NCBI RefSeq assembly: GCF_020886695.1 | Contig: NZ_AP024485.1 | Coordinates: forward strand, 3,539,001 to 3,603,000 | Origin: Pseudodesulfovibrio sediminis | GTDB taxonomy: Bacteria; Desulfobacterota; Desulfovibrionia; Desulfovibrionales; Desulfovibrionaceae | Reading direction: 5' to 3' | Length of the DNA: 64,000 nucleotides | Shown: positions 1 to 64,000 of the stretch, one piece after another | Layout of the letters: the number at the start of each line of letters is the position of its first letter | Numbering within the stretch: position 1 is the stretch's first letter | Notes under the pieces: generated by a model | What the model was told of the DNA's origin: nothing | The model's input: the letters and a program-made list of their open reading frames with translations, nothing else | Databases searched by the model: none | Position numbers and translations under genes: made by a program

Positions 1-303
1 TACAGAGCAGCCAAAAAAGCCAGCACAGAGAACGGCCTGAACAAACCGACTAAACTTAAACAAGTGCTGGCAGGAGCGTTGATGTCCTCACAAAATGGAC
101 ATCCAGCCTTAAAGAAGGAACGGGCAGAGCAGTTGGTTATGAGAGTTTTCGGAGTCGATAACTTAATCAATGAGTTAAGCCACGACTCTCCAAATCTCTC
201 TGACGTAGGTTTGGGCGCTGTTCGAGATTTCGCTTTGAGCCTCAAAGAAGCTGAGGAGCACTGTGTTGCTTGTGGCTACTGCTCTGGAGAGCCAAGTTTG
301 TAA
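1..303 (+). CDS. Unknown protein, 5' end outside window
   Basis: The frame is open from base 1 to the stop at 301-303, so the visible 100 codons are probably the C-terminal part of a longer protein; an internal GTG at 64 and ATG at 82 could also be starts. The visible part is helical and hydrophilic and ends with a Cys-rich stretch (CVACGYC). I do not recognise a family. It lies 15 bases upstream of a BrnT-like toxin gene on the same strand, so the two are probably co-transcribed and this could be a partner or antitoxin, which is inference from position only. Base composition looks lower in GC than the genes to the right. Confidence 0.5.
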   Translation, partial: YRAAKKASTENGLNKPTKLKQVLAGALMSSQNGHPALKKERAEQLVMRVFGVDNLINELSHDSPNLSDVGLGAVRDFALSLKEAEEHCVACGYCSGEPSL

Positions 304-318
304 CCCAATGAGGAGATC

Positions 319-690
319 ATGAGTATCGTCGATATACTTGGAATTGAGGACGAGGACTTCCGCATTGTTTTTGGAAAGACACAGATCGACTACGACCCAA
401 ACAAGGACGAAATTAACCGTAAAAAGCATGGATACGCTTTAGAAAGCGGAGTCGATTTTTTGAACAGAACCATACAACCTTTCTCGTCATCACCAATGAT
501 GACCAGAAAAAAAGTTGTCGCAAATGACGAGTACGGTGATGAAGTTAGGCACAACCATCTTTGCTACGATGACCAGAATAACGTGGTATTCATGGTCACG
601 ACTATGCGCCCCGATGAAACCGTTTGGGTGATTTCTGTTCGTCCTGCAAGCAGAGAAGAAAGGGATTTGTTTCAAGCAACTTACGGGTAG
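319..690 (+). CDS. BrnT-like (DUF497) toxin-family protein
   Basis: The 123-residue protein has the BrnT layout: YDPNKDEINRKKHGY near residues 25-40 corresponds to the family's W/Y-D-x-x-K-x-x-x-N-x-x-K-H-G signature, and the C-terminal VISVRPASREERDLF matches the family's I-S-x-R-x-A-x-x-x-E-R ending. BrnT proteins are small RelE-fold ribonucleases neutralised by BrnA. It is longer than the usual ~90-100 residues because of an N-terminal extension. A Shine-Dalgarno (GAGGAG) precedes the ATG. No BrnA-like gene follows; the only neighbour on the strand is the unknown gene immediately upstream. Family membership is fairly clear; toxin activity is inferred. Confidence 0.7.
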   Translation: MSIVDILGIEDEDFRIVFGKTQIDYDPNKDEINRKKHGYALESGVDFLNRTIQPFSSSPMMTRKKVVANDEYGDEVRHNHLCYDDQNNVVFMVTTMRPDETVWVISVRPASREERDLFQATYG

Positions 691-713
691 TTTTTCACTC
701 TACCTGCCGCAGA

Positions 714-948
714 TCACAGCCCCTTCTTTTTCTCAATCCACTTGTCCACCTGAGGCGGATCATAGGTCGCGAACTGATCAAGCAGCCCGTCGGGTGTGGA
801 GTCGGTCAGCACCATGCCACGGTGCTCCTGCACGAGGAACCCGTTCTACACCATGCGGTCCATGTGCTCGGCGAGACAGGTGTAGTATCCTTTCACGTCA
901 AGCAGTCCGCACGGCTTGGTGTGCCGAGATGGTTCCAGGTCAAATGAT
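714..948 (-). pseudogene. Remnant of a second LOG-family gene (C-terminal fragment)
   Basis: On the minus strand this stretch closely matches the last ~75 codons of the intact LOG gene at 1480-2064, from LTW..LG down to the terminal KKKGL and stop, with most differences at synonymous or conservative positions. It is broken: a 4-base deletion after the LG codons shifts the frame, and a Q codon of the intact copy (after MDRMV) is an amber TAG. Similarity stops abruptly at the stop codon on one side and near 948 on the other. It is therefore a decayed paralogue or imported allele, not a functional gene. Confidence 0.8.
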
Positions 949-990
949 TGAGAGGCTATCACTCTTTTGTCTATGCGGGGTAAAGCCAAG

Positions 991-1023
991 AAAAATGGCC
1001 CCGAGTTCATCGGAGCCATTTTA
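991..1023 (-). terminator. Rho-independent terminator after the parvulin gene
   Basis: AAAATGGC and GCCATTTT arms with an inner CCGA/TCGG pairing form a strong hairpin with flanking A and T runs, 68 bases past the stop of the minus-strand gene at 1091-1372. Confidence 0.6.
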
Positions 1024-1090
1024 TCAACATTTATGGAAAACGCCTTGGCTGAAAAGAGCAGGGCATTTTATTACAACGGTGAAGAGATGT

Positions 1091-1372
1091 TTAGTCTTCG
1101 CGGCTCGTGACTTCCAGCAGGTGGTAACCGAACTGTGTTTTTACCGGGCCATGAACTTCGCCAACAGCTTCGTTAAACACCACGGTGTCAAATTCCGGGA
1201 CCATGGCACCGGGGCCGAACTCACCGAGATCGCCGCCGCGCTGTCCGGAAGGGCAGCTGGAGTGTTGTTTTGCCAATTCACCAAAATCTGCGCCGTCCTG
1301 AATTTGTTTTTTCAGGTCCAGACAGGTTTCTTCATCATTAACCAAAAGATGGCGGGCAGATGCTTTTGCCAT
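1091..1372 (-). CDS. ppiC: Parvulin-type peptidyl-prolyl cis-trans isomerase
   Basis: This 93-residue single-domain protein matches small cytosolic PpiC parvulins, which isomerise peptidyl-prolyl bonds. Visible signatures are SARHLLV at the start (the family's A-x-H-I-L/V strand), the central [23 protein letters not shown] block and the C-terminal QFGYHLLEV. There is no signal peptide, so it is probably cytoplasmic. The ATG is preceded by AGGAG at good spacing. It stands alone, 107 bases downstream of the LOG gene on the same strand, with a terminator after it. Confidence 0.9.
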
Positions 1373-1479
1373 GTGTGTGCTCCTGTAAGTTTGAATATAT
1401 GAGTTTACTAACCCATGTGATTATGCCGTTGCGACTTTGTTCGCCGCAAAAAAATGATACTTACGAATTGGAAGCGCTT

Positions 1480-2064
1480 TTACAACCCCTTCTTCTTCTC
1501 AATCCACTTATCCACCTTGGGCGGGTCATACGTCTCGAACTGATCGAGCAGTCCGTTGGGCGTGGCATCGGTAAGCGCCATGGCTCGGTGTTCCTGCATG
1601 AGGAATCCGTTCTGCACCATGCGGTCCATGTGCTCGGCCAGGTATGAGTAGTAGCCCTTGACGTCCAGCAGGCCGCATGGCTTGGTGTGATAGCCGAGCT
1701 GGCTCCACGTTAGGGTTTCGAAAAATTCCTCCAGCGTGCCTATGCCGCCGGGCAGGGTGATGAAGCCGTCGGAGAGGTCGGCCATCTTCTGCTTGCGTTC
1801 GTGCATGGACTTGACCACGTGGAGCTTGGAGAGCCCTGTGTGCGACACTTCCTTTTCCACTAACAACTCCGGAATGACGCCGGTAACTTCTCCGCCGACC
1901 TCAAGGCATGTGTTGGCGATAAGACCCATGAGGCCTACGTTGGAGCCGCCATATACCAGACCTATATTGCGGGCTGCCAGTTCTCTGGCGAGTGCTTTGG
2001 TCGCTTCCGCATAGGCTTCGTCAAAACCGGGGTTGGAGCCGAGATAGACACAAACTCGTTTCAT
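1480..2064 (-). CDS. LOG family phosphoribohydrolase (TIGR00730)
   Basis: The 194-residue protein is a LOG / 'lysine decarboxylase-like' protein. This family hydrolyses nucleoside 5'-monophosphates such as cytokinin riboside 5'-monophosphates to base and ribose 5-phosphate; older 'lysine decarboxylase' labels are wrong. The signature LPGGIGTLEE lies near residues 103-112, with a conserved R/K pair (HERKQKM) before it and the N-terminal CVYLGSNPG nucleotide loop. Length is typical. Its ATG overlaps the stop of the threonine aldolase gene by 4 bases and has a GGAGG site, so the two are translationally coupled. The physiological substrate in this organism is unknown. Confidence 0.9.
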   Translation of the reverse strand: MKRVCVYLGSNPGFDEAYAEATKALARELAARNIGLVYGGSNVGLMGLIANTCLEVGGEVTGVIPELLVEKEVSHTGLSKLHVVKSMHERKQKMADLSDGFITLPGGIGTLEEFFETLTWSQLGYHTKPCGLLDVKGYYSYLAEHMDRMVQNGFLMQEHRAMALTDATPNGLLDQFETYDPPKVDKWIEKKKGL

Positions 2065-3101
2065 GAAACAGCCTCCACAGCTTTTTTGATGTCCGCAACA
2101 AATTCATCCACCATTTCCTCGGTGGTGGCCCAGGATGTCATCCACCGCACGGTGTGGGTGTGCTCGTCCCAGACATAGAAGTAGTAGTCTTTTTGCAGTA
2201 TCTCAGTGGCCGCAGGCGGGATATGGGCAAAGATGGCGTTGCAGTCCACCGTATCCAGAATCTCCACGCCGTCGATGGCTCCGGCCTTGTCGGCCAGTCG
2301 TTTTGCCATGGCATTGGCCTGACGGGCGTTGATCAGCCAGAGGTCGTCGGCCAGATAGCGTTCCAACTGGGCAGACACGAAGCGCATCTTGGAGACAAGC
2401 TGCATGGATTGTTTGCGCAGGTACGGGAAGCCTTCGCCGATTTCCGGGTTCAGGAAGATCACGGCCTCGCCCATGAGACAGCCGTTCTTGGTGCCGCCAA
2501 AGGAGACGAGGTCCACGTCCAGAGCGGTGGTCATGTCAAAGAACGAGCAATCCAGGGCGGCACAGGCGTTGGCTATGCGCGCGCCGTCCAGATGGACCAG
2601 CAGGTCGCGGTCATGGGCGAACTCCACTATGTCCTCGATTTCCTTCAAGGTGTAGAGCTTGCCGACTTCCGTGGGCTGGGTGATGGACACGACCTTGGGC
2701 TGCGAGGCGTGCACGAACCCGACGTGGCCGAGATACGGCGCGATCATGCCGGGCGTGAGCTTGCCGTCCTTGGACGGGATGGGTACCAGCTTGATGCCGC
2801 CAAAGGCCTCTGGCGCACCGCACTCGTCGTTGTTGATATGGGCCTGCTCGGCGCAGAGGACCGAGTTGTAGGTGTGGGTCACGGCCCGAATACCGAGGAC
2901 GTTGGCAGCGGTGCCGGTGGTCACATAGTGGATGCGCGCACGGGAGCCGAAAAATTCCTTGAACACCTCATCGGTGTGGATGGAAATTTCGTCTTCGCCA
3001 TAGGATTTCAGATGGCCGGTGTTGGCTTTGACCACGGCCTCCATGATTTCAGGATGCGCGCCGGAGTTGTTGTCGCTGGCAAAGGATTTCAAATCGTTCA
3101 T
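2061..3101 (-). CDS. ltaE: Low-specificity L-threonine aldolase
   Basis: This 346-residue fold-type I PLP enzyme should cleave L-threonine or allo-threonine to glycine and acetaldehyde. It begins with MNDLKSFASDNNSG, a usual start for the family (the SDN motif). HLDGARIANA near the middle carries the PLP-contacting Asp, and SFGGTKNG carries the Schiff-base lysine. The frame is open further upstream, but the ATG at 3101 sits just after the esterase gene (5-base gap) and matches family length. It belongs to the four-gene minus-strand operon PPOX / esterase / ltaE / LOG. Confidence 0.9.
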   Translation of the reverse strand: MNDLKSFASDNNSGAHPEIMEAVVKANTGHLKSYGEDEISIHTDEVFKEFFGSRARIHYVTTGTAANVLGIRAVTHTYNSVLCAEQAHINNDECGAPEAFGGIKLVPIPSKDGKLTPGMIAPYLGHVGFVHASQPKVVSITQPTEVGKLYTLKEIEDIVEFAHDRDLLVHLDGARIANACAALDCSFFDMTTALDVDLVSFGGTKNGCLMGEAVIFLNPEIGEGFPYLRKQSMQLVSKMRFVSAQLERYLADDLWLINARQANAMAKRLADKAGAIDGVEILDTVDCNAIFAHIPPAATEILQKDYYFYVWDEHTHTVRWMTSWATTEEMVDEFVADIKKAVEAVS

Positions 3102-3106
3102 GGGTA

Positions 3107-3685
3107 TTACTCCAGCCCGAAGAAATCGCGGGCGGGTTCGGATTGCATGATGTGTCGGGCCAGGTCGGCGTATCCCATGGCCGCGGGATGTGTGCCGTCG
3201 TTGTCGGCAAGCGCCCTTTGGTAGGTCGGCGAATGGAGCATGGCGTCGAAAACAGGGACAAAGGGAACGGCGAGGTCTGTACACAGCTCGGCAAGGGCGT
3301 TGGAAAGCGTGTTGATCATGCCGTTCTTTTCCTCGTTGGTGGTCGGGGACGGGCCTATCATCAGCACATCTCCCATGCCTTGAGCCTTGGTCAAGATGGC
3401 CTTGGCCGCAGCCACTGAATTCTCTGTGGTCTGGGCGTGCACCACGTCGGCCACGCCGAAGCTGAAGACGAATTTGAACCCGGTGTCTTCAATCTTTCTC
3501 CGTGACGCTTCGGCCTCGAAACGGTCGAGCAGGGCCGTGCTGGTATTCTTGCGTATGCCGAGATTGTAGCTGGTCACATCCACGCCGAGGGTGGAGAGTG
3601 TGCCGGAAATGCGGCCTGCCCAGCCCAGTCCGGCGGGATCGCCGTAACCCAGTGTAAGGGAATCGCCGAAATAGCAGATAATCAT
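3107..3685 (-). CDS. SGNH/GDSL-family esterase
   Basis: The 192-residue protein starts MIICYFGDSLTLGYGD, the block I motif of SGNH hydrolases with the nucleophilic Ser in GDSL. The C-terminal block with DGTHP carries the catalytic Asp-x-x-His pair. No signal peptide is visible, so it is probably cytosolic, like TesA-type arylesterases lacking a leader. The ATG at 3685 was preferred to a longer frame because the protein then starts directly with the first beta strand and lies 13 bases behind the upstream gene. The substrate cannot be told. Confidence 0.85.
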   Translation of the reverse strand: MIICYFGDSLTLGYGDPAGLGWAGRISGTLSTLGVDVTSYNLGIRKNTSTALLDRFEAEASRRKIEDTGFKFVFSFGVADVVHAQTTENSVAAAKAILTKAQGMGDVLMIGPSPTTNEEKNGMINTLSNALAELCTDLAVPFVPVFDAMLHSPTYQRALADNDGTHPAAMGYADLARHIMQSEPARDFFGLE

Positions 3686-3698
3686 GGGGTACTCCTGG

Positions 3699-4148
3699 TT
3701 ATTCCTTGACGCGAGCCGTGGCGGTCTCGATGTCAATGGCGTAAACATTGGTTACAGGTATGTATTTTTCATCATAGGGGAGTTGCTTGCCCAGGTGCTT
3801 GACGGTGAGCAGGTCCAGGCCACGCATTTTTTCATCCCCTTCAGTCAGGCGAGGCGTGCCGTTACCCATGACGGATCGGAACAGATAGCCCTGATCACAG
3901 GCATCGTCGCCGCCCTTGCGCATGCGTACATCCACCGCCGTTGAAAAAGCCACACGGGCACCGGAGTTCAGACAGGCGGCCTTGCGGCCACGCATGCCGG
4001 AGTGGATGTAGATGACGCCGTCCTCTTCTGCGCAGTTGACTGGTACGCAGTAGGGGCCGTCCTTGTCCGTGAGCGCCAGCCAGAGCACTTCGGCGTCGGA
4101 CAGAATGGCAGATATGATTTGTTTGTCGTCAGTATATCCCTTACACAT
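3699..4148 (-). CDS. Pyridoxamine 5'-phosphate oxidase-family flavoprotein
   Basis: The 149-residue protein has the split-barrel FMN-binding fold seen in small PPOX or NimA-like proteins: ILSDAEVLWLALTDKDGPYCVPVN followed by YIHSGMRGRKAACL is the usual order of strands and the FMN-phosphate contact. Such proteins bind FMN, F420 or haem, and their reactions are often unknown. The start at 4148 has a GGAGA site 5 to 9 bases upstream. It is the first gene of the minus-strand operon and is divergent from the glycosyltransferase at 4199 with only 50 bases between them, which must hold both promoters. Confidence 0.75.
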   Translation of the reverse strand: MCKGYTDDKQIISAILSDAEVLWLALTDKDGPYCVPVNCAEEDGVIYIHSGMRGRKAACLNSGARVAFSTAVDVRMRKGGDDACDQGYLFRSVMGNGTPRLTEGDEKMRGLDLLTVKHLGKQLPYDEKYIPVTNVYAIDIETATARVKE

Positions 4149-4198
4149 GCGTCTTCTCCGGTCTTTATTATTAAGGGCAAACCGTTTATTAATCATCC

Positions 4199-4921
4199 AT
4201 GGCCCGGAACACAACCTCTGAAAATCACATTTCCGTGATCATTCCCGTTTACAATGAGATGGCGGGTATCAATGCAACCATTGCCCATGTTCTTGAAACA
4301 GCAGGTGACCAGGCTGTGGAAATCATTGTGGCCGATGGTGGGCCGGAGAATGCAACGCTGGCTGTGCTTGAGGATCCGGCAGTCGTCAAGGTCGCTTCTA
4401 GGCCGGGACGCGGCACCCAGATGAATGCGGGGGCAGCTCTGGCCTCGGGCAGGATTCTGCTCTTTCTGCATGCGGACACCCGTCTCCCCGACGGCTGGTC
4501 CACGGACGTCGGTCAGGTGTTGCAACAGGATGTCAGGGCCGGGGCGTTTTCGCTTTCCATCGACTCCAGCAGAGTTGCGCTGGGGGTGGTGGCACTGTTT
4601 GCCAACCTGCGCACGAGGTGGGAGCGTGTTCCCTATGGCGACCAGGCGCATTTTTTCGAAGCCCGTTTTTTTCATGAGCTGGGAGGGTACGCCGATATTC
4701 CCATCATGGAGGATGTGGAGCTGTTCAAACGCATACGAAAGCAGGGGGATAATATACTGCTGCTCTCGAAAAAAGTGCAGACTTCGCCGCGTCGCTGGGA
4801 GACAGAGGGAGTGTTTCGGCGTACAGTCGCAAACTGGTGGTTGCGGATTCGATATGGATTCGGAGCGTCACCGGCACATTTGGTGGCCGGGTATCGTCCA
4901 CATGGAGAAAACAGAAAATGA
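4199..4921 (+). CDS. Glycosyltransferase, rSAM/selenodomain-associated transferase 2 type
   Basis: The 240-residue protein is a GT-A fold family 2 glycosyltransferase: SVIIPVYNE at the N-terminus, the VADGG metal/UDP region, RGTQMNAGAALASG, and LFLHADT where the DxD-type metal motif is expected. It matches the TIGR04283 subtype, which typically occurs next to a TIGR04282 protein, exactly as here. The stop overlaps the next start (ATGA). No strong ribosome-binding site precedes the ATG at 4199. The acceptor is unknown. In other genomes the pair co-occurs with a radical-SAM / selenoprotein-type gene set not visible here. Confidence 0.8.
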   Translation: MARNTTSENHISVIIPVYNEMAGINATIAHVLETAGDQAVEIIVADGGPENATLAVLEDPAVVKVASRPGRGTQMNAGAALASGRILLFLHADTRLPDGWSTDVGQVLQQDVRAGAFSLSIDSSRVALGVVALFANLRTRWERVPYGDQAHFFEARFFHELGGYADIPIMEDVELFKRIRKQGDNILLLSKKVQTSPRRWETEGVFRRTVANWWLRIRYGFGASPAHLVAGYRPHGENRK

Positions 4922-5583
4922 GTGATTGCGTCATATTTTTCGTGAAATACCCTGAACCGGGGATGGTCAAGACACGTTTGGCCGAGGAATGTACCCCGGA
5001 ACTCGCCGCAGAATTCTACCGCGTGTTCGTGGAAGAGAAGGTGGTCGAGCTTGAGCAGGGAGTGGATGGTGACCTGCTGGTCTTTCATGCGCCGGAACAA
5101 GCCGGACAGGCCATGGCCGACTGGCTGGGCGATGGCTATCGGTTTGTCGGTCAAAAAGGTGCCGGTCTCGGGCGGCGGATGGAGAATGCATTCCGCGAAG
5201 CTTTTCATATGGGGTATGAGTGCGTTGTGCTGGTGGGCAGCGACATTCCCGGGCTGACCGCGGATATCGTCAACCGGGCATTGGCTGAGCTCACACCCGA
5301 AACCGCGGTCCTCGGACCGGCAGGAGACGGCGGCTACTACCTCATCGGATTTCACAAGGAAGGATTTACTCAGCAGGTCTTCAGAACCGAGGACTGGGGT
5401 AATGAGGGCGTGTTTGATCGCGCCTTTAATGTCATTGCTGACGCGGGCATGCAGTTTATGGAAATGGAAAGGCTGGATGACATGGATACGCTCGAAGATG
5501 TCGAGACCATGATCGCTCTGGGGGGAGGAGGGCCGCTCTCAGGCAGGGCCCTGGAAGTCGCCAGAAAACTCCTTGGAATGTAA
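4918..5583 (+). CDS. DUF2064 nucleotidyl/glycosyl-transferase, rSAM/selenodomain-associated transferase 1 type
   Basis: This 221-residue protein matches TIGR04282 (DUF2064): VKYPEPGMVKTRLA at the start, GxGLGRRMENAF in the middle, VGSDIPGL near the metal site and GPAGDGGYYLIG as the most conserved block. It resembles nucleotidyltransferase folds (MobA/CofC-like); the reaction is not established. The ATG at 4918 overlaps the upstream stop by 4 bases, which decides the start over a longer open frame. With the preceding gene it forms a two-gene operon. Confidence 0.85.
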   Translation: MSDCVIFFVKYPEPGMVKTRLAEECTPELAAEFYRVFVEEKVVELEQGVDGDLLVFHAPEQAGQAMADWLGDGYRFVGQKGAGLGRRMENAFREAFHMGYECVVLVGSDIPGLTADIVNRALAELTPETAVLGPAGDGGYYLIGFHKEGFTQQVFRTEDWGNEGVFDRAFNVIADAGMQFMEMERLDDMDTLEDVETMIALGGGGPLSGRALEVARKLLGM

Positions 5584-5643
5584 CAACTTGATTTTACAGA
5601 TATCAGTGCTATATTCAGTCGAAATATGATGTAAGGAGCCATT

Positions 5644-7005
5644 GTGAGCCAATCAAGAAATAGACAACTGCCCATGCGATCCCTGAGAAAATCATTTGAT
5701 GCCTTTTTCAAGATGGAGGCAGCGGGCGGCATCGCGCTCATGATCTGCACTATCGCCGCCTTGGTCTGGGCCAACTCTCCCTGGGCCGCGAGCTATGATG
5801 CGCTCTGGCAGACCAAGCTCACGGTTGGCGTGGGGTCCTGGGTGCTGTCAAAGGCGGCCATTCTCTGGATCAATGACGGCCTCATGGCCATTTTCTTTTT
5901 TTTGGTGGGCCTTGAAATCAAGCGGGAACTGTTGGTCGGCGGTCTGTCCACGCCGAGTCAGACCATTATGCCGGTGTGCGCGGCGCTGGGTGGTATGATT
6001 GTCCCCGCGCTCTTCTTCTTTGGATTCAATATGGGGCATGAGTCCGTGGCCGGATGGGGTATACCCATGGCAACGGATATCGCCTTTGCGCTGGGCATCA
6101 TGTCCCTGCTGGGAAGCAGGGTGCCTCTCGGGCTCAAGATATTTCTGACCGCAGTCGCCATCGTGGATGATATCGGCGCCATTCTTGTCATCGCCATTTT
6201 CTATACTTCTTCGCTCGATCTGACCGCACTGGGAGTCGGGCTTGCCGGGTTGGCACTTATGGCGACTCTCAACCTGCGCTGGGGGGTTCGGCATTCCATT
6301 CCCTATCTGATCCTGGGTGTGATCATCTGGTTCGCCTTCCTGAAATCAGGTATCCACGCGACCATTGCCGGTGTGCTAGCTGCCATGACCATTCCCGCGA
6401 GCACGCGCATGAACTGTTCCAGTTTCGTGGAAGAGCTTCGTCATGCCGCCGAAGTGTTCGAGCTGGCCATCACGCCGGGCAAAACCGTCCTGACCAACAA
6501 GGAACAGCAGGTCGCCCTTCATTCCATGGAGCATGCGTATGAAGCGGCCACCACGCCGTTGCAGAATATCGAGCACGCTCTGCATCCATGGGTCTCATTT
6601 TTGGTCATGCCCATATTTGCGTTGGCCAACGCCGGTGTGACCTTTGAGGCCGATGTGTTTCAGGATTTGCTGACGCCCGTTTCACTGGGCATCTTTTTTG
6701 GCTTGGTACTGGGCAAGCAGATCGGGATTACCTTTGCCTGTTGGATTATCAACAAGCTCGGTCTGGCCACATACCCGGATCGGACGACATTGATTCACTT
6801 CTGGGGTGCGGCCTGTCTGGCGGGCGTGGGGTTCACCATGTCCATTTTCATTGCCAATCTGGCCTTTGATGAAGGGTCGCGTCTGGTGGAGCTGTCCAAG
6901 ATCGCCATTCTGGTTGCTTCACTCGTCTCGGGCGTACTCGGCTACGTGGTGCTCAGGTATTTTGCTCCGGAGTTACCCCGAAGTACGGAGACGGAGCAGG
7001 CTTAG
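5644..7005 (+). CDS. nhaA: Na+/H+ antiporter NhaA
   Basis: The 453-residue inner-membrane protein exports Na+ in exchange for protons. AVAIVDDIGAILV near residues 160-175 carries the tandem Asp ion-binding pair of NhaA, and MATDIAFALGI just before it is also diagnostic. About a dozen hydrophobic segments are visible. A central loop around residues 255-310 is longer than in the E. coli enzyme. The start is GTG at 5644 with TAAGGAG six bases upstream. A free-standing gene; sodium/pH homeostasis fits a marine or brackish lifestyle. Confidence 0.95.
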   Translation: MSQSRNRQLPMRSLRKSFDAFFKMEAAGGIALMICTIAALVWANSPWAASYDALWQTKLTVGVGSWVLSKAAILWINDGLMAIFFFLVGLEIKRELLVGGLSTPSQTIMPVCAALGGMIVPALFFFGFNMGHESVAGWGIPMATDIAFALGIMSLLGSRVPLGLKIFLTAVAIVDDIGAILVIAIFYTSSLDLTALGVGLAGLALMATLNLRWGVRHSIPYLILGVIIWFAFLKSGIHATIAGVLAAMTIPASTRMNCSSFVEELRHAAEVFELAITPGKTVLTNKEQQVALHSMEHAYEAATTPLQNIEHALHPWVSFLVMPIFALANAGVTFEADVFQDLLTPVSLGIFFGLVLGKQIGITFACWIINKLGLATYPDRTTLIHFWGAACLAGVGFTMSIFIANLAFDEGSRLVELSKIAILVASLVSGVLGYVVLRYFAPELPRSTETEQA

Positions 7006-7460
7006 TCTTCCGGGATGGCCAGGTAGGTGGTACGGGGCAGAAATCCATATCTGGCGTAGAACGGATGTGCGGCTTCATTGCCAAAAACAACGGCCACGGA
7101 TTTTGAGCGGACGTCGTTTTCGTCGAGCCATTTGAGTGCGGCGGTCATGAGCATGTCTCCGACCTGCTGTCTCCGAAAGGCTTCTTCCACAAAAATGGAT
7201 TCGATTTCCCCATCACCAACGGGATTGATGGAGGCCACGCAGTACCCGACCAGCTCCGTGTCGTTCATGGCCATGAAGATACGCAGGGAGCCGAGGTCCC
7301 CCTTGGTGCGGAGATATGCCTTGCGGTATCCGAAGAGATATTCTTTGAAGTGGGCGGAAAAGTGGATGGACACGGCCTTGTGCAGGTCGTTGAGCTGTTC
7401 CCAAAGGGGCTGGATCTGGTCAAGGCTTTCCTTGCCCTTGGTGATGAGGGTGATGCCCAT
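7002..7460 (-). CDS. GNAT-family N-acetyltransferase
   Basis: The 152-residue protein has the GNAT acetyl-CoA fold: IFVEEAFRRQQVGDMLM is motif A with the Q/R-x-x-G-x-G/A-like pyrophosphate loop (here RRQQVGDML), followed by FYARYGF (motif B). The N-terminal half with HFKEYLFGYRKAYL is helical. It is the last gene of the mnmE / small protein / GNAT run; its ATG shares one base with the upstream stop. It overlaps the convergent nhaA 3' end by 4 bases. The substrate is unknown. Confidence 0.85.
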   Translation of the reverse strand: MGITLITKGKESLDQIQPLWEQLNDLHKAVSIHFSAHFKEYLFGYRKAYLRTKGDLGSLRIFMAMNDTELVGYCVASINPVGDGEIESIFVEEAFRRQQVGDMLMTAALKWLDENDVRSKSVAVVFGNEAAHPFYARYGFLPRTTYLAIPED

Positions 7461-7726
7461 CAGAACTCCATGAGTCCCAGGGGATCAAGTTCGCTTTGTT
7501 CTACCCGTACAAACGTGACCACATCGAAAAAGAGGTCCTTGCGGATGTCGGTCAGTCGCCATTCACTGCCTGTTCCGAACGAGTTCCACAGCTCGGTCTG
7601 GATACCCTGTCGAACCTTGAATTCCACGGTATCAACATCCGGCTCGGCACCGCCCAGATGGGTGGACATGAGCGGGACCAGTCCGCAGGTCACATGTTGT
7701 ACATCAATGATAGTATCGTCGGTCAT
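7460..7726 (-). CDS. Conserved-looking small protein, unknown function
   Basis: This 88-residue acidic protein has no signal peptide or membrane segment and no motif I recognise. It starts two bases after the mnmE stop and its stop overlaps the acetyltransferase start by one base, so it is translated as part of the mnmE operon. The middle has several aromatic and charged residues (ELWNSFGTGSEWRLTD). A role tied to tRNA modification would be a guess from position. Confidence 0.65.
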   Translation of the reverse strand: MTDDTIIDVQHVTCGLVPLMSTHLGGAEPDVDTVEFKVRQGIQTELWNSFGTGSEWRLTDIRKDLFFDVVTFVRVEQSELDPLGLMEF

Positions 7727-7728
7727 GA

Positions 7729-9120
7729 TTATTTTCCTATGCAGAATGAGTCGAAAATAGCGTTGAGCACATCGTTGGAAGCAATCTCGCCTGTGATGCC
7801 GGAGAGAATGGTACACGCGGTCTCCAGCCGGACGCTGAGGAGATCATAGGGGATGGACTTGGCTGTATCCTGCTCCAGCGCAAGGAGTTCGCTGGCGGCT
7901 TCGGCAAGCACGGTGGCCTGTCGGGCGTTGGGAGCCAGTTCATCCGGGTCGGGTTGCCCCTCTCCGCCGAGAATCCGTTCACGGATGCGGCTGCAAAGAA
8001 GATCAATGGCGGTTCCGGCTTTGGCGGAAATTTCTATGGTCTCGAAACCGCTGTCTGTCAACGGTGCGCCGTGTGTGGCATCGAATCCGTCCAGATCGCT
8101 CTTGTTGAGGACGGCCAGTGTCTTGTCGGCGGCCAGAATGCCTGCCGTGTTCAAGGTGTCTTCAGTCAGAGGCGACGTGCAATCCGCCAGCAGGAGGACG
8201 AGATCGGCCTGATCCATAAGCTCGCGTCCTTTTTCCAGGCCAGCGGCTTCAATGGCGTCGTCGGTTTCACGGATACCGGCAGTGTCGGCAAGCCGAATAT
8301 TCAGCCCATCCAGATTAATGGACTCCTCAAGGTAGTCGCGGGTCGTGCCGGGTTGGTCCGTGACAATGGCCCGGTTGCGGCCCAGTAGCGCATTCATGAG
8401 ACTGGATTTGCCTGCATTGACACGTCCGGCCAATACCACCAGTGCTCCTTCGCGCCATGCCCGGGTGCGGTCCACGGCAGACAGCAGCTCTTCAATCTCC
8501 TTGCGGACCTGTGCCGAAGTGGAGACAAGGGCTTCGGGTGAAAGACATTCGATTTCGTCGTCAGGAAAATCCACGGCCACGGCAAGCTGTGCCCGGAGGT
8601 ATTCCAACTGCGCTCTGAGTTCGCTGATCTTGTTGCCGAGCAGTCCGGAGAGCTTGACCTGTGCCAGATGCATGGCCGCTTTGGTGGGGGCGTGGATCAT
8701 CTCGACCACGGCTTCGGCCTGTGACAAATCCAGGCGTCCGTTCATGAAGGCGCGGTAGGTGAATTCGCCTCGTTCGGCGAGTCGCGCACCATGTGACAAT
8801 GCTTCCTGCAATATGGCAGTCAATACCGCCCGTCCGCCATGGCAGTTGATCTCTACAACATCTTCGCCAGTATATGAATTGGGGCCTGGCATATACGCAC
8901 AGAGTACGTCGTCCAATTCATTTCCTGTGCTGTCAAGGATGTGGCCGTAATGGAGGTGGTAGGGTTGCAGTGCAGTGAACGTCGAACTGGCAGCCCTGAA
9001 GAGGGCGGCAGCAATGGAAAGGCTGCTCGTGCCGCTGATGCGGATGATGCCGACGCCGCCATCTCCGGGGGGAGTGGCAATGGCGGCAATGGTGTCTTGT
9101 GAAAGCCGGGGATCAAGCAT
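7729..9120 (-). CDS. mnmE: tRNA modification GTPase MnmE
   Basis: The 463-residue protein acts with MnmG to install the 5-carboxymethylaminomethyl group on U34 of certain tRNAs. The N-terminal folate-binding domain starts DTIAAIATPPGDGGVGIIRISG; the inserted G domain has the P-loop GRVNAGKSS, TTRDYLEE (G2), DTAGIRE (G3) and NKSD (G4); the C-terminus ends FCIGK, carrying the invariant C-[IL]-G-K. Length is typical. It lies downstream of the rpmH-khpB block, as in many bacteria, but a strong terminator separates it from khpB, so it probably has its own promoter in the 9121-9209 gap. Confidence 0.97.
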   Translation of the reverse strand: MLDPRLSQDTIAAIATPPGDGGVGIIRISGTSSLSIAAALFRAASSTFTALQPYHLHYGHILDSTGNELDDVLCAYMPGPNSYTGEDVVEINCHGGRAVLTAILQEALSHGARLAERGEFTYRAFMNGRLDLSQAEAVVEMIHAPTKAAMHLAQVKLSGLLGNKISELRAQLEYLRAQLAVAVDFPDDEIECLSPEALVSTSAQVRKEIEELLSAVDRTRAWREGALVVLAGRVNAGKSSLMNALLGRNRAIVTDQPGTTRDYLEESINLDGLNIRLADTAGIRETDDAIEAAGLEKGRELMDQADLVLLLADCTSPLTEDTLNTAGILAADKTLAVLNKSDLDGFDATHGAPLTDSGFETIEISAKAGTAIDLLCSRIRERILGGEGQPDPDELAPNARQATVLAEAASELLALEQDTAKSIPYDLLSVRLETACTILSGITGEIASNDVLNAIFDSFCIGK

Positions 9121-9157
9121 GTATGTCTTCTACAGCACGTTTATTTAAATGGCAAAA

Positions 9158-9198
9158 AGGAAAAGGGCCGGAGGGGATGATCCCTCCGGCCCTTTTTG
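9158..9198 (-). terminator. Terminator of the rpmH-rnpA-yidD-yidC-khpB operon
   Basis: A GC-rich hairpin with arms AAAAGGGCCGGAGGG and CCCTCCGGCCCTTTT lies 12 bases after the khpB stop and is flanked by A and T runs on both sides, so it can also act on the plus strand. Confidence 0.85.
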
Positions 9199-9209
9199 CG
9201 TTCAGTGAA

Positions 9210-10256
9210 TTAGTAGCGAGCGCGGTTGTTGTTCTTGCGGCTCTTGGGGACGATCAACACGCGCTTCATGGGACCATCGCCCTTGGAGCGGGTAAAGACC
9301 GTCTCGTGATCCTGCAGTGCCAGATGCACGACTCTGCGGTGGTAGGACGAGAGCGGCTTGGTGGACTGGGTGCGGCCGATATTGTCCGCCTTTTCAGCCA
9401 GGTGCCATGCGATCTGCCGGAGCTTGTCGTCCTGACGTTCCCGATAGTCGCCGGTGTCCACCTGAATGCGAATGGAGGCCTCCATTTTGCGGGAAACCAG
9501 TCGATTCACAAGATACTGCAGGGAAGAGAGCGTCTGTCCCTCGCGGCCAATGATCAGGCCGGAGTTTTCTTCATCGTCGATAAAGACTTTGACGCGGTCT
9601 TCTTCCAGCGTGATATTCACGGTGGTTTCGCCCACAATGGGTTCCAGCAGCTTGGTCATGACCTCTCTGACAGTCCCTTCGAGGATGACGGGATCAAATT
9701 CAGACATACTGGAGCGCGGCCGTTCCGGTTCACGCTGTTTTTTCTCGCGAGGTTTGCGCTCGCGGCGTGGCTGAGGCTTGTCTGCCTTGGCTTCCTGACG
9801 CGGCTTTCGTTCACGCGGTTTTTTCGGCTGACGGGGAGCCTTGGCGGACTCAATGGTGTTGCCGTTGATGTCGTTGAAGACTTCTTCCGGAATGACGTTG
9901 CCGTTGGGTTCTTCAATTTCTTCAATCACGTTCCCGTTGGGCTCATCCTGTTCAACAGTCTTCGCAGGAGCCTTTTTTTCCGCCTTGGGCGCTGCTTTCG
10001 GTGCAGGCTTGCGGGCGGTTTCACGCTTGGGTTTACTCGGTTTGCTTTCCTCGTTGAGGATGCCGGTTGCATTGACCTGGGCGCGGGGGCGAGCCTGCAC
10101 CTTGGCCTTCTTCACACCCATAATACCGAAGATTCCGGAGGAACCACCAGCCAGGATTTCTATTTCAAGACGATCCCGTTTGAGGTTGAAGTAATTGCAA
10201 GCTGACTCTATGGCTTCATCCAGGTCCTTGCCCTGGAACTCTTTGAAGTCGCTCAT
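9210..10256 (-). CDS. khpB: KhpB/Jag RNA-binding protein (Jag-N, KH and R3H domains)
   Basis: The 348-residue protein has a Jag N-terminal domain (about 1-55; KEFQGKDLDEAIESAC), a long charged low-complexity linker (about 60-190, rich in K, R, P, E with three repeated NGNVI/NGNTI-type motifs), a KH domain (about 195-270, LIIGREGQTLSSLQYLVN) and a C-terminal R3H domain with RRVVHLALQD. KhpB proteins bind RNA, often with KhpA, and affect cell elongation. It is longer than Gram-positive homologues because of the linker. It sits behind yidC in the canonical order. Confidence 0.92.
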   Translation of the reverse strand: MSDFKEFQGKDLDEAIESACNYFNLKRDRLEIEILAGGSSGIFGIMGVKKAKVQARPRAQVNATGILNEESKPSKPKRETARKPAPKAAPKAEKKAPAKTVEQDEPNGNVIEEIEEPNGNVIPEEVFNDINGNTIESAKAPRQPKKPRERKPRQEAKADKPQPRRERKPREKKQREPERPRSSMSEFDPVILEGTVREVMTKLLEPIVGETTVNITLEEDRVKVFIDDEENSGLIIGREGQTLSSLQYLVNRLVSRKMEASIRIQVDTGDYRERQDDKLRQIAWHLAEKADNIGRTQSTKPLSSYHRRVVHLALQDHETVFTRSKGDGPMKRVLIVPKSRKNNNRARY

Positions 10257-10307
10257 TATTCTCTATCCTTATAACATGCCGGGTGATTAGGCCCCCGGGA
10301 GCTTGGT

Positions 10308-11966
10308 TTACGCGTTTTGAGTCGCGGATTTTTTTCCTGAACGGGCGATCATCATCTGCTGTCCGATGGACAGGAGGTTGTTGAACATCCAGTAGACGAC
10401 CAGGCCGGACGGGAATTGCAGGAACATGAAGGTGAAGACCACCGGCATGAGCAGCATGATCTTCTGCTGGGTCGGGTCGCCGGCGGTGGGGGTCATTTTC
10501 TGCTGCAGGAACATGGTTGCACCCATGATCAGGGGGGTGACGTAATAAGGGTCCTTGGCAGAGAGGTCGACCAACCAGGGCAGATCGGTAAAGGGCACGT
10601 GCTGAATAAAGGGAGCGTGCCTGAGTTCAATTGCACCGAGCAGGGCCTTGTACAGACCGAAGAAAACAGGAATCTGGAGAAGCATGGGCAGACAACCACC
10701 CATCGGGTTGACTTTGTAGGTCTTGTACAAAGCCATGGTTTCCTGATTCAGTTTCTGCTTGTCGTCCGCGTATTTCTCGCGGAGTTTCGCCACCATGGGC
10801 TGCAACTTCTTCATCTTCTCCATGGAACTGTAGCTCTTGTGCGAGAGGGGCCAGAAAATGAGCTTGATGACCAGGGTCAGCAGAATGATGGCTATACCGT
10901 AGTTGCCGACATAGTCGTAGAAAAAGTTCAGGCCGATAAGCAGCGGCTTGGCCAGGACATCAAAGAAACCGAAGTTGACCGTGTCCGCCAGATCGTTGGG
11001 CATCTTTGCGAGCATGGCCCGATCAGTGGCGCCGATGAAGTAGGAAGCCTTGATGGTCTTTGCCACGTTGGGCATGAACGTCGCGTCCTCGGTCACAGCC
11101 ATGCGGAAGACGTCGTCCTGCACGCCAGCGGACAGAGAAGCATCTTCTCCGTTGGGGATGACGGCAAACAGGAAATAGTTGGATTCAATGGAGCCCCATT
11201 TGAGATCGGCGGAAGCGGACATTCCTTCTTCCTTGAGATCGTCACGGTCGCTCATTTCTTCCCGGGTGTCCTTGGTGAGATACACGATTCTGGTCTGGTT
11301 GTACCGATCATCTTCTGCGGACATGGACTTGGCGGCAGCGGTATAGGACACGGAGCCTTCAACGCCGGTTGCAGAGAGGTTGGTGACGGTTGACGCTTCT
11401 TCAATCAGGTAGGAATCCGCATGAAAGGTGAGCGTGCGCTCGATACGGAACCCTGCGGACTGGCCGGTAAAGGTCAGGGTCTTGGTACCGTCGGTTTCGG
11501 ATACGCTGATATCGGAACCGGTGAAGGACCATTCGCCGTGTCTCCAGGTGTGAATTTCCTTGGAGTTCTTGGTCAGGATCAGACCAAGAGGGCCTTTGGC
11601 AAAAGCTTTTTCGCCGACGAGGTCGACATTGGGAGAGTCTTTCTCCGTGGTTTCACGATAGTTCTTGAGGGTGAACTTTTTAAGAACGCCGCCCTGAGAG
11701 TTGAATGTGGCGGTGTACAGCGGAGTCTCCACTGTGACAGGAGTCCCTGCGGTCGGAATGAAGTCGGCTACGGGTGTGGCCGCGGATTCGGTTGCGGCAT
11801 CGTTCTGCTTGGTGAGTGCAGCGGTTTTCTGTTCGGCTACAGCGGCCTTACGGGCCATTTCCGCCTGTTCTTCTGCCGTGGGGGCCGTGAGGTATTGCCA
11901 TCCGAAGATGACGATAGCACTCAAGACCAAGGCAATAACTAGACGGATTTGCTCCTTCTTGTCCAT
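10308..11966 (-). CDS. yidC: Membrane protein insertase YidC
   Basis: The 552-residue protein inserts and folds inner-membrane proteins. It has an N-terminal transmembrane anchor (about 6-25), a large periplasmic P1 domain (about 55-340) and five C-terminal transmembrane segments including NYGIAIILLTLVIKLIFWPL, which carries the conserved hydrophilic-groove Arg/Lys region, and PMGGCLPMLLQIPVFFGLY. The ATG at 11966 begins MDKKEQIRL as in the family; the upstream extension of the frame overlaps yidD and is rejected. Confidence 0.97.
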   Translation of the reverse strand: MDKKEQIRLVIALVLSAIVIFGWQYLTAPTAEEQAEMARKAAVAEQKTAALTKQNDAATESAATPVADFIPTAGTPVTVETPLYTATFNSQGGVLKKFTLKNYRETTEKDSPNVDLVGEKAFAKGPLGLILTKNSKEIHTWRHGEWSFTGSDISVSETDGTKTLTFTGQSAGFRIERTLTFHADSYLIEEASTVTNLSATGVEGSVSYTAAAKSMSAEDDRYNQTRIVYLTKDTREEMSDRDDLKEEGMSASADLKWGSIESNYFLFAVIPNGEDASLSAGVQDDVFRMAVTEDATFMPNVAKTIKASYFIGATDRAMLAKMPNDLADTVNFGFFDVLAKPLLIGLNFFYDYVGNYGIAIILLTLVIKLIFWPLSHKSYSSMEKMKKLQPMVAKLREKYADDKQKLNQETMALYKTYKVNPMGGCLPMLLQIPVFFGLYKALLGAIELRHAPFIQHVPFTDLPWLVDLSAKDPYYVTPLIMGATMFLQQKMTPTAGDPTQQKIMLLMPVVFTFMFLQFPSGLVVYWMFNNLLSIGQQMMIARSGKKSATQNA

Positions 11967-12214
11967 GGAATGAATCTCGCTTTGGTTTTGAAATCGGGCC
12001 ATACGGCCGGGACGGGGTCAAAGCCCCCGTTGCATAGAGGTTGGCAACGAAGGAGACGCCAAAGCGCAAGAAGGGTCCCTTTGAATGCACCATGAGTCAT
12101 GAGGGCTTCCCTGGCGTACTGAGAGCACGACGGATAGAACCTGCATGCATGGGGGAGCATGGGGGAGATGAGATTCTGGTAAATCCAAATGAGCGCGAGC
12201 AATATCGGGCGCAT
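11939..12214 (-). CDS. yidD: Membrane protein insertion efficiency factor YidD
   Basis: The 91-residue protein carries the YidD signature CRFYPSCSQYAREAL and GGFDPVP, preceded by an amphipathic N-terminal helix. YidD associates with the inner membrane and assists insertion near YidC. Two ATG codons are adjacent (12217 and 12214); the second has better spacing to GAGAGG. The gene overlaps the yidC start by 28 bases and lies 10 bases after rnpA. Confidence 0.95.
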   Translation of the reverse strand: MRPILLALIWIYQNLISPMLPHACRFYPSCSQYAREALMTHGAFKGTLLALWRLLRCQPLCNGGFDPVPAVWPDFKTKARFIPWTRRSKSV

Positions 12215-12224
12215 CATTTCCTCT

Positions 12225-12596
12225 CTATGAGGCCGCCGCTTCTTCCCGTATACGGGTGAGAAGCGGTGTAAACTCATCTATGGTGAGGGCGAGTGTCAGC
12301 TGCTTGGCCTGTAGGTTCCGTTTCGGAACAACGACAATATCCAGAGGCAATTCAAAATCAAATTGATGCAGCCTGAAATACTCGCGCACAACCCTCTTTA
12401 TACGGTTTCGCGCTACTGCATTGCCCATCTTCTTGCTGACGGTAAGCCCGAGGCGTAATCCTCCATCGGGCTCAGACCGTTTCATTATGAACAGGATGAA
12501 ACTTTTCGTAAAATGCTTCTTACCCCGTTCATAACACAGCGTGAATTCAGGGCTTTTGAGCAGCCTGCGCTCCTTGTTCCAAGCTAGACGGCTAAT
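12225..12596 (-). CDS. rnpA: Ribonuclease P protein component
   Basis: RnpA is the protein subunit of RNase P. The C-terminal part has the RNR signature [17 protein letters not shown]. The first ATG of the frame (12485) would remove the conserved N-terminal region; upstream in the same frame lies [21 protein letters not shown], clearly family-like. No ATG, GTG or TTG precedes that region before the in-frame stop, so translation probably starts at an ATT codon at 12596 (123 residues), overlapping the rpmH 3' end by 13 bases. The start is inferred; the gene is certain. Confidence 0.85.
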
Positions 12597-12718
12597 CTCT
12601 TACGCCCTTTGGCGCGACGGCGGCGGAGCACCGCGCGACCGTTTTTGGTGCGGGAGCGCACCAGGAAACCGTGGGTTCTTTTGCGACGGCATTTGCTGGG
12701 CTGGTAAGTACGTTTCAT
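12584..12718 (-). CDS. rpmH: 50S ribosomal protein L34
   Basis: The 44-residue protein reads [18 protein letters not shown], then [20 protein letters not shown] and ends KRLAV. This is a complete L34 of normal length, with Cys at position 10 where many species have Asn. It is the first gene of the rnpA-yidD-yidC-khpB operon, and its stop lies inside the inferred start region of rnpA. A good sigma-70 promoter lies about 55 bases upstream. Confidence 0.97.
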
Positions 12719-12771
12719 ATCTATTATCTCCGTAAGAGTGAAAAATTGCTAAAAGACGTGTCGAACGGAAG

Positions 12772-12800
12772 CATATAACCGCTGGCAAGGTAGGCGTCAA
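12772..12800 (-). promoter_or_regulatory. Sigma-70 promoter of the rpmH operon
   Basis: On the minus strand a TTGACG -35 element is followed after 17 bases by a TATATG -10 element, about 55 bases upstream of the rpmH start codon. Confidence 0.6.
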
Positions 12801-12928
12801 GATTAATTTTTAACCGCATCTCCGACCTCTGACTTCCTGTCGACAGCGAATTCTGCTACACATTTTCCGAGCGGAAGGCGAGTAAAAAATGGACGTTTTG
12901 GAAAAACGACATATAAGATCAATATCAT

Positions 12929-12934
12929 TATAAT
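12929..12934 (+). promoter_or_regulatory. Possible -10 element for the LUD gene
   Basis: A perfect TATAAT lies 15 bases upstream of the LUD-domain gene start. The -35 region at 17 bases is poor, so an activator may be needed or the match may be chance. Confidence 0.35.
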
Positions 12935-12949
12935 AGGACAGGAGTTCGC

Positions 12950-13603
12950 ATGAATAAGCCCATTGATACTTTCTGGAATCTTAATCTGCGGGAACTGAGA
13001 GACACCCTGAGAAAAAACAATTTCGATGTGTATCTGGCCGACAACTGTGAAGAGGCCAGGAAAATCGTGGTGGACGAGATCTTGCCGGAGATCAAACCCA
13101 AAACCGTTTCGTGGGGCGGGTCTCAGACACTGGCGGGGACGGGGCTGTATGAGCTTCTGCGGGATTCGGACGAGTACGAGGCGTTGGACACCTGGGACAA
13201 GAACCTGAGCAATGAAGAGAAGAACGAGCTTCGGCGTCAGGCGCTGCTTGTGGATTGTTTCTTTACCGGCACCAACGCCATCACCGAGCAAGGGCATCTG
13301 GTCAATCTCGACATGATCGGCAATCGTACGGGGGCAATTACCTTTGGTCCCCGGAACGTCGTCATTCTGGTCAGTCGCAATAAAGTGGTTCCCGACCTTC
13401 AACGCGCCATGGACCGCGTCAAGGAGTATGTGGCTCCGGTGAATACCCTGCGTCTTGATATGAAGACCCCCTGTGTCAAGACCGGGTACTGTATGGATTG
13501 CTCTTCTCCGCAGCGAATCTGCAACGTCTGGTCGATCACGGAAAAGTCTTTTCCAAAGGGACGTATCAAGATTGTGCTTATCAATGAAGACGCCGGTTAT
13601 TAA
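12950..13603 (+). CDS. LUD-domain (LutC/YkgG-like) protein
   Basis: The 217-residue protein matches the DUF162/LUD family of lactate-utilisation-related proteins: DTLRKNNFDVYLADNCEEA at the start, SWGGSQTLAGTGL, and NRTGAITFGPRNVVILVSRNKVV, the most conserved block. Near the C-terminus it has four closely spaced cysteines (CVKTGYCMDC, then C after seven residues), typical of the stand-alone subgroup in anaerobes and suggestive of metal or Fe-S binding. A GGAG site precedes the ATG. No lutA or lutB lies nearby, so a direct role in lactate oxidation is uncertain. Confidence 0.8.
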   Translation: MNKPIDTFWNLNLRELRDTLRKNNFDVYLADNCEEARKIVVDEILPEIKPKTVSWGGSQTLAGTGLYELLRDSDEYEALDTWDKNLSNEEKNELRRQALLVDCFFTGTNAITEQGHLVNLDMIGNRTGAITFGPRNVVILVSRNKVVPDLQRAMDRVKEYVAPVNTLRLDMKTPCVKTGYCMDCSSPQRICNVWSITEKSFPKGRIKIVLINEDAGY

Positions 13604-13628
13604 GGGTGTGTAAAACGTGTTCGTAAGT

Positions 13629-13659
13629 ATGTTCCTACATGGTTCCAAATTAGGAACAT
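13629..13659. promoter_or_regulatory. Inverted repeat, possible operator upstream of UPF0280 gene
   Basis: Perfect 9-base arms ATGTTCCTA and TAGGAACAT are separated by 13 bases, between the LUD gene and the UPF0280 gene. No T run follows, so it looks more like a dimeric regulator site than a terminator. Confidence 0.45.
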
Positions 13660-13678
13660 TCGCCGGGAGGCCTTGGTA

Positions 13679-14425
13679 ATGGCGGGACGACACCTTTCCA
13701 CAGATCGGGCCTATCGTGACCTTGTACGACCCGCAACAGGGGAAGTGCGTTTTCAGGTGGCCATGGAGCAGACTGATCTCCTTGTCGTGGCTGAAAGGGA
13801 TTTACAGGTCGAGATAGCCTCGTTCGTTTCATTGATACGGGGTGATATCAAAAACTGGATCATGTTTCACCCGGAGTTCGCGGAGAGCCTTGTTCCTGTC
13901 GATATCCCTTCCTCTGCGCCGGAAGTGATTCGTGCCATGGGGGCTGCGGCTGCAATCTGTGGCGTGGGGCCCATGGCCGCCGTTGCCGGGGCCGTGGCTC
14001 AAGCCGTGGGCGACCGGTTCGTGAGTGAAAGCCCGAATCTGTTGGTGGAAAATGGTGGTGATACCTACCTGCATTCCACTAAAGAAAGAGTGGTGGCGCT
14101 GCTGAGTGAGCCGGATTCCGGCGCGTCGGTCGGGTTGCGTCTTGATGCAGAGATATTTCCGACCTCAGTGTGTGCTTCCAGCGGCACCATCGGTCACTCG
14201 TTGAGCCTTGGGTCCGGTGATCTGGTTGCCGTGCGCGCCACCGATGCCCGACTGGCGGACGCAGCAGCGACAGCTCTATGCAACATGCTGCAAAGCGAAA
14301 GAGATATGGATCGTGTGCTCAAGCGCGCCAAGGAGCTGGCTTCTCAGGGGGTTGCCGGGGTCTTTGCCCAATATGATCAGAAAGTGGCTGTCTGGGGTGA
14401 TTTGGAGCTGGTCGCGCTGGATTAG
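13679..14425 (+). CDS. UPF0280 family protein (ApbE-like fold)
   Basis: The 248-residue protein belongs to UPF0280, distantly related to the flavin transferase ApbE. Visible blocks are GPMAAVAGAVAQAVG, the VENGGDTYL motif and CASSGTIGHSLSLG with the following DAAATALCN; these are the family's conserved parts. No signal peptide is seen. The ATG at 13679 has GGGAGG eight bases upstream, preferred over an in-frame TTG six bases earlier. The last four bases overlap the convergent acetyltransferase gene. The reaction is unknown. Confidence 0.85.
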   Translation: MAGRHLSTDRAYRDLVRPATGEVRFQVAMEQTDLLVVAERDLQVEIASFVSLIRGDIKNWIMFHPEFAESLVPVDIPSSAPEVIRAMGAAAAICGVGPMAAVAGAVAQAVGDRFVSESPNLLVENGGDTYLHSTKERVVALLSEPDSGASVGLRLDAEIFPTSVCASSGTIGHSLSLGSGDLVAVRATDARLADAAATALCNMLQSERDMDRVLKRAKELASQGVAGVFAQYDQKVAVWGDLELVALD

Positions 14426-14961
14426 GGCAGTGACCTGGCCAAGTACCAGAGATCAGTTGTTTTTCCCCATTTATGGACGGCGTCCTTGCTCACGCCTTCG
14501 AGGTCGAAGCCGCATTTCTCCAGCACCCTGCGAGACGCGGGATTCCAGCCAAAGACAGTGGCCGTGAGCTTCTTCACATCCGTCTCGTGCGTCATGTACT
14601 CCACCAGTGCCTGCACGACCTCGGTGGCGAGCCCCTTGCCCCAGTACTCCACGCCAAGCCAGTAGCCGACAATGGCCGTATGCGTCTGGACATCCTTGCC
14701 GCGAATACACCCGCACCCGCCGATGAGCGCCTCATCCAGTGTGATGGCGAATTGCCATGTGTCTTTCCCCAGACCGTGTGTCTGGAATGTCAGAAACGTA
14801 TTGGCCGATGTTTCGTCATACGGATAGGGGAATTTGTTGCTGGTATTCCAGGAGATTTTTTTGGTGTTCGCAATGGACGGGAGTATGCGTGCGTCACTTG
14901 TACGCCATGGGCGCAGTATGCATCGTTTCGTGTGGATGGAGACGTCGGAGAAATCAATCAT
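14422..14961 (-). CDS. RimJ/RimL-type GNAT acetyltransferase
   Basis: The 179-residue protein begins with the TKRCILRPWRTSDA segment typical of the RimJ/RimL/SpeG-like branch and has GYWLGVEYWGKGLATEVVQALVEY as acetyl-CoA motif A, then NPASRRVLEKCGF. Such enzymes acetylate protein N-termini or small amines; the substrate here is unknown. It starts 8 bases after the stop of the cNMP-binding regulator gene upstream on the minus strand, so it may be co-transcribed with it. Confidence 0.88.
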   Translation of the reverse strand: MIDFSDVSIHTKRCILRPWRTSDARILPSIANTKKISWNTSNKFPYPYDETSANTFLTFQTHGLGKDTWQFAITLDEALIGGCGCIRGKDVQTHTAIVGYWLGVEYWGKGLATEVVQALVEYMTHETDVKKLTATVFGWNPASRRVLEKCGFDLEGVSKDAVHKWGKTTDLWYLARSLP

Positions 14962-14969
14962 GGGACCGG

Positions 14970-15623
14970 CTATTCTTTTTTTTGCATGACAGCGTTGAGC
15001 ATGTCTCGTTCGCGAATGCGGATTATGCGGGTGTCATTGTTGTCACGGCCGATGCTCAGTAGTCCCTGATCGGCGAGGCCGAAGATATACTGCTCGATTT
15101 TGTCTGTGGTTGTCACGAACGTGTCGGCCATGGTCTTGACGGTAGGGCTGTACTTGAGCTCCAGCCTGCCGCATGTGGAGAACAGGTCAAAGATGCGAAC
15201 AATGCCGAGGCCTGTGCTCGGGACTTTCATGGCTTTTTTGGTCGTCGTCTTCAGGCGGCTGACCAATACCGTTATGATGGAGGCGATGACCTTGGGGGAC
15301 TGTCGCATGAATTCTTCGAGATCATCCTTGGTCACCACGATGACTTTGGAGTCCTCCAATGCGATAGCCGTGGCCGTTCGCATGCCTTCATCAAGGAAGA
15401 GCGCCATTTCTCCGAATATGGAAATCGGTTTCAGGATGGCAAACACTTTCTTGTGTCCTTCAATGATTCCTGAGATTTCGATTTTTCCCTCGGTCAGAAT
15501 GTATGCCGCATCGCCTTTGGTGCCCTCATTGAAGACCACATTGTGCTTGAGCACGTTGCGCATCAGGTAGTTCCCGCGGGAGACCTGTTTCATCTGGACT
15601 GTTTGTTGTGTGACGATGGACAC
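14970..15623 (-). CDS. Cyclic nucleotide-binding (Crp/Fnr-like) protein
   Basis: The 217-residue protein has an N-terminal cNMP-binding beta-roll (about 20-125): AYILTEGKIEISG and FGEMALFLDEGMRTATAIALEDSKV match the phosphate-binding cassette region, with R in GMRTATA as the usual phosphate contact. The C-terminal ~75 residues could form a winged helix (TVKTMADTFVTTTDKIEQYIFGL) but lack a classic Crp recognition helix, so DNA binding is likely but not proven. It could respond to cAMP or another nucleotide. Confidence 0.8.
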   Translation of the reverse strand: MSIVTQQTVQMKQVSRGNYLMRNVLKHNVVFNEGTKGDAAYILTEGKIEISGIIEGHKKVFAILKPISIFGEMALFLDEGMRTATAIALEDSKVIVVTKDDLEEFMRQSPKVIASIITVLVSRLKTTTKKAMKVPSTGLGIVRIFDLFSTCGRLELKYSPTVKTMADTFVTTTDKIEQYIFGLADQGLLSIGRDNNDTRIIRIRERDMLNAVMQKKE

Positions 15624-15704
15624 CTGATCTGCTCCTGATTGCGTATTGCTGAACGTCAGTCATAGCACAACCACTGCGGGTTACAAGTAGTATGCGCGTC
15701 GAGG

Positions 15705-17642
15705 TTATATCCTTCCAAGGGTGTTTCGGCCACTTGTCTTGGCTTGATACAGTGCCTTGTCGGCCCGTTTGAGCATTGTGGTGACCGTGTCTTCGTCCTG
15801 CAGTGCCGTGATACCGATACTGGTCGTGATGGTCAGCTCTCCGGACTCGGTGGCGATGGGTTTGTCGGCAGCGATGGCGCGGATGCGTTCAGCTATTTCC
15901 ACGCCGCGCGATTCGTCTGTTTCGATCAACAGGGCCGCGAACTCCTCGCCGCCAAGACGGGCAAAGATATCACTTTGCCTGAGATCAGCCCGACAGCGCA
16001 TGGCAAAGACCCGCAACACCTCATCGCCCACGGCGTGACCATGAGTGTCGTTGACCGCTTTGAAGTGGTCGAGGTCGAACATGAGAACAGTCATGGGGTG
16101 GTTGAAGCGTTGGGCCCGGATGATTTCTTCCTTTGCGCGGAGGAAGAACGCGTGCCGATTGAATGCGCCGGTGAGTTGGTCACGAGTGGCCATGCGCTCC
16201 AGCTTGCCTTCCAGCCGGCGTTTTTCCGTGACGTCATGGATGATAGAGTAGTGGAGATGGCGTTTGCCCAGTGATATTGGACCGGTATACACTTCGACGT
16301 GACGCTTGGTGCCGTTTTTGAGTGTGTGGGTGTGATTGAAGTAGTTGCGTCTTTCAGCCGTGGAGTTCTTGAGCTCCTCGAAGATTTCCTCATCACTCAT
16401 GTTGTTGAGGTCGTAAATGGTCATGGAGGTCAGCTCACGCTCGCTGTATCCGTAATAGTTGCAGGCCGCCGGATTGACAAACTGGATGCTGGAATCAAGC
16501 GGGTCGTGCAGGAGCATGACCGCCTTGTTTTCCTCAAAGAACGCGCGGTGGAGTTCATCTCGTTCTTCAAGCGCCGTTTGGGCTTCAACCGTGGTGGTCA
16601 CATCCTGGAGGATACCGTTGACCGAGCCGTCTTCTTTGAGATTGCCTGACAGCTCAACCCAGATAGTCGTTCCATCCACTTTGTTGAATTGAACCCGGTA
16701 GTGGGCAATCTGTCCGTCTTTGGCCAGGAGCTTTTTGATGGCGATGCTGTCGTCCGGGTCGTAGTAATGGTCCAGAACATTGGCTTTGAGAATCTCTTCC
16801 CGTGAGTTGTAAGCCATCAAGTGGGCCAGTGTGAGGTTCGCATTCAGGATGGAGCCGTCCGGGTTGCTGTGGAAAATACCGACCTGGGCGTTGTCGAAGA
16901 GTTCCCTGTAGCGCTTTTCACTTTCGGAAAGCGCTGTGTCCTTGGCGCCGATATGCCGAATCATGGCGTTGTGCGCCTCAATGACCTGGCCGATCTCGTC
17001 GTCGCTTTCCCACTTTGCCTCGTGCCATTTGCTGCTGCTGCTGTCCGTGGTGTGGATGGCTTTCAACAGCTCCTTGAGAGGGCGGCCGATGGTATAATGA
17101 AAGGCATAGTAGCCGCTGATGCACATGACTAAAATAATGATGAGCATACGTATTATCTGATTGAACATACGTTTCTCATGCTTGCTCATGGCATTAGCGT
17201 AGCTATAGTGAATAACAAGTTTTCCTATGTCGATACGCTCGCCGTAGGGTTGTCTTTTGAAGATGTCCTTGGAGACGGAGAGGAGTGTTTCGCCAGCCTC
17301 GCCCTTGTTGTCTCCATAGCTGAGAAAGAGCTTTCCCTGGTCATCAAAGAGTTCTGCCCCGCGCATGGAGGGATTGCTTGAGATGGTCGCCAGGGCACTG
17401 ACCAGCTCCTCTGTCTGAAAGTTCCACATGAGGTTGTCGAGCACGCGACTTATGGACGTGGCATACGCCTCCACATCCGCATCGATTTCTTCCTTGAATG
17501 CCCGTTGCGTCTGAACGGAGTATATGCTCATGAAAAGAATGGTTGTCAGGGTCAACGGAATCAGGATTCTGACCATGTACTTGACCACCAGCAAACGCTG
17601 AGGAGGGATGGCCTGAAATGTGTCTTTGGCAGGCAATGTCAT
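15705..17642 (-). CDS. Membrane diguanylate cyclase with HAMP, two PAS domains and GGEEF
   Basis: The 645-residue protein has a transmembrane segment at about 24-44, a periplasmic sensor of about 120 residues, a second transmembrane segment at about 165-185, a HAMP region, two PAS domains (about 245-360 and 365-475) and a C-terminal GGEEF domain with an intact RLGGEEF active site. An RxxD motif (RQSD) five residues before GGEEF is a canonical inhibitory I-site. It should make cyclic di-GMP in response to an extracytoplasmic signal. No EAL domain is present. It lies 10 bases after the small thiamine-binding-type gene and is probably co-transcribed with it. Confidence 0.92.
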   Translation of the reverse strand: MTLPAKDTFQAIPPQRLLVVKYMVRILIPLTLTTILFMSIYSVQTQRAFKEEIDADVEAYATSISRVLDNLMWNFQTEELVSALATISSNPSMRGAELFDDQGKLFLSYGDNKGEAGETLLSVSKDIFKRQPYGERIDIGKLVIHYSYANAMSKHEKRMFNQIIRMLIIILVMCISGYYAFHYTIGRPLKELLKAIHTTDSSSSKWHEAKWESDDEIGQVIEAHNAMIRHIGAKDTALSESEKRYRELFDNAQVGIFHSNPDGSILNANLTLAHLMAYNSREEILKANVLDHYYDPDDSIAIKKLLAKDGQIAHYRVQFNKVDGTTIWVELSGNLKEDGSVNGILQDVTTTVEAQTALEERDELHRAFFEENKAVMLLHDPLDSSIQFVNPAACNYYGYSERELTSMTIYDLNNMSDEEIFEELKNSTAERRNYFNHTHTLKNGTKRHVEVYTGPISLGKRHLHYSIIHDVTEKRRLEGKLERMATRDQLTGAFNRHAFFLRAKEEIIRAQRFNHPMTVLMFDLDHFKAVNDTHGHAVGDEVLRVFAMRCRADLRQSDIFARLGGEEFAALLIETDESRGVEIAERIRAIAADKPIATESGELTITTSIGITALQDEDTVTTMLKRADKALYQAKTSGRNTLGRI

Positions 17643-17652
17643 GATTGGGTGC

Positions 17653-17952
17653 TCAGCGAGTCTTTTCCTGAACGCTGTTAATCTTTGAGGTCAGACCATT
17701 TTTGCGGCCTTTTCGGCTGTCAACCTTCATGGTCAGGTAAATCCGGTCGGAGTCTTTTTCGAGTTCTTTGTAGCAGGAATCGACTACGCCCATGACTTCA
17801 TCCCATTCGCCTTCGATGCAGGTCCCCATCGGGCCGAGTGTGTGGCTGAGTGCAGAAGATTTGATCACGTCGAGAACACGGGCGACATAGGGGCTCAGAC
17901 TATTGGTCCCCTTGTCCAGTGGGAAAATGGATAATTCGATTATTACGCTCAT
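17653..17952 (-). CDS. MTH1187/UPF0045 family thiamine-binding-type protein
   Basis: The 99-residue protein matches the UPF0045/DUF77 family: IIELSIFPLDKGTNSLSPYVARVLDVI, LGPMGTCIEGEWDEVMGVV. Characterised members form ferredoxin-like tetramers that bind thiamine or hydroxymethylpyrimidine. Full length. It precedes the diguanylate cyclase gene on the same strand. Confidence 0.85.
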   Translation of the reverse strand: MSVIIELSIFPLDKGTNSLSPYVARVLDVIKSSALSHTLGPMGTCIEGEWDEVMGVVDSCYKELEKDSDRIYLTMKVDSRKGRKNGLTSKINSVQEKTR

Positions 17953-18417
17953 CTGTTGTGTGCCTCACTTGACGTTTGAGAGCCTCATGTCAACGTCGCA
18001 TTAATATAATTACACATGGCGACACTGCCAAGTCAATGAGAGAAAATTCTGAAGATTGATATAGGCAACAGAGATGTGTTTGTGTTAGTATTATTTGTAT
18101 TAATTGACTGCATAATCAATCGGTGCTCGACGGCCCGACATTTCTTGTTGGAATGAGCTAGCGTGCCGATACGTTTGAAAGTTTTTTTTGTTTGGCTATT
18201 GATTTTGTTTGTGATCCGAGATAGTACCTTGTTAATTAATTTTTCCGGGGGGTTATAGCACGAACTCGGGAAAAGAATGTCAATCGTGTCACGTTTGTTT
18301 GTTTCGTGACATGAAGGATTGTTTAGGTCCGAGTTCGGGCGTGTGCCCGACGGTTATGCAATGAGGATAACGGTGTTCTCTCGTCATAACAGACTCATTT
18401 TATTACGGAGGTGTTCT
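17953..18417 (+). promoter_or_regulatory. Hydrogenase (hynBA) upstream regulatory region
   Basis: This 465-base AT-rich gap holds no credible gene. It contains a possible sigma-70 pair, TTGTTA (18229-18234) and TTATAG (18253-18258) with an 18-base spacer; an inverted repeat TGTCACG / CGTGACA (18287-18293, 18305-18311); a longer-range inverted repeat CGAACTCGG / CCGAGTTCG (18261-18269, 18329-18337); and a short hairpin CGGGC/GCCCG at 18336-18349. The long-range repeat could fold the 5' leader or bind a regulator. I found no convincing sigma-54 -24/-12 site. All assignments are inference. Confidence 0.45.
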
Positions 18418-19404
18418 ATGAAATTTTCCGTAGGTCATGGCAAAGAAGGAGCCGTGGAACGGCTGGAAAAACGCGGCGTTACTCGTCGTGATTTCATGAA
18501 GTTCTGCGGTACCGTGGCCGCAGTGATGGGCATGGGTCCGGCTTTCGCTCCGAAAGTCGCCGAAGCCCTCACAGCTGACAACAGGCCCGACGTCGTTTGG
18601 CTGCACAATGCTGAATGTACAGGGTGTTCCGAGTCCATTTTGAGAACTGTCGAACCTTATATCGACGCGCTCATTCTGGATTACATCTCGCTGAACTACC
18701 ATGAGACAATCATGGCAGCAGCGGGTCACGCCGCAGAGAAGGCTCTGTGGGATACCGTCAATGCCGGCAACTTTGTTGCTGTCATCGAAGGTGGTGTTCC
18801 GACCGCTCCGGCCGGTACTGCCAACGAGCCCGGCGGTCATGGTAAGGTTGGTGGACACACTATGCTGTCCAATACCACCAAGGTTATCGAAGCCGCTTCC
18901 GCGACCATCACGTACGGCACCTGTGCCGCATACGGTGGTGTGCAGAAAGCCGCTCCGAACCCGACTGGTACCAAGGGTGTTGGCGAACTGTTCCCCGGCA
19001 AGCCGGTGATCAACGTTCCCGGTTGCCCGCCGAACCCGTTCTCTCTGATCGGTACCATTGTCATGTTTGTTAGCAATCAGAATATTGAACTCGACGATGT
19101 CGGTCGTCCCGCGAAATTCTACGGCGAGACCGTTCATGACAACTGTCCCAGGCAGGAGTTCTTCGACAATGACCAGTTTGCTCCTTCCTTCGGTTCCGAG
19201 GAAGCTCGCAAGGGCTGGTGTCTGCGCAAACTCGGTTGTCGTGGTCCTGAGACCTACAACAACTGCTCCACTGTTAAGTTCAACCAGTACAACTGGCCTG
19301 TTCAGGCCGGTCACCCCTGCATCGGTTGCTCGCAGCCTGATTTCTGGGATGGCGCTGACTGGGATGGCGAAACCTACATGTACGCTGACCTGACCGACCT
19401 GTAG
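18418..19404 (+). CDS. hynB: Periplasmic [NiFe] hydrogenase small subunit
   Basis: The 328-residue Fe-S subunit carries three clusters that pass electrons between the Ni-Fe site of HynA and periplasmic c-type cytochromes. A Tat signal is clear: [10 protein letters not shown] near residues 22-31, followed by a hydrophobic stretch and an AEA cleavage-like site near 50. The proximal-cluster motif CTGCSES is at about 67-73, GTCAAYGG and PGCPPNP supply further proximal ligands, and the C-terminal [10 protein letters not shown] and [12 protein letters not shown] supply medial and distal ligands. The start at 18418 has GGAGG seven bases upstream. It is followed by hynA after 65 bases. Confidence 0.97.
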
Positions 19405-19469
19405 TCGTGGTCTCGTATAGTTTCGCTCAACTAACGCAGACAATTCAGAATTCTTAAGGAGGATACAAT

Positions 19470-21188
19470 ATGTCTGGTTGCTCCCCTAAAACCGCCGCAA
19501 TGGCGCATGGGAAACACGATGTAGTCGTTGACCCGGTCACCAGGATCGAGGGTCACCTTCGCGTGGAAGCCGTGGTAGAAGACGGTAAAATCATTGACGT
19601 ACGTAGCAGCTCTCAGTTGTTCCGTGGTCTGGAGATCATCCTGAAAGGCCGTGATCCCCGTGATGCCCAGCACTTTACTCAGCGCTCCTGCGGTGTCTGC
19701 ACCTACGTGCATGCTCTCGCATCCATCCGCTGTGTCGACAACGCCGTTGGCGTTGATAAAGAACTGCCCCACAACGCCACCATCATCCGTAACCTGGTGC
19801 TGGCTTCGCAGTTCATGCATGATCACATCGTGCATTTCTATCATCTGCATGCTCTTGACTTCGTCGATGTCGCAGGTTGCCTGTCCGCCGACGTAGCCAA
19901 AACTGCTGAACTGGCCGTTGCCGTTTCCAAGACCGTCCGTCAGGATCCGAAGATCGTCTCCTCCAAGGAAGACCTTCAGAAGACCAAGGACACCGTCAAG
20001 GGAATCGTCGACTCCGGTCGTCTCGGCATCTTCACCAACGCTTACTTCCTCGGTGGTCACGACGCGTACGTCCTGCCGCCCGAAGTGAACCTGTTGGCTA
20101 CCAACCATTACCTGAACGCCCTGCACCTCCAGGTCAAGGCCGCTCGTGCAATGGCTGTCTTCGGCGCAAAGAACCCGCACACCCAGTTCACTGTCATGGG
20201 CGGCGTTACCTGTTACGAAGGCCTCACTGACAAATACATCAATGACTACCTGGGCCTGTACTCCGAGATCATGGACTTCATCCTTGATTGTTACATCCCG
20301 GACCTCATCGCTGTTGCCGGTTTCTACAAAGACTGGGCCTCCATCGGTGGTACCACTAACTTCATGAGCTTTGGTGAGTTCCCCGCACAGGGCGGCGAAG
20401 CCGATCTGAACTCCCGCTACGTGAAGCCCGGCGTCATCTTCAACCGTGACATCGACAATGTCATGCCTTTCGATCCGTCCAAGATCGAAGAGCATGTTAA
20501 GCACTCCTGGTACAAGGATGATTCTCCGAAGCATCCCTACTCCGGTGTGACCGATCCCATGTACACCAGCCTGGATGACAAGACCAAGTACTCCTGGATG
20601 AAGGCTCCCCGTTACGACGGCAAGGCCACAGAAGTCGGTCCCCTGGCTACCTGCCTGGTCAACTATGGCCTGGGTCAGCCTGAGTTCGTCAAGTACGTGA
20701 ACTTCGTGCTCGAAAAACTCGGCGTCGGCGCTGGCGCACTGTTCTCTACCCTGGGCCGTACCGGCGCACGTGGTATTGAATGCCTGATCACCGCTCTGAA
20801 GACCGCTGAATGGGTTGACGATCTGAAAGAAAACGTTGCCAAGGGCAACCTCGACATCTGCAAGGACTGGGACATGCCCGCCGAAGCAAAGGGTGTCGGA
20901 TTCGTCAACGCTCCTCGCGGTGGCCTGAGCCACTGGATCGATATCAAAGACAGCAAGATCGACAACTTCCAGCTCGTGGTTCCGTCCACCTGGAACATCG
21001 GTCCCCGTTGTGATGCTGATATCGCCGGTCCGCTCGAAGAAGCACTGCTTGACAACACCCCGATCGTCGATCCGGAACGCCCGGTCGAGATCCTGCGTAC
21101 CGTTCACTCCTATGACCCCTGTATCGCCTGCGGCGTACACGTCATTGACAACAAGACCGGTAACGTCAAGAAGTTCAAGATTCTGTAG
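19470..21188 (+). CDS. hynA: Periplasmic [NiFe] hydrogenase large subunit (precursor)
   Basis: The 572-residue catalytic subunit has both Ni-Fe ligand pairs: RSCGVCTYVH (C74, C77) and DPCIACGVH (C551, C554, H557). The second motif has TGC, not TGA, so this is a [NiFe], not a [NiFeSe], enzyme. Fifteen residues follow the His and should be removed by the maturation protease encoded nearby. It has no export signal and should travel with HynB through Tat. AAGGAGG precedes the ATG. Codon use is strongly biased (C-ending codons), consistent with high expression. A strong terminator follows. Confidence 0.97.
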   Translation: MSGCSPKTAAMAHGKHDVVVDPVTRIEGHLRVEAVVEDGKIIDVRSSSQLFRGLEIILKGRDPRDAQHFTQRSCGVCTYVHALASIRCVDNAVGVDKELPHNATIIRNLVLASQFMHDHIVHFYHLHALDFVDVAGCLSADVAKTAELAVAVSKTVRQDPKIVSSKEDLQKTKDTVKGIVDSGRLGIFTNAYFLGGHDAYVLPPEVNLLATNHYLNALHLQVKAARAMAVFGAKNPHTQFTVMGGVTCYEGLTDKYINDYLGLYSEIMDFILDCYIPDLIAVAGFYKDWASIGGTTNFMSFGEFPAQGGEADLNSRYVKPGVIFNRDIDNVMPFDPSKIEEHVKHSWYKDDSPKHPYSGVTDPMYTSLDDKTKYSWMKAPRYDGKATEVGPLATCLVNYGLGQPEFVKYVNFVLEKLGVGAGALFSTLGRTGARGIECLITALKTAEWVDDLKENVAKGNLDICKDWDMPAEAKGVGFVNAPRGGLSHWIDIKDSKIDNFQLVVPSTWNIGPRCDADIAGPLEEALLDNTPIVDPERPVEILRTVHSYDPCIACGVHVIDNKTGNVKKFKIL

Positions 21189-21213
21189 TCACTACAGACA
21201 CGAACGCACTTAC

Positions 21214-21246
21214 AAGGGACTCGGCATTCGCCGGGTCCCTTTTTTT
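21214..21246 (+). terminator. Terminator after hynA
   Basis: Arms AAGGGACTCGG and CCGGGTCCCTT form a hairpin followed by a run of seven T, 25 bases after the hynA stop. Confidence 0.85.
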
Positions 21247-21359
21247 GTGGAAAAACCGGTGTCGTAGGGAGGGAGCGAGATAAGAAAATCGAAGGCGAAG
21301 CACTTTCTGTCGAATTGACCGAGGGTTGAAGGTGGGATAGAAGGTAAGCTCAAGAGGAA

Positions 21360-21860
21360 ATGATCTCCATGTCCGAGCACATTCAACATGCTTTGCGTTA
21401 TGTAAAAGCCGCGCCCTGGCCATATATGACCGGGCTGGGTTCCTTGTTGCTTGCGCTTGGACTGAAGACAGCGAGCGTGGCTCATTGGTCTTCGGGAGAG
21501 TTGACGACCGCCGCCGTTTTCGGCTGGTGGGGGCTGTGTTGGATGATTGTCGCCCTGGTTGCCTTGGCCGATGGTATTTCCCGTCATCGTGAATATAGAC
21601 GGATCAAGGCGATGTTTATGAAATATGGGTTCAGCGAGCGGATTCTTAAGCCTTTGGCCCGGTCTCGATGTCAACGAGACGCCGGCTTGCTCGCCGCTCG
21701 TGAGACCGGGCATCACGACCAGGCAAAGGCCTATTTTCATCAGCTTGGCTATCGCTGGTATCACATCCTGCCAGACCTTGTTGTTCGTAACCCATTTGTC
21801 TTTGTCAGTCCGACATTTCTTCGCTCTTCTTTTTTGCCCGGCAAAAAAGTACGGGTCTAA
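21360..21860 (+). CDS. Unknown inner-membrane protein
   Basis: The 166-residue protein has two clear hydrophobic segments (about 20-43 and 52-77) and a basic, soluble C-terminal half of about 85 residues containing RSRCQRDAGLLAARETGHHDQAKAYF. I do not recognise the family. Two ATG codons (21360 and 21369) flank a GAGG site at awkward distances, so the start is uncertain by three codons. It lies between hynA and an SMR transporter on the same strand but after the hynA terminator, so it is probably a separate unit. Confidence 0.65.
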   Translation: MISMSEHIQHALRYVKAAPWPYMTGLGSLLLALGLKTASVAHWSSGELTTAAVFGWWGLCWMIVALVALADGISRHREYRRIKAMFMKYGFSERILKPLARSRCQRDAGLLAARETGHHDQAKAYFHQLGYRWYHILPDLVVRNPFVFVSPTFLRSSFLPGKKVRV

Positions 21861-21886
21861 TTTCTTACTCTTTCTGCGGGTGCCCA

Positions 21887-22219
21887 ATGGGAAACCTCTA
21901 TCTTGCTTTTGCGATTATCACCGAAGTTATCGGGACTGCCGCATTGGGGGCCAGCCATGGTTTTACCCGGTTGGTTCCGAGCTGTATTGCTGTCATCGGG
22001 TACTGTCTCTCGTTCTATCTGCTCAGTCTGACACTCAAGACGTCCCTTATGGGGATCGGCCTCGTGTATGCCATCTGGGCTGGATTAGGGATTGTGCTCA
22101 TCTGTATTACCGGGATTGTAATCCATAAGCAGATTCCTGATATTCCCGCCATAATCGGGATGGCGTTCATCATCATTGGGGTGGTTGTCATTAATCTTTT
22201 TTCCAAAACCGGACACTAG
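21887..22219 (+). CDS. SMR-family small multidrug resistance transporter
   Basis: The 110-residue protein has four transmembrane helices and the SMR signature: LAFAIITEVIGTAAL with the essential membrane Glu in the first helix, then AVIGYCLSFYLLSLTLK and GLVYAIWAGLGIV in helix three. EmrE/QacE-like proteins export cationic drugs in exchange for protons; Gdx-type members export guanidinium. The sequence does not let me choose between these. It starts 26 bases after the preceding membrane protein gene. Confidence 0.9.
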   Translation: MGNLYLAFAIITEVIGTAALGASHGFTRLVPSCIAVIGYCLSFYLLSLTLKTSLMGIGLVYAIWAGLGIVLICITGIVIHKQIPDIPAIIGMAFIIIGVVVINLFSKTGH

Positions 22220-22314
22220 AATGAGACGCGCCCTTGTGGGATGCGTGTACTCTCTGGCAACCACCAAGGCCGTTTTCTGGATCGGATGATTTCTCGTCAG
22301 TAGATTGGGGACAA

Positions 22315-22347
22315 AAAAGCCTGAAGCACACAGTGCTTCAGGCTTTA
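22315..22347. terminator. Bidirectional terminator between the SMR gene and hypC
   Basis: Arms AAGCCTGAAGCAC and GTGCTTCAGGCTT surround a short loop with flanking A and T runs, placed between two convergent genes. Confidence 0.85.
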
Positions 22348-22371
22348 TTCATGTATTATTGATGAGGGGAG

Positions 22372-22629
22372 TTACAGCATGTCGTGCTGATAGTCGTCTC
22401 CACCCATGAGGTCGACCATATCGCGGAGGATTTTGAGTGTCTCCTGCGCTTCCTTGTAATCAAGCTTGCGCAGGGCGAATCCGGCGTGGATGATGATGTA
22501 GTCCCCGAGGGTGACCTCTTCATCCATCAGCATGAGTGACGCTTCGACCGTGGTTTCGCCTTCTCCCACTTTGCAGGTGGCTACACCGTCGGATATCTCA
22601 AGAATTTCGGCTGGAATCGCGAGGCACAT
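22372..22629 (-). CDS. hypC: Hydrogenase assembly chaperone HypC/HupF
   Basis: The 85-residue protein starts MCLAIPAEI with the essential second-position Cys that holds the Fe(CN)2CO unit, and ends with the family-like LGDYIIIHAGFALRKLD. It delivers the iron unit from HypD to the large subunit precursor. Its start overlaps the end of the protease gene by 32 bases, so the two are coupled. It may be a HynA-dedicated copy, because hypA, hypB, hypD, hypE and hypF are not in this window. Confidence 0.95.
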   Translation of the reverse strand: MCLAIPAEILEISDGVATCKVGEGETTVEASLMLMDEEVTLGDYIIIHAGFALRKLDYKEAQETLKILRDMVDLMGGDDYQHDML

Positions 22630-23161
22630 AGACTTTCTCCATTGAGGGATTGGCTACTGATCGAAGGGCGTATGTCCCTCCGGCTTCTTCAACTTCCTTG
22701 AGCACCATGTCCATGACCCCGGGGAGTTTCTCCTCAAGCTCTGGGGACAGTGCGGAAGACATGTCCTTATAGTTGACCGGCTCAATGCCGTAGAGGATGA
22801 CATCATCGGGCACGTTGCCGATGAGGCTGCACCGGGCAAGCGTGTCGAGCAAGTCGGTCTGATGCATGGAGTTGGTGAACGCGCAGGCCTTGCTCAGGTT
22901 TTCACCGAGCAGTCGGAACACATCGCCGGGTTGCCCTTCATTGAGGACGATATCGACTATGATGAGGTGGTCGCATTCCATGATCGGCCCCATGAGCCGA
23001 AGGCCCAGAGTGCCGCCGTCGAGCAACTCGACATTTGGTGAAAATTCGTATTTTCGATCCAGTTCCTCAGCCACTCGGACACCGAAACCTTCATCGGTAT
23101 AGAGAATGTTCCCCACGCCCAAGATGAGTATCTTTTTCTCGTTTTCAGACATTGTTTTCAT
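22598..23161 (-). CDS. HyaD-family hydrogenase maturation protease
   Basis: The 187-residue protein matches the HyaD/HybD endopeptidases that cut the C-terminal tail of the large subunit after nickel insertion. ILILGVGNILYTDEGFGVR contains the nickel-binding Glu/Asp; a further acidic ligand lies in the LIIVDIV region and a His in TNSMHQTDLL. Two starts are possible (23161 or 23152), neither with a strong ribosome-binding site. Encoded convergently to hynBA and coupled to hypC. The C-terminal ~25 residues extend past the family core. Confidence 0.92.
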   Translation of the reverse strand: MKTMSENEKKILILGVGNILYTDEGFGVRVAEELDRKYEFSPNVELLDGGTLGLRLMGPIMECDHLIIVDIVLNEGQPGDVFRLLGENLSKACAFTNSMHQTDLLDTLARCSLIGNVPDDVILYGIEPVNYKDMSSALSPELEEKLPGVMDMVLKEVEEAGGTYALRSVANPSMEKVYVPRDSSRNS

Positions 23162-23532
23162 TTAGTAGAGAGCGGGACTTTTCGCAAGGTGAAAGTCCTA
23201 TTTATCTGAAACTTCGATCGGAGTGTGGACTAGAGATTGTAGAGCGTATCGTGTTGAAAATATATATTGACAGGATTTCGTGATGGTAAATAAGTGAGCG
23301 CTGGATATATTGTTTAGCAATATAGTCACGCTTCACGCGCTCCTCTCCTTTGCTGCAGAACTGGCGGGGGGGCAATTGGATGGATAAGGGCGTTTCGTTT
23401 CTGAGTTCAGGCCCGGAAACGGCGTTTGGTGCTTTGGTGGCGCTTAATCATGCTCTTTGTGCAGGTGATGTTCATCAATGGGGTGGTTGAGTCTCTGTAT
23501 CATAAAGTGCTGGACCATAGGGGTGGTTCAAA
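23162..23532. other. Non-coding gap upstream of the protease gene
   Basis: These 371 bases must hold the promoter of the protease-hypC pair on the minus strand. I see no good -35/-10 pair, no clear terminator and no gene. The 23180-23340 part is AT-rich. Confidence 0.4.
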
Positions 23533-23928
23533 ATGGCCATTTTCCTGCTCGCTGCCGATGGCGCAGGGTTTTGGTTGATTATTCCCATGTGCAGGCTGAT
23601 CGCAATACCCGGTTGGTATTGGCGGTATAACCTTATCGGAGTGTTCGTCATTCCCAGCCTGGGAGTGCATCTGCCGCTCATAAATATAAAGGCGTTGGGA
23701 ACGCCCGTAGCCATCATGGCCTTTTTGAGCTTCTTCAGTGCGTTGAACTGGTGGGCCCTGTGTCTTGCCATCTATTTTGCGCCATTTGGACTGACCTATC
23801 TACTGGGAAAGCTGAGGGACCCATTCGAGTTGGGTAAAAAAAAACGCCCCGATATATCGGGGCGTTTTTTTTATTGCAATTGTAGGTCTGTCTACAGGTT
23901 GGCGAGCAGAATTTCACCGAATTCCTGA
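23533..23928 (+). CDS. Possible small hydrophobic protein, unknown
   Basis: This 131-codon frame begins with about 95 residues that are strongly hydrophobic with three possible membrane segments (for example PVAIMAFLSFF and WALCLAIYFAPFGLTYLLG), and codon use there looks coding-like. The frame then runs through the icd terminator hairpin and overlaps the icd 3' end on the opposite strand, and no ribosome-binding site precedes the ATG. It could be a real membrane protein with a decayed C-terminus, or a chance frame. Confidence 0.3.
   Translation: MAIFLLAADGAGFWLIIPMCRLIAIPGWYWRYNLIGVFVIPSLGVHLPLINIKALGTPVAIMAFLSFFSALNWWALCLAIYFAPFGLTYLLGKLRDPFELGKKKRPDISGRFFYCNCRSVYRLASRISPNS
23837..23872. 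terminator. Bidirectional terminator downstream of icd
   Basis: CGCCCCGATATATCGGGGCG is a perfect palindrome flanked by eight A and eight T, 20 bases past the icd stop on the minus strand. Confidence 0.9.
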
Positions 23929-25034
23929 CAACCGACTTCCGTGGAGCCTTTGATCTGTGCGGCCAGGTCGACTGTGACCTTTTTGTCGGACAGGGCTTTC
24001 TCGACGGATGCGTGAATCAGGGCGGCCGCTTCGTGCCAGCCGAGGTGTTCGAGCATCATGGCGCCGGAAAGAATGAGCGAACCGGGGTTGGCCATGTCTT
24101 TGCCTGCGATGGTCGGCGCGGTGCCGTGGGTGGGTTCGAAGAAAGCGAGCGTGTCGCCCATGTTTACGCCCGGAGCAAGGCCGAGTCCGCCTACCTGTGC
24201 GGCCAGTGCGTCGGAGATGTAATCGCCGTTCAGGTTGGTGGTGGCGATGACAGAATATTGTTCCGGGTACATGAGCACGTTCTGGAACATGGCGTCAGCG
24301 ATGCGATCCTTGATGATGACACCATCGCCATCAGCGCCTTCACGAACAACCTTGCCAGCATATTCCTGATCGGCCAGCTCATAGCCCCATTTACGGAAGC
24401 CACCTTCGGTGGTCTTCATGATGTTGCCTTTGTGAACCAGGGTCACGGACGGCTTGTTCTCGGCAATGGCGAAGTCCAGAGCCTTCTTGACGAGACGCTT
24501 GGATCCGGCGGGAGTGATGGGCTTGATGCCTACGCCGGCGGTGCTGTCCACGTTGGCGCCCAGTTCGTCCACGAGGAACTCAATTAATTTCTTGGCTTCC
24601 GGGCTGCCGGACTGGTATTCAATACCTGCGTAGACATCTTCGGTGTTTTCGCGGAACACGGTCATGTCGACCAGTTCGGGCCGCTTGACCGGGGATTCGA
24701 TGCCCTTGAAATACTTGATGGGGCGGATACAGGCATAGAGGTCAAAGACCTGACGCAGAGTGACGTTGAGGCTGCGGAAGCCTTCGCCGACAGGGGTATT
24801 GAGCGGGCCTTTCATGGCCAGATCGGCCTTGGACAGGGCGTCCATGGTTGCCTTGGGCAGATGCTCGCCGGTCTCGGCATACCCTTTTTCACCGGCCAGC
24901 AGTTCCTGCCAGTCCAGCTTGTTGGTGTCGCCATACGCTTTTTCAATGGCTGCGTTGAGTACAGGGCGGCCGGCCTTCCAGACTTCGGGGCCGACGCCGT
25001 CGCCTTCGATGTAATATACGGTTTTAGTTGCCAA
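23892..25034 (-). CDS. icd: NADP-type isocitrate dehydrogenase
   Basis: The 380-residue enzyme converts isocitrate to 2-oxoglutarate and CO2. Signatures are the N-terminal YIEGDGVGPEVW, FRSLNVTLRQVFDLYACIRP with the isocitrate-binding Ser, NLNGDYISDALAAQVGG with the metal-binding Asp region, and FEPTHGTAPTIAGKD. The start was set to TTG at 25034, because GAGGAGG lies six bases upstream and the protein then begins MATKTVYYIEGDG; the upstream extension would place the ribosome-binding site inside the gene. In sulfate reducers it supplies 2-oxoglutarate for glutamate synthesis. Confidence 0.95.
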   Translation of the reverse strand: MATKTVYYIEGDGVGPEVWKAGRPVLNAAIEKAYGDTNKLDWQELLAGEKGYAETGEHLPKATMDALSKADLAMKGPLNTPVGEGFRSLNVTLRQVFDLYACIRPIKYFKGIESPVKRPELVDMTVFRENTEDVYAGIEYQSGSPEAKKLIEFLVDELGANVDSTAGVGIKPITPAGSKRLVKKALDFAIAENKPSVTLVHKGNIMKTTEGGFRKWGYELADQEYAGKVVREGADGDGVIIKDRIADAMFQNVLMYPEQYSVIATTNLNGDYISDALAAQVGGLGLAPGVNMGDTLAFFEPTHGTAPTIAGKDMANPGSLILSGAMMLEHLGWHEAAALIHASVEKALSDKKVTVDLAAQIKGSTEVGCQEFGEILLANL

Positions 25035-25196
25035 TGGGTCCTCCTCAGGCAAGGTGTGTGATGCGGGGTTGTAATCAGAAGTAGCGGACTATGACGTTTA
25101 TTCGGCGTGATTGCAAGTCGGTTGCACTGCAGAAATGTTGGTGGGAAGCCATTTTTTTGGAATAATAGTAAAAGAATTTAGAGGATAGGCAGATCT

Positions 25197-25928
25197 GTGC
25201 AGGCGAATTTGGAGATGGTCAAAGCGGTTTTGGATGGGGGCAGGAGTGTGGTTGCGCTGACAGGAGCAGGTGTCTCTGCCGAGAGTGGCGTGCCGACCTT
25301 TCGTGGTAAGGACGGAATGTGGAAAAAGAACAGGCCGGAAGACCTGGCACGGCCTGATGCCTTTGCCGCTCACCCGGAATTGGTGTGGGAATTCTATAAT
25401 TGGCGACGGGAAAAAATGGGGCAGTGTGAGCCGAACCCAGCGCATGTGGCCCTGGCCAGAATGGAAAAGACGCTGCCGAATTTTCTTCTGATAACCCAGA
25501 ATGTGGACGGCCTGCATGCCAGGGCGGGCAGTCGGAAGCTCATGGAGATGCACGGGAGCTTGTGGCAGGTGAAATGTACGGTCTGTACGCACGCTCGTGA
25601 GGACTACAGTGCTTTGCCGGCGCTCCCGGAATGCCCGGTCTGCGGTCATCTGCTCCGTCCTGGGGTGGTTTGGTTCGGTGAACCCCTGGTGCCGGGGGTG
25701 CTCAAGGTAGCCATTGATCAGATCAGCAAGGCGGATGTGTTCCTGTCTATCGGCACGTCAAATCTGGTGCAGCCCGCGGCATCTTTTTATCAACTGGCCA
25801 AAGATCATGGTGCGGTGACGGTGGAGGTCAATCTCGAACCGACTCCCAATACCGGATTCATGGATTTTGCCCTGCATGGTCAGGCCGGCGACATCCTGCC
25901 GGAGTTGGTGACCGGGTTGTCCGATTAA
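25197..25928 (+). CDS. cobB: Sirtuin NAD-dependent protein deacylase
   Basis: The 243-residue protein has all sirtuin landmarks: ALTGAGVSAESGVPTFRG for NAD binding, TQNVDGLHARAG, the catalytic His in MEMHGSLW, two CxxC pairs for zinc (CTVC and CPVC) and GTSNLVQPAASF. The family removes acetyl or other acyl groups from lysines at the expense of NAD. The start is GTG at 25197. It stands alone between icd (opposite strand) and the trpB2 leader. Confidence 0.95.
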   Translation: MQANLEMVKAVLDGGRSVVALTGAGVSAESGVPTFRGKDGMWKKNRPEDLARPDAFAAHPELVWEFYNWRREKMGQCEPNPAHVALARMEKTLPNFLLITQNVDGLHARAGSRKLMEMHGSLWQVKCTVCTHAREDYSALPALPECPVCGHLLRPGVVWFGEPLVPGVLKVAIDQISKADVFLSIGTSNLVQPAASFYQLAKDHGAVTVEVNLEPTPNTGFMDFALHGQAGDILPELVTGLSD

Positions 25929-25953
25929 GGATGGCAGCGTAAGGATGGCAGCG
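25926..25953 (+). repeat. Tandem 14-base duplication at the sirtuin stop codon
   Basis: TAAGGATGGCAGCG occurs twice in direct succession; the first copy begins with the sirtuin stop codon. Confidence 0.8.
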
Positions 25954-26078
25954 AGGTCGAAGCGTGTATGAAAATTCAGGTTTTCTTGACTTCAAACGGG
26001 CAAACAACGTAACTGCTCTGTTCATGCAAACACCCATTTCATTTACTTACTTTTGTGGACGCGGGTGGCGTAACGTCA

Positions 26079-26283
26079 AGCGGCCTGATTCCTAGGCGCG
26101 TGCTGAAGTCATGCCCTCCTCCTGTAGGAGTGACGGGCTGGTACAGCATGCAGTTTGAGAGTCGGAAGAAGCCGCTGGAGTTTATGCTCCCAGTGGTTTT
26201 TTTATGCACGAAGAGTGATCGGAGCGGCGGCCGGGAAGCCGAATACTCCCTTTCAATTATGATCTTAAAACTGTTCGGAGGAA
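26079..26283 (+). ncRNA. Structured leader RNA of trpB2 with an internal terminator (putative attenuator)
   Basis: Upstream of trpB2 the transcript can form a long hairpin: GCGTGCTG (26098-26105) with CAGCATGC (26144-26151, one G-U pair), an internal loop, GCCC/GGGC (26113-26116, 26135-26138) and a small inner stem. A terminator hairpin with seven T follows at 26172-26203, 84 bases before the gene. AGCGGC at 26079-26084 and again at 26223-26228 can pair with GCCGCT (26171-26176), the 5' arm of that terminator, so mutually exclusive folds are possible. I see no T-box consensus, no cobalamin box and no Trp-rich leader peptide. The ligand, if any, is unknown. Confidence 0.5.
26172..26203 (+). 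terminator. Leader terminator (attenuator) before trpB2
   Basis: CCGCTGGAG pairs with CTCCCAGTGG across a TTTATG loop with one bulged base and is followed by seven T. It is placed before, not after, a gene, as expected for attenuation. Confidence 0.65.
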
Positions 26284-26287
26284 CACG

Positions 26288-27634
26288 ATGTTTGTCAAAA
26301 AAATCTTTCTACCCCAGGACCAGATGCCAACGCAGTGGTATAACCCCATGCCGGACCTGCCCACTCCGTTGGCTCCGCCCCTGAATCCTGGAACCCTGGA
26401 ACCGCTGACTCCAGCTGATCTCGCCCCTATTTTTCCCGACTCTCTGATCGCACAGGAAATGAGTCAGGATCGTTTCATCGATATCCCGGAGGAAGTGCTG
26501 GATGTTTACAAGATCTGGCGTCCGTCTCCGCTCGTTCGGGCCGACAAACTGGAAAAGGCCATCGGTGCCAAATGCAAAATCTACTACAAGGATGAGTCCG
26601 GCTCTCCGGCTGGGTCGCACAAGCCGAACACTTCGGTTCCCCAAGCATACTACAACAAACTCGAAGGCGTAGAGCGTCTGGCCACGGAGACTGGTGCCGG
26701 ACAGTGGGGCACGGCCCTGTCCTTTGCCTGTGCGCAGTTCGACATGGAATGCGTGGTCTACATGGTCAAGGTCAGCTACGAAATGAAGCCGTACCGCAAA
26801 ATGATCATCAACACCTACGGCGGCACCATTTTTCCGTCCCCGTCTGAAGAAACCCGCACAGGTCGCGAGATGCTGGAAAAAGACCCGGACTGCAAGGGAT
26901 CCCTTGGACTGGCCATCTCCGAAGCCGTTGAAGACGCAGCCACGCACGACAACACCAAGTACGCGCTTGGTTCCGTGCTCAATCACGTCCTCATTCATCA
27001 GACCATCACCGGTCTGGAGGTTCAGAAGCAGCTTGAAATGGTCGGGGAGACAGCCACGCACCTCGTGGGTTGTGTGGGCGGAGGATCGAACTTCGGCGGG
27101 CTGGTGCTGCCGTTCCTGCCGCAGAAGCTGGCTGGTGATCCGGTCAAATTCATACCGGTCGAGCCAAAGGCCTGCCCGACTCTGACTCGCGGCGAATATC
27201 GCTATGATTTCGGAGATATGGCTCGCTTGACCCCGTTGGTGAAGATGCACACGCTGGGACACGATTTCATGCCCGCGCCCATCCACGCCGGTGGCCTGCG
27301 CTATCACGGCGATGCTCCCATCGTCTGCAACATTGTTGAGGAAGGGCTGACTGAACCGGTGGCCTATTTCCAGACTGAATGCTTTGAAGCCGCCAAGCTC
27401 TTCATGCAGACCGAGGGATTCCTGCCTGCGCCTGAGACCTCTCATGCTATCAAGGGAGCGATTGAAGCGGCCAAAACAGCCGGTCCTGATGACGTGATCG
27501 TCTTCCTGTACTCCGGTCACGGCATGCTTGATCTGGCTTCGTACGACGCCTTCAATCAGGGGTTGCTCACCAACTTCGAACTGCCGCAGCGGGACATCGA
27601 GGAAGCGCTCAAGGCGTGTCCGAAAGTGGACTAG
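26288..27634 (+). CDS. TrpB2-type tryptophan synthase beta-like protein
   Basis: The 448-residue PLP enzyme is of the TrpB2 (TIGR01415) class, longer than TrpB1 and with the N-terminal block [12 protein letters not shown]. The Schiff-base Lys is in GSHKPNTS; the phosphate-binding glycine loop is [20 protein letters not shown] is near the end. It should condense indole or a precursor with serine to give tryptophan, or act on a related amino acid. GGAGG precedes the ATG. No trpA or other trp gene is near. It is transcribed behind a long structured leader and followed by a strong terminator. Confidence 0.92.
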
Positions 27635-27658
27635 CTCAAAACTGCTTCAGTTAACCGG

Positions 27659-27693
27659 CCCCGGCATGTCTGCACATGTCGGGGTTTTCTTTT
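27659..27693 (+). terminator. Terminator after trpB2
   Basis: An 11-base-pair stem (CCCCGGCATGT with ACATGTCGGGG, one G-U pair) with a CTGC loop is followed by TTTTCTTTT. Confidence 0.85.
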
Positions 27694-27756
27694 GGCCTTG
27701 CCACAAGGAAAGGTGACTGCTACTTTTTCGATCGGACTGGATATAAGGAGAATGAC

Positions 27757-28221
27757 ATGAAAATACAGATGACATTGAAATGGTGTGTGTCGGCAGTGCT
27801 GCTGACTTCCATAGTTGTGCTGGCTGCCTGCGGTTCCCATTCCACGCAGCCCACGGACGAGGCCTCCATCCGAAGTGCCATTGTCGGCAAGGTCTGGCAT
27901 CTTGAGAAACTCTTTTTACGGGATGTGAGCAGCGACACCGATTTGACGCTGGAGTTCAAGAACGACAATACCGTTTCCGGCTTCGGTGGATGCAACGACT
28001 TCAACGGAACTTACACGCTGCAGGACGACAATTTGAAGTTCGGCCCTATGACATCCACCCGGAAATCATGTGGCGCAGGTATTGGCGAGCAGGAGTATAG
28101 CTATCTGACGTTCCTGAGTACCATCAAGAATGTGAGGCTGGAAGAAGACGAGTTGCATTTGCTCAATGACAAGTATTCTGGAGCCATGACCTTCACCACC
28201 GGTGATCAGGGCTTCTGGTAG
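27757..28221 (+). CDS. META-domain (HslJ-like) lipoprotein
   Basis: The 154-residue protein has a lipoprotein signal peptide ending in the lipobox LAAC (Cys near residue 25), then one META/HslJ domain: GKVWHLEKL, then NTVSGFGGCNDFNGTYTL, the hallmark G-C-N-x-F/Y-x-G-x-Y block, and KFGPMTSTRKSC. META proteins are envelope-associated and linked to stress or novobiocin resistance in E. coli; the mechanism is unknown. GGAG precedes the ATG at 27757. Followed by a second META lipoprotein gene after 17 bases. Confidence 0.85.
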   Translation: MKIQMTLKWCVSAVLLTSIVVLAACGSHSTQPTDEASIRSAIVGKVWHLEKLFLRDVSSDTDLTLEFKNDNTVSGFGGCNDFNGTYTLQDDNLKFGPMTSTRKSCGAGIGEQEYSYLTFLSTIKNVRLEEDELHLLNDKYSGAMTFTTGDQGFW

Positions 28222-28238
28222 GCGACAGGGAGGCAATC

Positions 28239-28673
28239 ATGTCCGCAGTTAAGCGTAAGGTGTGCCCGGCTCTGTTGGTAACAGTACTCCTCCTTGCCGG
28301 GTGTATGGGATCGGGAACAGCAACCACGGTTGATATCAAAACCCAGCTTGTTGACAGGGAGTGGGTAGCGGAGTCCATTTTGGGCGATCCGGTCGTGGAT
28401 ATGAGTCATACGTCCATATCCTTTACGGATAAAGGCGCTGTGCAGGGCTCGGGCGGATGCAACCGGTTCTCCGGTTCATATATTCTGAATGGCGATGTGC
28501 TGTCGTTCGGTCCCATGTCCGCGACCATGATGGCGTGTGTCCCGCCTCTTGGTGATCAGGAGATGCGGTTTTTCCGGGCTTTGGCTTCACCGCTCAAGGT
28601 GAAGATCGAGAACGGCCTGCTCTACCTGGTGGCCGATGATGGCCGGGAGCTGATTTTCGCGGTGCAGGACTAG
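28239..28673 (+). CDS. META-domain lipoprotein, second copy
   Basis: The 144-residue protein again has a lipobox (LLAGC, Cys near residue 22) and a META domain with GSGGCNRFSGSYIL and FGPMSATMMAC. It differs enough from the preceding gene to be an old duplication or an independent paralogue rather than a recent copy. The two form a short operon. Anchoring to a membrane with the domain in the periplasm is inferred from the lipobox. Confidence 0.85.
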   Translation: MSAVKRKVCPALLVTVLLLAGCMGSGTATTVDIKTQLVDREWVAESILGDPVVDMSHTSISFTDKGAVQGSGGCNRFSGSYILNGDVLSFGPMSATMMACVPPLGDQEMRFFRALASPLKVKIENGLLYLVADDGRELIFAVQD

Positions 28674-28683
28674 GAACGGAAAG

Positions 28684-28718
28684 GAAGGGGAGCGCTCGGT
28701 GTTTCCCTTCAATTTTTT
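28684..28718 (+). terminator. Terminator after the META lipoprotein pair
   Basis: GAAGGG and CCCTTC arms around a 15-base loop are followed by AATTTTTT. Confidence 0.5.
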
Positions 28719-28741
28719 CGTATCTGGTGTTTTGAAGGCGA

Positions 28742-29833
28742 TCAGAGGGCTTCTTTCAACCGCATGATGCGTGTGTAGGACTGTTCGATCCGGTCCTGCG
28801 AAATCTTTCCACTTCTCACCAATCCCATGATGATCGTGTGCGCCTTGGCCACGATGTTTTTGTCGTAGCTGATGTTGTTTCCGAACAGGAGCATGTCGGC
28901 CCCGGCTTCGATGGCCAGGCGGATGGCTTCCTTCTGGCCGTAGAACTCGGTGATCGCTCCCATATTCATGTCGTCAGTGATGACCACGCCGTTATAACCG
29001 AGATCGTTTCTGAGGATGCCGGTGATCACGTTTTTGGACAGGGTCGCCGGGTAATCCGGGTCGAGATTGCCGTTGAAGATGTGGGCGGTCATGATCATCT
29101 GGACTTTTCCCTGGTCGATAAGGGTGCGGTAGGGAATCAATTCCGCCTTGGTCCATGTTTTGGTGACGTCGGTCAATCCCTTGTGGCTGTCGGAGCCTGC
29201 GGAGCCGTGTCCCGGGAAATGTTTGAGGCAGGCGAGCACGTCGTTGCGCTTGAGCTCATCCATGTAGATTCCCGCGCACCGGGCCACTTGATCGGGATCG
29301 CTGGAGAAACTCCGGCCGAGCTTGCCGATGGCCGGACTGTTCGGGTCCACATTGACATCCACCACCGGAGCAAAGTCGAGATTGAACCCCACGCTGTTCA
29401 GGGTAGTGCCGATGGTGAAAGACGCAATCCTGACCTTGAATTCGCCGGAAGCGCAGATATTGTGCGCCGAAGGTGTCTCAAGAAATCCATAGGCTTTTTT
29501 GAGCCGTTGCACCTTGCCTCCCTCCTGATCCACGGCCACCAGAAGCGGTATGGACGCGAAAGAGCGCAGTTCGTTGATGAGTGTCTTTACCTGTTGCTTG
29601 CTTTGTATGTTCCGCTCGGCCTTGCCCCGGACAACATCGTAATCGAATAGGATGACGCCACCCAGATGATACTCCGTTATGTCCCGGCTGATTTGATCAT
29701 TGGCGTCCACATCAAAACCGCGGAATCCGGCCATGAGCATCTGGCCGACCATGACGTCGAGGTCCGCGGCCGGTGCAGTGGAGGGAAACAGGATGATGAC
29801 AGAGAGTAATGTGGCGATAAGGCAGCGTTTCAT
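28742..29833 (-). CDS. Exported glycoside hydrolase family 3 (NagZ-like beta-N-acetylhexosaminidase)
   Basis: The 363-residue protein has a signal peptide (about 1-22, ending APAA), then a GH3 domain. VAVDQEGGKVQRL, LACLKHFPGHGSAGSDSHKGL with the NagZ-type catalytic Asp/His pair, and VVITDDMNMGAI with the nucleophile Asp match the NagZ branch, which cleaves N-acetylglucosamine from peptidoglycan fragments. Unlike the cytosolic E. coli NagZ it appears to be exported, as in several other bacteria. The start at 29833 was chosen because the signal peptide begins there; AGCTCCC upstream gives GGGAGCT as ribosome-binding site. Confidence 0.9.
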   Translation of the reverse strand: MKRCLIATLLSVIILFPSTAPAADLDVMVGQMLMAGFRGFDVDANDQISRDITEYHLGGVILFDYDVVRGKAERNIQSKQQVKTLINELRSFASIPLLVAVDQEGGKVQRLKKAYGFLETPSAHNICASGEFKVRIASFTIGTTLNSVGFNLDFAPVVDVNVDPNSPAIGKLGRSFSSDPDQVARCAGIYMDELKRNDVLACLKHFPGHGSAGSDSHKGLTDVTKTWTKAELIPYRTLIDQGKVQMIMTAHIFNGNLDPDYPATLSKNVITGILRNDLGYNGVVITDDMNMGAITEFYGQKEAIRLAIEAGADMLLFGNNISYDKNIVAKAHTIIMGLVRSGKISQDRIEQSYTRIMRLKEAL

Positions 29834-29932
29834 GGGAGCTCCGAATTGTTTTTGAGACCATAGGGTTAAGCTGATTTTCGTGCAAGGATGAAATCGGTTT
29901 GACCTGATCGGTTTTTCTTCTACACTGTGCCC

Positions 29933-30943
29933 ATGGAAACAGAACGCTCCGGTTTTTTCAGTCGGGTCCTGCGCCATGCATGGATCAACCTCGTGCCATT
30001 GGTGCGGGGCAATGACACCACGTCTCTCTCCTGCAAGGAAGCCCAGTTGTGGGGGCTTATTCTTGCCTCCCGACATGTGCCGTATCGTCTGGAACGACTC
30101 CCGGATTCTGAAGGCGGCCGGTATATCGTCGAGGTGCAGGAGTGGTTCGGAGAGCGTGCTTTCTCTGAGATCAAGCTGTATTTCGAGGAGAATCAGCCGG
30201 ATTGGCGTGGGGCCAGATTAACGGACCTCCGCCCTGTGAGCGGTCTTGAGCCGACCGTCTTCGGTCTGGTCATGCTGATGCTCTTCTTTTGGGCGTATAC
30301 GCATACCTATCCCGGGTTGGGACTGTATCCCGAGCGATGGATCAACCTCGGCAGCGCCGCTGCCGGAGCCATTCTGACCGGCGAGCTCTGGCGTCTGGCC
30401 ACCGCCCTTACGTTGCACGCCAACGGGCCGCACGTGGCGGGCAACTGTGTTATCGGAGGGGTTTTCATCTGGCTGGTGGCGCGTCGCATCGGGTCGGGTA
30501 TGGCCTGGATGACAACCATTCTGGCTGGGGTGCTTGGTAATCTTTGTAATTCCATGGTCCTGGGCGTACATCACAACGCCATCGGGTTTTCCACGGCAAC
30601 GTTTGGCGCGGCAGGTGTACTGGCCTCCATAACGCCGTTTGTGGTGGGCGGAGGCGTGCACGGGCTTGGACAGGGTGATTTGGTGCAACGCTCCCTGCGG
30701 TTTGTGCGTACGGCCCTGGTGCCGTTTGCGGCCGGACTTGGATTGTTGGCCATGCTCGGAGCCGGAAAGGAGACCGACCTGAGTGCGCATCTTTTCGGAT
30801 TTGTCGCCGGTCTGGGGCTGGGGTCCCTTGTGGGATTGCAAACCACCAGAGCCGGTGTGCCCGGTCGCATTCTCGATGGATGCCTCTATGCAGCGGCGTT
30901 GAGCATACCCGTACTGGCCTGGATTTGGGCCTGGGTGGCATGA
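29933..30943 (+). CDS. Rhomboid-family membrane protein with N-terminal cytosolic domain
   Basis: The 336-residue protein has a soluble N-terminal region of about 100 residues, then a transmembrane segment and a six-helix rhomboid core. Candidate catalytic residues are Ser in GFSTATFGAAG and His in LSAHLFGFVAGLGLG, with an Asn in HVAGNCVIGG; the Ser motif is GFSTATFG rather than the standard G-x-S-G, so protease activity is likely but not certain. A GTG six bases earlier is an alternative start; neither has a strong ribosome-binding site. It precedes znuC with a 69-base gap. Confidence 0.8.
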   Translation: METERSGFFSRVLRHAWINLVPLVRGNDTTSLSCKEAQLWGLILASRHVPYRLERLPDSEGGRYIVEVQEWFGERAFSEIKLYFEENQPDWRGARLTDLRPVSGLEPTVFGLVMLMLFFWAYTHTYPGLGLYPERWINLGSAAAGAILTGELWRLATALTLHANGPHVAGNCVIGGVFIWLVARRIGSGMAWMTTILAGVLGNLCNSMVLGVHHNAIGFSTATFGAAGVLASITPFVVGGGVHGLGQGDLVQRSLRFVRTALVPFAAGLGLLAMLGAGKETDLSAHLFGFVAGLGLGSLVGLQTTRAGVPGRILDGCLYAAALSIPVLAWIWAWVA

Positions 30944-31012
30944 ACCCGTACGTTGTGCTAGGATTACTCCTCGGCACCTGCGTCTGTTCAGTATACTTAC
31001 GAGGTTGAATTT

Positions 31013-31852
31013 GTGAGCGAATTTATTGTTGAAATTGAAGAGGTGAATTACTCCGTCGGGCAGGTGCCCATCCTGGAGAATGTGAACCTGCACGTCGAGG
31101 CCGGGGACTATATGGCTGTGTTGGGTCCCAACGGCGGCGGGAAGTCCACGTTGCTCAAGCTCATACTCGGTCTGATACACCCTGACAGCGGAACCGTGAA
31201 GGTGCTTGGCGCACCGGCAGGGCAGGCCGGAGGCCGAATCGGGTACCTGCCTCAGCATACCCATGTGGCGAAATCCTTTCCCATCACTGTTGTGGAGGCT
31301 GTCTGCATGGGCTTGATCAAGCCTGGGTTCGGCGGCATTTCCGGCCTGTCTCCTTCAGCGGAAGAGCGGGACAGGGCTCTGGCTGCGCTTGAACAGGTCA
31401 ACATGGCCGATTTTGCCAGACGGAGCCTCTCCGGGCTTTCAGGAGGTCAGCGACAGCGCGTGTTTATCGCCCGTGCTCTTGTGGACGACCCGAAACTGCT
31501 CATGCTGGATGAACCTACGGCCAGCGTTGACTCGGCCAGTCGCAACGCGCTCTTTGAACTGCTGGTCGAACTCAATACGAAGATGACCGTGATCATGGTC
31601 AGTCATGATATTTCTTCCCTGGCATCCGGGGTCAAATCCGTGGTCTGTGTCAACCGGGGCCTTCACCATCATCACGCGCCGGAAGTTACAGACGACATGT
31701 ATCATCTCTCATATGGCACACCCGGACAAAAGGGGTGCCCTGTGGAGTTGGTCACTCATGGTCATGTGCCGCACAGAGTACTCGGTCCCCACGATCCCCA
31801 ATGCACCTGTGAACTCGGCTGTGCTCATACTCACGACGAGAAATCTTCATGA
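31013..31852 (+). CDS. znuC: Zinc/manganese ABC transporter ATP-binding protein
   Basis: The 279-residue ATPase has Walker A GPNGGGKST, Q-loop YLPQHT, signature LSGGQRQR, Walker B LLMLDEP and the H-loop in MVSHDISS. It is of the metal (ZnuC/MntB) class. After the ATPase core it has a long tail rich in His and Cys (HHHHAPEV, CTCELGCAH, HTHDE), which probably binds metal. The start is GTG at 31013. The stop overlaps the permease start (ATGA), so the two are coupled. It powers uptake of Zn2+ or Mn2+ from the periplasm. Confidence 0.92.
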   Translation: MSEFIVEIEEVNYSVGQVPILENVNLHVEAGDYMAVLGPNGGGKSTLLKLILGLIHPDSGTVKVLGAPAGQAGGRIGYLPQHTHVAKSFPITVVEAVCMGLIKPGFGGISGLSPSAEERDRALAALEQVNMADFARRSLSGLSGGQRQRVFIARALVDDPKLLMLDEPTASVDSASRNALFELLVELNTKMTVIMVSHDISSLASGVKSVVCVNRGLHHHHAPEVTDDMYHLSYGTPGQKGCPVELVTHGHVPHRVLGPHDPQCTCELGCAHTHDEKSS

Positions 31853-32652
31853 TGGATATCCTTTCTTTCGAATTCATGCAGAACGCCCTGGCCGCCGGCC
31901 TGCTGGCCAGTCTGATCTGCGGCATCATCGGTTCGTTGGTGGTGGTCAATCGTATTGTCTTCATTTCCGGCGGCATCGCCCATGCCTCATATGGCGGGGT
32001 AGGCCTTGCCTTCATGCTCGGGCTGCCGGTCCTGCCGGTGACCACGGTGTTCACGGTGTTTGCGGCGCTGATCATGGCCCTAGTGACCCTGCGCACGCGA
32101 GAACGAGTGGACACGGTCATCGGTGTGATCTGGGCGGCGGGCATGGCGCTCGGTATCATCCTGCTCGACCTTTCGCCGGGGTACAATGTTGACCTCATGA
32201 GCTATCTTTTCGGTTCCATCCTGGCTGTGCCGCGTTCGGATTTGTGGCTTATGGCCGGGTTGGCCTGTCTGGTGCTCATACTGGTGCTGGTGTTTTTCCG
32301 TGGCTTCATGATCATGAGTTTTGACGAGGAGTTTGCCCGGTCCCGTGGCGTCCCCGTGGATTTTCTGCACTGCCTGCTCATTGTCATGGTAGGGCTGTGC
32401 GTGGTCATGATCATTCGTGTGGTCGGCCTGATTCTGGTCATAGCCCTGTTGACTATCCCTCCGTTCATTGCCGAACGGTGGACAGATTCACTCAAGTGGA
32501 TGATGGTTGTGTCCACGCTGCTGAGCGCGTTGTTTACCGTGGTTGGACTTGGGCTCTCCTATGCGCTGGATATCACGTCCGGTGCATCCATCATCGCCGT
32601 GGCCGCCGTGGGATTTTTCGCGTCGTTGCTGTTGCCGAAAAAGAGCGCGTAG
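31849..32652 (+). CDS. znuB: Zinc/manganese ABC transporter permease
   Basis: The 267-residue permease has about eight transmembrane helices and the ABC-3 family pattern: GIIGSLVVVNRIVFISGGIAHASYGGVGLAFMLG at the start, then RGFMIMSFDEEFARSRGVPV, the cytoplasmic coupling loop, and VGLILVIALLTIPP. It pairs with ZnuC. A second ATG directly after the first is equally possible as start. No periplasmic metal-binding protein gene lies next to the pair. Confidence 0.92.
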   Translation: MMDILSFEFMQNALAAGLLASLICGIIGSLVVVNRIVFISGGIAHASYGGVGLAFMLGLPVLPVTTVFTVFAALIMALVTLRTRERVDTVIGVIWAAGMALGIILLDLSPGYNVDLMSYLFGSILAVPRSDLWLMAGLACLVLILVLVFFRGFMIMSFDEEFARSRGVPVDFLHCLLIVMVGLCVVMIIRVVGLILVIALLTIPPFIAERWTDSLKWMMVVSTLLSALFTVVGLGLSYALDITSGASIIAVAAVGFFASLLLPKKSA

Positions 32653-32753
32653 CATGTGTCCAAGAGGCTGATTTTTCCCATGGAATGGGTTTTGCATTTT
32701 GTGTTTACCCGGTGTACTCATTTTCCTGTTCAACGGATTAACAAGGTCAAGAT

Positions 32754-32966
32754 GTGACGAAGAATTTCAAGGATATGATTCGAGAGGAAGGGTACACCCG
32801 GTACCGTGGCGCAGTGGACGCTTCGGTATACGAGTACTTCAATTGCGACTGGTCGTGGAAGGCGCAATGGTACCTTAAGGGGGGCCATTATCAGTGCTGC
32901 GGCTGCAAGGAGAAGTGCGAAACCCGGGACCCGGAAGGGTTCCAGCTCTTCCTTGATCTAGGATAG
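32754..32966 (+). CDS. Small Cys-rich protein, unknown
   Basis: The 70-residue protein starts at GTG 32754. The second half has a cysteine cluster, CCGCKEKC, that could bind metal, and aromatic-rich segments before it (YEYFNCDWSWKAQWYLKGGHYQCC). No membrane segment. It lies 101 bases after znuB and 15 bases before an exported protein gene on the same strand. I do not know the family. Confidence 0.55.
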   Translation: MTKNFKDMIREEGYTRYRGAVDASVYEYFNCDWSWKAQWYLKGGHYQCCGCKEKCETRDPEGFQLFLDLG

Positions 32967-32981
32967 GCACAAGGACATCGC

Positions 32982-33518
32982 ATGCGACGAATTCTATTTG
33001 CCATTGTATTGACCATGACCTTCATGACCGGTTCGGCCCTGGCCTCCGAGTATGAAGACATGGATCGTTGTCTGGGCAGGGCTGTTGTGGCCCGGCTTGT
33101 CTGCAAAGACGTTGATGACGTGCAGTTTGTCTCCAAGGTGCGGGACAATCTCTATTTGTTTTCAGTCTTTTATGCTCGGCAGGAAGCGCGTTTCATTGTC
33201 GGCGTCTCCAGTAAATCCATCCGGGTTCAAGGGCGTGAGTTTCTGAAACTGACCAAAACGATTCCATACAATTTTGATGACAATTCAAAATGCGGTGTGG
33301 CCACGTTTTCCTCTCCTGAATGTCCCACCTCGGCACCGATCGTCTGCTGCTCGGAAAAGACCGTGGAAGACAAGCTCGACGATAAATTCTGGGGCCGTCC
33401 GATTCCGGATTTGCTGGATGAGGATTTGAAAAAGGCGCTTGAGATGTACAAGGAAGAGCAGGAAGCCAACCCCGACGGAAAACCCGCCGAGGGAACAGAA
33501 GCGGCTCCTCAGCAATAA
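32982..33518 (+). CDS. Exported protein of unknown function
   Basis: The 178-residue protein has a signal peptide (about 1-21, cleavage after ALA). The mature part has six or more cysteines (for example CLGRAVVARLVC and CGVATFSSPEC, then IVCC), consistent with disulfides in the periplasm. The last ~30 residues are charged and low in complexity. I do not recognise the family. A strong terminator follows. Confidence 0.65.
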   Translation: MRRILFAIVLTMTFMTGSALASEYEDMDRCLGRAVVARLVCKDVDDVQFVSKVRDNLYLFSVFYARQEARFIVGVSSKSIRVQGREFLKLTKTIPYNFDDNSKCGVATFSSPECPTSAPIVCCSEKTVEDKLDDKFWGRPIPDLLDEDLKKALEMYKEEQEANPDGKPAEGTEAAPQQ

Positions 33519-33535
33519 CGAATACCAACAGCATT

Positions 33536-33568
33536 GATGAAGACCTCCACGTGGAGGTCTTTTTTTTG
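33536..33568 (+). terminator. Terminator after the exported protein gene
   Basis: AGACCTCCAC and GTGGAGGTCT form a perfect 10-base-pair stem followed by eight or more T. Confidence 0.9.
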
Positions 33569-33651
33569 CGCTTGTTTTACTGTGTTCGGGAAAAAATGGG
33601 GTTTCGGCCAGATCGTCGGGCCAGAGAGAGAATCAGACGTTGCCTGGGGAA

Positions 33652-33963
33652 TCAGACTCGCCTGAACCAGAGAAGAAGGCCAAGTATCCCTACTGTCGGG
33701 TACATGGGCCACCATGTGGTGAAGTAGGCACACCCGGCACCCACTCCCAGCAGTACCAGCACATAGGCCCACGCTTCCACCATTCGCATGAGCGCACGCC
33801 ATGAGTCCGTGGGAACCCCTTCATGCTGAAAATGCTCCAAGGGATGATGGCGAGCCTCTTCCGTCGGAGCAGCTTTGCGTGAAGACTGAAGCTTGTTGTT
33901 ACACTTGGAACAAAAGCGGGTTTCGTCGGAGTTTTGTTCTCCGCATTTGGTGCAGGTAATCAC
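33652..33963 (-). CDS. Zinc-ribbon membrane protein, unknown
   Basis: The protein starts with a zinc ribbon (CTKCGEQNSDETRFCSKC), has a polar linker and ends with two hydrophobic segments (about 60-80 and 85-100). Such zinc-ribbon/two-helix proteins are common and mostly uncharacterised. A GTG at 33963 puts the ribbon at the N-terminus as usual; a longer frame to a TTG at 34068 would add 35 low-complexity residues and overlap the divergent promoter region, so it is less likely. Divergent from the large unknown gene at 34097. Confidence 0.6.
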   Translation of the reverse strand: MITCTKCGEQNSDETRFCSKCNNKLQSSRKAAPTEEARHHPLEHFQHEGVPTDSWRALMRMVEAWAYVLVLLGVGAGCAYFTTWWPMYPTVGILGLLLWFRRV

Positions 33964-34096
33964 AGTGTCTTTATCGCTCGTGGGCGGTGCGAGGTCAAGG
34001 GGTGTGTAGGGGGTCGGGGGATATTTGTTTTGCAAAAAAAATAGAGTTGGCTTAGTATTTTGGACCAATTAACCGTATAAGGAAAGCTCATATACT

Positions 34097-35632
34097 ATGG
34101 CAGAAGAACCCTCCGGCAGCACCCGTCCAGGCAACGAACAGCGGCTCGCCGCCTACCAGAAAAAACTTCGAGCTCTCAAGGAACGTTCCTCCCTGCGGGA
34201 GAATACGGAACGTGAGCTGCTGCTTGAACTTTTGCACACAAACAGTAATGCGATTAGCGAATTTCCCATGATTCCTGCTCAGCAGAACAGTGTTGCCGAA
34301 CTGCTCGGCGATCGTATCGGCCATCCTGGATACGAATTCATCCACACACATATTGCCAATTTCATCACCCTGCTTGCCCACTATGAAAAAGCGGTTGGAG
34401 GCAAGGACGCGGATCGCACAGCCGAGTTGCAGGTTGATCTGCTCAATACGGAATCCGTGCTGATCAAGTGTGCGCAGGGCATCGTTTTCGGCATGGCCCT
34501 TATTACGGATAATTTTGAAGAAATAGTACTGAAGTATTTTGGTCGGACCGCATTGAAAGACTATAGCGGACTCATCGAAAAGCATGAGCTCAACGAACAG
34601 TTCTGGATCGCATTTGTGGAGCAGTTCATTGCAAGTCGAGTGTTGGAGGCGCACAAGGAAATCCTTGAAGGCGAGAAATATACCATCTCCAAGGAACGCA
34701 ATTTCGTGGTCATCCGTTTTCTGTTCGATGACATCCTGTCCAAGCTCAACCCCACGGATCAGGAAATCGAGAAAACGCGTATCCAGACGCGGTATATAGA
34801 GAGCCGAGCCTCCGAGGAAGGGCAGCGTCGTGCCAAGCTTGTTCAGGCCATGCTGGTTAAAGAGTTGTCGGATCTGGCCCAATTCAAGGAGTTGACGTCC
34901 GGCGAGTTTTTACAGGCCGCACGAATAACCTGCATTGATACCATCGGCCCTGAATTCGAGAAGAAGTATCTGAAGCGACAGGCAGAGCGCAAGGAAGATG
35001 GGCCGCGAAAGGATCGCGAGACGATCAAGAAGGAACAGGCTCAGTTCCGGTTCCTGGTGGATCAGCTGGTTGGAGTGGGCGTTGGCGCTTCCATAGCCGT
35101 CGGCAGGATCAGTGACTTCTTTTACAAGGCGCTGGAAGGCATCATCGGGGAGCAGATTAAAGGTATCCTGCCGTTCAAGGCGGATTTTTCCATGCCGGTA
35201 TTGGAGAAGATTCTATTTTTCCTTTTGGAGAATCATGCAATCCATATCCTTCGTGAGACCGGCAAGGAGGAGGGCGCCAAGGTACAGGTGAGGACCGGGC
35301 GCGCCCGGCGGGTTTCTCAGGCTGTTGTGGACGCATTGCCGAATATGTCCAAGATCCGCAAAAAACAATTTTTCGGCAACGATGTCACCCGCGAGGACAC
35401 GTTGTTGTTCAAGCCCAAGACGGCCAAGCAGGTGGCTGAGGTCATGTCCATGCTCAGCCTTGAACCGGAACTGCAGCAGCAGTTGAGCGTTTTGTGGAAG
35501 AGGGCCGTGTTTCGGGTGGACATCATGGTGTTGGTGAATCTGGAGCTGGTGGCAAAGACGTCTACCAACACGGCGGCAAAGCTCGCTGAAATACTGGATT
35601 TGTATCAGGTTTCAACATCTTCACAGAGATGA
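34097..35632 (+). CDS. Large soluble protein of unknown function
   Basis: The 511-residue protein is hydrophilic and mostly helical, with coiled-coil-like stretches near residues 14-45 and 245-330 and no signal peptide, membrane segment or enzyme motif I recognise. The last 110 residues include KIRKKQFFGNDVTREDTLLFKPKT and end in a Ser/Thr-rich tail. It is a single gene with a strong terminator and is divergent from the zinc-ribbon gene. Long, full-frame and with normal codon use, so it is surely real. Likely a lineage-restricted family. Confidence 0.7.
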   Translation: MAEEPSGSTRPGNEQRLAAYQKKLRALKERSSLRENTERELLLELLHTNSNAISEFPMIPAQQNSVAELLGDRIGHPGYEFIHTHIANFITLLAHYEKAVGGKDADRTAELQVDLLNTESVLIKCAQGIVFGMALITDNFEEIVLKYFGRTALKDYSGLIEKHELNEQFWIAFVEQFIASRVLEAHKEILEGEKYTISKERNFVVIRFLFDDILSKLNPTDQEIEKTRIQTRYIESRASEEGQRRAKLVQAMLVKELSDLAQFKELTSGEFLQAARITCIDTIGPEFEKKYLKRQAERKEDGPRKDRETIKKEQAQFRFLVDQLVGVGVGASIAVGRISDFFYKALEGIIGEQIKGILPFKADFSMPVLEKILFFLLENHAIHILRETGKEEGAKVQVRTGRARRVSQAVVDALPNMSKIRKKQFFGNDVTREDTLLFKPKTAKQVAEVMSMLSLEPELQQQLSVLWKRAVFRVDIMVLVNLELVAKTSTNTAAKLAEILDLYQVSTSSQR

Positions 35633-35653
35633 GTCCACCGGGAAAGTGCATGA

Positions 35654-35690
35654 AAAAGCCCCCTGTGCCTTGAGCGCAGGGGGCTTTCTT
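35654..35690. terminator. Bidirectional terminator between 34097 gene and purU
   Basis: AAAAAGCCCCCTG and CAGGGGGCTTTCTT form a stem between two convergent genes. Confidence 0.85.
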
Positions 35691-35706
35691 CGTTCGGGAG
35701 AATGGA

Positions 35707-36585
35707 TTAACGGCGAAAGACGATGGTCTTGTTGCCGTCCACAATGACCCTGTCTTCGAGGTGCCATTTAACGGCACGGGCAAGTACATGGCGTTCGATG
35801 TCGCCACCGAGTCGTTTAAGGTCGTCAATGTCGTGGCTGTGGGTGACGCGGATGACATCCTGTTCGATGATCGGGCCTTCATCCAGTTTTTCCGTGACGT
35901 AGTGGGCGGTCGCGCCGATGAGTTTCACTCCGCGCTGGTGCGCCCTGCGGTACGGGTCCGCGCCCACGAAGGCAGGGAGGAACGAGTGGTGGATGTTTAT
36001 GATCTTCCCCGTGTATTTGTTGACAAAGTCCGGTGTCAGAATCTGCATGTACCGGGCCAGAACAACAAGGTCGATGTTGCCATCCATGAGTTCGATCATG
36101 GTGTCCTCAGCTGCCACTTTGTCACGCAGTGTCGGTCCTACGGGAACGTGGTGGAAGGGAACGAAATTTTCAACGGATTCGCGCAGGTCGGGGTGGTTGG
36201 AAATGACCATGGAGATGTCGGCCTCCAGATCGCCTCGCTTCCAGCGCCACAGAAGTTCCATGAGCGCATGGTCCACCTTGGAGCAGAGAATGACCATCTT
36301 CTTGGGTTTCCAGACCGGATTCAGGCTCCAATCCATGACGAAATCCGTGGTCACTGTTTTTTCGAAATCAGCACGCAAGGCATCCAGTCCATCCATGGTC
36401 AGGCCAGGCAGAAAAAACTCATTACGCATGAAGAAGCGACCGCCTACCGGGTCGGTTGAATGCTGGTCCGAGTGAATGATGTTGGCGTTTTTCTTATGTA
36501 GATATCCGCTGACTGCGGCCACGATACCAGGTTGGTCCGGGCAGGTGATCAGCAGCCTGACAGTTGATTCTTTTGATTCGGTCAT
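35707..36585 (-). CDS. purU: Formyltetrahydrofolate deformylase
   Basis: The 292-residue enzyme hydrolyses 10-formyl-THF to formate and THF. It has an N-terminal ACT domain (about 8-90, [16 protein letters not shown]) and a formyltransferase-like domain with [22 protein letters not shown] containing the catalytic His, and [18 protein letters not shown] with the catalytic Asp. Length is typical. It balances folate one-carbon pools; formate is also an electron donor in these bacteria. Single gene. Confidence 0.95.
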
Positions 36586-36792
36586 GTCTGAATTCCTGAT
36601 GCTATGTGCGAGATTGAGTAAAAGCAGGGGTATGAGAACATATCCCGTGCACAGAGTTGGGCTTTAACGCAAAAGCCGGGCGAATAAAAGCCTTTTCCAT
36701 GTACGGAAAGGGTTGCCAGTGACGTCAGTGGCATTATATGGGTGTTCAATCTGTTGTTCGACACAAACGGAACGACATAAAGGAATCATTCT

Positions 36793-37416
36793 ATGTCTGA
36801 AAGAGCATTGAAGAAAGTTATGGATCATGCCTCTGCAGGGCTGGCAGCCCGCAAGGCCTTTTTTGATACAAAAGCGGAACTTATTGTCGAGATTGCCAGG
36901 GCCATGGCCGTGTGTCTCGCGGGTGGCGGCAAGGTCATGTTCTGCGGCAACGGAGGCTCTGCTGCCGACAGTCAACATCTGGCTGCCGAGTTTACCAATC
37001 GTTTCAAGTTGGAGCGTCCCCCGCTGCCGGGTTTGGCGCTGACCACCGATACGTCCGCGTTGACGGCTATCGGCAATGACTACAGTTTTGACGAGGTCTT
37101 TTCCAAGCAGCTTCTCGCCCTTGGGCGTCCCGGTGATATGCTGGTCGGCTTTTCCACTTCCGGTACGTCGACCAATGTGATTCGGGCCATGCGGGAAGCC
37201 AAGCGCAATGAGATCGTGACCGTGGGCATGACAGGACAATCCGGTGCCGAGATGGCTTCGGTTTCCGATTTTCTCGTTACCGTGCCTTCCGGCGACACGC
37301 CGGTCATTCAGGAGATCCACATTGCCGCAGGGCACATGATGTGTCATCTCGTGGATCATTTCCTGTTTGAGGCTGTTTCCGAGTTGACCCCGTATCTGCC
37401 GGATGCCGTGGGATAA
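36793..37416 (+). CDS. gmhA: Phosphoheptose isomerase GmhA
   Basis: The 207-residue SIS-domain enzyme converts sedoheptulose 7-phosphate to D-glycero-manno-heptose 7-phosphate for the lipopolysaccharide inner core. The motif CGNGGSAADSQHLAAEF and the SIS loop VGFSTSGTSTNVI are clear; the C-terminal IQEIHIAAGHMMCHLVD supplies the active-site His. Single gene with its own terminator. Confidence 0.95.
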   Translation: MSERALKKVMDHASAGLAARKAFFDTKAELIVEIARAMAVCLAGGGKVMFCGNGGSAADSQHLAAEFTNRFKLERPPLPGLALTTDTSALTAIGNDYSFDEVFSKQLLALGRPGDMLVGFSTSGTSTNVIRAMREAKRNEIVTVGMTGQSGAEMASVSDFLVTVPSGDTPVIQEIHIAAGHMMCHLVDHFLFEAVSELTPYLPDAVG

Positions 37417-37436
37417 GCTGGTATTGAAGCCAATAT

Positions 37437-37472
37437 AAAAGCCCCTGCGAGCGTCTCGCAGGGGCTTTTTTT
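37437..37472 (+). terminator. Terminator after gmhA
   Basis: AAAAGCCCCTGCGAG and CTCGCAGGGGCTTTT arms followed by further T; can serve the convergent gene at 37492 too. Confidence 0.9.
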
Positions 37473-37491
37473 GTCGTATGATATCGGGTGA

Positions 37492-37872
37492 TTAAAATGT
37501 TTCCCGTTTGATGCGAATGGTCAGCCCTTTTTTTTTAAGGCGTTCGGCAAGTATCTGGGCCCGTTCCAGAGAAGGGACTGTGCTTATGACCAGTTGGGCT
37601 ACGCCATCCTCATCCCAAACCCAGATGTTTTCCGGCAGCACGATACCAGCCAGTCTGGTTTCCCTGAGCAGGGCGTTTCTGGTTATATCCCGCTGCTCAA
37701 TGGATGACTCGTCCAGCATATCGCCACAGGCTAGGACCCACCACCCTCTGGGGCGGATTTTCGGGGTCGGGTTTTCTCCGAAGCTTCGAGCCGTTTCCGC
37801 AGCATGGGACTGACGCACTACTGCTGTCATACGGCGTATGCTTTCTTCTATTTGACTGATATTGCTTGACAT
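37492..37872 (-). CDS. Small protein of unknown function
   Basis: The 126-residue soluble protein has an N-terminal helical region, a central WWVLACGDMLDES segment and a C-terminal stretch (VISTVPSLERAQILAERLKKKGLTIRI) that resembles a SPOR-like beta-alpha-beta repeat. That likeness is weak and no signal peptide or membrane anchor is present, so I leave it unnamed. Single gene, convergent with gmhA. Confidence 0.55.
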   Translation of the reverse strand: MSSNISQIEESIRRMTAVVRQSHAAETARSFGENPTPKIRPRGWWVLACGDMLDESSIEQRDITRNALLRETRLAGIVLPENIWVWDEDGVAQLVISTVPSLERAQILAERLKKKGLTIRIKRETF

Positions 37873-38015
37873 TAATTATCTCTATCGTTTTTTTAGCGGG
37901 TATGTCCCATAAGAGCAATTTACCTTGGAGGCGGTGGAATGGCAAGAGGGATACTGTTGGATTCTGATTTTTTTCACACCCTTGCGGCATTGCGTACACA
38001 CATGTATTTATAGGT

Positions 38016-38438
38016 ATGGTTTATCTGTCGAGTTCACCCATCAAGCGCACTCGGGCGCAGAAAATCCTTCGACTCATTGTTGGAGTGATTGCCGTTTCAC
38101 TCATTCTGTGGGCTCTTTACTCCATTCCATACGATATCCTGCGCGAAGAGCGGGCCAGGTTATACGGTGAAATCGTGACGTCCGGTCAGGTCCTGGAGGT
38201 GCGGACAGATGTCACACCCCGATATCCCGAAGCCAGGCTTGTCATCCGATATACATACGTTGACCCGGATGGCTTTGCTCGTTTTGCTGAGGCTCGAATA
38301 CCTGATAGCCAATGGCAGAAGTTTCAGCCGGGGGCGGTTATCGAAGTTATCTACGGACGCACGCAACCCGCCCTGGTCAGAGTGCCGGGCGAAGTGGAAC
38401 CCCGGTTCCAGGTCTGGCTTCGAGAACTGATTAATTAA
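38016..38438 (+). CDS. DUF3592-like membrane protein
   Basis: The 140-residue protein has one transmembrane helix (about 17-38) followed by a small beta domain with the DUF3592 pattern: a G-x-V strand, RYTYVDPDG, then PDSQWQKFQPGAVIEVIYGRTQPALVRV. The function of this family is unknown. The last four bases overlap the convergent gene at 38435. Confidence 0.65.
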   Translation: MVYLSSSPIKRTRAQKILRLIVGVIAVSLILWALYSIPYDILREERARLYGEIVTSGQVLEVRTDVTPRYPEARLVIRYTYVDPDGFARFAEARIPDSQWQKFQPGAVIEVIYGRTQPALVRVPGEVEPRFQVWLRELIN

Positions 38439-39157
38439 CTGTATTGTTTAGGGAATTTTTCGCCCATCAGGTATTCCATGGCTTCGCGGTCTATGGTGCC
38501 GGAGGCGATGAAAAACTCCAACCCGACAATCATGGGGTGGTAGACGATGTCATGAGGCAATGCGTCGGCCTGACCATGGAAGAACCGTTCGGCGGGCACG
38601 GCTTCGTTGACCTCGATGAGATCATCCGCATGCAGGGCCGAAGGCAACACATGATCGAGTATCACCCCGCCGGGCAGGGTGGTCCAGAGATGGTACATGC
38701 CCATGTCTTCTTCTCCGGATTCGTTTTCCACCATCTTTTTGAAGTCTGTGGGCGTCACAGGCATACGCATCGTGCCGTTTATTGACACATTCCCCAACGT
38801 GATGAGGCCGCCGGGGATAAAGAATTTCTTGGTCAGCATATGAAACATGCCGAAATTAACGGACATGGCCTTGCCTGCGCGATCGGCAAACGGAATGTGT
38901 CCGGTTTCCTCCACGGCATTCAAGATGCTTTGGTCTATGGGAAAGGGTGTCTCGCACAATGTGTATTCGCCCAACCCCAGCTTTTTGGTTCGGGATGCGG
39001 CTGCCTTGAATTCTTTGAGGTAGTTCATGGAGAGGGTGGGTATCATTTCATCGGCCTGTTCGCAATCCTGCGCAACCGCCTTTTTTCTGTTGGCTATCGG
39101 GTGCTTACTCACCCGGCGTATCAGTGTGTTGTCTGTTGAACCGATATTGTTTTTCAT
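38435..39157 (-). CDS. Protein of unknown function (240 residues)
   Basis: The protein is soluble with no motif I know. A compact domain seems to run from about residue 40 to the end, including the segments MNYLKEFKAAASRTKKLGLG, FFIPGGLITLGNVSING and the conserved-looking HLWTTLPGGVILDHVLPSALH. The N-terminal ~40 residues look variable, and Met44 is an alternative start. Single gene between a DUF3592-like gene (convergent) and the non-coding stretch after nrdD. The full-length open frame and codon use support it. Confidence 0.6.
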   Translation of the reverse strand: MKNNIGSTDNTLIRRVSKHPIANRKKAVAQDCEQADEMIPTLSMNYLKEFKAAASRTKKLGLGEYTLCETPFPIDQSILNAVEETGHIPFADRAGKAMSVNFGMFHMLTKKFFIPGGLITLGNVSINGTMRMPVTPTDFKKMVENESGEEDMGMYHLWTTLPGGVILDHVLPSALHADDLIEVNEAVPAERFFHGQADALPHDIVYHPMIVGLEFFIASGTIDREAMEYLMGEKFPKQYS

Positions 39158-39287
39158 GCCATCCGGATGAAAGTCCGCCTTTTGACTTTTAGCCTCTTCT
39201 GGGTGGCAGGAGAGTAGGGGAAGAACATTCGCTGTCCTACTTCTTCACATTGGAGAAGACGCTGTGCGATCATATCGCCAAAGAGTA

Positions 39288-39321
39288 CAAGACCCGCGCC
39301 GGGAGGGGGCGACGGGTCTTG
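39288..39321 (-). terminator. Hairpin downstream of nrdD
   Basis: Perfect 9-base arms CAAGACCCG and CGGGTCTTG with a GC-rich 16-base loop lie 50 bases past the nrdD stop. The following T run on the minus strand is poor, so it may be a weak terminator or an mRNA-protecting hairpin. Confidence 0.5.
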
Positions 39322-39370
39322 CATTCCACTATCCTCAGGCTCCAATCCTCAAGGGAGCCTTCAGAACAAT

Positions 39371-41428
39371 CTAATTACAAAGGCAGTCACTGAATACGAC
39401 TCTGTCTGTGTATTCGGCCTGTTTGCCTTTGTTCCAGCGCGAAACCGGGCGATAGTACCCGACAATTCGGGTGTACACTTCGGCTTCGTTTCCGCAGGTT
39501 GGGCACTCGAAGTGTTCACCCAGAATGTACCCGTGCTCCTTGCAGATGGAGAAGGTGGGCGTAACCGAGACATAGGGAATCTTGGTTTTGGTGAACGCCT
39601 TGAGGATGAAGTTTCTCAGAGATGCCGGATCGGTGACCGCTTCACCCAGGAAGGTGTGGAACACGGTGCCGCCGGTGTAGAGCGGCTGAAGCTGGTTCTG
39701 GTGCTCCAGCGCGTACAGCACGTCTTCGGAGATGCCCACGGGCAACTGGGTTGAGTTGGTGTAGTATGGGGTGCCGTTGCCCTGCGTCTGGATATCGGCG
39801 TAAAGCGACTTGTCGATTTTGGCCAGGCGGTAGCTGGTGCCTTCGGCCGGAGTGGCTTCGAGGTTGTACAGAGAGCCTGTTTCTTCCTGAAAACGGGAAG
39901 TGACACGCCGCAGATGATTCAGGGTGCGGCGCATGAGACGAACGCCGCCTTCGGTTTCGATGCCTTTGCCGATGAGATTCAGACAGGCTTCGTGTCCTCC
40001 GAGCAGGCCGATGGTGGAGAAGTGCCCCTTGTACCCGTTTTTGAGGTACCGCTTGGACCACGGGAACATGCCCGCTTCGAGGTTGGCGTTGATCACTTTG
40101 CGCTTGTACTCAAGGGATTCCTTGGCCATCTCGGCATATTCTTCGACCAGCTCAAGGAACTCGTCTTCGGACTGGGCCAGGTAGGCGAGCTTGGGCAGGT
40201 TCAGGGTGACCACACCGATGGAACCGGTCAGGTCGCCCGCACCGAACAGACCGCCGGTCTTGGTACGCAGTTCGCGCAAGTCCATCTGGAGACGGCAGCA
40301 CATGGAGCGCACATCCTCGGGGTTGAGATCCGAGCTGATGAAGTTCTGGAAATAGGGCACGCCGTATTTGGCGGTGAGCTGCATCAGCTTGTCGCCGATC
40401 TCGGATTCCCAGGGGAAGTCTTCGGTGACGTTGTATGTCGGAATGGGGAACGAGAAGATGCGGTCTTGGTGATCGCCTTCAAGCATGACCTCTATATAGG
40501 CCTGGTTGATCATGTCCATCTCTTCCTGGAAATCACCATACGTCAGCTCATCGTCGTATTTTCCACCCATGATGATGGGTTCTTTCGCGATGTGCTTGGG
40601 CGCCACCAGGTCAAACGAGAGGTTGGTGAACGGAGACTGGCCGCCCCAGCGGGAAGTGGTGTTCAGGTTGAACACGAATTTCTGCATGCACTGGCGGACC
40701 TGCGAGTAATTCAGCCCGTCTTCCCTGATAAAGGGTGCCAGATACGTGTCCACGTTGTTGAATGCCTGAGCGCCGGCCCATTCATTCTGCAGTGTGCCCA
40801 GGAAGTTGTTCATCTGTCCGAGGGCGGTATCGAAATGCTTGGCAGGACCGGCAGAGGCGCGGCCTTCCAGGTTGAAGCCCTCCAGCAGCAGGTCGCGCAG
40901 GGACCAGCCCGCGCAGTATCCGGCCAGACCAAAGGAAAGATCATGTATATGGAAATAGCCGTGTTCGTGGGCAAGGCGAATTTCTTCGGGGTACTTTTCC
41001 AGAGCATAGCGTGCCTGTACAGTGCCGGAGAGGTGCAGCATGAGTCCCTGGAAGGAGTGGGTCATGTTGGCGTTTTCGTTCACACGCCAGTCCGCCTGAT
41101 CAAGGTAGGTGTCGATGACGTCCTTGATGTCGAGGTAGGCTTCTTTCTGGCTTCTGAGCTGACGGCGTTTTTCGCGGTAGAGTATGTACTTTTTGGCGAT
41201 ATCGTACTGGCGCGCCTCCATCAGCACCTGCTCGACCATGTTCTGGACGTGCTCCTGCTCAGGGATTTCCCGGTCGGAGAGTTTCTTTTCGACCTTGCGG
41301 GCAAGGCGTTTGCCAAGAAGCGGGTCTTTGATCCCGCTGGCGCTGAGGGCTTTGAAAATGGCTTGGGCGATGCGGTCAGTTGACCACGTTTCCAGCCGGC
41401 CGTCTCTCTTCATGATTTGGCTTGGCAT
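39371..41428 (-). CDS. nrdD: Anaerobic (class III) ribonucleoside-triphosphate reductase
   Basis: The 685-residue glycyl-radical enzyme makes dNTPs from NTPs without oxygen. It has an ATP-cone at the N-terminus (about 3-93; MKRDGRLETWSTDRIAQAI), the large barrel domain, and a C-terminal zinc-binding/radical segment: CKEHGYILGEHFECPTCG, then RIVGYYRPVSRWNKGKQAEY with the radical glycine. Both ends look complete. The start overlaps nrdG by 53 bases, so the two are tightly coupled. Confidence 0.96.
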   Translation of the reverse strand: MPSQIMKRDGRLETWSTDRIAQAIFKALSASGIKDPLLGKRLARKVEKKLSDREIPEQEHVQNMVEQVLMEARQYDIAKKYILYREKRRQLRSQKEAYLDIKDVIDTYLDQADWRVNENANMTHSFQGLMLHLSGTVQARYALEKYPEEIRLAHEHGYFHIHDLSFGLAGYCAGWSLRDLLLEGFNLEGRASAGPAKHFDTALGQMNNFLGTLQNEWAGAQAFNNVDTYLAPFIREDGLNYSQVRQCMQKFVFNLNTTSRWGGQSPFTNLSFDLVAPKHIAKEPIIMGGKYDDELTYGDFQEEMDMINQAYIEVMLEGDHQDRIFSFPIPTYNVTEDFPWESEIGDKLMQLTAKYGVPYFQNFISSDLNPEDVRSMCCRLQMDLRELRTKTGGLFGAGDLTGSIGVVTLNLPKLAYLAQSEDEFLELVEEYAEMAKESLEYKRKVINANLEAGMFPWSKRYLKNGYKGHFSTIGLLGGHEACLNLIGKGIETEGGVRLMRRTLNHLRRVTSRFQEETGSLYNLEATPAEGTSYRLAKIDKSLYADIQTQGNGTPYYTNSTQLPVGISEDVLYALEHQNQLQPLYTGGTVFHTFLGEAVTDPASLRNFILKAFTKTKIPYVSVTPTFSICKEHGYILGEHFECPTCGNEAEVYTRIVGYYRPVSRWNKGKQAEYTDRVVFSDCLCN

Positions 41429-42062
41429 GCTCCGGCTTCCTCCTTGGGGGTACGAATTTTTGGATTGTCAGCTCATATCCCAGAGGCAGATACGCTTGGG
41501 CAATGGCAAGGTCCTTATCTGTCAGGTCGGGAACCTGTGTTGTGCGGAAATAAAAGGCTTCGGGGTTGGCTTTGGCCAGTTCGAAAATGCGGGCGAGATT
41601 GGCTTGTGCCGCTATTTCGGAAACAGCATTGCCTGTCAGGGACGGATATTTGTACCACGGCCCCTTGATATCAACGGCGAACGCATCAACCAGCTTGTAC
41701 TCAAGGAGTTCCTTGATCACTTCCGGTCGCATGCCGTTGGTGTCCATCTTGATCGGCAGGCCGAATTTCTTGATCTCGAAAAGCAGTTCTGCCACTCCGG
41801 GGACGATGGTCGGTTCGCCACCCGTGACAGTTATCCCGTCCAGCCAACCTGCGCGGTCGCGGATGTAAGCCTTGATGCGAACGGGGTCCATGGGGGGCAG
41901 TGCGTTCATGTCCCAGGCGAGTTCGAAATTGTGACATGTCGGGCAGTGTAAGTTGCAGCCGCCAAGAAAGATGATGCAGGTGGATCGGCCAGGCCAATCG
42001 CAGAGACTCAGATTTTCAAAGCCGCGAACATAGTTCCAGACCCCTGCGGGTTCTTTTGACAT
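41376..42062 (-). CDS. nrdG: Anaerobic ribonucleotide reductase activating radical-SAM protein
   Basis: The 228-residue radical-SAM enzyme places the glycyl radical on NrdD. GCNLHCPTCHN contains the CxxxCxxC that binds the 4Fe-4S/SAM cluster, and TGGEPT is the SAM-binding GGE motif. It is of the longer PflA/NrdG-like type. The start at 42062 has GGGAG ten bases upstream and gives MSKEPAGVWNYVRGFENLSL. Its 3' end overlaps nrdD by 53 bases, an unusually long overlap. Confidence 0.92.
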   Translation of the reverse strand: MSKEPAGVWNYVRGFENLSLCDWPGRSTCIIFLGGCNLHCPTCHNFELAWDMNALPPMDPVRIKAYIRDRAGWLDGITVTGGEPTIVPGVAELLFEIKKFGLPIKMDTNGMRPEVIKELLEYKLVDAFAVDIKGPWYKYPSLTGNAVSEIAAQANLARIFELAKANPEAFYFRTTQVPDLTDKDLAIAQAYLPLGYELTIQKFVPPRRKPEHAKPNHEERRPAGNVVN

Positions 42063-42654
42063 TTTGACTCCCTCTCTCCGATGGTCGAAATCGACTGCGC
42101 TGATCATTAATTCATTGTTTGCAGGGGGCTCTGTACAAAGAGTGATGCCTCTGCATTTACTGGCGGCTCTTTTGGTATAAAATCGCCGCAGTCATGTGAC
42201 GAACAAGATAGCCTAGGGTAAAGATTTTGTACAGGGGGTTATCAAAAACAAAATGACTAATCAGGTTGTTTTTCCTGATTATTAGCAGTTATTCAATATT
42301 AGAGATGATTGTAAAAAGTTTTAAACAGTTTGCTGAAATCGTGCAAGGGCGATATCTTTACGTTTTTTCTAGATTAAGTTTAGAAAAAAAATAATTCAAT
42401 TCCAGATGGATTATGTTTTCGACAGGGAGGGGGGTGGCGTTCAGGGAAGGGGCGGGTCTTGCTGAACTGAAAAGTACTTACCACAAGGGTTTCCCGTTGG
42501 GAACATGAAAAAGGCCGATTTCCACAGGAAAAAGAACATTCAGAATGTGATTTTTTCCTGAATTTCTGCAAAGTGCCGAGGCTCTAGGGATGCGTCCTTG
42601 TCAACATTTTTGGGGGACATTTTTGTGGCACGGGTTTTGATTGGATTGCATTCA
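42063..42654. other. Long intergenic region with several inverted repeats
   Basis: 592 bases without a credible gene, AT-rich in the middle. It contains TAATCAGG / CCTGATTA (42258-42265, 42274-42281), TTTTTTCTA / TAGAAAAAA (42363-42371, 42381-42389) and a near-palindrome CAGGAAAAA / TTTTTCCTG (42525-42533, 42552-42560) with an inner ACATTC/GAATGT; the last may terminate the mscS transcript. The promoter of nrdGD must lie here. I found no clear NrdR box. Confidence 0.5.
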
Positions 42655-43869
42655 CTATGCGGTGCCGCGACCATCAACCAACGCGTTCCGCTGGTAAGCC
42701 TTCAGGTCGAATTCGGGCAGTGCTGCGAGGAGGTGATCCATGATGTCCGACTGGATGCCTTCGTGTGCATTCCACTCCGTCCTGGTGGTGAAGCAATAGA
42801 TTTCCAACGGCAGCCCTTGAGATGCCTCTGGGTTGAGCTGACGCACAAGCAGGGTCATGGATTGATTGATCTCGGGGTGTGCCCGGAGATATTCAACGGC
42901 ATAACGGCGGAACAGGCCGATATTGGTCAGGCGGCGGCCATTGAGCCGGGACGCCGGATCTACGCCGGTGGCCTTGTTGGCCGTGTCGATCTCCGCCTGG
43001 CGGGTTTCAATGTACGGGGCCAGGTGCTGGACTTTGCTGAGCCGTTCGATGAGGGCCTCATCGGCAAAACGGATGGAGGACTGGTCTATCTTGATTGAAC
43101 GTTTGATACGCCGTCCGCCGGATTCACTCATGTTGCGCCAGTTCTTGAATGACGTGTCCAGAAATTTGTAGGTGGGGATGGCCGTTATGGTCATATCCCA
43201 GTTCTGGACCTTGACCGTGTTCAGGGCCACGTCCACCACGTCACCGTCTGCGCCCATGCTGCTCATTTCTATCCAGTCTCCCTTGTGCAGCAGGTCGTTG
43301 GCGCTGATCTGGATGCCGGCCACCACCGAAAGGATGGTGTCGCGAAAAACCAGCATGAGGACTGCGGTCATGGCGCCGATACCGGAAAGCAGGCCCCATG
43401 GTGATTTGCCGAGCAGGATGGAGACGACCGCGATGCCGCCGAGGATATAGATGAAGAGTTTGATGAGCTGGACATAGCCCTTGATAGGGCGGCGGTTGGA
43501 GACGTCAAAAGTCTGATACAAGGCGACCAGCCCGTCCAGAACCTTGGTCATGACCAGAATGACCGCTATGGCCATGTAGGCGTAAATCGCATTGTGCAGG
43601 ATGTCCTTGAGTTGGGGAAAGAATTCCAGCCCCCAAAAGAAGACGGGTGCCGGAGCCAGGAGCGCGGCCCTGGAAAACACGCCCTGTTCCATCAGGATGT
43701 CATCGAGTTTGGACTTGGTGCGTTGGGCAAAGGCATGGGCGGCTCGTACCAGCAGGAGCTTTGCGACTCCATAGGCGATCAGGGCGGCCAGCAGCAACAG
43801 GCCTATTTTGGCAGAGACATCGAACAGGTGATTGTTCTCTATAATGACTATGGGCGTAGAAAAGGTCAT
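42655..43869 (-). CDS. MscS-family mechanosensitive channel (YbdG-like)
   Basis: The 404-residue protein has four or five transmembrane helices in the first half, then the MscS core: a pore-lining helix region SPWGLLSGIGAMTAVLMLVFRDTILSVVAGIQI and the beta domain with LLHKGDWIEM and VKVQNWDMTITAIPTYKFLDTSFKNW. The C-terminal part resembles YbdG/YnaI-type channels with an extended cytosolic domain. It releases solutes upon hypo-osmotic shock. The ATG at 43869 has AAGGAG; the longer upstream frame lacks family similarity. Confidence 0.9.
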   Translation of the reverse strand: MTFSTPIVIIENNHLFDVSAKIGLLLLAALIAYGVAKLLLVRAAHAFAQRTKSKLDDILMEQGVFSRAALLAPAPVFFWGLEFFPQLKDILHNAIYAYMAIAVILVMTKVLDGLVALYQTFDVSNRRPIKGYVQLIKLFIYILGGIAVVSILLGKSPWGLLSGIGAMTAVLMLVFRDTILSVVAGIQISANDLLHKGDWIEMSSMGADGDVVDVALNTVKVQNWDMTITAIPTYKFLDTSFKNWRNMSESGGRRIKRSIKIDQSSIRFADEALIERLSKVQHLAPYIETRQAEIDTANKATGVDPASRLNGRRLTNIGLFRRYAVEYLRAHPEINQSMTLLVRQLNPEASQGLPLEIYCFTTRTEWNAHEGIQSDIMDHLLAALPEFDLKAYQRNALVDGRGTA

Positions 43870-44029
43870 GGGTCGCTCCTTGGCTGTCTTCGGTCTCGGT
43901 CTCCTAGCAGAAAGATGGACTTTTGAGAACCATTGCTGATAGTCCTCGCCTGTATTTTCTGCATAAATTTGACAATATGCTGTTCCTGGCACATGTGAAG
44001 GTAATGGAAAACAGCAAAAGGAAGCATGC

Positions 44030-45223
44030 ATGACCATTTGGGGTATCATTGTCCTTACTGTCACCACCATGATAGTGCTCTATCTTGGATGGCGGCTCGT
44101 CGAGCCGTTGCCTATGGGGCGCAAGCGGAAGCTCTTGGCTTGGCTGACACTGGCCATCCTGCTTTTCGGGCACCGGCTGACGTGGTTTCTCCAGCGAACC
44201 GACAAGATTCAATGTCTGGTTTGTGATTCCATCGACTGGGTCGGCTTCACCTTTTTCGGTTTTGTTTCGATCCTTATCGTCTTCATGCTCGTGAGGGATG
44301 TGCCTCGTTTTCTCGGATCAATCTTTTCGGGGGTAAAGAAGCTGTTTGTGCGCCGGAGCAAACGCCCGTATTTCATCGGGCCCAACCTGGAGCGTCGGCG
44401 CTTCATGCTTAACGCCACCAATGGGGTATTGTTGACCGCCTCCCTGCCGCTCACCGGGTACGCGGTGTTCAAGGCGCGCAGTAAGCCAACGGTGGTTCAC
44501 AACGACCTTCCGTTGATGGATTTACCCGAAGGGCTCGATGGATTCACCATAGCCCAGATTTCGGATACGCACATCGGCCCGACCATCCGAGGCGATTGGG
44601 CGCGCATGGTCGTGAACGAGGTCAACGGCCTGCACCCCGACATGATCGTCCACACCGGCGATCTGGTGGATGGGAGTGTGGATGGCCTCAAGGACGATAT
44701 CCAGCCCATGGGCGAGCTGACGGCACCGCATGGCGTGTGGTTCTGTACCGGCAATCATGAGTATTATTCCGGCGTACATCAGTGGCTTGCCGAGGTCAGG
44801 AGGCTGGGCATCAAGCCGTTAGTGAACGAGCATGCGCTGATCGACACGGGCAAGGGAGCCATTTTGCTGGCCGGGGTCACTGACCTGCGTGCTGAACGTC
44901 TTGAACCGACACATATATCCTCCCCCTCGAAAGCCAAGATGGGGGCCCCTGATCATGACGTGTCCATCCTGTTGGCCCATCAGCCCAATTCCGTGTTTGA
45001 GGGAGCAGGGGCGCGGTTTGACGTGCAGCTTTCCGGGCACACGCATGGCGGGCAGTATTTCCCGTATAACTATGTCATTCATCTTTTTCAGAAATATGTC
45101 CGTGGCCTGTACGTGGTCGACAAGACATTGCTGTATGTGAATACCGGGACCGGATATTGGGGACCGCCCATGCGTCTGGGCACCGCGCCGGAAATCACGT
45201 TGCATACGTTGAAGAAAGCATAA
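44030..45223 (+). CDS. YkuE-like membrane metallophosphoesterase
   Basis: The 397-residue protein has three N-terminal transmembrane helices (about 4-22, 36-50, 70-90), a linker with a further hydrophobic segment near 130, and a calcineurin-type phosphoesterase domain from about 160: QISDTHIGP, HTGDLVDGS, CTGNHEYYSG, LLAHQPN and LSGHTHGGQYFP supply all metal ligands. YkuE-like enzymes hydrolyse phosphoesters, perhaps of lipids. Divergent from mscS with a 160-base gap. Confidence 0.9.
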   Translation: MTIWGIIVLTVTTMIVLYLGWRLVEPLPMGRKRKLLAWLTLAILLFGHRLTWFLQRTDKIQCLVCDSIDWVGFTFFGFVSILIVFMLVRDVPRFLGSIFSGVKKLFVRRSKRPYFIGPNLERRRFMLNATNGVLLTASLPLTGYAVFKARSKPTVVHNDLPLMDLPEGLDGFTIAQISDTHIGPTIRGDWARMVVNEVNGLHPDMIVHTGDLVDGSVDGLKDDIQPMGELTAPHGVWFCTGNHEYYSGVHQWLAEVRRLGIKPLVNEHALIDTGKGAILLAGVTDLRAERLEPTHISSPSKAKMGAPDHDVSILLAHQPNSVFEGAGARFDVQLSGHTHGGQYFPYNYVIHLFQKYVRGLYVVDKTLLYVNTGTGYWGPPMRLGTAPEITLHTLKKA

Positions 45224-45307
45224 ACACCATTCGACAGGCTGTTTCCTCAGTCTGTTTTTCTCTGCGATATCTTTATTGACCTGCTGGCTGAAAGCGGCTA
45301 CTTCTCG

Positions 45308-45322
45308 ATTGGTCCAACCAAT
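45308..45322 (+). promoter_or_regulatory. FadR/PdhR-type operator upstream of the GntR gene
   Basis: ATTGGTCCAACCAAT is a perfect inverted repeat (6-base arms, 3-base centre) that matches the TTGGTnnnACCAA consensus of FadR-subfamily regulators such as PdhR and LldR. It lies 12 bases upstream of the GntR start codon, so autoregulation is likely. Confidence 0.8.
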
Positions 45323-45333
45323 TTGGAGGCGTG

Positions 45334-46023
45334 ATGGATATCAAACGAGTACGCAAAAAATCCATATCAGAAAAGATCGTGGCCCAACTGAAGGAGATGA
45401 TCGGTCAGGGGCAGCTCAAGCCCGGAGACCGGTTGCCTGCCGAACGGAATCTGGCCGAGATGTTTGGTGTTTCCCGGACAACGGTGCGGGAGGGTATCAA
45501 GGCTCTGGCTGAATCCGGTGTGCTGGAGAGTCGCCAGGGAGCCGGTACGTTTGTCAGTGAAGTGGACCCGTCGCAGGTGTCGGTCATTGAGTCGGTGTTA
45601 TCCGGTGACCACGATATGCGGGACGTTTTTGCTGTGCGCAAAATGCTGGAACCGGAGATCGCGGCCCTGGCTGCGCAAAAGCGATCACCGGCTGAAATTT
45701 ACAAGTTGGAGGCTATCCTGTCCGAACAGGAGGAGGCCGTCCGAAAAGGAGAAACCGGATCGGATTATGATCAGCGGTTTCATCGCATGTTGGCTGATGC
45801 TTCTGGTAATCTTGTATTACGCGAGATGGTCAAGGCATTGCATGATGCCTTTGCGCAAAGTCGGTCCATGATCATTCAATCAGAAGAGAGGCAACGCGCT
45901 TCTCTTGCCGCCCACCGCGCTATCGTGGAAGCGGTCAAGCATGGCCACGGCATGCAGGCCGAACGCGCGATGCGAGAGCATCTGGATGAAGTCGAAAACA
46001 TCATTTTTGATAATCAAAAGTAA
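45334..46023 (+). CDS. GntR-family regulator, FadR subfamily (FCD domain)
   Basis: The 229-residue regulator has an N-terminal winged helix (about 8-72; KPGDRLPAERNLAEMFGVSRTTVREGIKAL) and a C-terminal FCD ligand domain with the metal-binding pattern DYDQRFHRML, AHRAIVEAV and MREHLDEV. FadR-subfamily proteins sense organic acids such as pyruvate, lactate or fatty acyl groups. The ATG at 45334 is preferred over GTG at 45331 because of spacing from GGAGG. It lies 20 bases before the hydroxyacid dehydrogenase and is probably its regulator. Confidence 0.93.
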   Translation: MDIKRVRKKSISEKIVAQLKEMIGQGQLKPGDRLPAERNLAEMFGVSRTTVREGIKALAESGVLESRQGAGTFVSEVDPSQVSVIESVLSGDHDMRDVFAVRKMLEPEIAALAAQKRSPAEIYKLEAILSEQEEAVRKGETGSDYDQRFHRMLADASGNLVLREMVKALHDAFAQSRSMIIQSEERQRASLAAHRAIVEAVKHGHGMQAERAMREHLDEVENIIFDNQK

Positions 46024-46043
46024 ATATATTCAAGGAGATATTG

Positions 46044-47060
46044 ATGAAAGAAATTAATGATAAGGCGCGTGAAATGATGAAGGGCTACTGCCGTGTCTGC
46101 AAAGTGTGTGACGGGCGTGCCTGTGCTGGCGAAGTGCCGGGTATGGGAGGTCTTGGAACCGCTTCTTCATTCAAGTCCAATGTGGAAGCGTTGGAAGGCA
46201 TTCGTGTGAACATGCGTCTGCTTCATGACGCCACCGAACCAGACACCTCCACTTCACTGCTGGGCTACGACATGTCCATGCCGGTCATGGCCGCGCCGAT
46301 CGGTGGTATCTCCTTTAACATGGGAGGAGCCATTACCGAAGATGCCTATACCGATGCCATAGTGGGCGGCTGCAAGGCTGCCGGTGTGGTCGGTTGTGTG
46401 GGTGACGGCGTGCCGCCCTATATCCATGAAGCCGGGTACGCTTCCATCAAGAAGAATGACGGCCTCGGCATCCCGTTCATCAAGCCGTGGGAAGGCGCAG
46501 AGCTTGACGAAAAACTTGAGTTGGCCCGCGCTGCCGGGTGCACGACGTTCGGCATGGATGTGGACGCCGCCGGTCTGATCACACTGCGTAAAATGGGACG
46601 TCCCGTATCTCCCAAGGCTCCGGCTGAATTGGCAAAGATCATCGAAAAGGTCCATTCCTGGGGTGCCAGGTTTGTGCTCAAGGGCATCATGACTCCTGAT
46701 GAGGCCGCTCTGGCTGTGGAGGTCGGTGCCGATGCCATTGTGGTTTCCAATCATGGCGGGCGCGTACTTGATCACACTCCGGGGACAGCAGAGGTTCTTC
46801 AGGAAGTGTCCGAGGCAGTCAAGGGCCAACTGGTCGTGTTTGTGGATGGCGGTATCCGTACCGGTGTCGATGTGCTCAAGATGCTCGCGCTCGGTGCCGA
46901 TGCCGTCATGGTCGGCCGTCCGGTCTCGGTCGCAGCCGTGGGCGGACTGCAGGAAGGCGTGGAGAAATACATGGAAACCCTCAGGGGGCAGCTCGTCGGA
47001 GCCATGGTCCTGACAGGGTGCAAAGATATTGCATCCGTGGACATCAACGTATTGTTCTAG
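46044..47060 (+). CDS. FMN-dependent alpha-hydroxyacid dehydrogenase with N-terminal Cys cluster
   Basis: The 338-residue TIM-barrel flavoprotein matches the lactate/glycolate oxidase family: MPVMAAPIGG (FMN), VVSNHGGRVLDHTPGT with the catalytic His and substrate Arg, and FVDGGIRTGVDVLKMLALGADAVMVGRP for the FMN phosphate. Ahead of the barrel is a four-Cys motif CRVCKVCDGRAC (residues 16-27, CX2CX2CX4C) that suggests an Fe-S or metal centre passing electrons to something other than oxygen. The start at 46044 has AAGGAG six bases upstream. Regulator neighbour and operator suggest induction by an organic acid; lactate is a reasonable guess. Confidence 0.88.
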   Translation: MKEINDKAREMMKGYCRVCKVCDGRACAGEVPGMGGLGTASSFKSNVEALEGIRVNMRLLHDATEPDTSTSLLGYDMSMPVMAAPIGGISFNMGGAITEDAYTDAIVGGCKAAGVVGCVGDGVPPYIHEAGYASIKKNDGLGIPFIKPWEGAELDEKLELARAAGCTTFGMDVDAAGLITLRKMGRPVSPKAPAELAKIIEKVHSWGARFVLKGIMTPDEAALAVEVGADAIVVSNHGGRVLDHTPGTAEVLQEVSEAVKGQLVVFVDGGIRTGVDVLKMLALGADAVMVGRPVSVAAVGGLQEGVEKYMETLRGQLVGAMVLTGCKDIASVDINVLF

Positions 47061-47218
47061 GCTGTATTGAAAAGTATTCGGCAGGGAGGGGGAGCCTCCT
47101 GAAAAAAGCTTCCTCTCTCTGTTTATCGTTGTATCATTCGTGCTCTTTCCTACGCATCATGGCGATGCTCTCTAGGATTTGCATGGGATTGATGTTACAT
47201 TTTAGGTAAGAATAACAT

Positions 47219-48019
47219 ATGATTACTACATATCTTCTTTACATCGTGTTGGGGGCGTTTGCCGGGGTTCTGGCCGGGCTGCTGGGTATCGGCGGCGGGT
47301 TGGTCATCGTCCCCATGCTCAATATCGCCTTTGAGTTGCAGGACTTCCCCATGGAACATATCCAGCATATCGCGCTCGGTACATCCATGGCGACCATCAT
47401 TTTCACCTCCCTGTCGAGCATGCGCGCCCATCACAAGCGGGGAGCCATCAACTACTCGGCCTTTTGGCGGCTGACTCCCGGCATTATCGTCGGCACCTAC
47501 CTCGGAGCCTGGGTGGCCGCGTTGTTGCCCACCGGATTTCTCAAGGCGTTCTTCGGTTTCTTCCTGTATTATGTGGCAACCCAGATGCTGCTTGGTCTCA
47601 AGCCCACAAGCTCTCGCGATCTTCCGGGTAATATCGGTATCTTCGGTGCGGGAAACGGTATCGGCATTTTCTCTGCGTTGGTCGGTATCGGCGGCGGCAC
47701 GCTGACCGTGCCGTTTCTGTCGTGGTGCAACCAGACCATGCACACGGCCATTGCCACGGCGGCCGCAGTCGGTCTGCCTATCGCCCTGTCCGGGACTGCC
47801 GGTTACCTCATCAATGGCTTGGGAATCGAGGGTATTCCCGGTCCCCACATTGGGTACATCTACCTTCCGGCCTTTTTCGGCATCATCGCCACCAGCATGC
47901 TGACAGCTCCTTTCGGGGCCAAGCTCGCTCACAGTCTGCCGGTGGAAAAGCTGAAGAAGATCTTCGCCATCCTGCTTATTGTCGTTGGAACCAAGATGCT
48001 CTGGAGTGCGTTCATGTAA
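47219..48019 (+). CDS. TauE/SafE-family membrane transporter
   Basis: The 266-residue protein has about eight transmembrane helices in the two-repeat TauE/SafE layout: AGLLGIGGGLVIVPML in the first half and ALVGIGGGTLTVPFLSWCN in the second, the duplicated G-I-G-G-G signature. Members export sulfite, sulfoacetate or other organic anions. It follows the hydroxyacid dehydrogenase by 158 bases and may be transcribed with it or alone. Confidence 0.9.
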   Translation: MITTYLLYIVLGAFAGVLAGLLGIGGGLVIVPMLNIAFELQDFPMEHIQHIALGTSMATIIFTSLSSMRAHHKRGAINYSAFWRLTPGIIVGTYLGAWVAALLPTGFLKAFFGFFLYYVATQMLLGLKPTSSRDLPGNIGIFGAGNGIGIFSALVGIGGGTLTVPFLSWCNQTMHTAIATAAAVGLPIALSGTAGYLINGLGIEGIPGPHIGYIYLPAFFGIIATSMLTAPFGAKLAHSLPVEKLKKIFAILLIVVGTKMLWSAFM

Positions 48020-48124
48020 GGGCTGCGCGCACATTTCCCTGCCGGGGACGCTGTCTTTCAGCCCACGCAGTCGTTCGCTCTGCAAGTTGCTTGAAAGACA
48101 ACAGGTGCGCAAGAAAATCCCGGT

Positions 48125-48448
48125 TTACAACCCGTGCTCTCGTTGGTGAGCGTCGACGACATTGTCCACGCGGACGATTTTTTCTTCTATCTTGCCGGGA
48201 GTGATTGTGTAGCGGGTGACGATCCAGTCGAGCTGGTCAATGAATTCCACATGACCGTAGCCGTTCTCCGGCAGGAGGTTGCTGACGGTTTCGATGAAGT
48301 CGTCGATCATGAGGTAGTGGCCTTCGTGATCCACGCGCAGGACATCACCATCGTACTCCACCTGATCAAAGGGTATGGAGTCTTTTATCTGTTCATATAT
48401 CTCTGGTGTGATGCGGTGAAAATCACCGTATACGCGTGTCGCTTCCAT
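48125..48448 (-). CDS. Small soluble protein, unknown
   Basis: The 107-residue acidic protein has no known motif. It shows a regular beta/alpha pattern (VLRVDHEGHYLMIDDFIETVSNLLPENG) and no signal peptide. AGGA precedes the ATG. It is the last gene of the minus-strand block that includes the glycosyltransferase and lpxB, 33 bases after the former. Confidence 0.6.
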   Translation of the reverse strand: MEATRVYGDFHRITPEIYEQIKDSIPFDQVEYDGDVLRVDHEGHYLMIDDFIETVSNLLPENGYGHVEFIDQLDWIVTRYTITPGKIEEKIVRVDNVVDAHQREHGL

Positions 48449-48481
48449 GCAGTCCTCCCGCGGAAATGTGGTCCGAAAGAG

Positions 48482-50176
48482 TTAGGTACGCAATCCCAGT
48501 CGGTCAACCAGAAAAGTGCATTTTTGTTCCAGATCGCTCCATAACCGTTGCCGGTTTTCCTGACCGAGCCGGATGAGCTCTTCATCCGAATATTTCGTAT
48601 CCAGCTTGAACTTGTTGCCCATTACATGACCTATCTGCTTGTTGGTCTTGGATTTGGCCAGACTGGAGTGCTGGATATGCCGGATAGCCAGACCGCCTAC
48701 ATACAGGGCTGGCATGCCTATGAGGCTGGACTGGAGATCGCGGTCCAAATCATCAAACTGGGACGGGGTGTAGCGCAGGTCGAATCCGCCGGTTTGGGCA
48801 ATGGAAGCCATGTTCACCATGTGACAGCAGCCGGACACGGACAGGCAGGGGCGGGTGTAGGTGAACAGCCCGGTGTCCACACTGCCGGCGCAGTTGTCGA
48901 AGAGGAGCACCCGATTGGGGAGTGCGCCCGGTTCGGTCTCGGCCGGTGGGGTGGGGAAAAGATTATAGTCCGCAGATTGCAGGCCGAACGGGGGAAAGGC
49001 GGCGGTGATGCGGCACCCCACGGCACCGATATCTGTGCGCTCACCCACGGCGCCGAGCAGGCGCAGGAGCCAGTCGGTGGGCAGAACAATGTCATCATCC
49101 AGAAAGGCGGCCCATTTGGAGGCGCGCACTTCGGGCAGGGCGAGCAGCCAGTTGCGTGCGGCCGGTGCGCCGACGTTGATGGGGAGCGTTTCGATATGGA
49201 AACGGTCAGGGCCGAATGTGTGTCGGGCCTTGTCCAGCACCGCGGCTGTGTGGTCCGTGGAGCCGTTGTTCAAAGCGAAAATTTTAGCCGTGCCGATGGC
49301 ACTCTGTGCCAGACTCGCAAGCGTGTCGGCCAGCAGGTCAGCCTTGTTCCACGAGTAAGCGAGGATGGCGACATCGTGGGTGTCCGCTTCCTCGGCAACA
49401 GGCGGTGCATTGAAAAGATCGTGGAGCTTGAGCGTCAGGTTCACGTGCCACGGGATGGCCTTCCACAATCCCGCCAGTGTGGCCTTGGCTTCGCCTTTTT
49501 TACCCAGTCGCAGCAGCAGCTCTCCTCCGGCATAGGCGCGCCACAGGCTCCATGTTTCGGGATTCAGGGCTTCGATGAATGGGAGCGCTTCTTCCGGAGG
49601 CAGACAATGGAATGCCCAGTCCGCTTCCATGCGCGCCTTGAGGGGGAGCAAGGTTGCATCCCAGGCGATCATGTCCAGCACGGCCCTGGAGAGTTCCGGC
49701 TTGCCGAGGTGCAGCAGATCCTGCCAGATGTGGTGCAGCCAGGTCAGTCCCTTTGACGGAATTTTGAGCACCACTGCCAGGAATCGGAGGATCAGGCTGC
49801 GATCATCCTGCCGCACCAGCGCGTGCCAGGTTGTCATGGACTCTTCGTCTGCCTCGTCGAGTTGGGGCAGGGTGGCGCATACGGCGATGAGTTTGCCCAG
49901 CTCCGTGGACAGAGGCAGCCCGAGACCGGAGGCCTTGGCGGTCAATGCCGCCATGGTCGGAGCGAGCGGGTATGCCTGCATTCCCCATAGCGCCATGCCG
50001 ATGGCCGTGTGTCTGCATCCCGTGCTCTCTTCGCCGAGCATGAACAGCCCGGGCAGGATGCCTGTAATGGTACCGGGCAGTCCCATGCCGAGATGCCAGC
50101 CGGAGAAGCGGTGGATAAATTCGGGTTGAACGGGCGCGCAGGGCGGGAGCGTGTGAGGGACGGCGAATCGGTTCAT
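48482..50176 (-). CDS. Two-part glycosyltransferase family 2 protein
   Basis: The 564-residue protein has an N-terminal half (about 1-260) that is helical and unlike anything I know, with weak repeat-like character, and a C-terminal GT-A glycosyltransferase (about 265-500): VAILAYSWNKADLLADTLASL, ALNNGSTDHT, and the metal motif in AAFLDDDIVLP. No membrane segment. It starts 20 bases after lpxB on the same strand, so it may act in lipopolysaccharide or glycan assembly; acceptor and donor are unknown. Confidence 0.8.
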   Translation of the reverse strand: MNRFAVPHTLPPCAPVQPEFIHRFSGWHLGMGLPGTITGILPGLFMLGEESTGCRHTAIGMALWGMQAYPLAPTMAALTAKASGLGLPLSTELGKLIAVCATLPQLDEADEESMTTWHALVRQDDRSLILRFLAVVLKIPSKGLTWLHHIWQDLLHLGKPELSRAVLDMIAWDATLLPLKARMEADWAFHCLPPEEALPFIEALNPETWSLWRAYAGGELLLRLGKKGEAKATLAGLWKAIPWHVNLTLKLHDLFNAPPVAEEADTHDVAILAYSWNKADLLADTLASLAQSAIGTAKIFALNNGSTDHTAAVLDKARHTFGPDRFHIETLPINVGAPAARNWLLALPEVRASKWAAFLDDDIVLPTDWLLRLLGAVGERTDIGAVGCRITAAFPPFGLQSADYNLFPTPPAETEPGALPNRVLLFDNCAGSVDTGLFTYTRPCLSVSGCCHMVNMASIAQTGGFDLRYTPSQFDDLDRDLQSSLIGMPALYVGGLAIRHIQHSSLAKSKTNKQIGHVMGNKFKLDTKYSDEELIRLGQENRQRLWSDLEQKCTFLVDRLGLRT

Positions 50177-50196
50177 GATGATTCGATTACCAGAAA

Positions 50197-51342
50197 TCAG
50201 GGGCGTCCGTCGAGCAGCGCCAGATCATTGAGGATGATCCGGGCCGCACGCATGGGCGCACCGGGGTCGCCGACCATGGTGCGCAGACCGGCCAGGTCTG
50301 TTTTGACCGCGTTGTAGGCTGCTTCGTTGTCCAGCCATTCCCTGGCTTTGGCGGTGAGGTTCTCCGGGGTGGCTGCCTCCTGGACGAATTCCGGGTAGAC
50401 TTCCCGTTCCATGATCAGGTTGGGCAGGGAGATGTATTCCACGTTGATCAGCATCTTGCCTACCATATAGGAAATGGGCGAGACCTCGTATGCCACCATG
50501 ACCGGGGTGCCGATGAGGGCGGTTTCCAGTGTCACGGTGCCTGAGGCGGCCATGATCAGCTTGCAGGAACGGAAGGTTTCGTACCGGGTGTCCGGTTCCA
50601 CTATCTCCACTGGGATGTCGGCGGGCCAGAATGAAAGGAGCCGCTCCTTTTCCATGCCCGGAGCGCGGACAATGACGTAGGAGAGGTCCGGGTGGTCCGC
50701 CTGCAGCATTTTGGCGGTCGCGGCAAATTTGGGCAGCAGGGACGAGACCTCCTTGTTGCGTGAGCCGGGCAGCAGGCCGATGCGGTTTTCTTTGACCGGG
50801 ATTTGATCCAGCTCCTCAAGGGGAAGCACATCCATGAGCGGGCTTCCCACGTAGTCCACGTCCATGCCGTATTTTTTGTAAAAAGCCTTTTCGAACGGGA
50901 GAATGCAGATGACATTGCGGACGTGCTCTCGCAGGAAGTTGGCGCGTCCCGAACGCCATGCCCAGATTTGCGGGCTAATATAGTAATAGACAGGAATACC
51001 GAGTTTCTTGGCGATTTTGGCAATGCGAAAGTTGAACTCGGGGCAGTCCACGAGGATGATTGCGCGGGGCATGAGCCCGGCGAGTTCCCGTTTGATTTTG
51101 CCGAGCAATGTGAGGATGCGCGGCAGGGCACTGAAGATTTCCGTAAAGCCCACAAGGGAGATGAGTTTCATGGAGTAGCGGATGTCCATGCCTTCGGCTT
51201 CCATGGACGGACCGCCCATGCCTGTGAAGGTGGCGTTCTCGTCCACTTGCCTGAGTCGCTTGATGAGTTCCGCACCGTGCAGGTCGCCGGAAGCCTCGCC
51301 CACGCTGAACCAGATGGGCCTGGATGGATTGTCAGTCTGCAT
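50197..51342 (-). CDS. lpxB: Lipid-A-disaccharide synthase
   Basis: The 381-residue GT-B enzyme joins UDP-2,3-diacylglucosamine and lipid X to make the lipid A disaccharide. It starts IWFSVGEASGDLHGA, as in LpxB, with FTGMGGPSMEAEGM, ISPQIWAWR, the YVGSPLMD loop, GLLPGSRNKEV and the C-terminal nucleotide site AASGTVTLETALIGTPVMVAYE. Peripheral inner-membrane protein. Divergent from the Gfo/Idh gene. Confidence 0.97.
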   Translation of the reverse strand: MQTDNPSRPIWFSVGEASGDLHGAELIKRLRQVDENATFTGMGGPSMEAEGMDIRYSMKLISLVGFTEIFSALPRILTLLGKIKRELAGLMPRAIILVDCPEFNFRIAKIAKKLGIPVYYYISPQIWAWRSGRANFLREHVRNVICILPFEKAFYKKYGMDVDYVGSPLMDVLPLEELDQIPVKENRIGLLPGSRNKEVSSLLPKFAATAKMLQADHPDLSYVIVRAPGMEKERLLSFWPADIPVEIVEPDTRYETFRSCKLIMAASGTVTLETALIGTPVMVAYEVSPISYMVGKMLINVEYISLPNLIMEREVYPEFVQEAATPENLTAKAREWLDNEAAYNAVKTDLAGLRTMVGDPGAPMRAARIILNDLALLDGRP

Positions 51343-51470
51343 AGATGGTTAGTACCGCAAGCAGCTATTCTGGGCAAGTAAACCCTTGCGTTCTGGGACT
51401 CAGGGGTTGCAAACCGGGACTTTGGCGCGTAGAAAGCACTCGCAACATAAACACCGAGCGAGGTAAATAT

Positions 51471-52394
51471 ATGCTTAAAGTCGCAGTTGTCGGCCTGGGT
51501 TGGATGGGCCGAGTACATCTGAGGAACTATACCGAGATGCCTGACGTTGAAGTCGTCGGCGTCGTCGATATTGATGAAGCCATTCTCAAGGAAGTCGCTG
51601 ATCAGTTCGGCGTGAAGACATTCACTTCTCTGGATGAGCTGCTTGAGAACGAGCTGGATGCCATGTCTATCTGCGTGCCCACCAGCCTGCACCACGAGGT
51701 CGGTCTCAAGGTCATGGACAAGTCGATCAACGCCATCATCGAAAAGCCCCTGGCTGTCACCTCCCAGGAGGGAGAAGACCTGGTCGCCAAGGCCAAGGAA
51801 AAGGGCGTGGCTCTCATGGTCGGCCATGTGGAGCGCTACAACCCCGCTGTTTCCAGAGTCAAGGAGCTGATGGGCTCTGATGATGTCATCTCCATCCAGA
51901 TCGAGCGCGTGGGACCGTACCCGCCCCGTATTCAGGATGTCGGCGTCATCAAGGATCTGGGCGCTCACGATGTCGACCTGATCCGGTTCCTGACCGGTTC
52001 CGAGTTCAAGTCCGTGTACGCCGTATCCTCCAGCACCTTGGGCAAGCACGAGGACTCCGCGCTTATTACCGCAGAGATGGAAAACGGCGTGCTCGCCAAT
52101 ATCACCACCAACTGGGTGACTCCGTACAAGGCCCGCAATATCAACGTGGCCTGTGAGTCCAAGTACATCAAGGCCAACCTGATTACGCAGGAAGTCAAGG
52201 AATACTCCGCGTTCTCCTCGTACGACCAGTCGTACTCAGTGCGCGAGTGGCCCCTGATGTTCCGTGAGCCGGTCAAGGCCGAGCTGACCGAATTCCTGAC
52301 CGCGCTGCGTGAAGGTACCCCGGTGCCCATTACCGGTGAAGACGGACTTGAAGTGCTCAAGACCTTTGACAAGATTTTCGAGTGCGCCTGCTAG
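51471..52394 (+). CDS. Gfo/Idh/MocA-family oxidoreductase
   Basis: The 307-residue protein has an N-terminal Rossmann domain (VVGLGWMGRVHLRNY; VVDIDEA), the family Lys in EKPLAVTSQEGE, and the C-terminal beta domain with DLGAHDVDLIRFLTG. It oxidises a sugar or cyclitol hydroxyl with NAD(P). The start at 51471 was set by the glycine-rich loop position. In related genomes such a gene sits with lpx genes and can belong to UDP-GlcNAc 3-keto/amino-sugar formation (GnnA-like), which is possible here given lpxB next door. Confidence 0.85.
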   Translation: MLKVAVVGLGWMGRVHLRNYTEMPDVEVVGVVDIDEAILKEVADQFGVKTFTSLDELLENELDAMSICVPTSLHHEVGLKVMDKSINAIIEKPLAVTSQEGEDLVAKAKEKGVALMVGHVERYNPAVSRVKELMGSDDVISIQIERVGPYPPRIQDVGVIKDLGAHDVDLIRFLTGSEFKSVYAVSSSTLGKHEDSALITAEMENGVLANITTNWVTPYKARNINVACESKYIKANLITQEVKEYSAFSSYDQSYSVREWPLMFREPVKAELTEFLTALREGTPVPITGEDGLEVLKTFDKIFECAC

Positions 52395-52412
52395 CACCGA
52401 ATCAGTATACAA

Positions 52413-52449
52413 GAAAAAGACCCTGTCTCCATGAGGCAGGGTCTTTTTG
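52413..52449. terminator. Bidirectional terminator between the oxidoreductase and BON lipoprotein genes
   Basis: AAAAAGACCCTG and CAGGGTCTTTTT arms form a strong hairpin between convergent genes. Confidence 0.9.
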
Positions 52450-52451
52450 TA

Positions 52452-53099
52452 TCATTCGTTGACAGCGAGTGTGTCTGTGGTTGTCGGTTGATCCGGTGGG
52501 GCCGCAACGTGGATATAGTCGACCACGTCGTTGATGCCGACGACTTCAGTGGCCACGGCCACCGCCTCGGCCTGTTGGGCGTATGTGTCAGCCTTGCCTA
52601 TGAGGATGGCGTCACTCTGGATGACTTCGACCCTCAGATCCAGGCATTGGAGATGTTCGATCTTTTCCAGTCGGATATTCAGTTCGGTTTGGAGCCGAAG
52701 GTCATTGCCCGCCTGATTGGGGGAGTTGGGTGGATAGAATTTGCAGGTGATCGCCCTGACGCCGGAGACGGATGAAGCCGTGTCGATGGCGTAGTCTGCA
52801 TGGGCGCGGTCCTTGAGGCTGCCTATGAGATAGGCGTTGCCGTCGATGATGTGGGCGCTGACCGGGATGTTGTTCATGCGGAGTCGTTCGCGTAGCCGGC
52901 GTTCCATGATTTTGTCCTGAGCATAGGTACGCTGGCCGCCTTCCACGGAATAGCGGGGGAGGTATTCATCGGCCAATACGACGGTGTCATATCCGGTCCA
53001 TACGCTGCCCGCTACCTGGACGGCAGGGTACAGTGCACATCCACCCAGCAGGGCAATGGCCAGAACGGCAGAAATCGTATGAGATGATATGTTGCCCAT
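52452..53099 (-). CDS. BON-domain lipoprotein (OsmY/DolP-like)
   Basis: The 215-residue protein has a lipoprotein signal with lipobox LLGGC (Cys near residue 21) and two BON-like domains: about 65-115 (DKIMERRLRERLRMNN...AYLIGSLKDRAHADYAI) and about 130-190 (LRLQTELNIRLEKI...DAILIGKADTYAQQAEAVAVA). It resembles DolP/YraP outer-membrane lipoproteins that bind anionic phospholipids and help envelope integrity. It ends the minus-strand envelope block. Confidence 0.85.
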   Translation of the reverse strand: MGNISSHTISAVLAIALLGGCALYPAVQVAGSVWTGYDTVVLADEYLPRYSVEGGQRTYAQDKIMERRLRERLRMNNIPVSAHIIDGNAYLIGSLKDRAHADYAIDTASSVSGVRAITCKFYPPNSPNQAGNDLRLQTELNIRLEKIEHLQCLDLRVEVIQSDAILIGKADTYAQQAEAVAVATEVVGINDVVDYIHVAAPPDQPTTTDTLAVNE

Positions 53100-53159
53100 A
53101 ATTACTCGGAGAGTATAATAGAATGTCTAGATATTGTCTAATCCATACCGAGGGGCAGA

Positions 53160-54782
53160 TCAATCCTTTATGAGGATATTATGGACAATGCCTGCGATGG
53201 ATTGTTGGTCCACCAGTTTGAACTCGGGCAGGCGGCTTTTGAGGTCTTTCCAATGCCGTTCTCGGATGGCGAGAACAACCTTGTCTTCTTTGGCCATCAT
53301 GTCCGTCAGTTCGGGATATTTGTCCGTTTCCCTGTACTCGACACCCGCGTAGTAGGTGAAGATACCGGGATAGACCCGACCGGCGAACGGCGTATATCCC
53401 TTGTCCACATATTCCTTGATTATCAGCGCCTGTCTTTTGGGGCTCATGGCATTGTCCAGTGACGGGGCGACCAGCAGGCCCACAGGGTAGATCCAGATGA
53501 TCACGGCCAGGGTCAGTGTGATGAGACTGGTGCGGTATCCGCTCGTGCGCAGGAACAGCATGGTGCCGCCGCCCAGGATGAGCAGGGCCGCAGCGATACC
53601 CATGCCGCGGACAGGGACGGGCAGCGGGATCAGATCGCCTGCCAGGAGCAGGCCGGTTCCGGCCACGATCCACAGGCCGCCGATGAGCGTCCACAATTTC
53701 CGTGTGCGCGCTTCGTCCATGGTCTGCATGGCATTGGCGATGATGATGGCCAGGGGCGGGAACATGGGCAGGATGTAAATGAGCACCTTGCCGCTCAGGG
53801 ATGACAGAAAGATGAACGTGGAGGCGAACATGATCCACAGGAAGGCCGTGGGACCGGCTTGTCGGCGCGTGGACCACAGCGATGCCCAGTGACCGGGCGA
53901 AAAGAGGCGTTTGACCGGCGCGACAAACAGGCTCAGGGTCCAGGGCATCCAGGCCAGGGGGAAGGCAATGATGTAATAGTAGAACGCTTCCCTGTGGTGA
54001 AAGGTCTTGGTGGCGCGCTGGATGATCTGTTTGCCGAGAACGGTTTTCATGAGGAAGTCCGAGCCTTCGGTCATGATCACGCCGCCCACCCATGCGGCGA
54101 GCATGGCGAGCATCAGCAGCAGGCCGAGAGCCATCCTGCTGGTCAGGAATTTCTTGAGTTCACCCTTCCACGCTAGAAAAACGCCGGAGGTTAACAGCGG
54201 AAAGATGAAGCCGAGCGGTCCCTTGATCAGCGTGGCGATGCCCATGAGTGCAAAGGCGTGGACCGGCCACCAGCCTTGTTTTTCGCCATTGAATGCGCGG
54301 AACAGGCAGGCGTGGCTGAGGAGGATGAACGTGCCGAACATGAGGTCCATACGCGAGTAGTGGAACAGGGCCACGAGCATGAACGTGGAGAGCAGGATCA
54401 GCACTGAAGCCAGGCTGACCGCCTTGTCGCATTGCAGCGAACGGGCCAGAAAGTAGGCCGCATACAGGAAGAACAGGCCGGACAACGCCGCGCCCAGCAT
54501 GAACACCTCCGGCATATGTGCCGGGGTGATGGTGTCCAGCAGCCAGAGGAACCAGAAGTACACCGGCGGCTTATCGGGATAGGGCTGTCCGTTGAGGGAG
54601 AGTACCATCCATTTGCCGTTGAGAACGAGGTTCTGGTAGGCGTTGCCATAACGCACTTCGTCCGAAAACCAGAGGGCGCGATTGCCCAACGTGAACCATG
54701 TCTGGGCAAAGACGGCCAGGGTCATGGTCAGCCAGGGGTGGGCCTCAAGACGTTTCCAGATATTCTTGGCAAGTATGGTCAT
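53160..54782 (-). CDS. ArnT-like membrane glycosyltransferase (GT39/GT83 type)
   Basis: The 540-residue protein has about 11-13 transmembrane helices and a first periplasmic loop with ALWFSDEVRYGNAYQNL, the acidic motif expected in ArnT/Pmt enzymes, followed by PYPDKPPVYFWFLW. These transfer a sugar from an undecaprenyl-phosphate carrier to lipid A or a protein. A C-terminal soluble part of ~100 residues follows. It starts one base after the PAP2 gene stop, so they form one operon and probably one pathway of lipid A or glycan modification. Confidence 0.87.
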   Translation of the reverse strand: MTILAKNIWKRLEAHPWLTMTLAVFAQTWFTLGNRALWFSDEVRYGNAYQNLVLNGKWMVLSLNGQPYPDKPPVYFWFLWLLDTITPAHMPEVFMLGAALSGLFFLYAAYFLARSLQCDKAVSLASVLILLSTFMLVALFHYSRMDLMFGTFILLSHACLFRAFNGEKQGWWPVHAFALMGIATLIKGPLGFIFPLLTSGVFLAWKGELKKFLTSRMALGLLLMLAMLAAWVGGVIMTEGSDFLMKTVLGKQIIQRATKTFHHREAFYYYIIAFPLAWMPWTLSLFVAPVKRLFSPGHWASLWSTRRQAGPTAFLWIMFASTFIFLSSLSGKVLIYILPMFPPLAIIIANAMQTMDEARTRKLWTLIGGLWIVAGTGLLLAGDLIPLPVPVRGMGIAAALLILGGGTMLFLRTSGYRTSLITLTLAVIIWIYPVGLLVAPSLDNAMSPKRQALIIKEYVDKGYTPFAGRVYPGIFTYYAGVEYRETDKYPELTDMMAKEDKVVLAIRERHWKDLKSRLPEFKLVDQQSIAGIVHNILIKD

Positions 54783-54783
54783 G

Positions 54784-55407
54784 TTATCCCTTCCGGGTAA
54801 AAATCGAGGTGGAGGCGATGACGGTGGTGGCCAGTCCGCCCATGCTGCCGAGCAGCCAGCCGAAAAAGACATCGGATGGATGATGCCATCCGAGATAGAC
54901 GCGGGAGAATCCCACCAGTCCGATGAACAGGCTCATGAGTACTGTCAGCCATATTTTGTCGATACGCAGGGAGAGCGGCAGGGACCATCCTATGATCTCC
55001 GTGGTATGGCCAGAGGGCAGGGAGTGCTGTGAGGCGCGAGTTGTCAGCGGGTCGAACCAGAGGCCCTGGCCCGGTCTGGGGCGCCCGATAAAGGATTTGA
55101 GGAAATGGACGGCCAGTCCGGCTACCACACCCTGACAGACGAGCAGGATGAGGATGAAGCGCACCCGGTCGCGGTCGCCCGATCTCCAGGCCGTCAGCAG
55201 CATGACCGCATAGACGCCGTAGAAGAGGGGGTTGCTCCAGTCCGTAACAACTTGCATGAAAGATCGGAGGGCCGGATGCAGCAAACGATGGTCTTTGAAA
55301 TAGATGGCCACGTCCCCTTCGGAACTGAAGCCGAACCAGAGTATGGCCAGCAGAATGAGTAAGGGGGCGGAAAAGATCGCCCAATGTGTCAGGGAGCGTG
55401 TGTGCAT
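54784..55407 (-). CDS. PAP2-family membrane phosphatase
   Basis: The 207-residue protein has six predicted transmembrane helices and the three-part PAP2 motif: KSFIGRPRP, PSGHTTEI and SRVYLGWHHPSDV. It removes phosphate from lipids, such as undecaprenyl-PP recycling or lipid A 1-phosphate removal. Directly followed by the ArnT-like gene. Confidence 0.92.
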   Translation of the reverse strand: MHTRSLTHWAIFSAPLLILLAILWFGFSSEGDVAIYFKDHRLLHPALRSFMQVVTDWSNPLFYGVYAVMLLTAWRSGDRDRVRFILILLVCQGVVAGLAVHFLKSFIGRPRPGQGLWFDPLTTRASQHSLPSGHTTEIIGWSLPLSLRIDKIWLTVLMSLFIGLVGFSRVYLGWHHPSDVFFGWLLGSMGGLATTVIASTSIFTRKG

Positions 55408-55464
55408 GCGGATTTTATAGGGTATACGGGCCGATGGAGCAAGCTTCGGCGGTCGGTGAAAGGA

Positions 55465-55653
55465 TTACTCTTGGGTGTCTGGGAACTTTTTATGGGTATA
55501 TCTGGCCCAGACTTCGGGGCTGGCGTTCAACTCCGTGAGGATCTCCGTGATGTCTCTGCCTTCCTGCTTCCAGTATTTGTACGTGTTGTCCGCACATTCA
55601 AAAGGGATGATCAGGGTGCCGTCTTCGGTCAGGTAGGGTTTTGTTTCGTCCAT
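55465..55653 (-). CDS. Small protein, unknown
   Basis: The 62-residue acidic protein starts MDETKPYLTEDGTLIIPFEC and has a WKQEGRDITEILTELN helix; no motif is known to me. A GTG six codons upstream is an alternative start. It lies in the minus-strand run ahead of the PAP2 gene. Confidence 0.55.
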   Translation of the reverse strand: MDETKPYLTEDGTLIIPFECADNTYKYWKQEGRDITEILTELNASPEVWARYTHKKFPDTQE

Positions 55654-55710
55654 GGCGTGGGACTCTCTCACGGTTCGGCCTGAACTTCAAGGGGGCACGA
55701 GGGCGCAAAG

Positions 55711-55738
55711 AAAAATCCCCTGACAGGCAGGGGATTTA
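55711..55738 (-). terminator. Terminator after the DUF115 gene
   Basis: AAATCCCCTG and CAGGGGATTT arms with a short loop, 26 bases past the DUF115 stop and followed on the minus strand by a run of T. Confidence 0.85.
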
Positions 55739-55763
55739 TCCAGTTAAGGCGCGGCGTTGGCCG

Positions 55764-57533
55764 TTAGGCCGCTGCCTTTTTTTTGAGATTGACGCAGACC
55801 TTGCGGTCCACTTCACGAATTTTTTTCAGAATCTGCTTGGCGATGCGCTTGAATTCGCTGAGATCCTTGGGCTCGTACTCGAACTTCGCCTTGGTCAGCC
55901 CTGCCAGATCAATGGATTCGTTGAACAGGTAGGGCATGTAGAGCGGGTCCTGCTTGATGAAGAGGGCCAGCTTGTCCATGGCTTCGTGGATTTTCTGCTG
56001 GTTTCCTTTCACGTCTTTGAAGAGCTTGCCCAGATATTTTTCGGCATTGCGCATGGACGTGGTCCACATGGGCGAGCGTGGTTCCAGAAGGATGGGGGCG
56101 ACATTGCCGCGACAGGCCAACAGGTCGGTCATGAATCTGTCCACGCTGCCGGGAGCCGACGCCAGGATACCCTGGTTGTATGCGGTCTTGATATCCACGG
56201 GCTTGGTGCCTTCAATGGGGACACCGCCGCCGTAGAGGTTGTATACCGGGAAGGCCGCGTCCTTGAGATCCTGTTCCAGTTCGCGTTTGGCGGTCATGTA
56301 TTGGACCGTGGTCAGAATTTCCTCACCGTCCATGTTCCTGGTGGTCTGGTGGAAGGAGCGGCGCTTCATGCTGGTGGAGTGGTGATGGTGGCCGCCCGCA
56401 TGGGACTGGCCGTTCAGCCATGCGTAATCCTGACCGGCCAGCAGCAGATGATTTACACCGCAGCGGCGCAGGAAGCGCGACAGGGTGACGGAGACGTTAC
56501 CGCCCGCATCAATGACCATATCCCGTTCCTTGAACACGAAGGTACCGATACCGCCGATGGTCCATAGTGGCAGAGTGGGGCCGGGGTATCGCTTGAGCAC
56601 CATGGGGTCTATTTTGGTGGAATAGATGAGCGGGACATCCTTGATGAAATCGGGGTCGAGCTGATCAAAAATCTTGAGCATGGACCCGTCATAGTCGATA
56701 GCCGCGCACAGGTGCGGCTTGAGACCGACTTTCTGGAGCGAGGGCACTGTCTGGAGGGCGCATGTATAAAGGACATGCCCCTGATTTTCCTTGAGCTTGG
56801 GGGCCATCTCTTCAAGGCTTGGCCCGGCGCCGAGGATAACCGCGCCCACGCCGCGGCCTTTGCCCTCCATGGGCAACAGACTGCCGTCACTCATGGCGTG
56901 TTTGAAATTGTTGATCTCGTTGGAGACCATGACATCCTGACGGAAGCGCAGGGTGGACAGCTCCAGAGAGAAGTTTTCAAGCTTGTTCCTGATGTGCGTG
57001 GCCCACTGTGCATACTCCGGTCCCAACTGGCGGCTGGGGATATCGCTCTTCAGGTGGATCTGTCCGTAGATGAACTGGAGGTCGAGGTTGCGGATGACCT
57101 CGGCAACAAACCGTTCGTCCGGGACCAGAATGTGAAATTTCTTGGCTTCGAACCAGGGGCGGTAGTCGGTCTGTCCCAGACAGGCGAGGACCATCTCGGG
57201 CCGGGGTTCCATGAGCATGACCTTGTGCGTGTCCGGGGTGTTGGACAGCAGGTGATTGACGCCGTAGCCGAGGTTTGCGCCGACAATGAAGGTGGCCGAG
57301 GTCTTGGCTTTTTCTTCGTGCAGCCAGTTGGCATACAGCCCCTCGGGCGGCAGGGATTCAAGCATGCCCTTGCCGGTCTCCATGCGCCAGTCAAGGATGC
57401 CGAAGTTGTTGACGAAGAGGTTCTCCATCAGTTTTTCTTCTTGGAAATCACGTTCGGAGAGCCACTGAAAAATTGGGTTTCCAGTGCGTTGCAGGTACTC
57501 GATGTTGTCTTTCAAAAACGGGTATGGGGTCAT
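55764..57533 (-). CDS. DUF115 (MptE/Maf-like) protein
   Basis: The 589-residue protein has the DUF115 / 6-hydroxymethylpterin diphosphokinase MptE-like domain in the middle (about 205-400): GAVILGAGPSLEEMAPKLKEN, CALQTVPSLQKVGLKPHLCAAIDYD and LLAGQDYAWLNGQSHAGG. This family includes Maf proteins that transfer pseudaminic or related sugars to flagellins. The N-terminal half is also Maf-like (FIVGANLGYGVNHLL; VMLMEPRPEMV). No flagellin or nonulosonate genes are nearby. The ATG at 57533 has GAGG upstream. Divergent from the fusion gene at 57672. Confidence 0.85.
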   Translation of the reverse strand: MTPYPFLKDNIEYLQRTGNPIFQWLSERDFQEEKLMENLFVNNFGILDWRMETGKGMLESLPPEGLYANWLHEEKAKTSATFIVGANLGYGVNHLLSNTPDTHKVMLMEPRPEMVLACLGQTDYRPWFEAKKFHILVPDERFVAEVIRNLDLQFIYGQIHLKSDIPSRQLGPEYAQWATHIRNKLENFSLELSTLRFRQDVMVSNEINNFKHAMSDGSLLPMEGKGRGVGAVILGAGPSLEEMAPKLKENQGHVLYTCALQTVPSLQKVGLKPHLCAAIDYDGSMLKIFDQLDPDFIKDVPLIYSTKIDPMVLKRYPGPTLPLWTIGGIGTFVFKERDMVIDAGGNVSVTLSRFLRRCGVNHLLLAGQDYAWLNGQSHAGGHHHHSTSMKRRSFHQTTRNMDGEEILTTVQYMTAKRELEQDLKDAAFPVYNLYGGGVPIEGTKPVDIKTAYNQGILASAPGSVDRFMTDLLACRGNVAPILLEPRSPMWTTSMRNAEKYLGKLFKDVKGNQQKIHEAMDKLALFIKQDPLYMPYLFNESIDLAGLTKAKFEYEPKDLSEFKRIAKQILKKIREVDRKVCVNLKKKAAA

Positions 57534-57671
57534 GGTGGTCCTCGTAGTGCTCAAAAAATGGACGGTCCTGCGAAAGAATTGCATGTTGTATGCCAGTTGC
57601 GCACAAATCTGTTTTGCCATACGGTGCGATCACAATCAAATAACTCTCATTCCTGCTATCATGGTGAAATA

Positions 57672-59951
57672 ATGAATAAAGATTTGCTCGCGCTTATCGG
57701 CAACACGCCGCTGGTGGAGATCAGGCACATGAATCCGAACCCGAACGTCACGATTCTGGCGAAGATCGAGTGCCAGAATCCCGGCGGTTCCATCAAGGAT
57801 CGTGTGGCCGCCGCCATGATTCAGGCTGCCGAAGACTCGGGCGAACTGACCAAAGACAAAATCATTATTGAGGCCACATCCGGCAATACCGGCGTGGGAC
57901 TGGCCATGGTCGCCGCCATCAAGGGCTACCGCATCAAGCTGCTCATGCCGGAGACGGCATCCGAAGAGCGCAAGATGATCATGGCCGCATACGGTGCCGA
58001 GCTGGAGCTGACCCCCGGCCATTTGTCCACGGACGGAGCCATCGAGCAGGCCTACCGCTATGCCCGCGAAGAGCCGGGCACATATGTCCTCATGGATCAG
58101 TTTAACAATCCTGCTTCCATCGACGCCCATTATAATGGAACCGGCCTCGAAATCTGGAATCAGACCAATGGCTCCGTGACCCACTGCGTCATGACGCTGG
58201 GCACCTCGGGCACGGCCATGGGCATTGCCAAGCGGCTGCATGAAATGGGCGATGTGCATGTGGCGGCCGTGGAGCCATACGCGGGTCACAAGATTCAGGG
58301 TCTCAAGAATATGCTTGAATCCTATCCTCCCGGTATTTATGACAAGAATAATCTCGATGAGATTCTGCATATCGATGACGACGCCGCTTTCGAGAATTGC
58401 CGCAGGCTGGCCCGTGAAGAGGGTATCTTTGCCGGGATGAGTTCCGGCGCGGCCATTGGTGGAGCACTGCAACTGGCCGAGCGGCTGGATTCCGGCCTGA
58501 TTGTTACCGTGTTCCCGGATTCGGGCGAGCGGTATCTGTCCACCCATTTGTACCGGCCGCAGCCAGGGTCGGGCATGACTATTTTTGACATGGCCTCCAA
58601 TCAGGACAAAATGCTCAGCACCGGGGCCGGATTCGGGCTCTACTGCATGGGGCCGAACCTGGATAATCTGGACGGTCTTGATTCATGGCGGCGCGTGGTG
58701 CTGCTCGATGTCCTGACCCGTCATCTGGCGTCACGCGGCACCGCTCTCGATGCTGCCGTGGGGCTGACCGACATGGACGACCGCACTTTGGCTGCAGCCC
58801 GCGAGGGCAATGTCAGCCGCGAGGCCTTTGCGGAAGAAATGCGTGACAACGTGCTGCAACGCGCCAGGGAGATGGGCATTGCGGACACGATTGCGTTTCC
58901 ACTTTCCTCGGCCAGCAACGAGGGCTCGCTGGAGCTGTGCCGTAAGCTTATGGGCAAAGGGCTGGCCTATGAAAAACTCCGGAGCGTCTATTTCGACGTG
59001 TTCCGCGACAAGCGATACGGCGAGATCGGTACCGTGGACATGGACAAGGTCTCCGGTGGCCGTACCGTGGACCTCAACGCCTATGTCAAAGACAACCCGC
59101 TTGATTTCACTCTGTTGAAACGGGCCACGCTCCTTGATCTGAAACGGGGCGAGGTGCTGGAAACCCAGTGGGGCAACGTGCGCCCGAGCTGGTTTCTGCA
59201 ACATGCGGCCACGGCGCTCGATGCCCTGCCGCGCATTGATGTGATGATCGGTTCGGACAAGCACCGCTTCCCGCATTTGGAAAATCTCCGCGCCATCTGG
59301 AGCACGGCCGGCCGCGAACTTCAGGTCTGGATGGTGGCCCAACAGGCCACGGACACGGAAGAGGGCAACCTGACCACCGTGGCCGAAAGCCTCGGCGGCT
59401 ACCGCGCCGCGCGTCTCTGGCTCCTGTCCGTTGCCAGCCGCAAACCGTTGTGCGCCTCTGCCGAAACCCTGTCCATGTGGGCCAGAAACTGGCGCAAGGT
59501 ACAGGAAGGCGCGGCCACTCTGACTCTCGCTCTGGACGCCAAGGGCGATATCATTTCTCCTGACGTGGAGCAGGCTGTCTTCGACCTCAAGGCAGGCTTC
59601 AAAACCGCCATGGACGACGGCCTCAAATTCCACCATTTCTGGCCGGTCCTCTTCAGATTTACCAAACAAGTCAACGGCTGGGCCGCAGACGGCTCCCTCA
59701 CCGGAGCCGCCGCCAAATCCTGCCATGAAGAACTGACGGCCATAGACACGGTCCTCGGTATCCTCGACCCAACCCAGATGCCCATCCCCCTGAGCGACCT
59801 CCCAGACGAAGTCCAAGGCATGGTCGCCGACCGCCAAAAGGCTCGGGAAGCAAAAGACTTCGCCATGTCGGACGAGCTGCGGGACCAAATAGCCGAAGCC
59901 GGATTCAGAGTAGAAGACACCGGTGGAGTACCAAGAGTATTTAATGCGTAG
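57672..59951 (+). CDS. Cysteine synthase fused to a degenerate cysteinyl-tRNA-synthetase-like domain
   Basis: The 759-residue protein has two parts. Residues 1 to about 305 are a complete O-acetylserine sulfhydrylase: NPGGSIKDR with PLP Lys42, TSGNTG, the GTSGT phosphate loop and PDSGERYLST. Residues about 318-759 align with CysRS: YCMGPN, LTDMDD, PLDFTLLKR, the FPHLEN segment, DALR-type helices and a terminal RQKAREAKDFAMSDELRDQI-type helix. HIGH reads GLDS (335-338), KMSKS reads TVAES (569-573), and zinc ligands C209 and E238 of the E. coli enzyme correspond to H511 and L539. Aminoacylation is therefore unlikely; a regulatory, tRNA- or cysteine-binding role is inference. Confidence 0.88.
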   Translation: MNKDLLALIGNTPLVEIRHMNPNPNVTILAKIECQNPGGSIKDRVAAAMIQAAEDSGELTKDKIIIEATSGNTGVGLAMVAAIKGYRIKLLMPETASEERKMIMAAYGAELELTPGHLSTDGAIEQAYRYAREEPGTYVLMDQFNNPASIDAHYNGTGLEIWNQTNGSVTHCVMTLGTSGTAMGIAKRLHEMGDVHVAAVEPYAGHKIQGLKNMLESYPPGIYDKNNLDEILHIDDDAAFENCRRLAREEGIFAGMSSGAAIGGALQLAERLDSGLIVTVFPDSGERYLSTHLYRPQPGSGMTIFDMASNQDKMLSTGAGFGLYCMGPNLDNLDGLDSWRRVVLLDVLTRHLASRGTALDAAVGLTDMDDRTLAAAREGNVSREAFAEEMRDNVLQRAREMGIADTIAFPLSSASNEGSLELCRKLMGKGLAYEKLRSVYFDVFRDKRYGEIGTVDMDKVSGGRTVDLNAYVKDNPLDFTLLKRATLLDLKRGEVLETQWGNVRPSWFLQHAATALDALPRIDVMIGSDKHRFPHLENLRAIWSTAGRELQVWMVAQQATDTEEGNLTTVAESLGGYRAARLWLLSVASRKPLCASAETLSMWARNWRKVQEGAATLTLALDAKGDIISPDVEQAVFDLKAGFKTAMDDGLKFHHFWPVLFRFTKQVNGWAADGSLTGAAAKSCHEELTAIDTVLGILDPTQMPIPLSDLPDEVQGMVADRQKAREAKDFAMSDELRDQIAEAGFRVEDTGGVPRVFNA

Positions 59952-59973
59952 ATTGAATTGAGATATTGAAAGC

Positions 59974-60003
59974 AAAAGGCCGCCCGTGAGGGCGGCCTTT
60001 CTG
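59974..60003 (+). terminator. Terminator after the fusion gene
   Basis: AAAGGCCGCCC and GGGCGGCCTTT arms around GTGA, 25 bases after the stop. Confidence 0.88.
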
Positions 60004-60020
60004 TTTAGTAGAGGAGGATT

Positions 60021-61082
60021 TTATTCATAGAAGCTTGGAATAACTCGAAGCCGATCAGCATAATTATAAATATCGTTGAGACTTTGAAGAGGGACTCTTT
60101 CTTCATTTTTATTTTTGTCGGTAATAATCCCAAGGTAGTATTGAGATGTATTGAAATGAAGACGACATAAGGGTTTCCGGTTGTTGTCGTCCAAAAGGAT
60201 ACCACAGTAGCTAAGTGTATCCCTCATAATAACTCGTTCAGGGTCGACAATTTTTCTCATTATTGCTTTTATAATAAAATAACCATCACGTTCGTCATCC
60301 GTCGTTTTAATTTTGGGTTTATTGTCTGCGCTAATATCTACTGTTTTTTCTATCTCATCAGTTGGTTCTTCAATCATTGCATTTTTTAAACGGTCGTTAA
60401 TTGCATCATTGATATAGAGCTTCATCGCTTTTCTGACGAGTTCTGCAAACTTCTCTTTAACTGCTGGCATAAGTTTCCCAGAGTATACTTGGGAAGCAAA
60501 ATGTCGAATAAATTCATCTGATGGAATTTGGCTTTCTTTGACAAGAATCTTTTTGATTGCACGTGTATATTTGAGTTCACTAGCAGCAGAGAGTGTTTGT
60601 TCTATGTTGAAATGAGGTTTACTTATTTTTTTAAGTTCAGGGACTAGGCTTTCTTCAAGTGATTTAAAATTAAAAACCATGAATGGTTTTTCATCCATGA
60701 GATTTGCCCGGTCTAAATCAGTGAAGAACTGATATTGAATACCATCTGTAAGTATTCCGATTCTGGCAGATGGTGTCACTTGAAAATATCTTTGTAATTG
60801 GGCGGCATTGCATTGAGTTAAGTTTGAATTACACGTTTTACACTCTATCAACATAATAGGATTGCCGTCTTTCATTACGGCGAAATCTACCTTTTCGCCC
60901 TTTTTAGCTCCTATATCTGCGGTATATTCAGGGAAAACTTCTTGAGGGTTGAAAGGATCATATCCCAAAGTCTGCAAGAAAGGGAGCACAAGCGCATTTT
61001 TTGTCATTTCTTCGTTTTTCAAAATGCCAGAATTTTGTTGAACACGGTCTGCTAGTGCTTGAATTTTTTCAGTGAAGTCCAC
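60021..61082 (-). CDS. Orphan type I restriction (HsdR N-terminal)-like protein
   Basis: The 353-residue protein starts like HSDR_N domains: FLQTLGYDPFNPQEVFPEY, then KVDFAV and MLIECKT. Together these supply the E...D...ExK pattern of PD-(D/E)xK nucleases at about residues 45-80. GTPase/helicase motors and methylase or specificity subunits are absent, and the C-terminal ~180 residues are of unknown type with a DUF-like end. The start is GTG at 61082 with AAAGGAG. The gene is clearly AT-rich with many AAA/ATA/TTA codons, unlike its neighbours, which points to horizontal transfer. A defence role is possible. Confidence 0.75.
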   Translation of the reverse strand: MDFTEKIQALADRVQQNSGILKNEEMTKNALVLPFLQTLGYDPFNPQEVFPEYTADIGAKKGEKVDFAVMKDGNPIMLIECKTCNSNLTQCNAAQLQRYFQVTPSARIGILTDGIQYQFFTDLDRANLMDEKPFMVFNFKSLEESLVPELKKISKPHFNIEQTLSAASELKYTRAIKKILVKESQIPSDEFIRHFASQVYSGKLMPAVKEKFAELVRKAMKLYINDAINDRLKNAMIEEPTDEIEKTVDISADNKPKIKTTDDERDGYFIIKAIMRKIVDPERVIMRDTLSYCGILLDDNNRKPLCRLHFNTSQYYLGIITDKNKNEERVPLQSLNDIYNYADRLRVIPSFYE

Positions 61083-61157
61083 GGTACATCTCCTTTGTTA
61101 ATCAATTAGATATATTAAATATTCTATCGATGCAATCCCATCGTGTTTGTTTTAGGT

Positions 61158-61191
61158 TAAAAAAAGGGAGCCGCCCTTGCGGACAGCTCCC
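61158..61191 (-). terminator. Terminator after msrAB
   Basis: GGGAGC and GCTCCC arms with further inner pairing lie 28 bases past the msrAB stop and are followed on the minus strand by seven T. Confidence 0.8.
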
Positions 61192-61218
61192 GATCACAGT
61201 CGGCTACTTATCAAGCGC

Positions 61219-62349
61219 CTATTCAAATATCTTCAGATATTCGCCGTAGCCTTCCTTTTCCAGGTCCTCCTTGGGGATGAACCGCAGGGAGGCGGAGTTG
61301 ATGCAATACCGCAAACCAGTGGGTTGGGGACCATCGTTAAACACATGGCCAAGGTGCGAGTCTGCGTTCTTGCTGCGGACCTCTGTGCGGGTGCTGAACA
61401 GACTGCTGTCTTCCTTTTCCACGATATTCCCCGGCGTCAGTGGCCGTACGAAACTCGGCCAGCCTGTGCCGGACTTGAACTTGTCCTTGGAGGAAAAAAG
61501 CGGCTCGCCAGACACGATATCCACATAGATTCCTTCACGCTTGTTGTCCCAGAACTCGTTGTTGAACGGCGGCTCGGTGCCTTCCTCCTGGGTTACATCA
61601 TACTGCATGGGCGTGAGCAGCGCCTTGAGTTCCTCGTCCGTAGGCTTCACGAAATGACCGCCGGGGGTCAGGTCTGCCGAACCCTTGGAGAGAATCTTGA
61701 AGGCACCGATTTCAGCGTCGTCACCCCAGGTCTTGTCCACATACTTGTCGCGGCCCGAGAAGTAGCGGTAGGTCTTGTAGCGCACGGGATTGTGCTTGTA
61801 GTAATCCTGATGATACGTCTCTGCCGGATAAAACGTCGTGAACTTGATGATCGGCGTGACCACCGGGTTTTCAAGGCGACCGGATGCATCCAACGCCTGC
61901 TTGGAGGCTTCGGCGATCTCTAACTGAGCTTCATTATGGTAGAAGATGGCCGAGGTATACTGGAACCCGCGATCGCCAAAGGAACCACCGGCGTCCGTTG
62001 GGTCGAAATGCTTCCAATAATGATCCAGCACCTGTGCATAGGTGACCTTGGTCGGATCAAAGTGGACCTGAACAGCCTCGCGATAGCCCGTACTACCGCT
62101 GGATACCTGCTCGTAGGTCGGGTCCGGTTCTTCACCACCGGCATAGCCGGACACAACTTCGATCACGCCGGGGAGCTTCTCCAGATCAGACTCCACGCAC
62201 CAGAAACAGCCGCCAGCCAATGTGGCGATTTCAACGTTACTGTTTTCAGCCATGGCCTTTCCTCCGAGCATGTTGGTCGTTGAAATGAACAGTCCGCCTA
62301 TGAGAAGCAGTACTCCAATTGTAAGTGACAAGGTGAACGAGCGGGTCAT
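61219..62349 (-). CDS. msrAB: Exported fused methionine sulfoxide reductase MsrAB
   Basis: The 376-residue protein has an N-terminal signal or anchor (hydrophobic about 6-26, then polar by 35), an MsrA domain (about 40-205) with catalytic Cys in GGCFWCVE, and an MsrB domain (about 235-370) with [21 protein letters not shown] and catalytic Cys in [12 protein letters not shown]. MsrA and MsrB repair the S and R forms of Met-sulfoxide. The two CxxC zinc pairs of many MsrB are absent. Start at ATG 62349 because GGAGG lies seven bases upstream; a GTG three codons earlier is less likely. Periplasmic location is inferred. Confidence 0.93.
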
Positions 62350-62621
62350 AGTGACCACCTCCGTTAATGAAAATGATTTTCTTTTTCATCATAGAATAAA
62401 ATAGGTACCAAACGCATTGGTGTCAATGGGCGTAATCAGAATGTGTAAAAAGCAGTTTTTGGAAGCAGTTGGGTAGACACAGCCCGATATTTTTGCAAAA
62501 AAAGAGTGGATTTTTGAAAATTTTTAATGCAGATGGCAGCTTCGGTCCTGCAGACGGGATAAAAATCTGCTATCTAATCCTGACCGAGTATACATTTCGT
62601 ACACACTAAGAAGGAGTTATC

Positions 62622-63170
62622 ATGCCCAACCAGAATTTCACACTTTTCAGCGGTGGCGCTCAGGGCGCAGAAAACCAGTTCGGCAAACTGGCCGAGTACT
62701 ACGGAATGTCCGAGGTGAACTATACGTTTGATGGTCATAAAATCGAACGCACTCGCGGCGTCCGTGTACTGACAGACGAAGAACTGACCCAGAAAGATGT
62801 CAGCCTGACATATGTCGCCAAGCTCCTGGGCCGCAAATTTACCAACGCTGAAAAGATGCGCAAGGTCTTGCAGACCATCATGTGGCAGGTTGAATCCAGC
62901 CATCAGATTTTTGTTGTCGGTACCATTCAGGAAGATGGAACCGTCAAGGGCGGTACCGGTTGGGGCGCAGAGTTCGCCAAGATCTGCAACAAGGAACTCT
63001 ACGTTTTCGGTCAGGTGAAAAACGGCTGGTTCAAATGGGAAAAGGGCGAATGGATCACCGTGGAAGCTCCGGTCATCACCAATGCGCATTTCACCGGCAC
63101 CGGCACCCGCTTCCTTGAAGACAACGGCAAGAAGGCGCTCGAAGAGTTGTTTTCCCGTTCCTTCAAATAG
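62622..63170 (+). CDS. SLOG-superfamily (YspA/cpYpsA-like) protein
   Basis: The 182-residue protein has features of the SLOG/LOG Rossmann fold: FSGGAQGAENQFGKLAEYYG near the start matches the family's S/T-G-G-A-x-G-x-E/D, and KGGTGWGAEFAKICNKELYVFGQ plus HFTGTGTRFLEDNG match the later loops. SLOG proteins bind nucleotides or their derivatives and often act in prophage or defence modules, but some are housekeeping. No enzymatic role can be named. AAGGAG precedes the ATG. Single gene with a strong palindromic terminator. Confidence 0.65.
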   Translation: MPNQNFTLFSGGAQGAENQFGKLAEYYGMSEVNYTFDGHKIERTRGVRVLTDEELTQKDVSLTYVAKLLGRKFTNAEKMRKVLQTIMWQVESSHQIFVVGTIQEDGTVKGGTGWGAEFAKICNKELYVFGQVKNGWFKWEKGEWITVEAPVITNAHFTGTGTRFLEDNGKKALEELFSRSFK

Positions 63171-63178
63171 GGGCGGCT

Positions 63179-63230
63179 TCACGCATTAAAAAAGGGCGAC
63201 CTCAAAGAGGCCGCCCTTTTTTAATGCGTG
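63179..63230 (+). terminator. Long palindromic terminator after the SLOG gene
   Basis: CACGCATTAAAAAAGGGCG pairs with its near-perfect reverse complement ending TTTTTTAATGCGTG around an 8-base loop. Both strands have A and T runs, so it works in both directions. Confidence 0.85.
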
Positions 63231-63233
63231 AAG

Positions 63234-63523
63234 CACACGGCTTGTGATAGCGGCGCATCTGCACATTTTTCCGGCACCGTCCGATCCTCACGTCGTCGGG
63301 GAGCGAGAGCCGCTGTTGGGTGCCTTTGGCACCCAAGTCGCTCCAATTATTGGAGAGTATGAAAAGGTAGCCAGTGCATATAGTCTTTGAGCCTGTTGCC
63401 TCTTCGGCAAACCACACTCTCGCCGACAGGCGCGACAAAAAGTTTTGGAGAGTCCAGAGAACCTTTTTCAAAAGGTTCTCTGGTCCCGCTGAAGGCGACT
63501 CCCGATAGGGCCGCCGGAGGCAC
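63234..63523. repeat. Palindromic repeat block (REP-like, Desulfovibrio type)
   Basis: This gene-free stretch holds three nested palindromes: TTGGGTGCC / GGCACCCAA (63316-63324, 63328-63336), CTCCAAT / ATTGGAG (63341-63355) and CCAGAGAACCTTTT / AAAAGGTTCTCTGG (63454-63467, 63470-63483), followed by GGCCGCCGGAGGCA. The last pair with its GCCGCCGGAGGC tail resembles a dispersed repeat I recall from Desulfovibrio genomes; copy number elsewhere is not visible here. Confidence 0.6.
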
Positions 63524-63557
63524 AAAAAAAAGCGACCTGATGTTTCAGGTCGCTTTT
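63524..63557 (-). terminator. Terminator after the sigma-54 activator gene
   Basis: AAAAGCGACCTGA and TCAGGTCGCTTTT arms with eight flanking A, read on the minus strand as a T run after the stem. Confidence 0.85.
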
Positions 63558-63560
63558 GGA

Positions 63561-64000
63561 TTAGCCTTCCAGCTTGTTTTTCATTCTCTTTTTTGACTGC
63601 GAGTATTTTTTCACGTCGATGTTGTACTTCTTCACCTTGTAGTTGACGATTCGGTACGAGACGCGTAGATCGCGGGCGCTTTGCAGCATGTTGCCGCCGG
63701 TCTTCTTGAGCGAGTCAATGAGCAGCTCCTGCTCGAACTTGGCAACGGCCTCGCCAAAGGAGAGGTTGGTGCCGGTGGCGGAGCTTTCCGCCGACTGGAG
63801 TGTGGGCGGCAGGTGGTAGGTGCGGATAACCTTTTCTTCGCAGAGCAGGACCGCGCGCTCCAGGCAGTTTTTGAGTTCACGCACGTTTCCGGGCCAGTGA
63901 TACATGCTCAGCAGCTCGATGGCGGGCGTGGATATGCGTTTGACTTCCTTGCCGTATTCATCGGTGAAATCACTCAGGAAATGTTCTGCCAGGGGCAGGA
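63561..64000 (-). CDS. Sigma-54-dependent transcriptional activator, C-terminal part
   Basis: The frame is open to the window edge and shows the end of an AAA+ domain and the DNA-binding domain of an NtrC/NifA-family activator: LPLAEHFL, YHWPGNVRELKNCLERAV (the invariant W-P-G-N-V-R-E-L block), then a linker and a Fis-type HTH with GGNMLQSARDLRVSYRIVNYKVKKYNI. The C-terminus is basic (KKYSQSKKRMKNKLEG). The input domain is outside the window, so the signal is unknown. The HTH resembles NifA-type members. Confidence 0.92.
   Translation of the reverse strand, partial: LPLAEHFLSDFTDEYGKEVKRISTPAIELLSMYHWPGNVRELKNCLERAVLLCEEKVIRTYHLPPTLQSAESSATGTNLSFGEAVAKFEQELLIDSLKKTGGNMLQSARDLRVSYRIVNYKVKKYNIDVKKYSQSKKRMKNKLEG

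Follow-up and report, generated by a model that had tools for sequence, protein, structure and literature searches.

A single frame of 759 amino acids at positions 57672-59951 (+) of the window, i.e., of the whole 64,000-nucleotide stretch of Pseudodesulfovibrio sediminis DNA analysed here, joins a cysteine synthase to a CysRS-like half, confirming what the initial annotation had read, namely one frame in which the synthetase domain lacks HIGH and KMSKS. We rate as about even the chance that the CysRS-like half remains a tRNA-Cys binder and that the bound tRNA serves to regulate or to position the synthase beside it. An appendage that binds tRNA-Cys and regulates or places cysteine synthesis is the best reading of the data because ATP and cysteine binding appear to have been discarded and the anticodon-reading residues kept, and because the domain travels with an intact synthase, beside a normal CysRS.

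Architecture of the fusion and its genomic setting

The CysM-type cysteine synthase half (residues 1-295; 57672..58556, +) is apparently intact, as judged from its sequence. The synthase part of the fusion scores 348 bits with TIGR01136, passing the family cut-off of 344 bits, and scores under the narrower cysM and cysK cut-offs. It shares 44% identity, the fold and the catalytic residues with the CysM/OASS-B structures (2bhs, 2jc3), from which the fusion differs in carrying the CysRS-like half, and the PLP lysine and the substrate and phosphate loops are intact in 106/106 fusions. The CysRS-like half without catalytic motifs (residues 301-759; 58572..59948, +) reaches 134 bits with TIGR00435, short of the cut-off of 340 bits; the CysRS fold spans its full length, and the anticodon-binding domain CysS_C (PF23493) occupies residues 708-752 (59793..59927, +). 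An artefactual fusion was rejected, as the same architecture is found across many genomes. An antisense frame of 414 aa (window 58731-59975, -) lies over the fusion, and similar antisense frames recur in relatives; they look like an effect of codon composition. Public names are divided, most NCBI-named Desulfovibrionaceae entries being called 'cysteine synthase' and other entries of the family, e.g., that of Desulfofustis limnaeus, 'cysteine--tRNA ligase'; such mixed names can mislead pathway and essentiality predictions.

Motif positions were mapped with E. coli K-12 CysRS as the ruler. GLDS stands at the position of the HIGH motif (58674..58685, +), and the KMSKS stretch is deleted in the window's fusion. 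Four residues, C28, C209, H234 and E238, we take to be the CysRS zinc ligands. M326 (58647..58649, +) and H511 (59202..59204, +) stand at the positions of C28 and C209, and in the stretch from H535 to L539 (59274..59288, +) H234 is kept and E238 is lost. Three ligands (C28, C209 and E238, replaced by M, H and L) are therefore gone, where the initial annotation had counted two. The same mapping, which that annotation had proposed as a check, was extended to a non-redundant set of 58 fusions from the window's order, from which L108 (with its C-terminus missing) and near-identical loci had been dropped beforehand. Against 32 canonical CysRS, complete HIGH, complete KMSKS, C28, C209 and E238 were each lost in 58/58 of these fusions, and H234 is the sole zinc ligand retained (57/58). 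The fusion is thus like canonical CysRS (TIGR00435; 1u0b, 1li5) in its whole-length fold, anticodon domain and G34-contact residues, and unlike it in lacking HIGH and KMSKS, in having one of four zinc ligands and in standing behind a cysteine synthase.

A separate canonical cysS, for which the initial annotation had suggested looking, was found in the same genome (L001, 549 bits, HIGH and KMSKS present), elsewhere on the chromosome and away from the fusion gene; with this intact gene there, the idea that the fusion substitutes for the synthetase in the window's genome was rejected. The genome also has a separate cysK, located between genes that we name, from their sequences, NifS-like and CysE-like. 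The fusion gene stands alone, its upstream neighbour (MptE-like) being divergent and its downstream neighbour (HSDR_N) convergent. The gene at window 60021-61082 (-) encodes a protein of 353 aa whose only Pfam match is HSDR_N, the N-terminal domain of the type I restriction R subunit, and that at 61219-62358 (-) encodes a protein in which methionine sulfoxide reductases A and B (PMSR and SelR) form one chain. Around the fusion, no Rfam match was found in window 56500-61500. In a search of 81 stretches for a conserved operon partner, most recurrent groups turned out to be frames antisense to the fusion, and clear synteny of the neighbours was limited to 7 loci of one family.

Distribution, joint inheritance and graded decay

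The suggestion that the protein could be lineage-wide, with a check across Desulfovibrionaceae, was too narrow, the CysRS-like half being matched in 157/395 genomes of the phylum and in 103/252 sampled genera (E<=1e-33). Within the window's order, 94/150 genomes gave a strong match (E<=1e-60), and a cysS match over the cut-off was seen in 141/150 genomes and in 89 of those 94. Matching frames are long enough for the fusion, except at contig ends and in one frame-shifted member; among the matches listed, those of the phylum mostly measure 760-930 aa. In a scan of species genomes, the best 80 of 544 relatives were, by their titles, nearly all from Deltaproteobacteria groups, Desulfobacca, Desulfobulbus, NaphS2, Syntrophaceae, Desulfofervidaceae and Desulfurivibrio being among them. 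One fusion-type match (L230) lies in a contig titled Methanococcoides sp. MAG, which is probably of bacterial origin and was misbinned with an archaeal genome. A scan of viral contigs with a single protein, which detects close relatives only, gave no match.

By sequence matching, the two halves were shown to be present or absent jointly in the genomes checked. The joint-loss test covered 33 of the 56 order genomes lacking a strong match to the CysRS-like half, some of them incomplete: 5 had no synthase match (E<=1e-40), 27 had only synthases with <=47% identity to that of the window, and the sole exception was G025, with a synthase-half orthologue of 69% identity at a contig end. In the phylum, the clearly shorter fusion-type synthase frames among the matches listed were those of G211 and G433 (contig ends) and G161 (frame-shifted), in a check confined to the stronger CysM matches, a further and weaker set being present in other families. 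A change of frame within the CysRS-like half breaks the fusion of G161 (L299 752-3459) into frames of 704 aa and 211 aa. Four short database entries, P0006, P0022, P0104 and P0168, have only the CysRS-like half and no synthase domain. Neither P0104 nor P0168 starts with Met, and P0168 is labelled partial. P0006 (453 aa) and P0022 (446 aa) do start with Met; each may come from a split gene, lie at a contig end or be a free-standing protein. As to the synthetase itself, a standalone cysS-type match over the cut-off was found in 40/40 phylum-level fusion genomes searched; that of G276 covers positions 1-384 only, those of G248 and G300 fall in a divergent group, and all three keep HxG[HN] and KM[SA]KS.

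A tree of 125 CysRS-type sequences was built with a quick method and SH-aLRT as the only support, 28 rows being flagged for unusual composition; its input after a similarity cut held 35/58 order fusions and 38/48 fusions from outside the order. All 73 fusions group in one clade (SH-aLRT 99), and so do the 35 of the order (SH-aLRT 100), whose stem is long, at 1.18 changes per column. Among these 73 representatives, C28 is lost in 45, C209 in 41, E238 in 47, the first His of HIGH in 53, its last residue (H or N) in 68 and KMSxS in 64. Going beyond the initial annotation, we found that much more of the active site of the synthetase survives in relatives outside the order, so that the fusions form a graded decay series. 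Four zinc ligands are kept in 28/48 of them, T68 in 36/48, W205 in 46/48 and KMSxS in 9/48, and the last HIGH residue is mostly changed (n=48). All synthetase motifs together occur in 0/106 aligned fusions; among the matches listed, 15/228 database fusions keep HxGN (HLGN or HMGN), KMSxS and four zinc ligands, and some fusions exceed the cysS cut-off (e.g., G381, with 460 bits). Since the synthetase half is less decayed outside the order, with some members having HLGN, KMSxS and four zinc ligands, the parent fusion was probably active-looking and resembled a working synthetase. The active site was probably worn away more than once, the window's order being the extreme case; a one-step loss in Desulfovibrionaceae was rejected, as relatives outside the order show graded decay.

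Anticodon-reading residues and possible roles of the CysRS-like half

In the mapping onto E. coli K-12 CysRS, R721, R725, F730 and D734 of the fusion (59832..59873, +) correspond to R423, R427, W432 and D436. According to the passages of PMC12684709 that bear on it, R427, D436 and W432 are the contacts of E. coli CysRS to anticodon base G34 (Hauenstein 2004), to which the same passages add R423. The CysRS-like half has an anticodon domain with these G34-contact residues present, and binding is predicted from them. Among the 73 representative fusions, R423, the aromatic residue at 432, D436, R439 and D451 are lost in none, and R427 is lost in 9, of which 8 have Lys; in the order, R427 is Lys or Gln in 8/58 fusions, and 58/58 have lost W458, a residue that canonical CysRS keep without exception. 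Single gaps at anticodon positions among the 48 fusions from outside the order, and in the count by region given below, are due to L164, a frame-shifted member. R423, R427, aromatic 432, D436 and D451 are all present in 228/228 database fusions among the matches listed, the 228 proteins being two lists of 120 minus 12 (P0001 and 11 proteins under 740 aa, among them the four entries with the CysRS-like half alone).

The 126 positions invariant in 62 canonical CysRS were also scored in the fusions by region, with region borders set by us. Under the strict cut, 5/36 are kept in the first catalytic part, 7/30 in the second, 12/27 in the connective-peptide region and 5/9 in the anticodon domain, with 1/16 around KMSKS and 1/8 in the helical part. 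The connective-peptide region (residues 430-512; 58959..59207, +) carries the signature AYEK..S.YFD...YG...G.TVDL..Y.KDNP.DFTL[LF]KR..L..LK.G...T.WGNVRP.W, which is common to fusions inside and outside the order and differs from canonical CysRS. Its dN/dS is about 0.02-0.08 (7 pairs with finite dS), as compared to about 0.11-0.17 for the CysRS-like half (close relatives, 7 pairs with finite dS) and about 0.04-0.17 for the synthase half (8 pairs); L044 was left out of the set, and the CysRS-like half of L051 gives an infinite dS. As dS is near saturation, these ratios are rough, and what the sequence comparison shows is purifying selection on the CysRS-like half rather than its exact strength. 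Such selection on a half without the charging residues bears out the earlier claim that it is selected for something other than charging tRNA.

In the mechanism that we propose, the dead CysRS-like half would still bind tRNA-Cys, and this binding would tune or position the attached cysteine synthase, so that cysteine production would follow the state of the tRNA-Cys pool; the connective-peptide signature could, as a guess, be the coupling element. The working mode would resemble that of the HisRS-like domain of GCN2, except that the direct target here would be a biosynthetic enzyme, as HisG is for HisZ. We put forward only tentatively, and with more doubt than conviction, the sharper proposal that the fused cysteine synthase is switched by the dead CysRS as it reads the anticodon GCA on (uncharged) tRNA-Cys, which would make the fusion a phylum-wide enzyme of primary metabolism under direct gating by tRNA. 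Among the candidate roles listed in the initial annotation, the very rare decay of the G34-contact residues favours the sensing or holding of tRNA-Cys, and the loss of both the ATP motifs and the zinc site speaks, in the window's lineage, against the sensing of cysteine or Cys-AMP; overall, the interpretation given in that annotation is partly supported. Against tRNA-Cys binding, it can be argued that conservation in the anticodon domain could reflect the needs of the fold, the connective peptide being nearly as well kept, and that a tRNA-Cys-binding protein would compete with the real CysRS; moreover, no conserved neighbour points to translation control, W458 is lost, and R427 is sometimes Lys or Gln.

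If the anticodon-domain residues were indeed kept for the fold alone, the CysRS fold might serve as a protein-binding or oligomer scaffold, a docking or assembly surface for the synthase (e.g., with CysE or with itself). We regard this as rather unlikely: what most sets the fusions apart is the connective-peptide signature and not the anticodon domain, as a scaffold would suggest, but the G34-contact set in 228/228 proteins among the matches listed is not readily explained in that way while much else diverges. The anatomy expected for regulation by tRNA would be the same if the domain rode on tRNA-Cys or on the translation machinery and passed new cysteine straight to the real CysRS, with no allostery, and methanogens have tRNA-dependent cysteine synthesis with a scaffold protein (SepRS/SepCysS/SepCysE, as described in the relevant part of PMC5424206). 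However, cysS lies elsewhere on the chromosome and a complex with CysRS would be hypothetical, which makes such tethering or channelling improbable.

A sensor of cysteine or Cys-AMP in the old synthetase active site would suit the fusions outside the order, with their four zinc ligands, T68 and W205 so often in place, but the loss of C28, C209, E238, HIGH and KMSKS throughout the window's order renders it very unlikely. Even less credence is given to a bifunctional enzyme still charging tRNA-Cys. This would be possible for the lineages of the 15 database fusions with HxGN, KMSxS and four zinc ligands, and some fusions, G381 among them, are over the cysS cut-off. Furthermore, when a standalone cysS was sought again in six order genomes, none was seen in G084, G104, G018 and G019, only a CysRS*-like match in G050, and a split cysS in G005. 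On the other hand, the genomes without any standalone cysS match are drafts of 50-490 contigs whose aligned fusions also lack the motifs, and the missing or split cysS in the six is likely due to assembly gaps or errors; charging is not plausible for the window's protein, which has neither HIGH nor KMSKS and a normal cysS in its genome. The split cysS of G005 (G005:C2:129284-130655; L300, L306) consists of two overlapping stretches with residues 252-274 unmatched, and G084 belongs to the same genus. Finally, a neutral relic on its way out could account for the apparent absence of the gene from several genera of Desulfovibrionaceae, but it is hardly credible with full length kept over many of the matching genera and with the dN/dS of the CysRS-like half.

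Relation to known synthetase paralogs and significance

In searches limited to open-access papers, none on this fusion was found, and the fusion is not described in the passages of PMC2922099, PMC5764234, PMC3431258 and PMC10133479 that were consulted. Synthetase paralogs reused in amino-acid biosynthesis are a known kind, to which the fusion adds a variant. HisZ is not known to have an anticodon domain; the fusion differs from it in having kept this domain and in that the amino-acid site is gone. HisZ is a HisRS paralog and a regulatory subunit of HisG that mediates histidine feedback, as stated in the relevant part of PMC9437257. In both, a synthetase paralog without its chemistry (predicted to be so in the fusion) is attached to an enzyme making the same amino acid; with regard to adenylate formation, compared as a HisZ-type trait, the fusion lacks the HIGH and KMSKS motifs. 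The covalent fusion to cysteine synthase is suggestive of HisZ-type regulation of an enzyme for the same amino acid, and among synthetase paralogs with a part in amino-acid biosynthesis HisZ comes closest as a precedent. GCN2 is a kinase controlling translation, whose HisRS-like domain is a degenerate synthetase kept as a tRNA sensor. The fusion likewise has a degenerate synthetase domain inside a larger protein, its tRNA sensing being predicted, but the partner domain is a kinase in GCN2 and a biosynthetic enzyme here.

Two other CysRS paralogs offer a comparison. CysRS* of Desulfobacterales charges a SelC-type tRNA and has no anticodon domain (PMC9437257). It resembles the fusion in being a CysRS paralog in genomes of this phylum and is otherwise its mirror image, as the fusion has the anticodon domain with its contact residues. 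Seven CysRS-like proteins (L282-L288; five in the window's order), with frames of 423-500 aa, HxGN, KMSKS and no anticodon domain, fit CysRS* by sequence; they were picked for matches stopping near position 404, so that the missing domain is not an independent result. MshC keeps the active-site motifs and is not known to have an anticodon domain; the MshC structure 3c8z_A aligns to the fusion only up to residue 699. MshC is an active ligase, according to the corresponding passage of PMC9437257. It has no cysteine synthase half, and the fusion has neither HIGH nor KMSKS (58/58 order members lack the active-site motifs), in agreement with the earlier view that this reuse is unlike that of MshC. 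On this comparison, CysRS* and MshC went the opposite way from the fusion. A further CysRS fusion was observed in L290 (3438-5663, +) and L291 (G167, G203), where a half with HxGN and KMAKS is followed by a family-2 glycosyltransferase in about 730-740 aa, the domain call coming from a Pfam run on L290 only.

The fusion adds a case in which a synthetase has come to serve the making of its own amino acid; here the two are covalently joined, and the choice is unusual, as the tRNA-reading end is kept and the chemistry discarded. Moreover, its many decay stages in one phylum provide a natural series for testing why a synthetase fold persists after charging ends. Its anatomy suggests that cysteine synthesis in these bacteria may be controlled through tRNA; if such gating is true, cysteine supply would follow translational demand without a transcription factor, riboswitch or feedback ligand.
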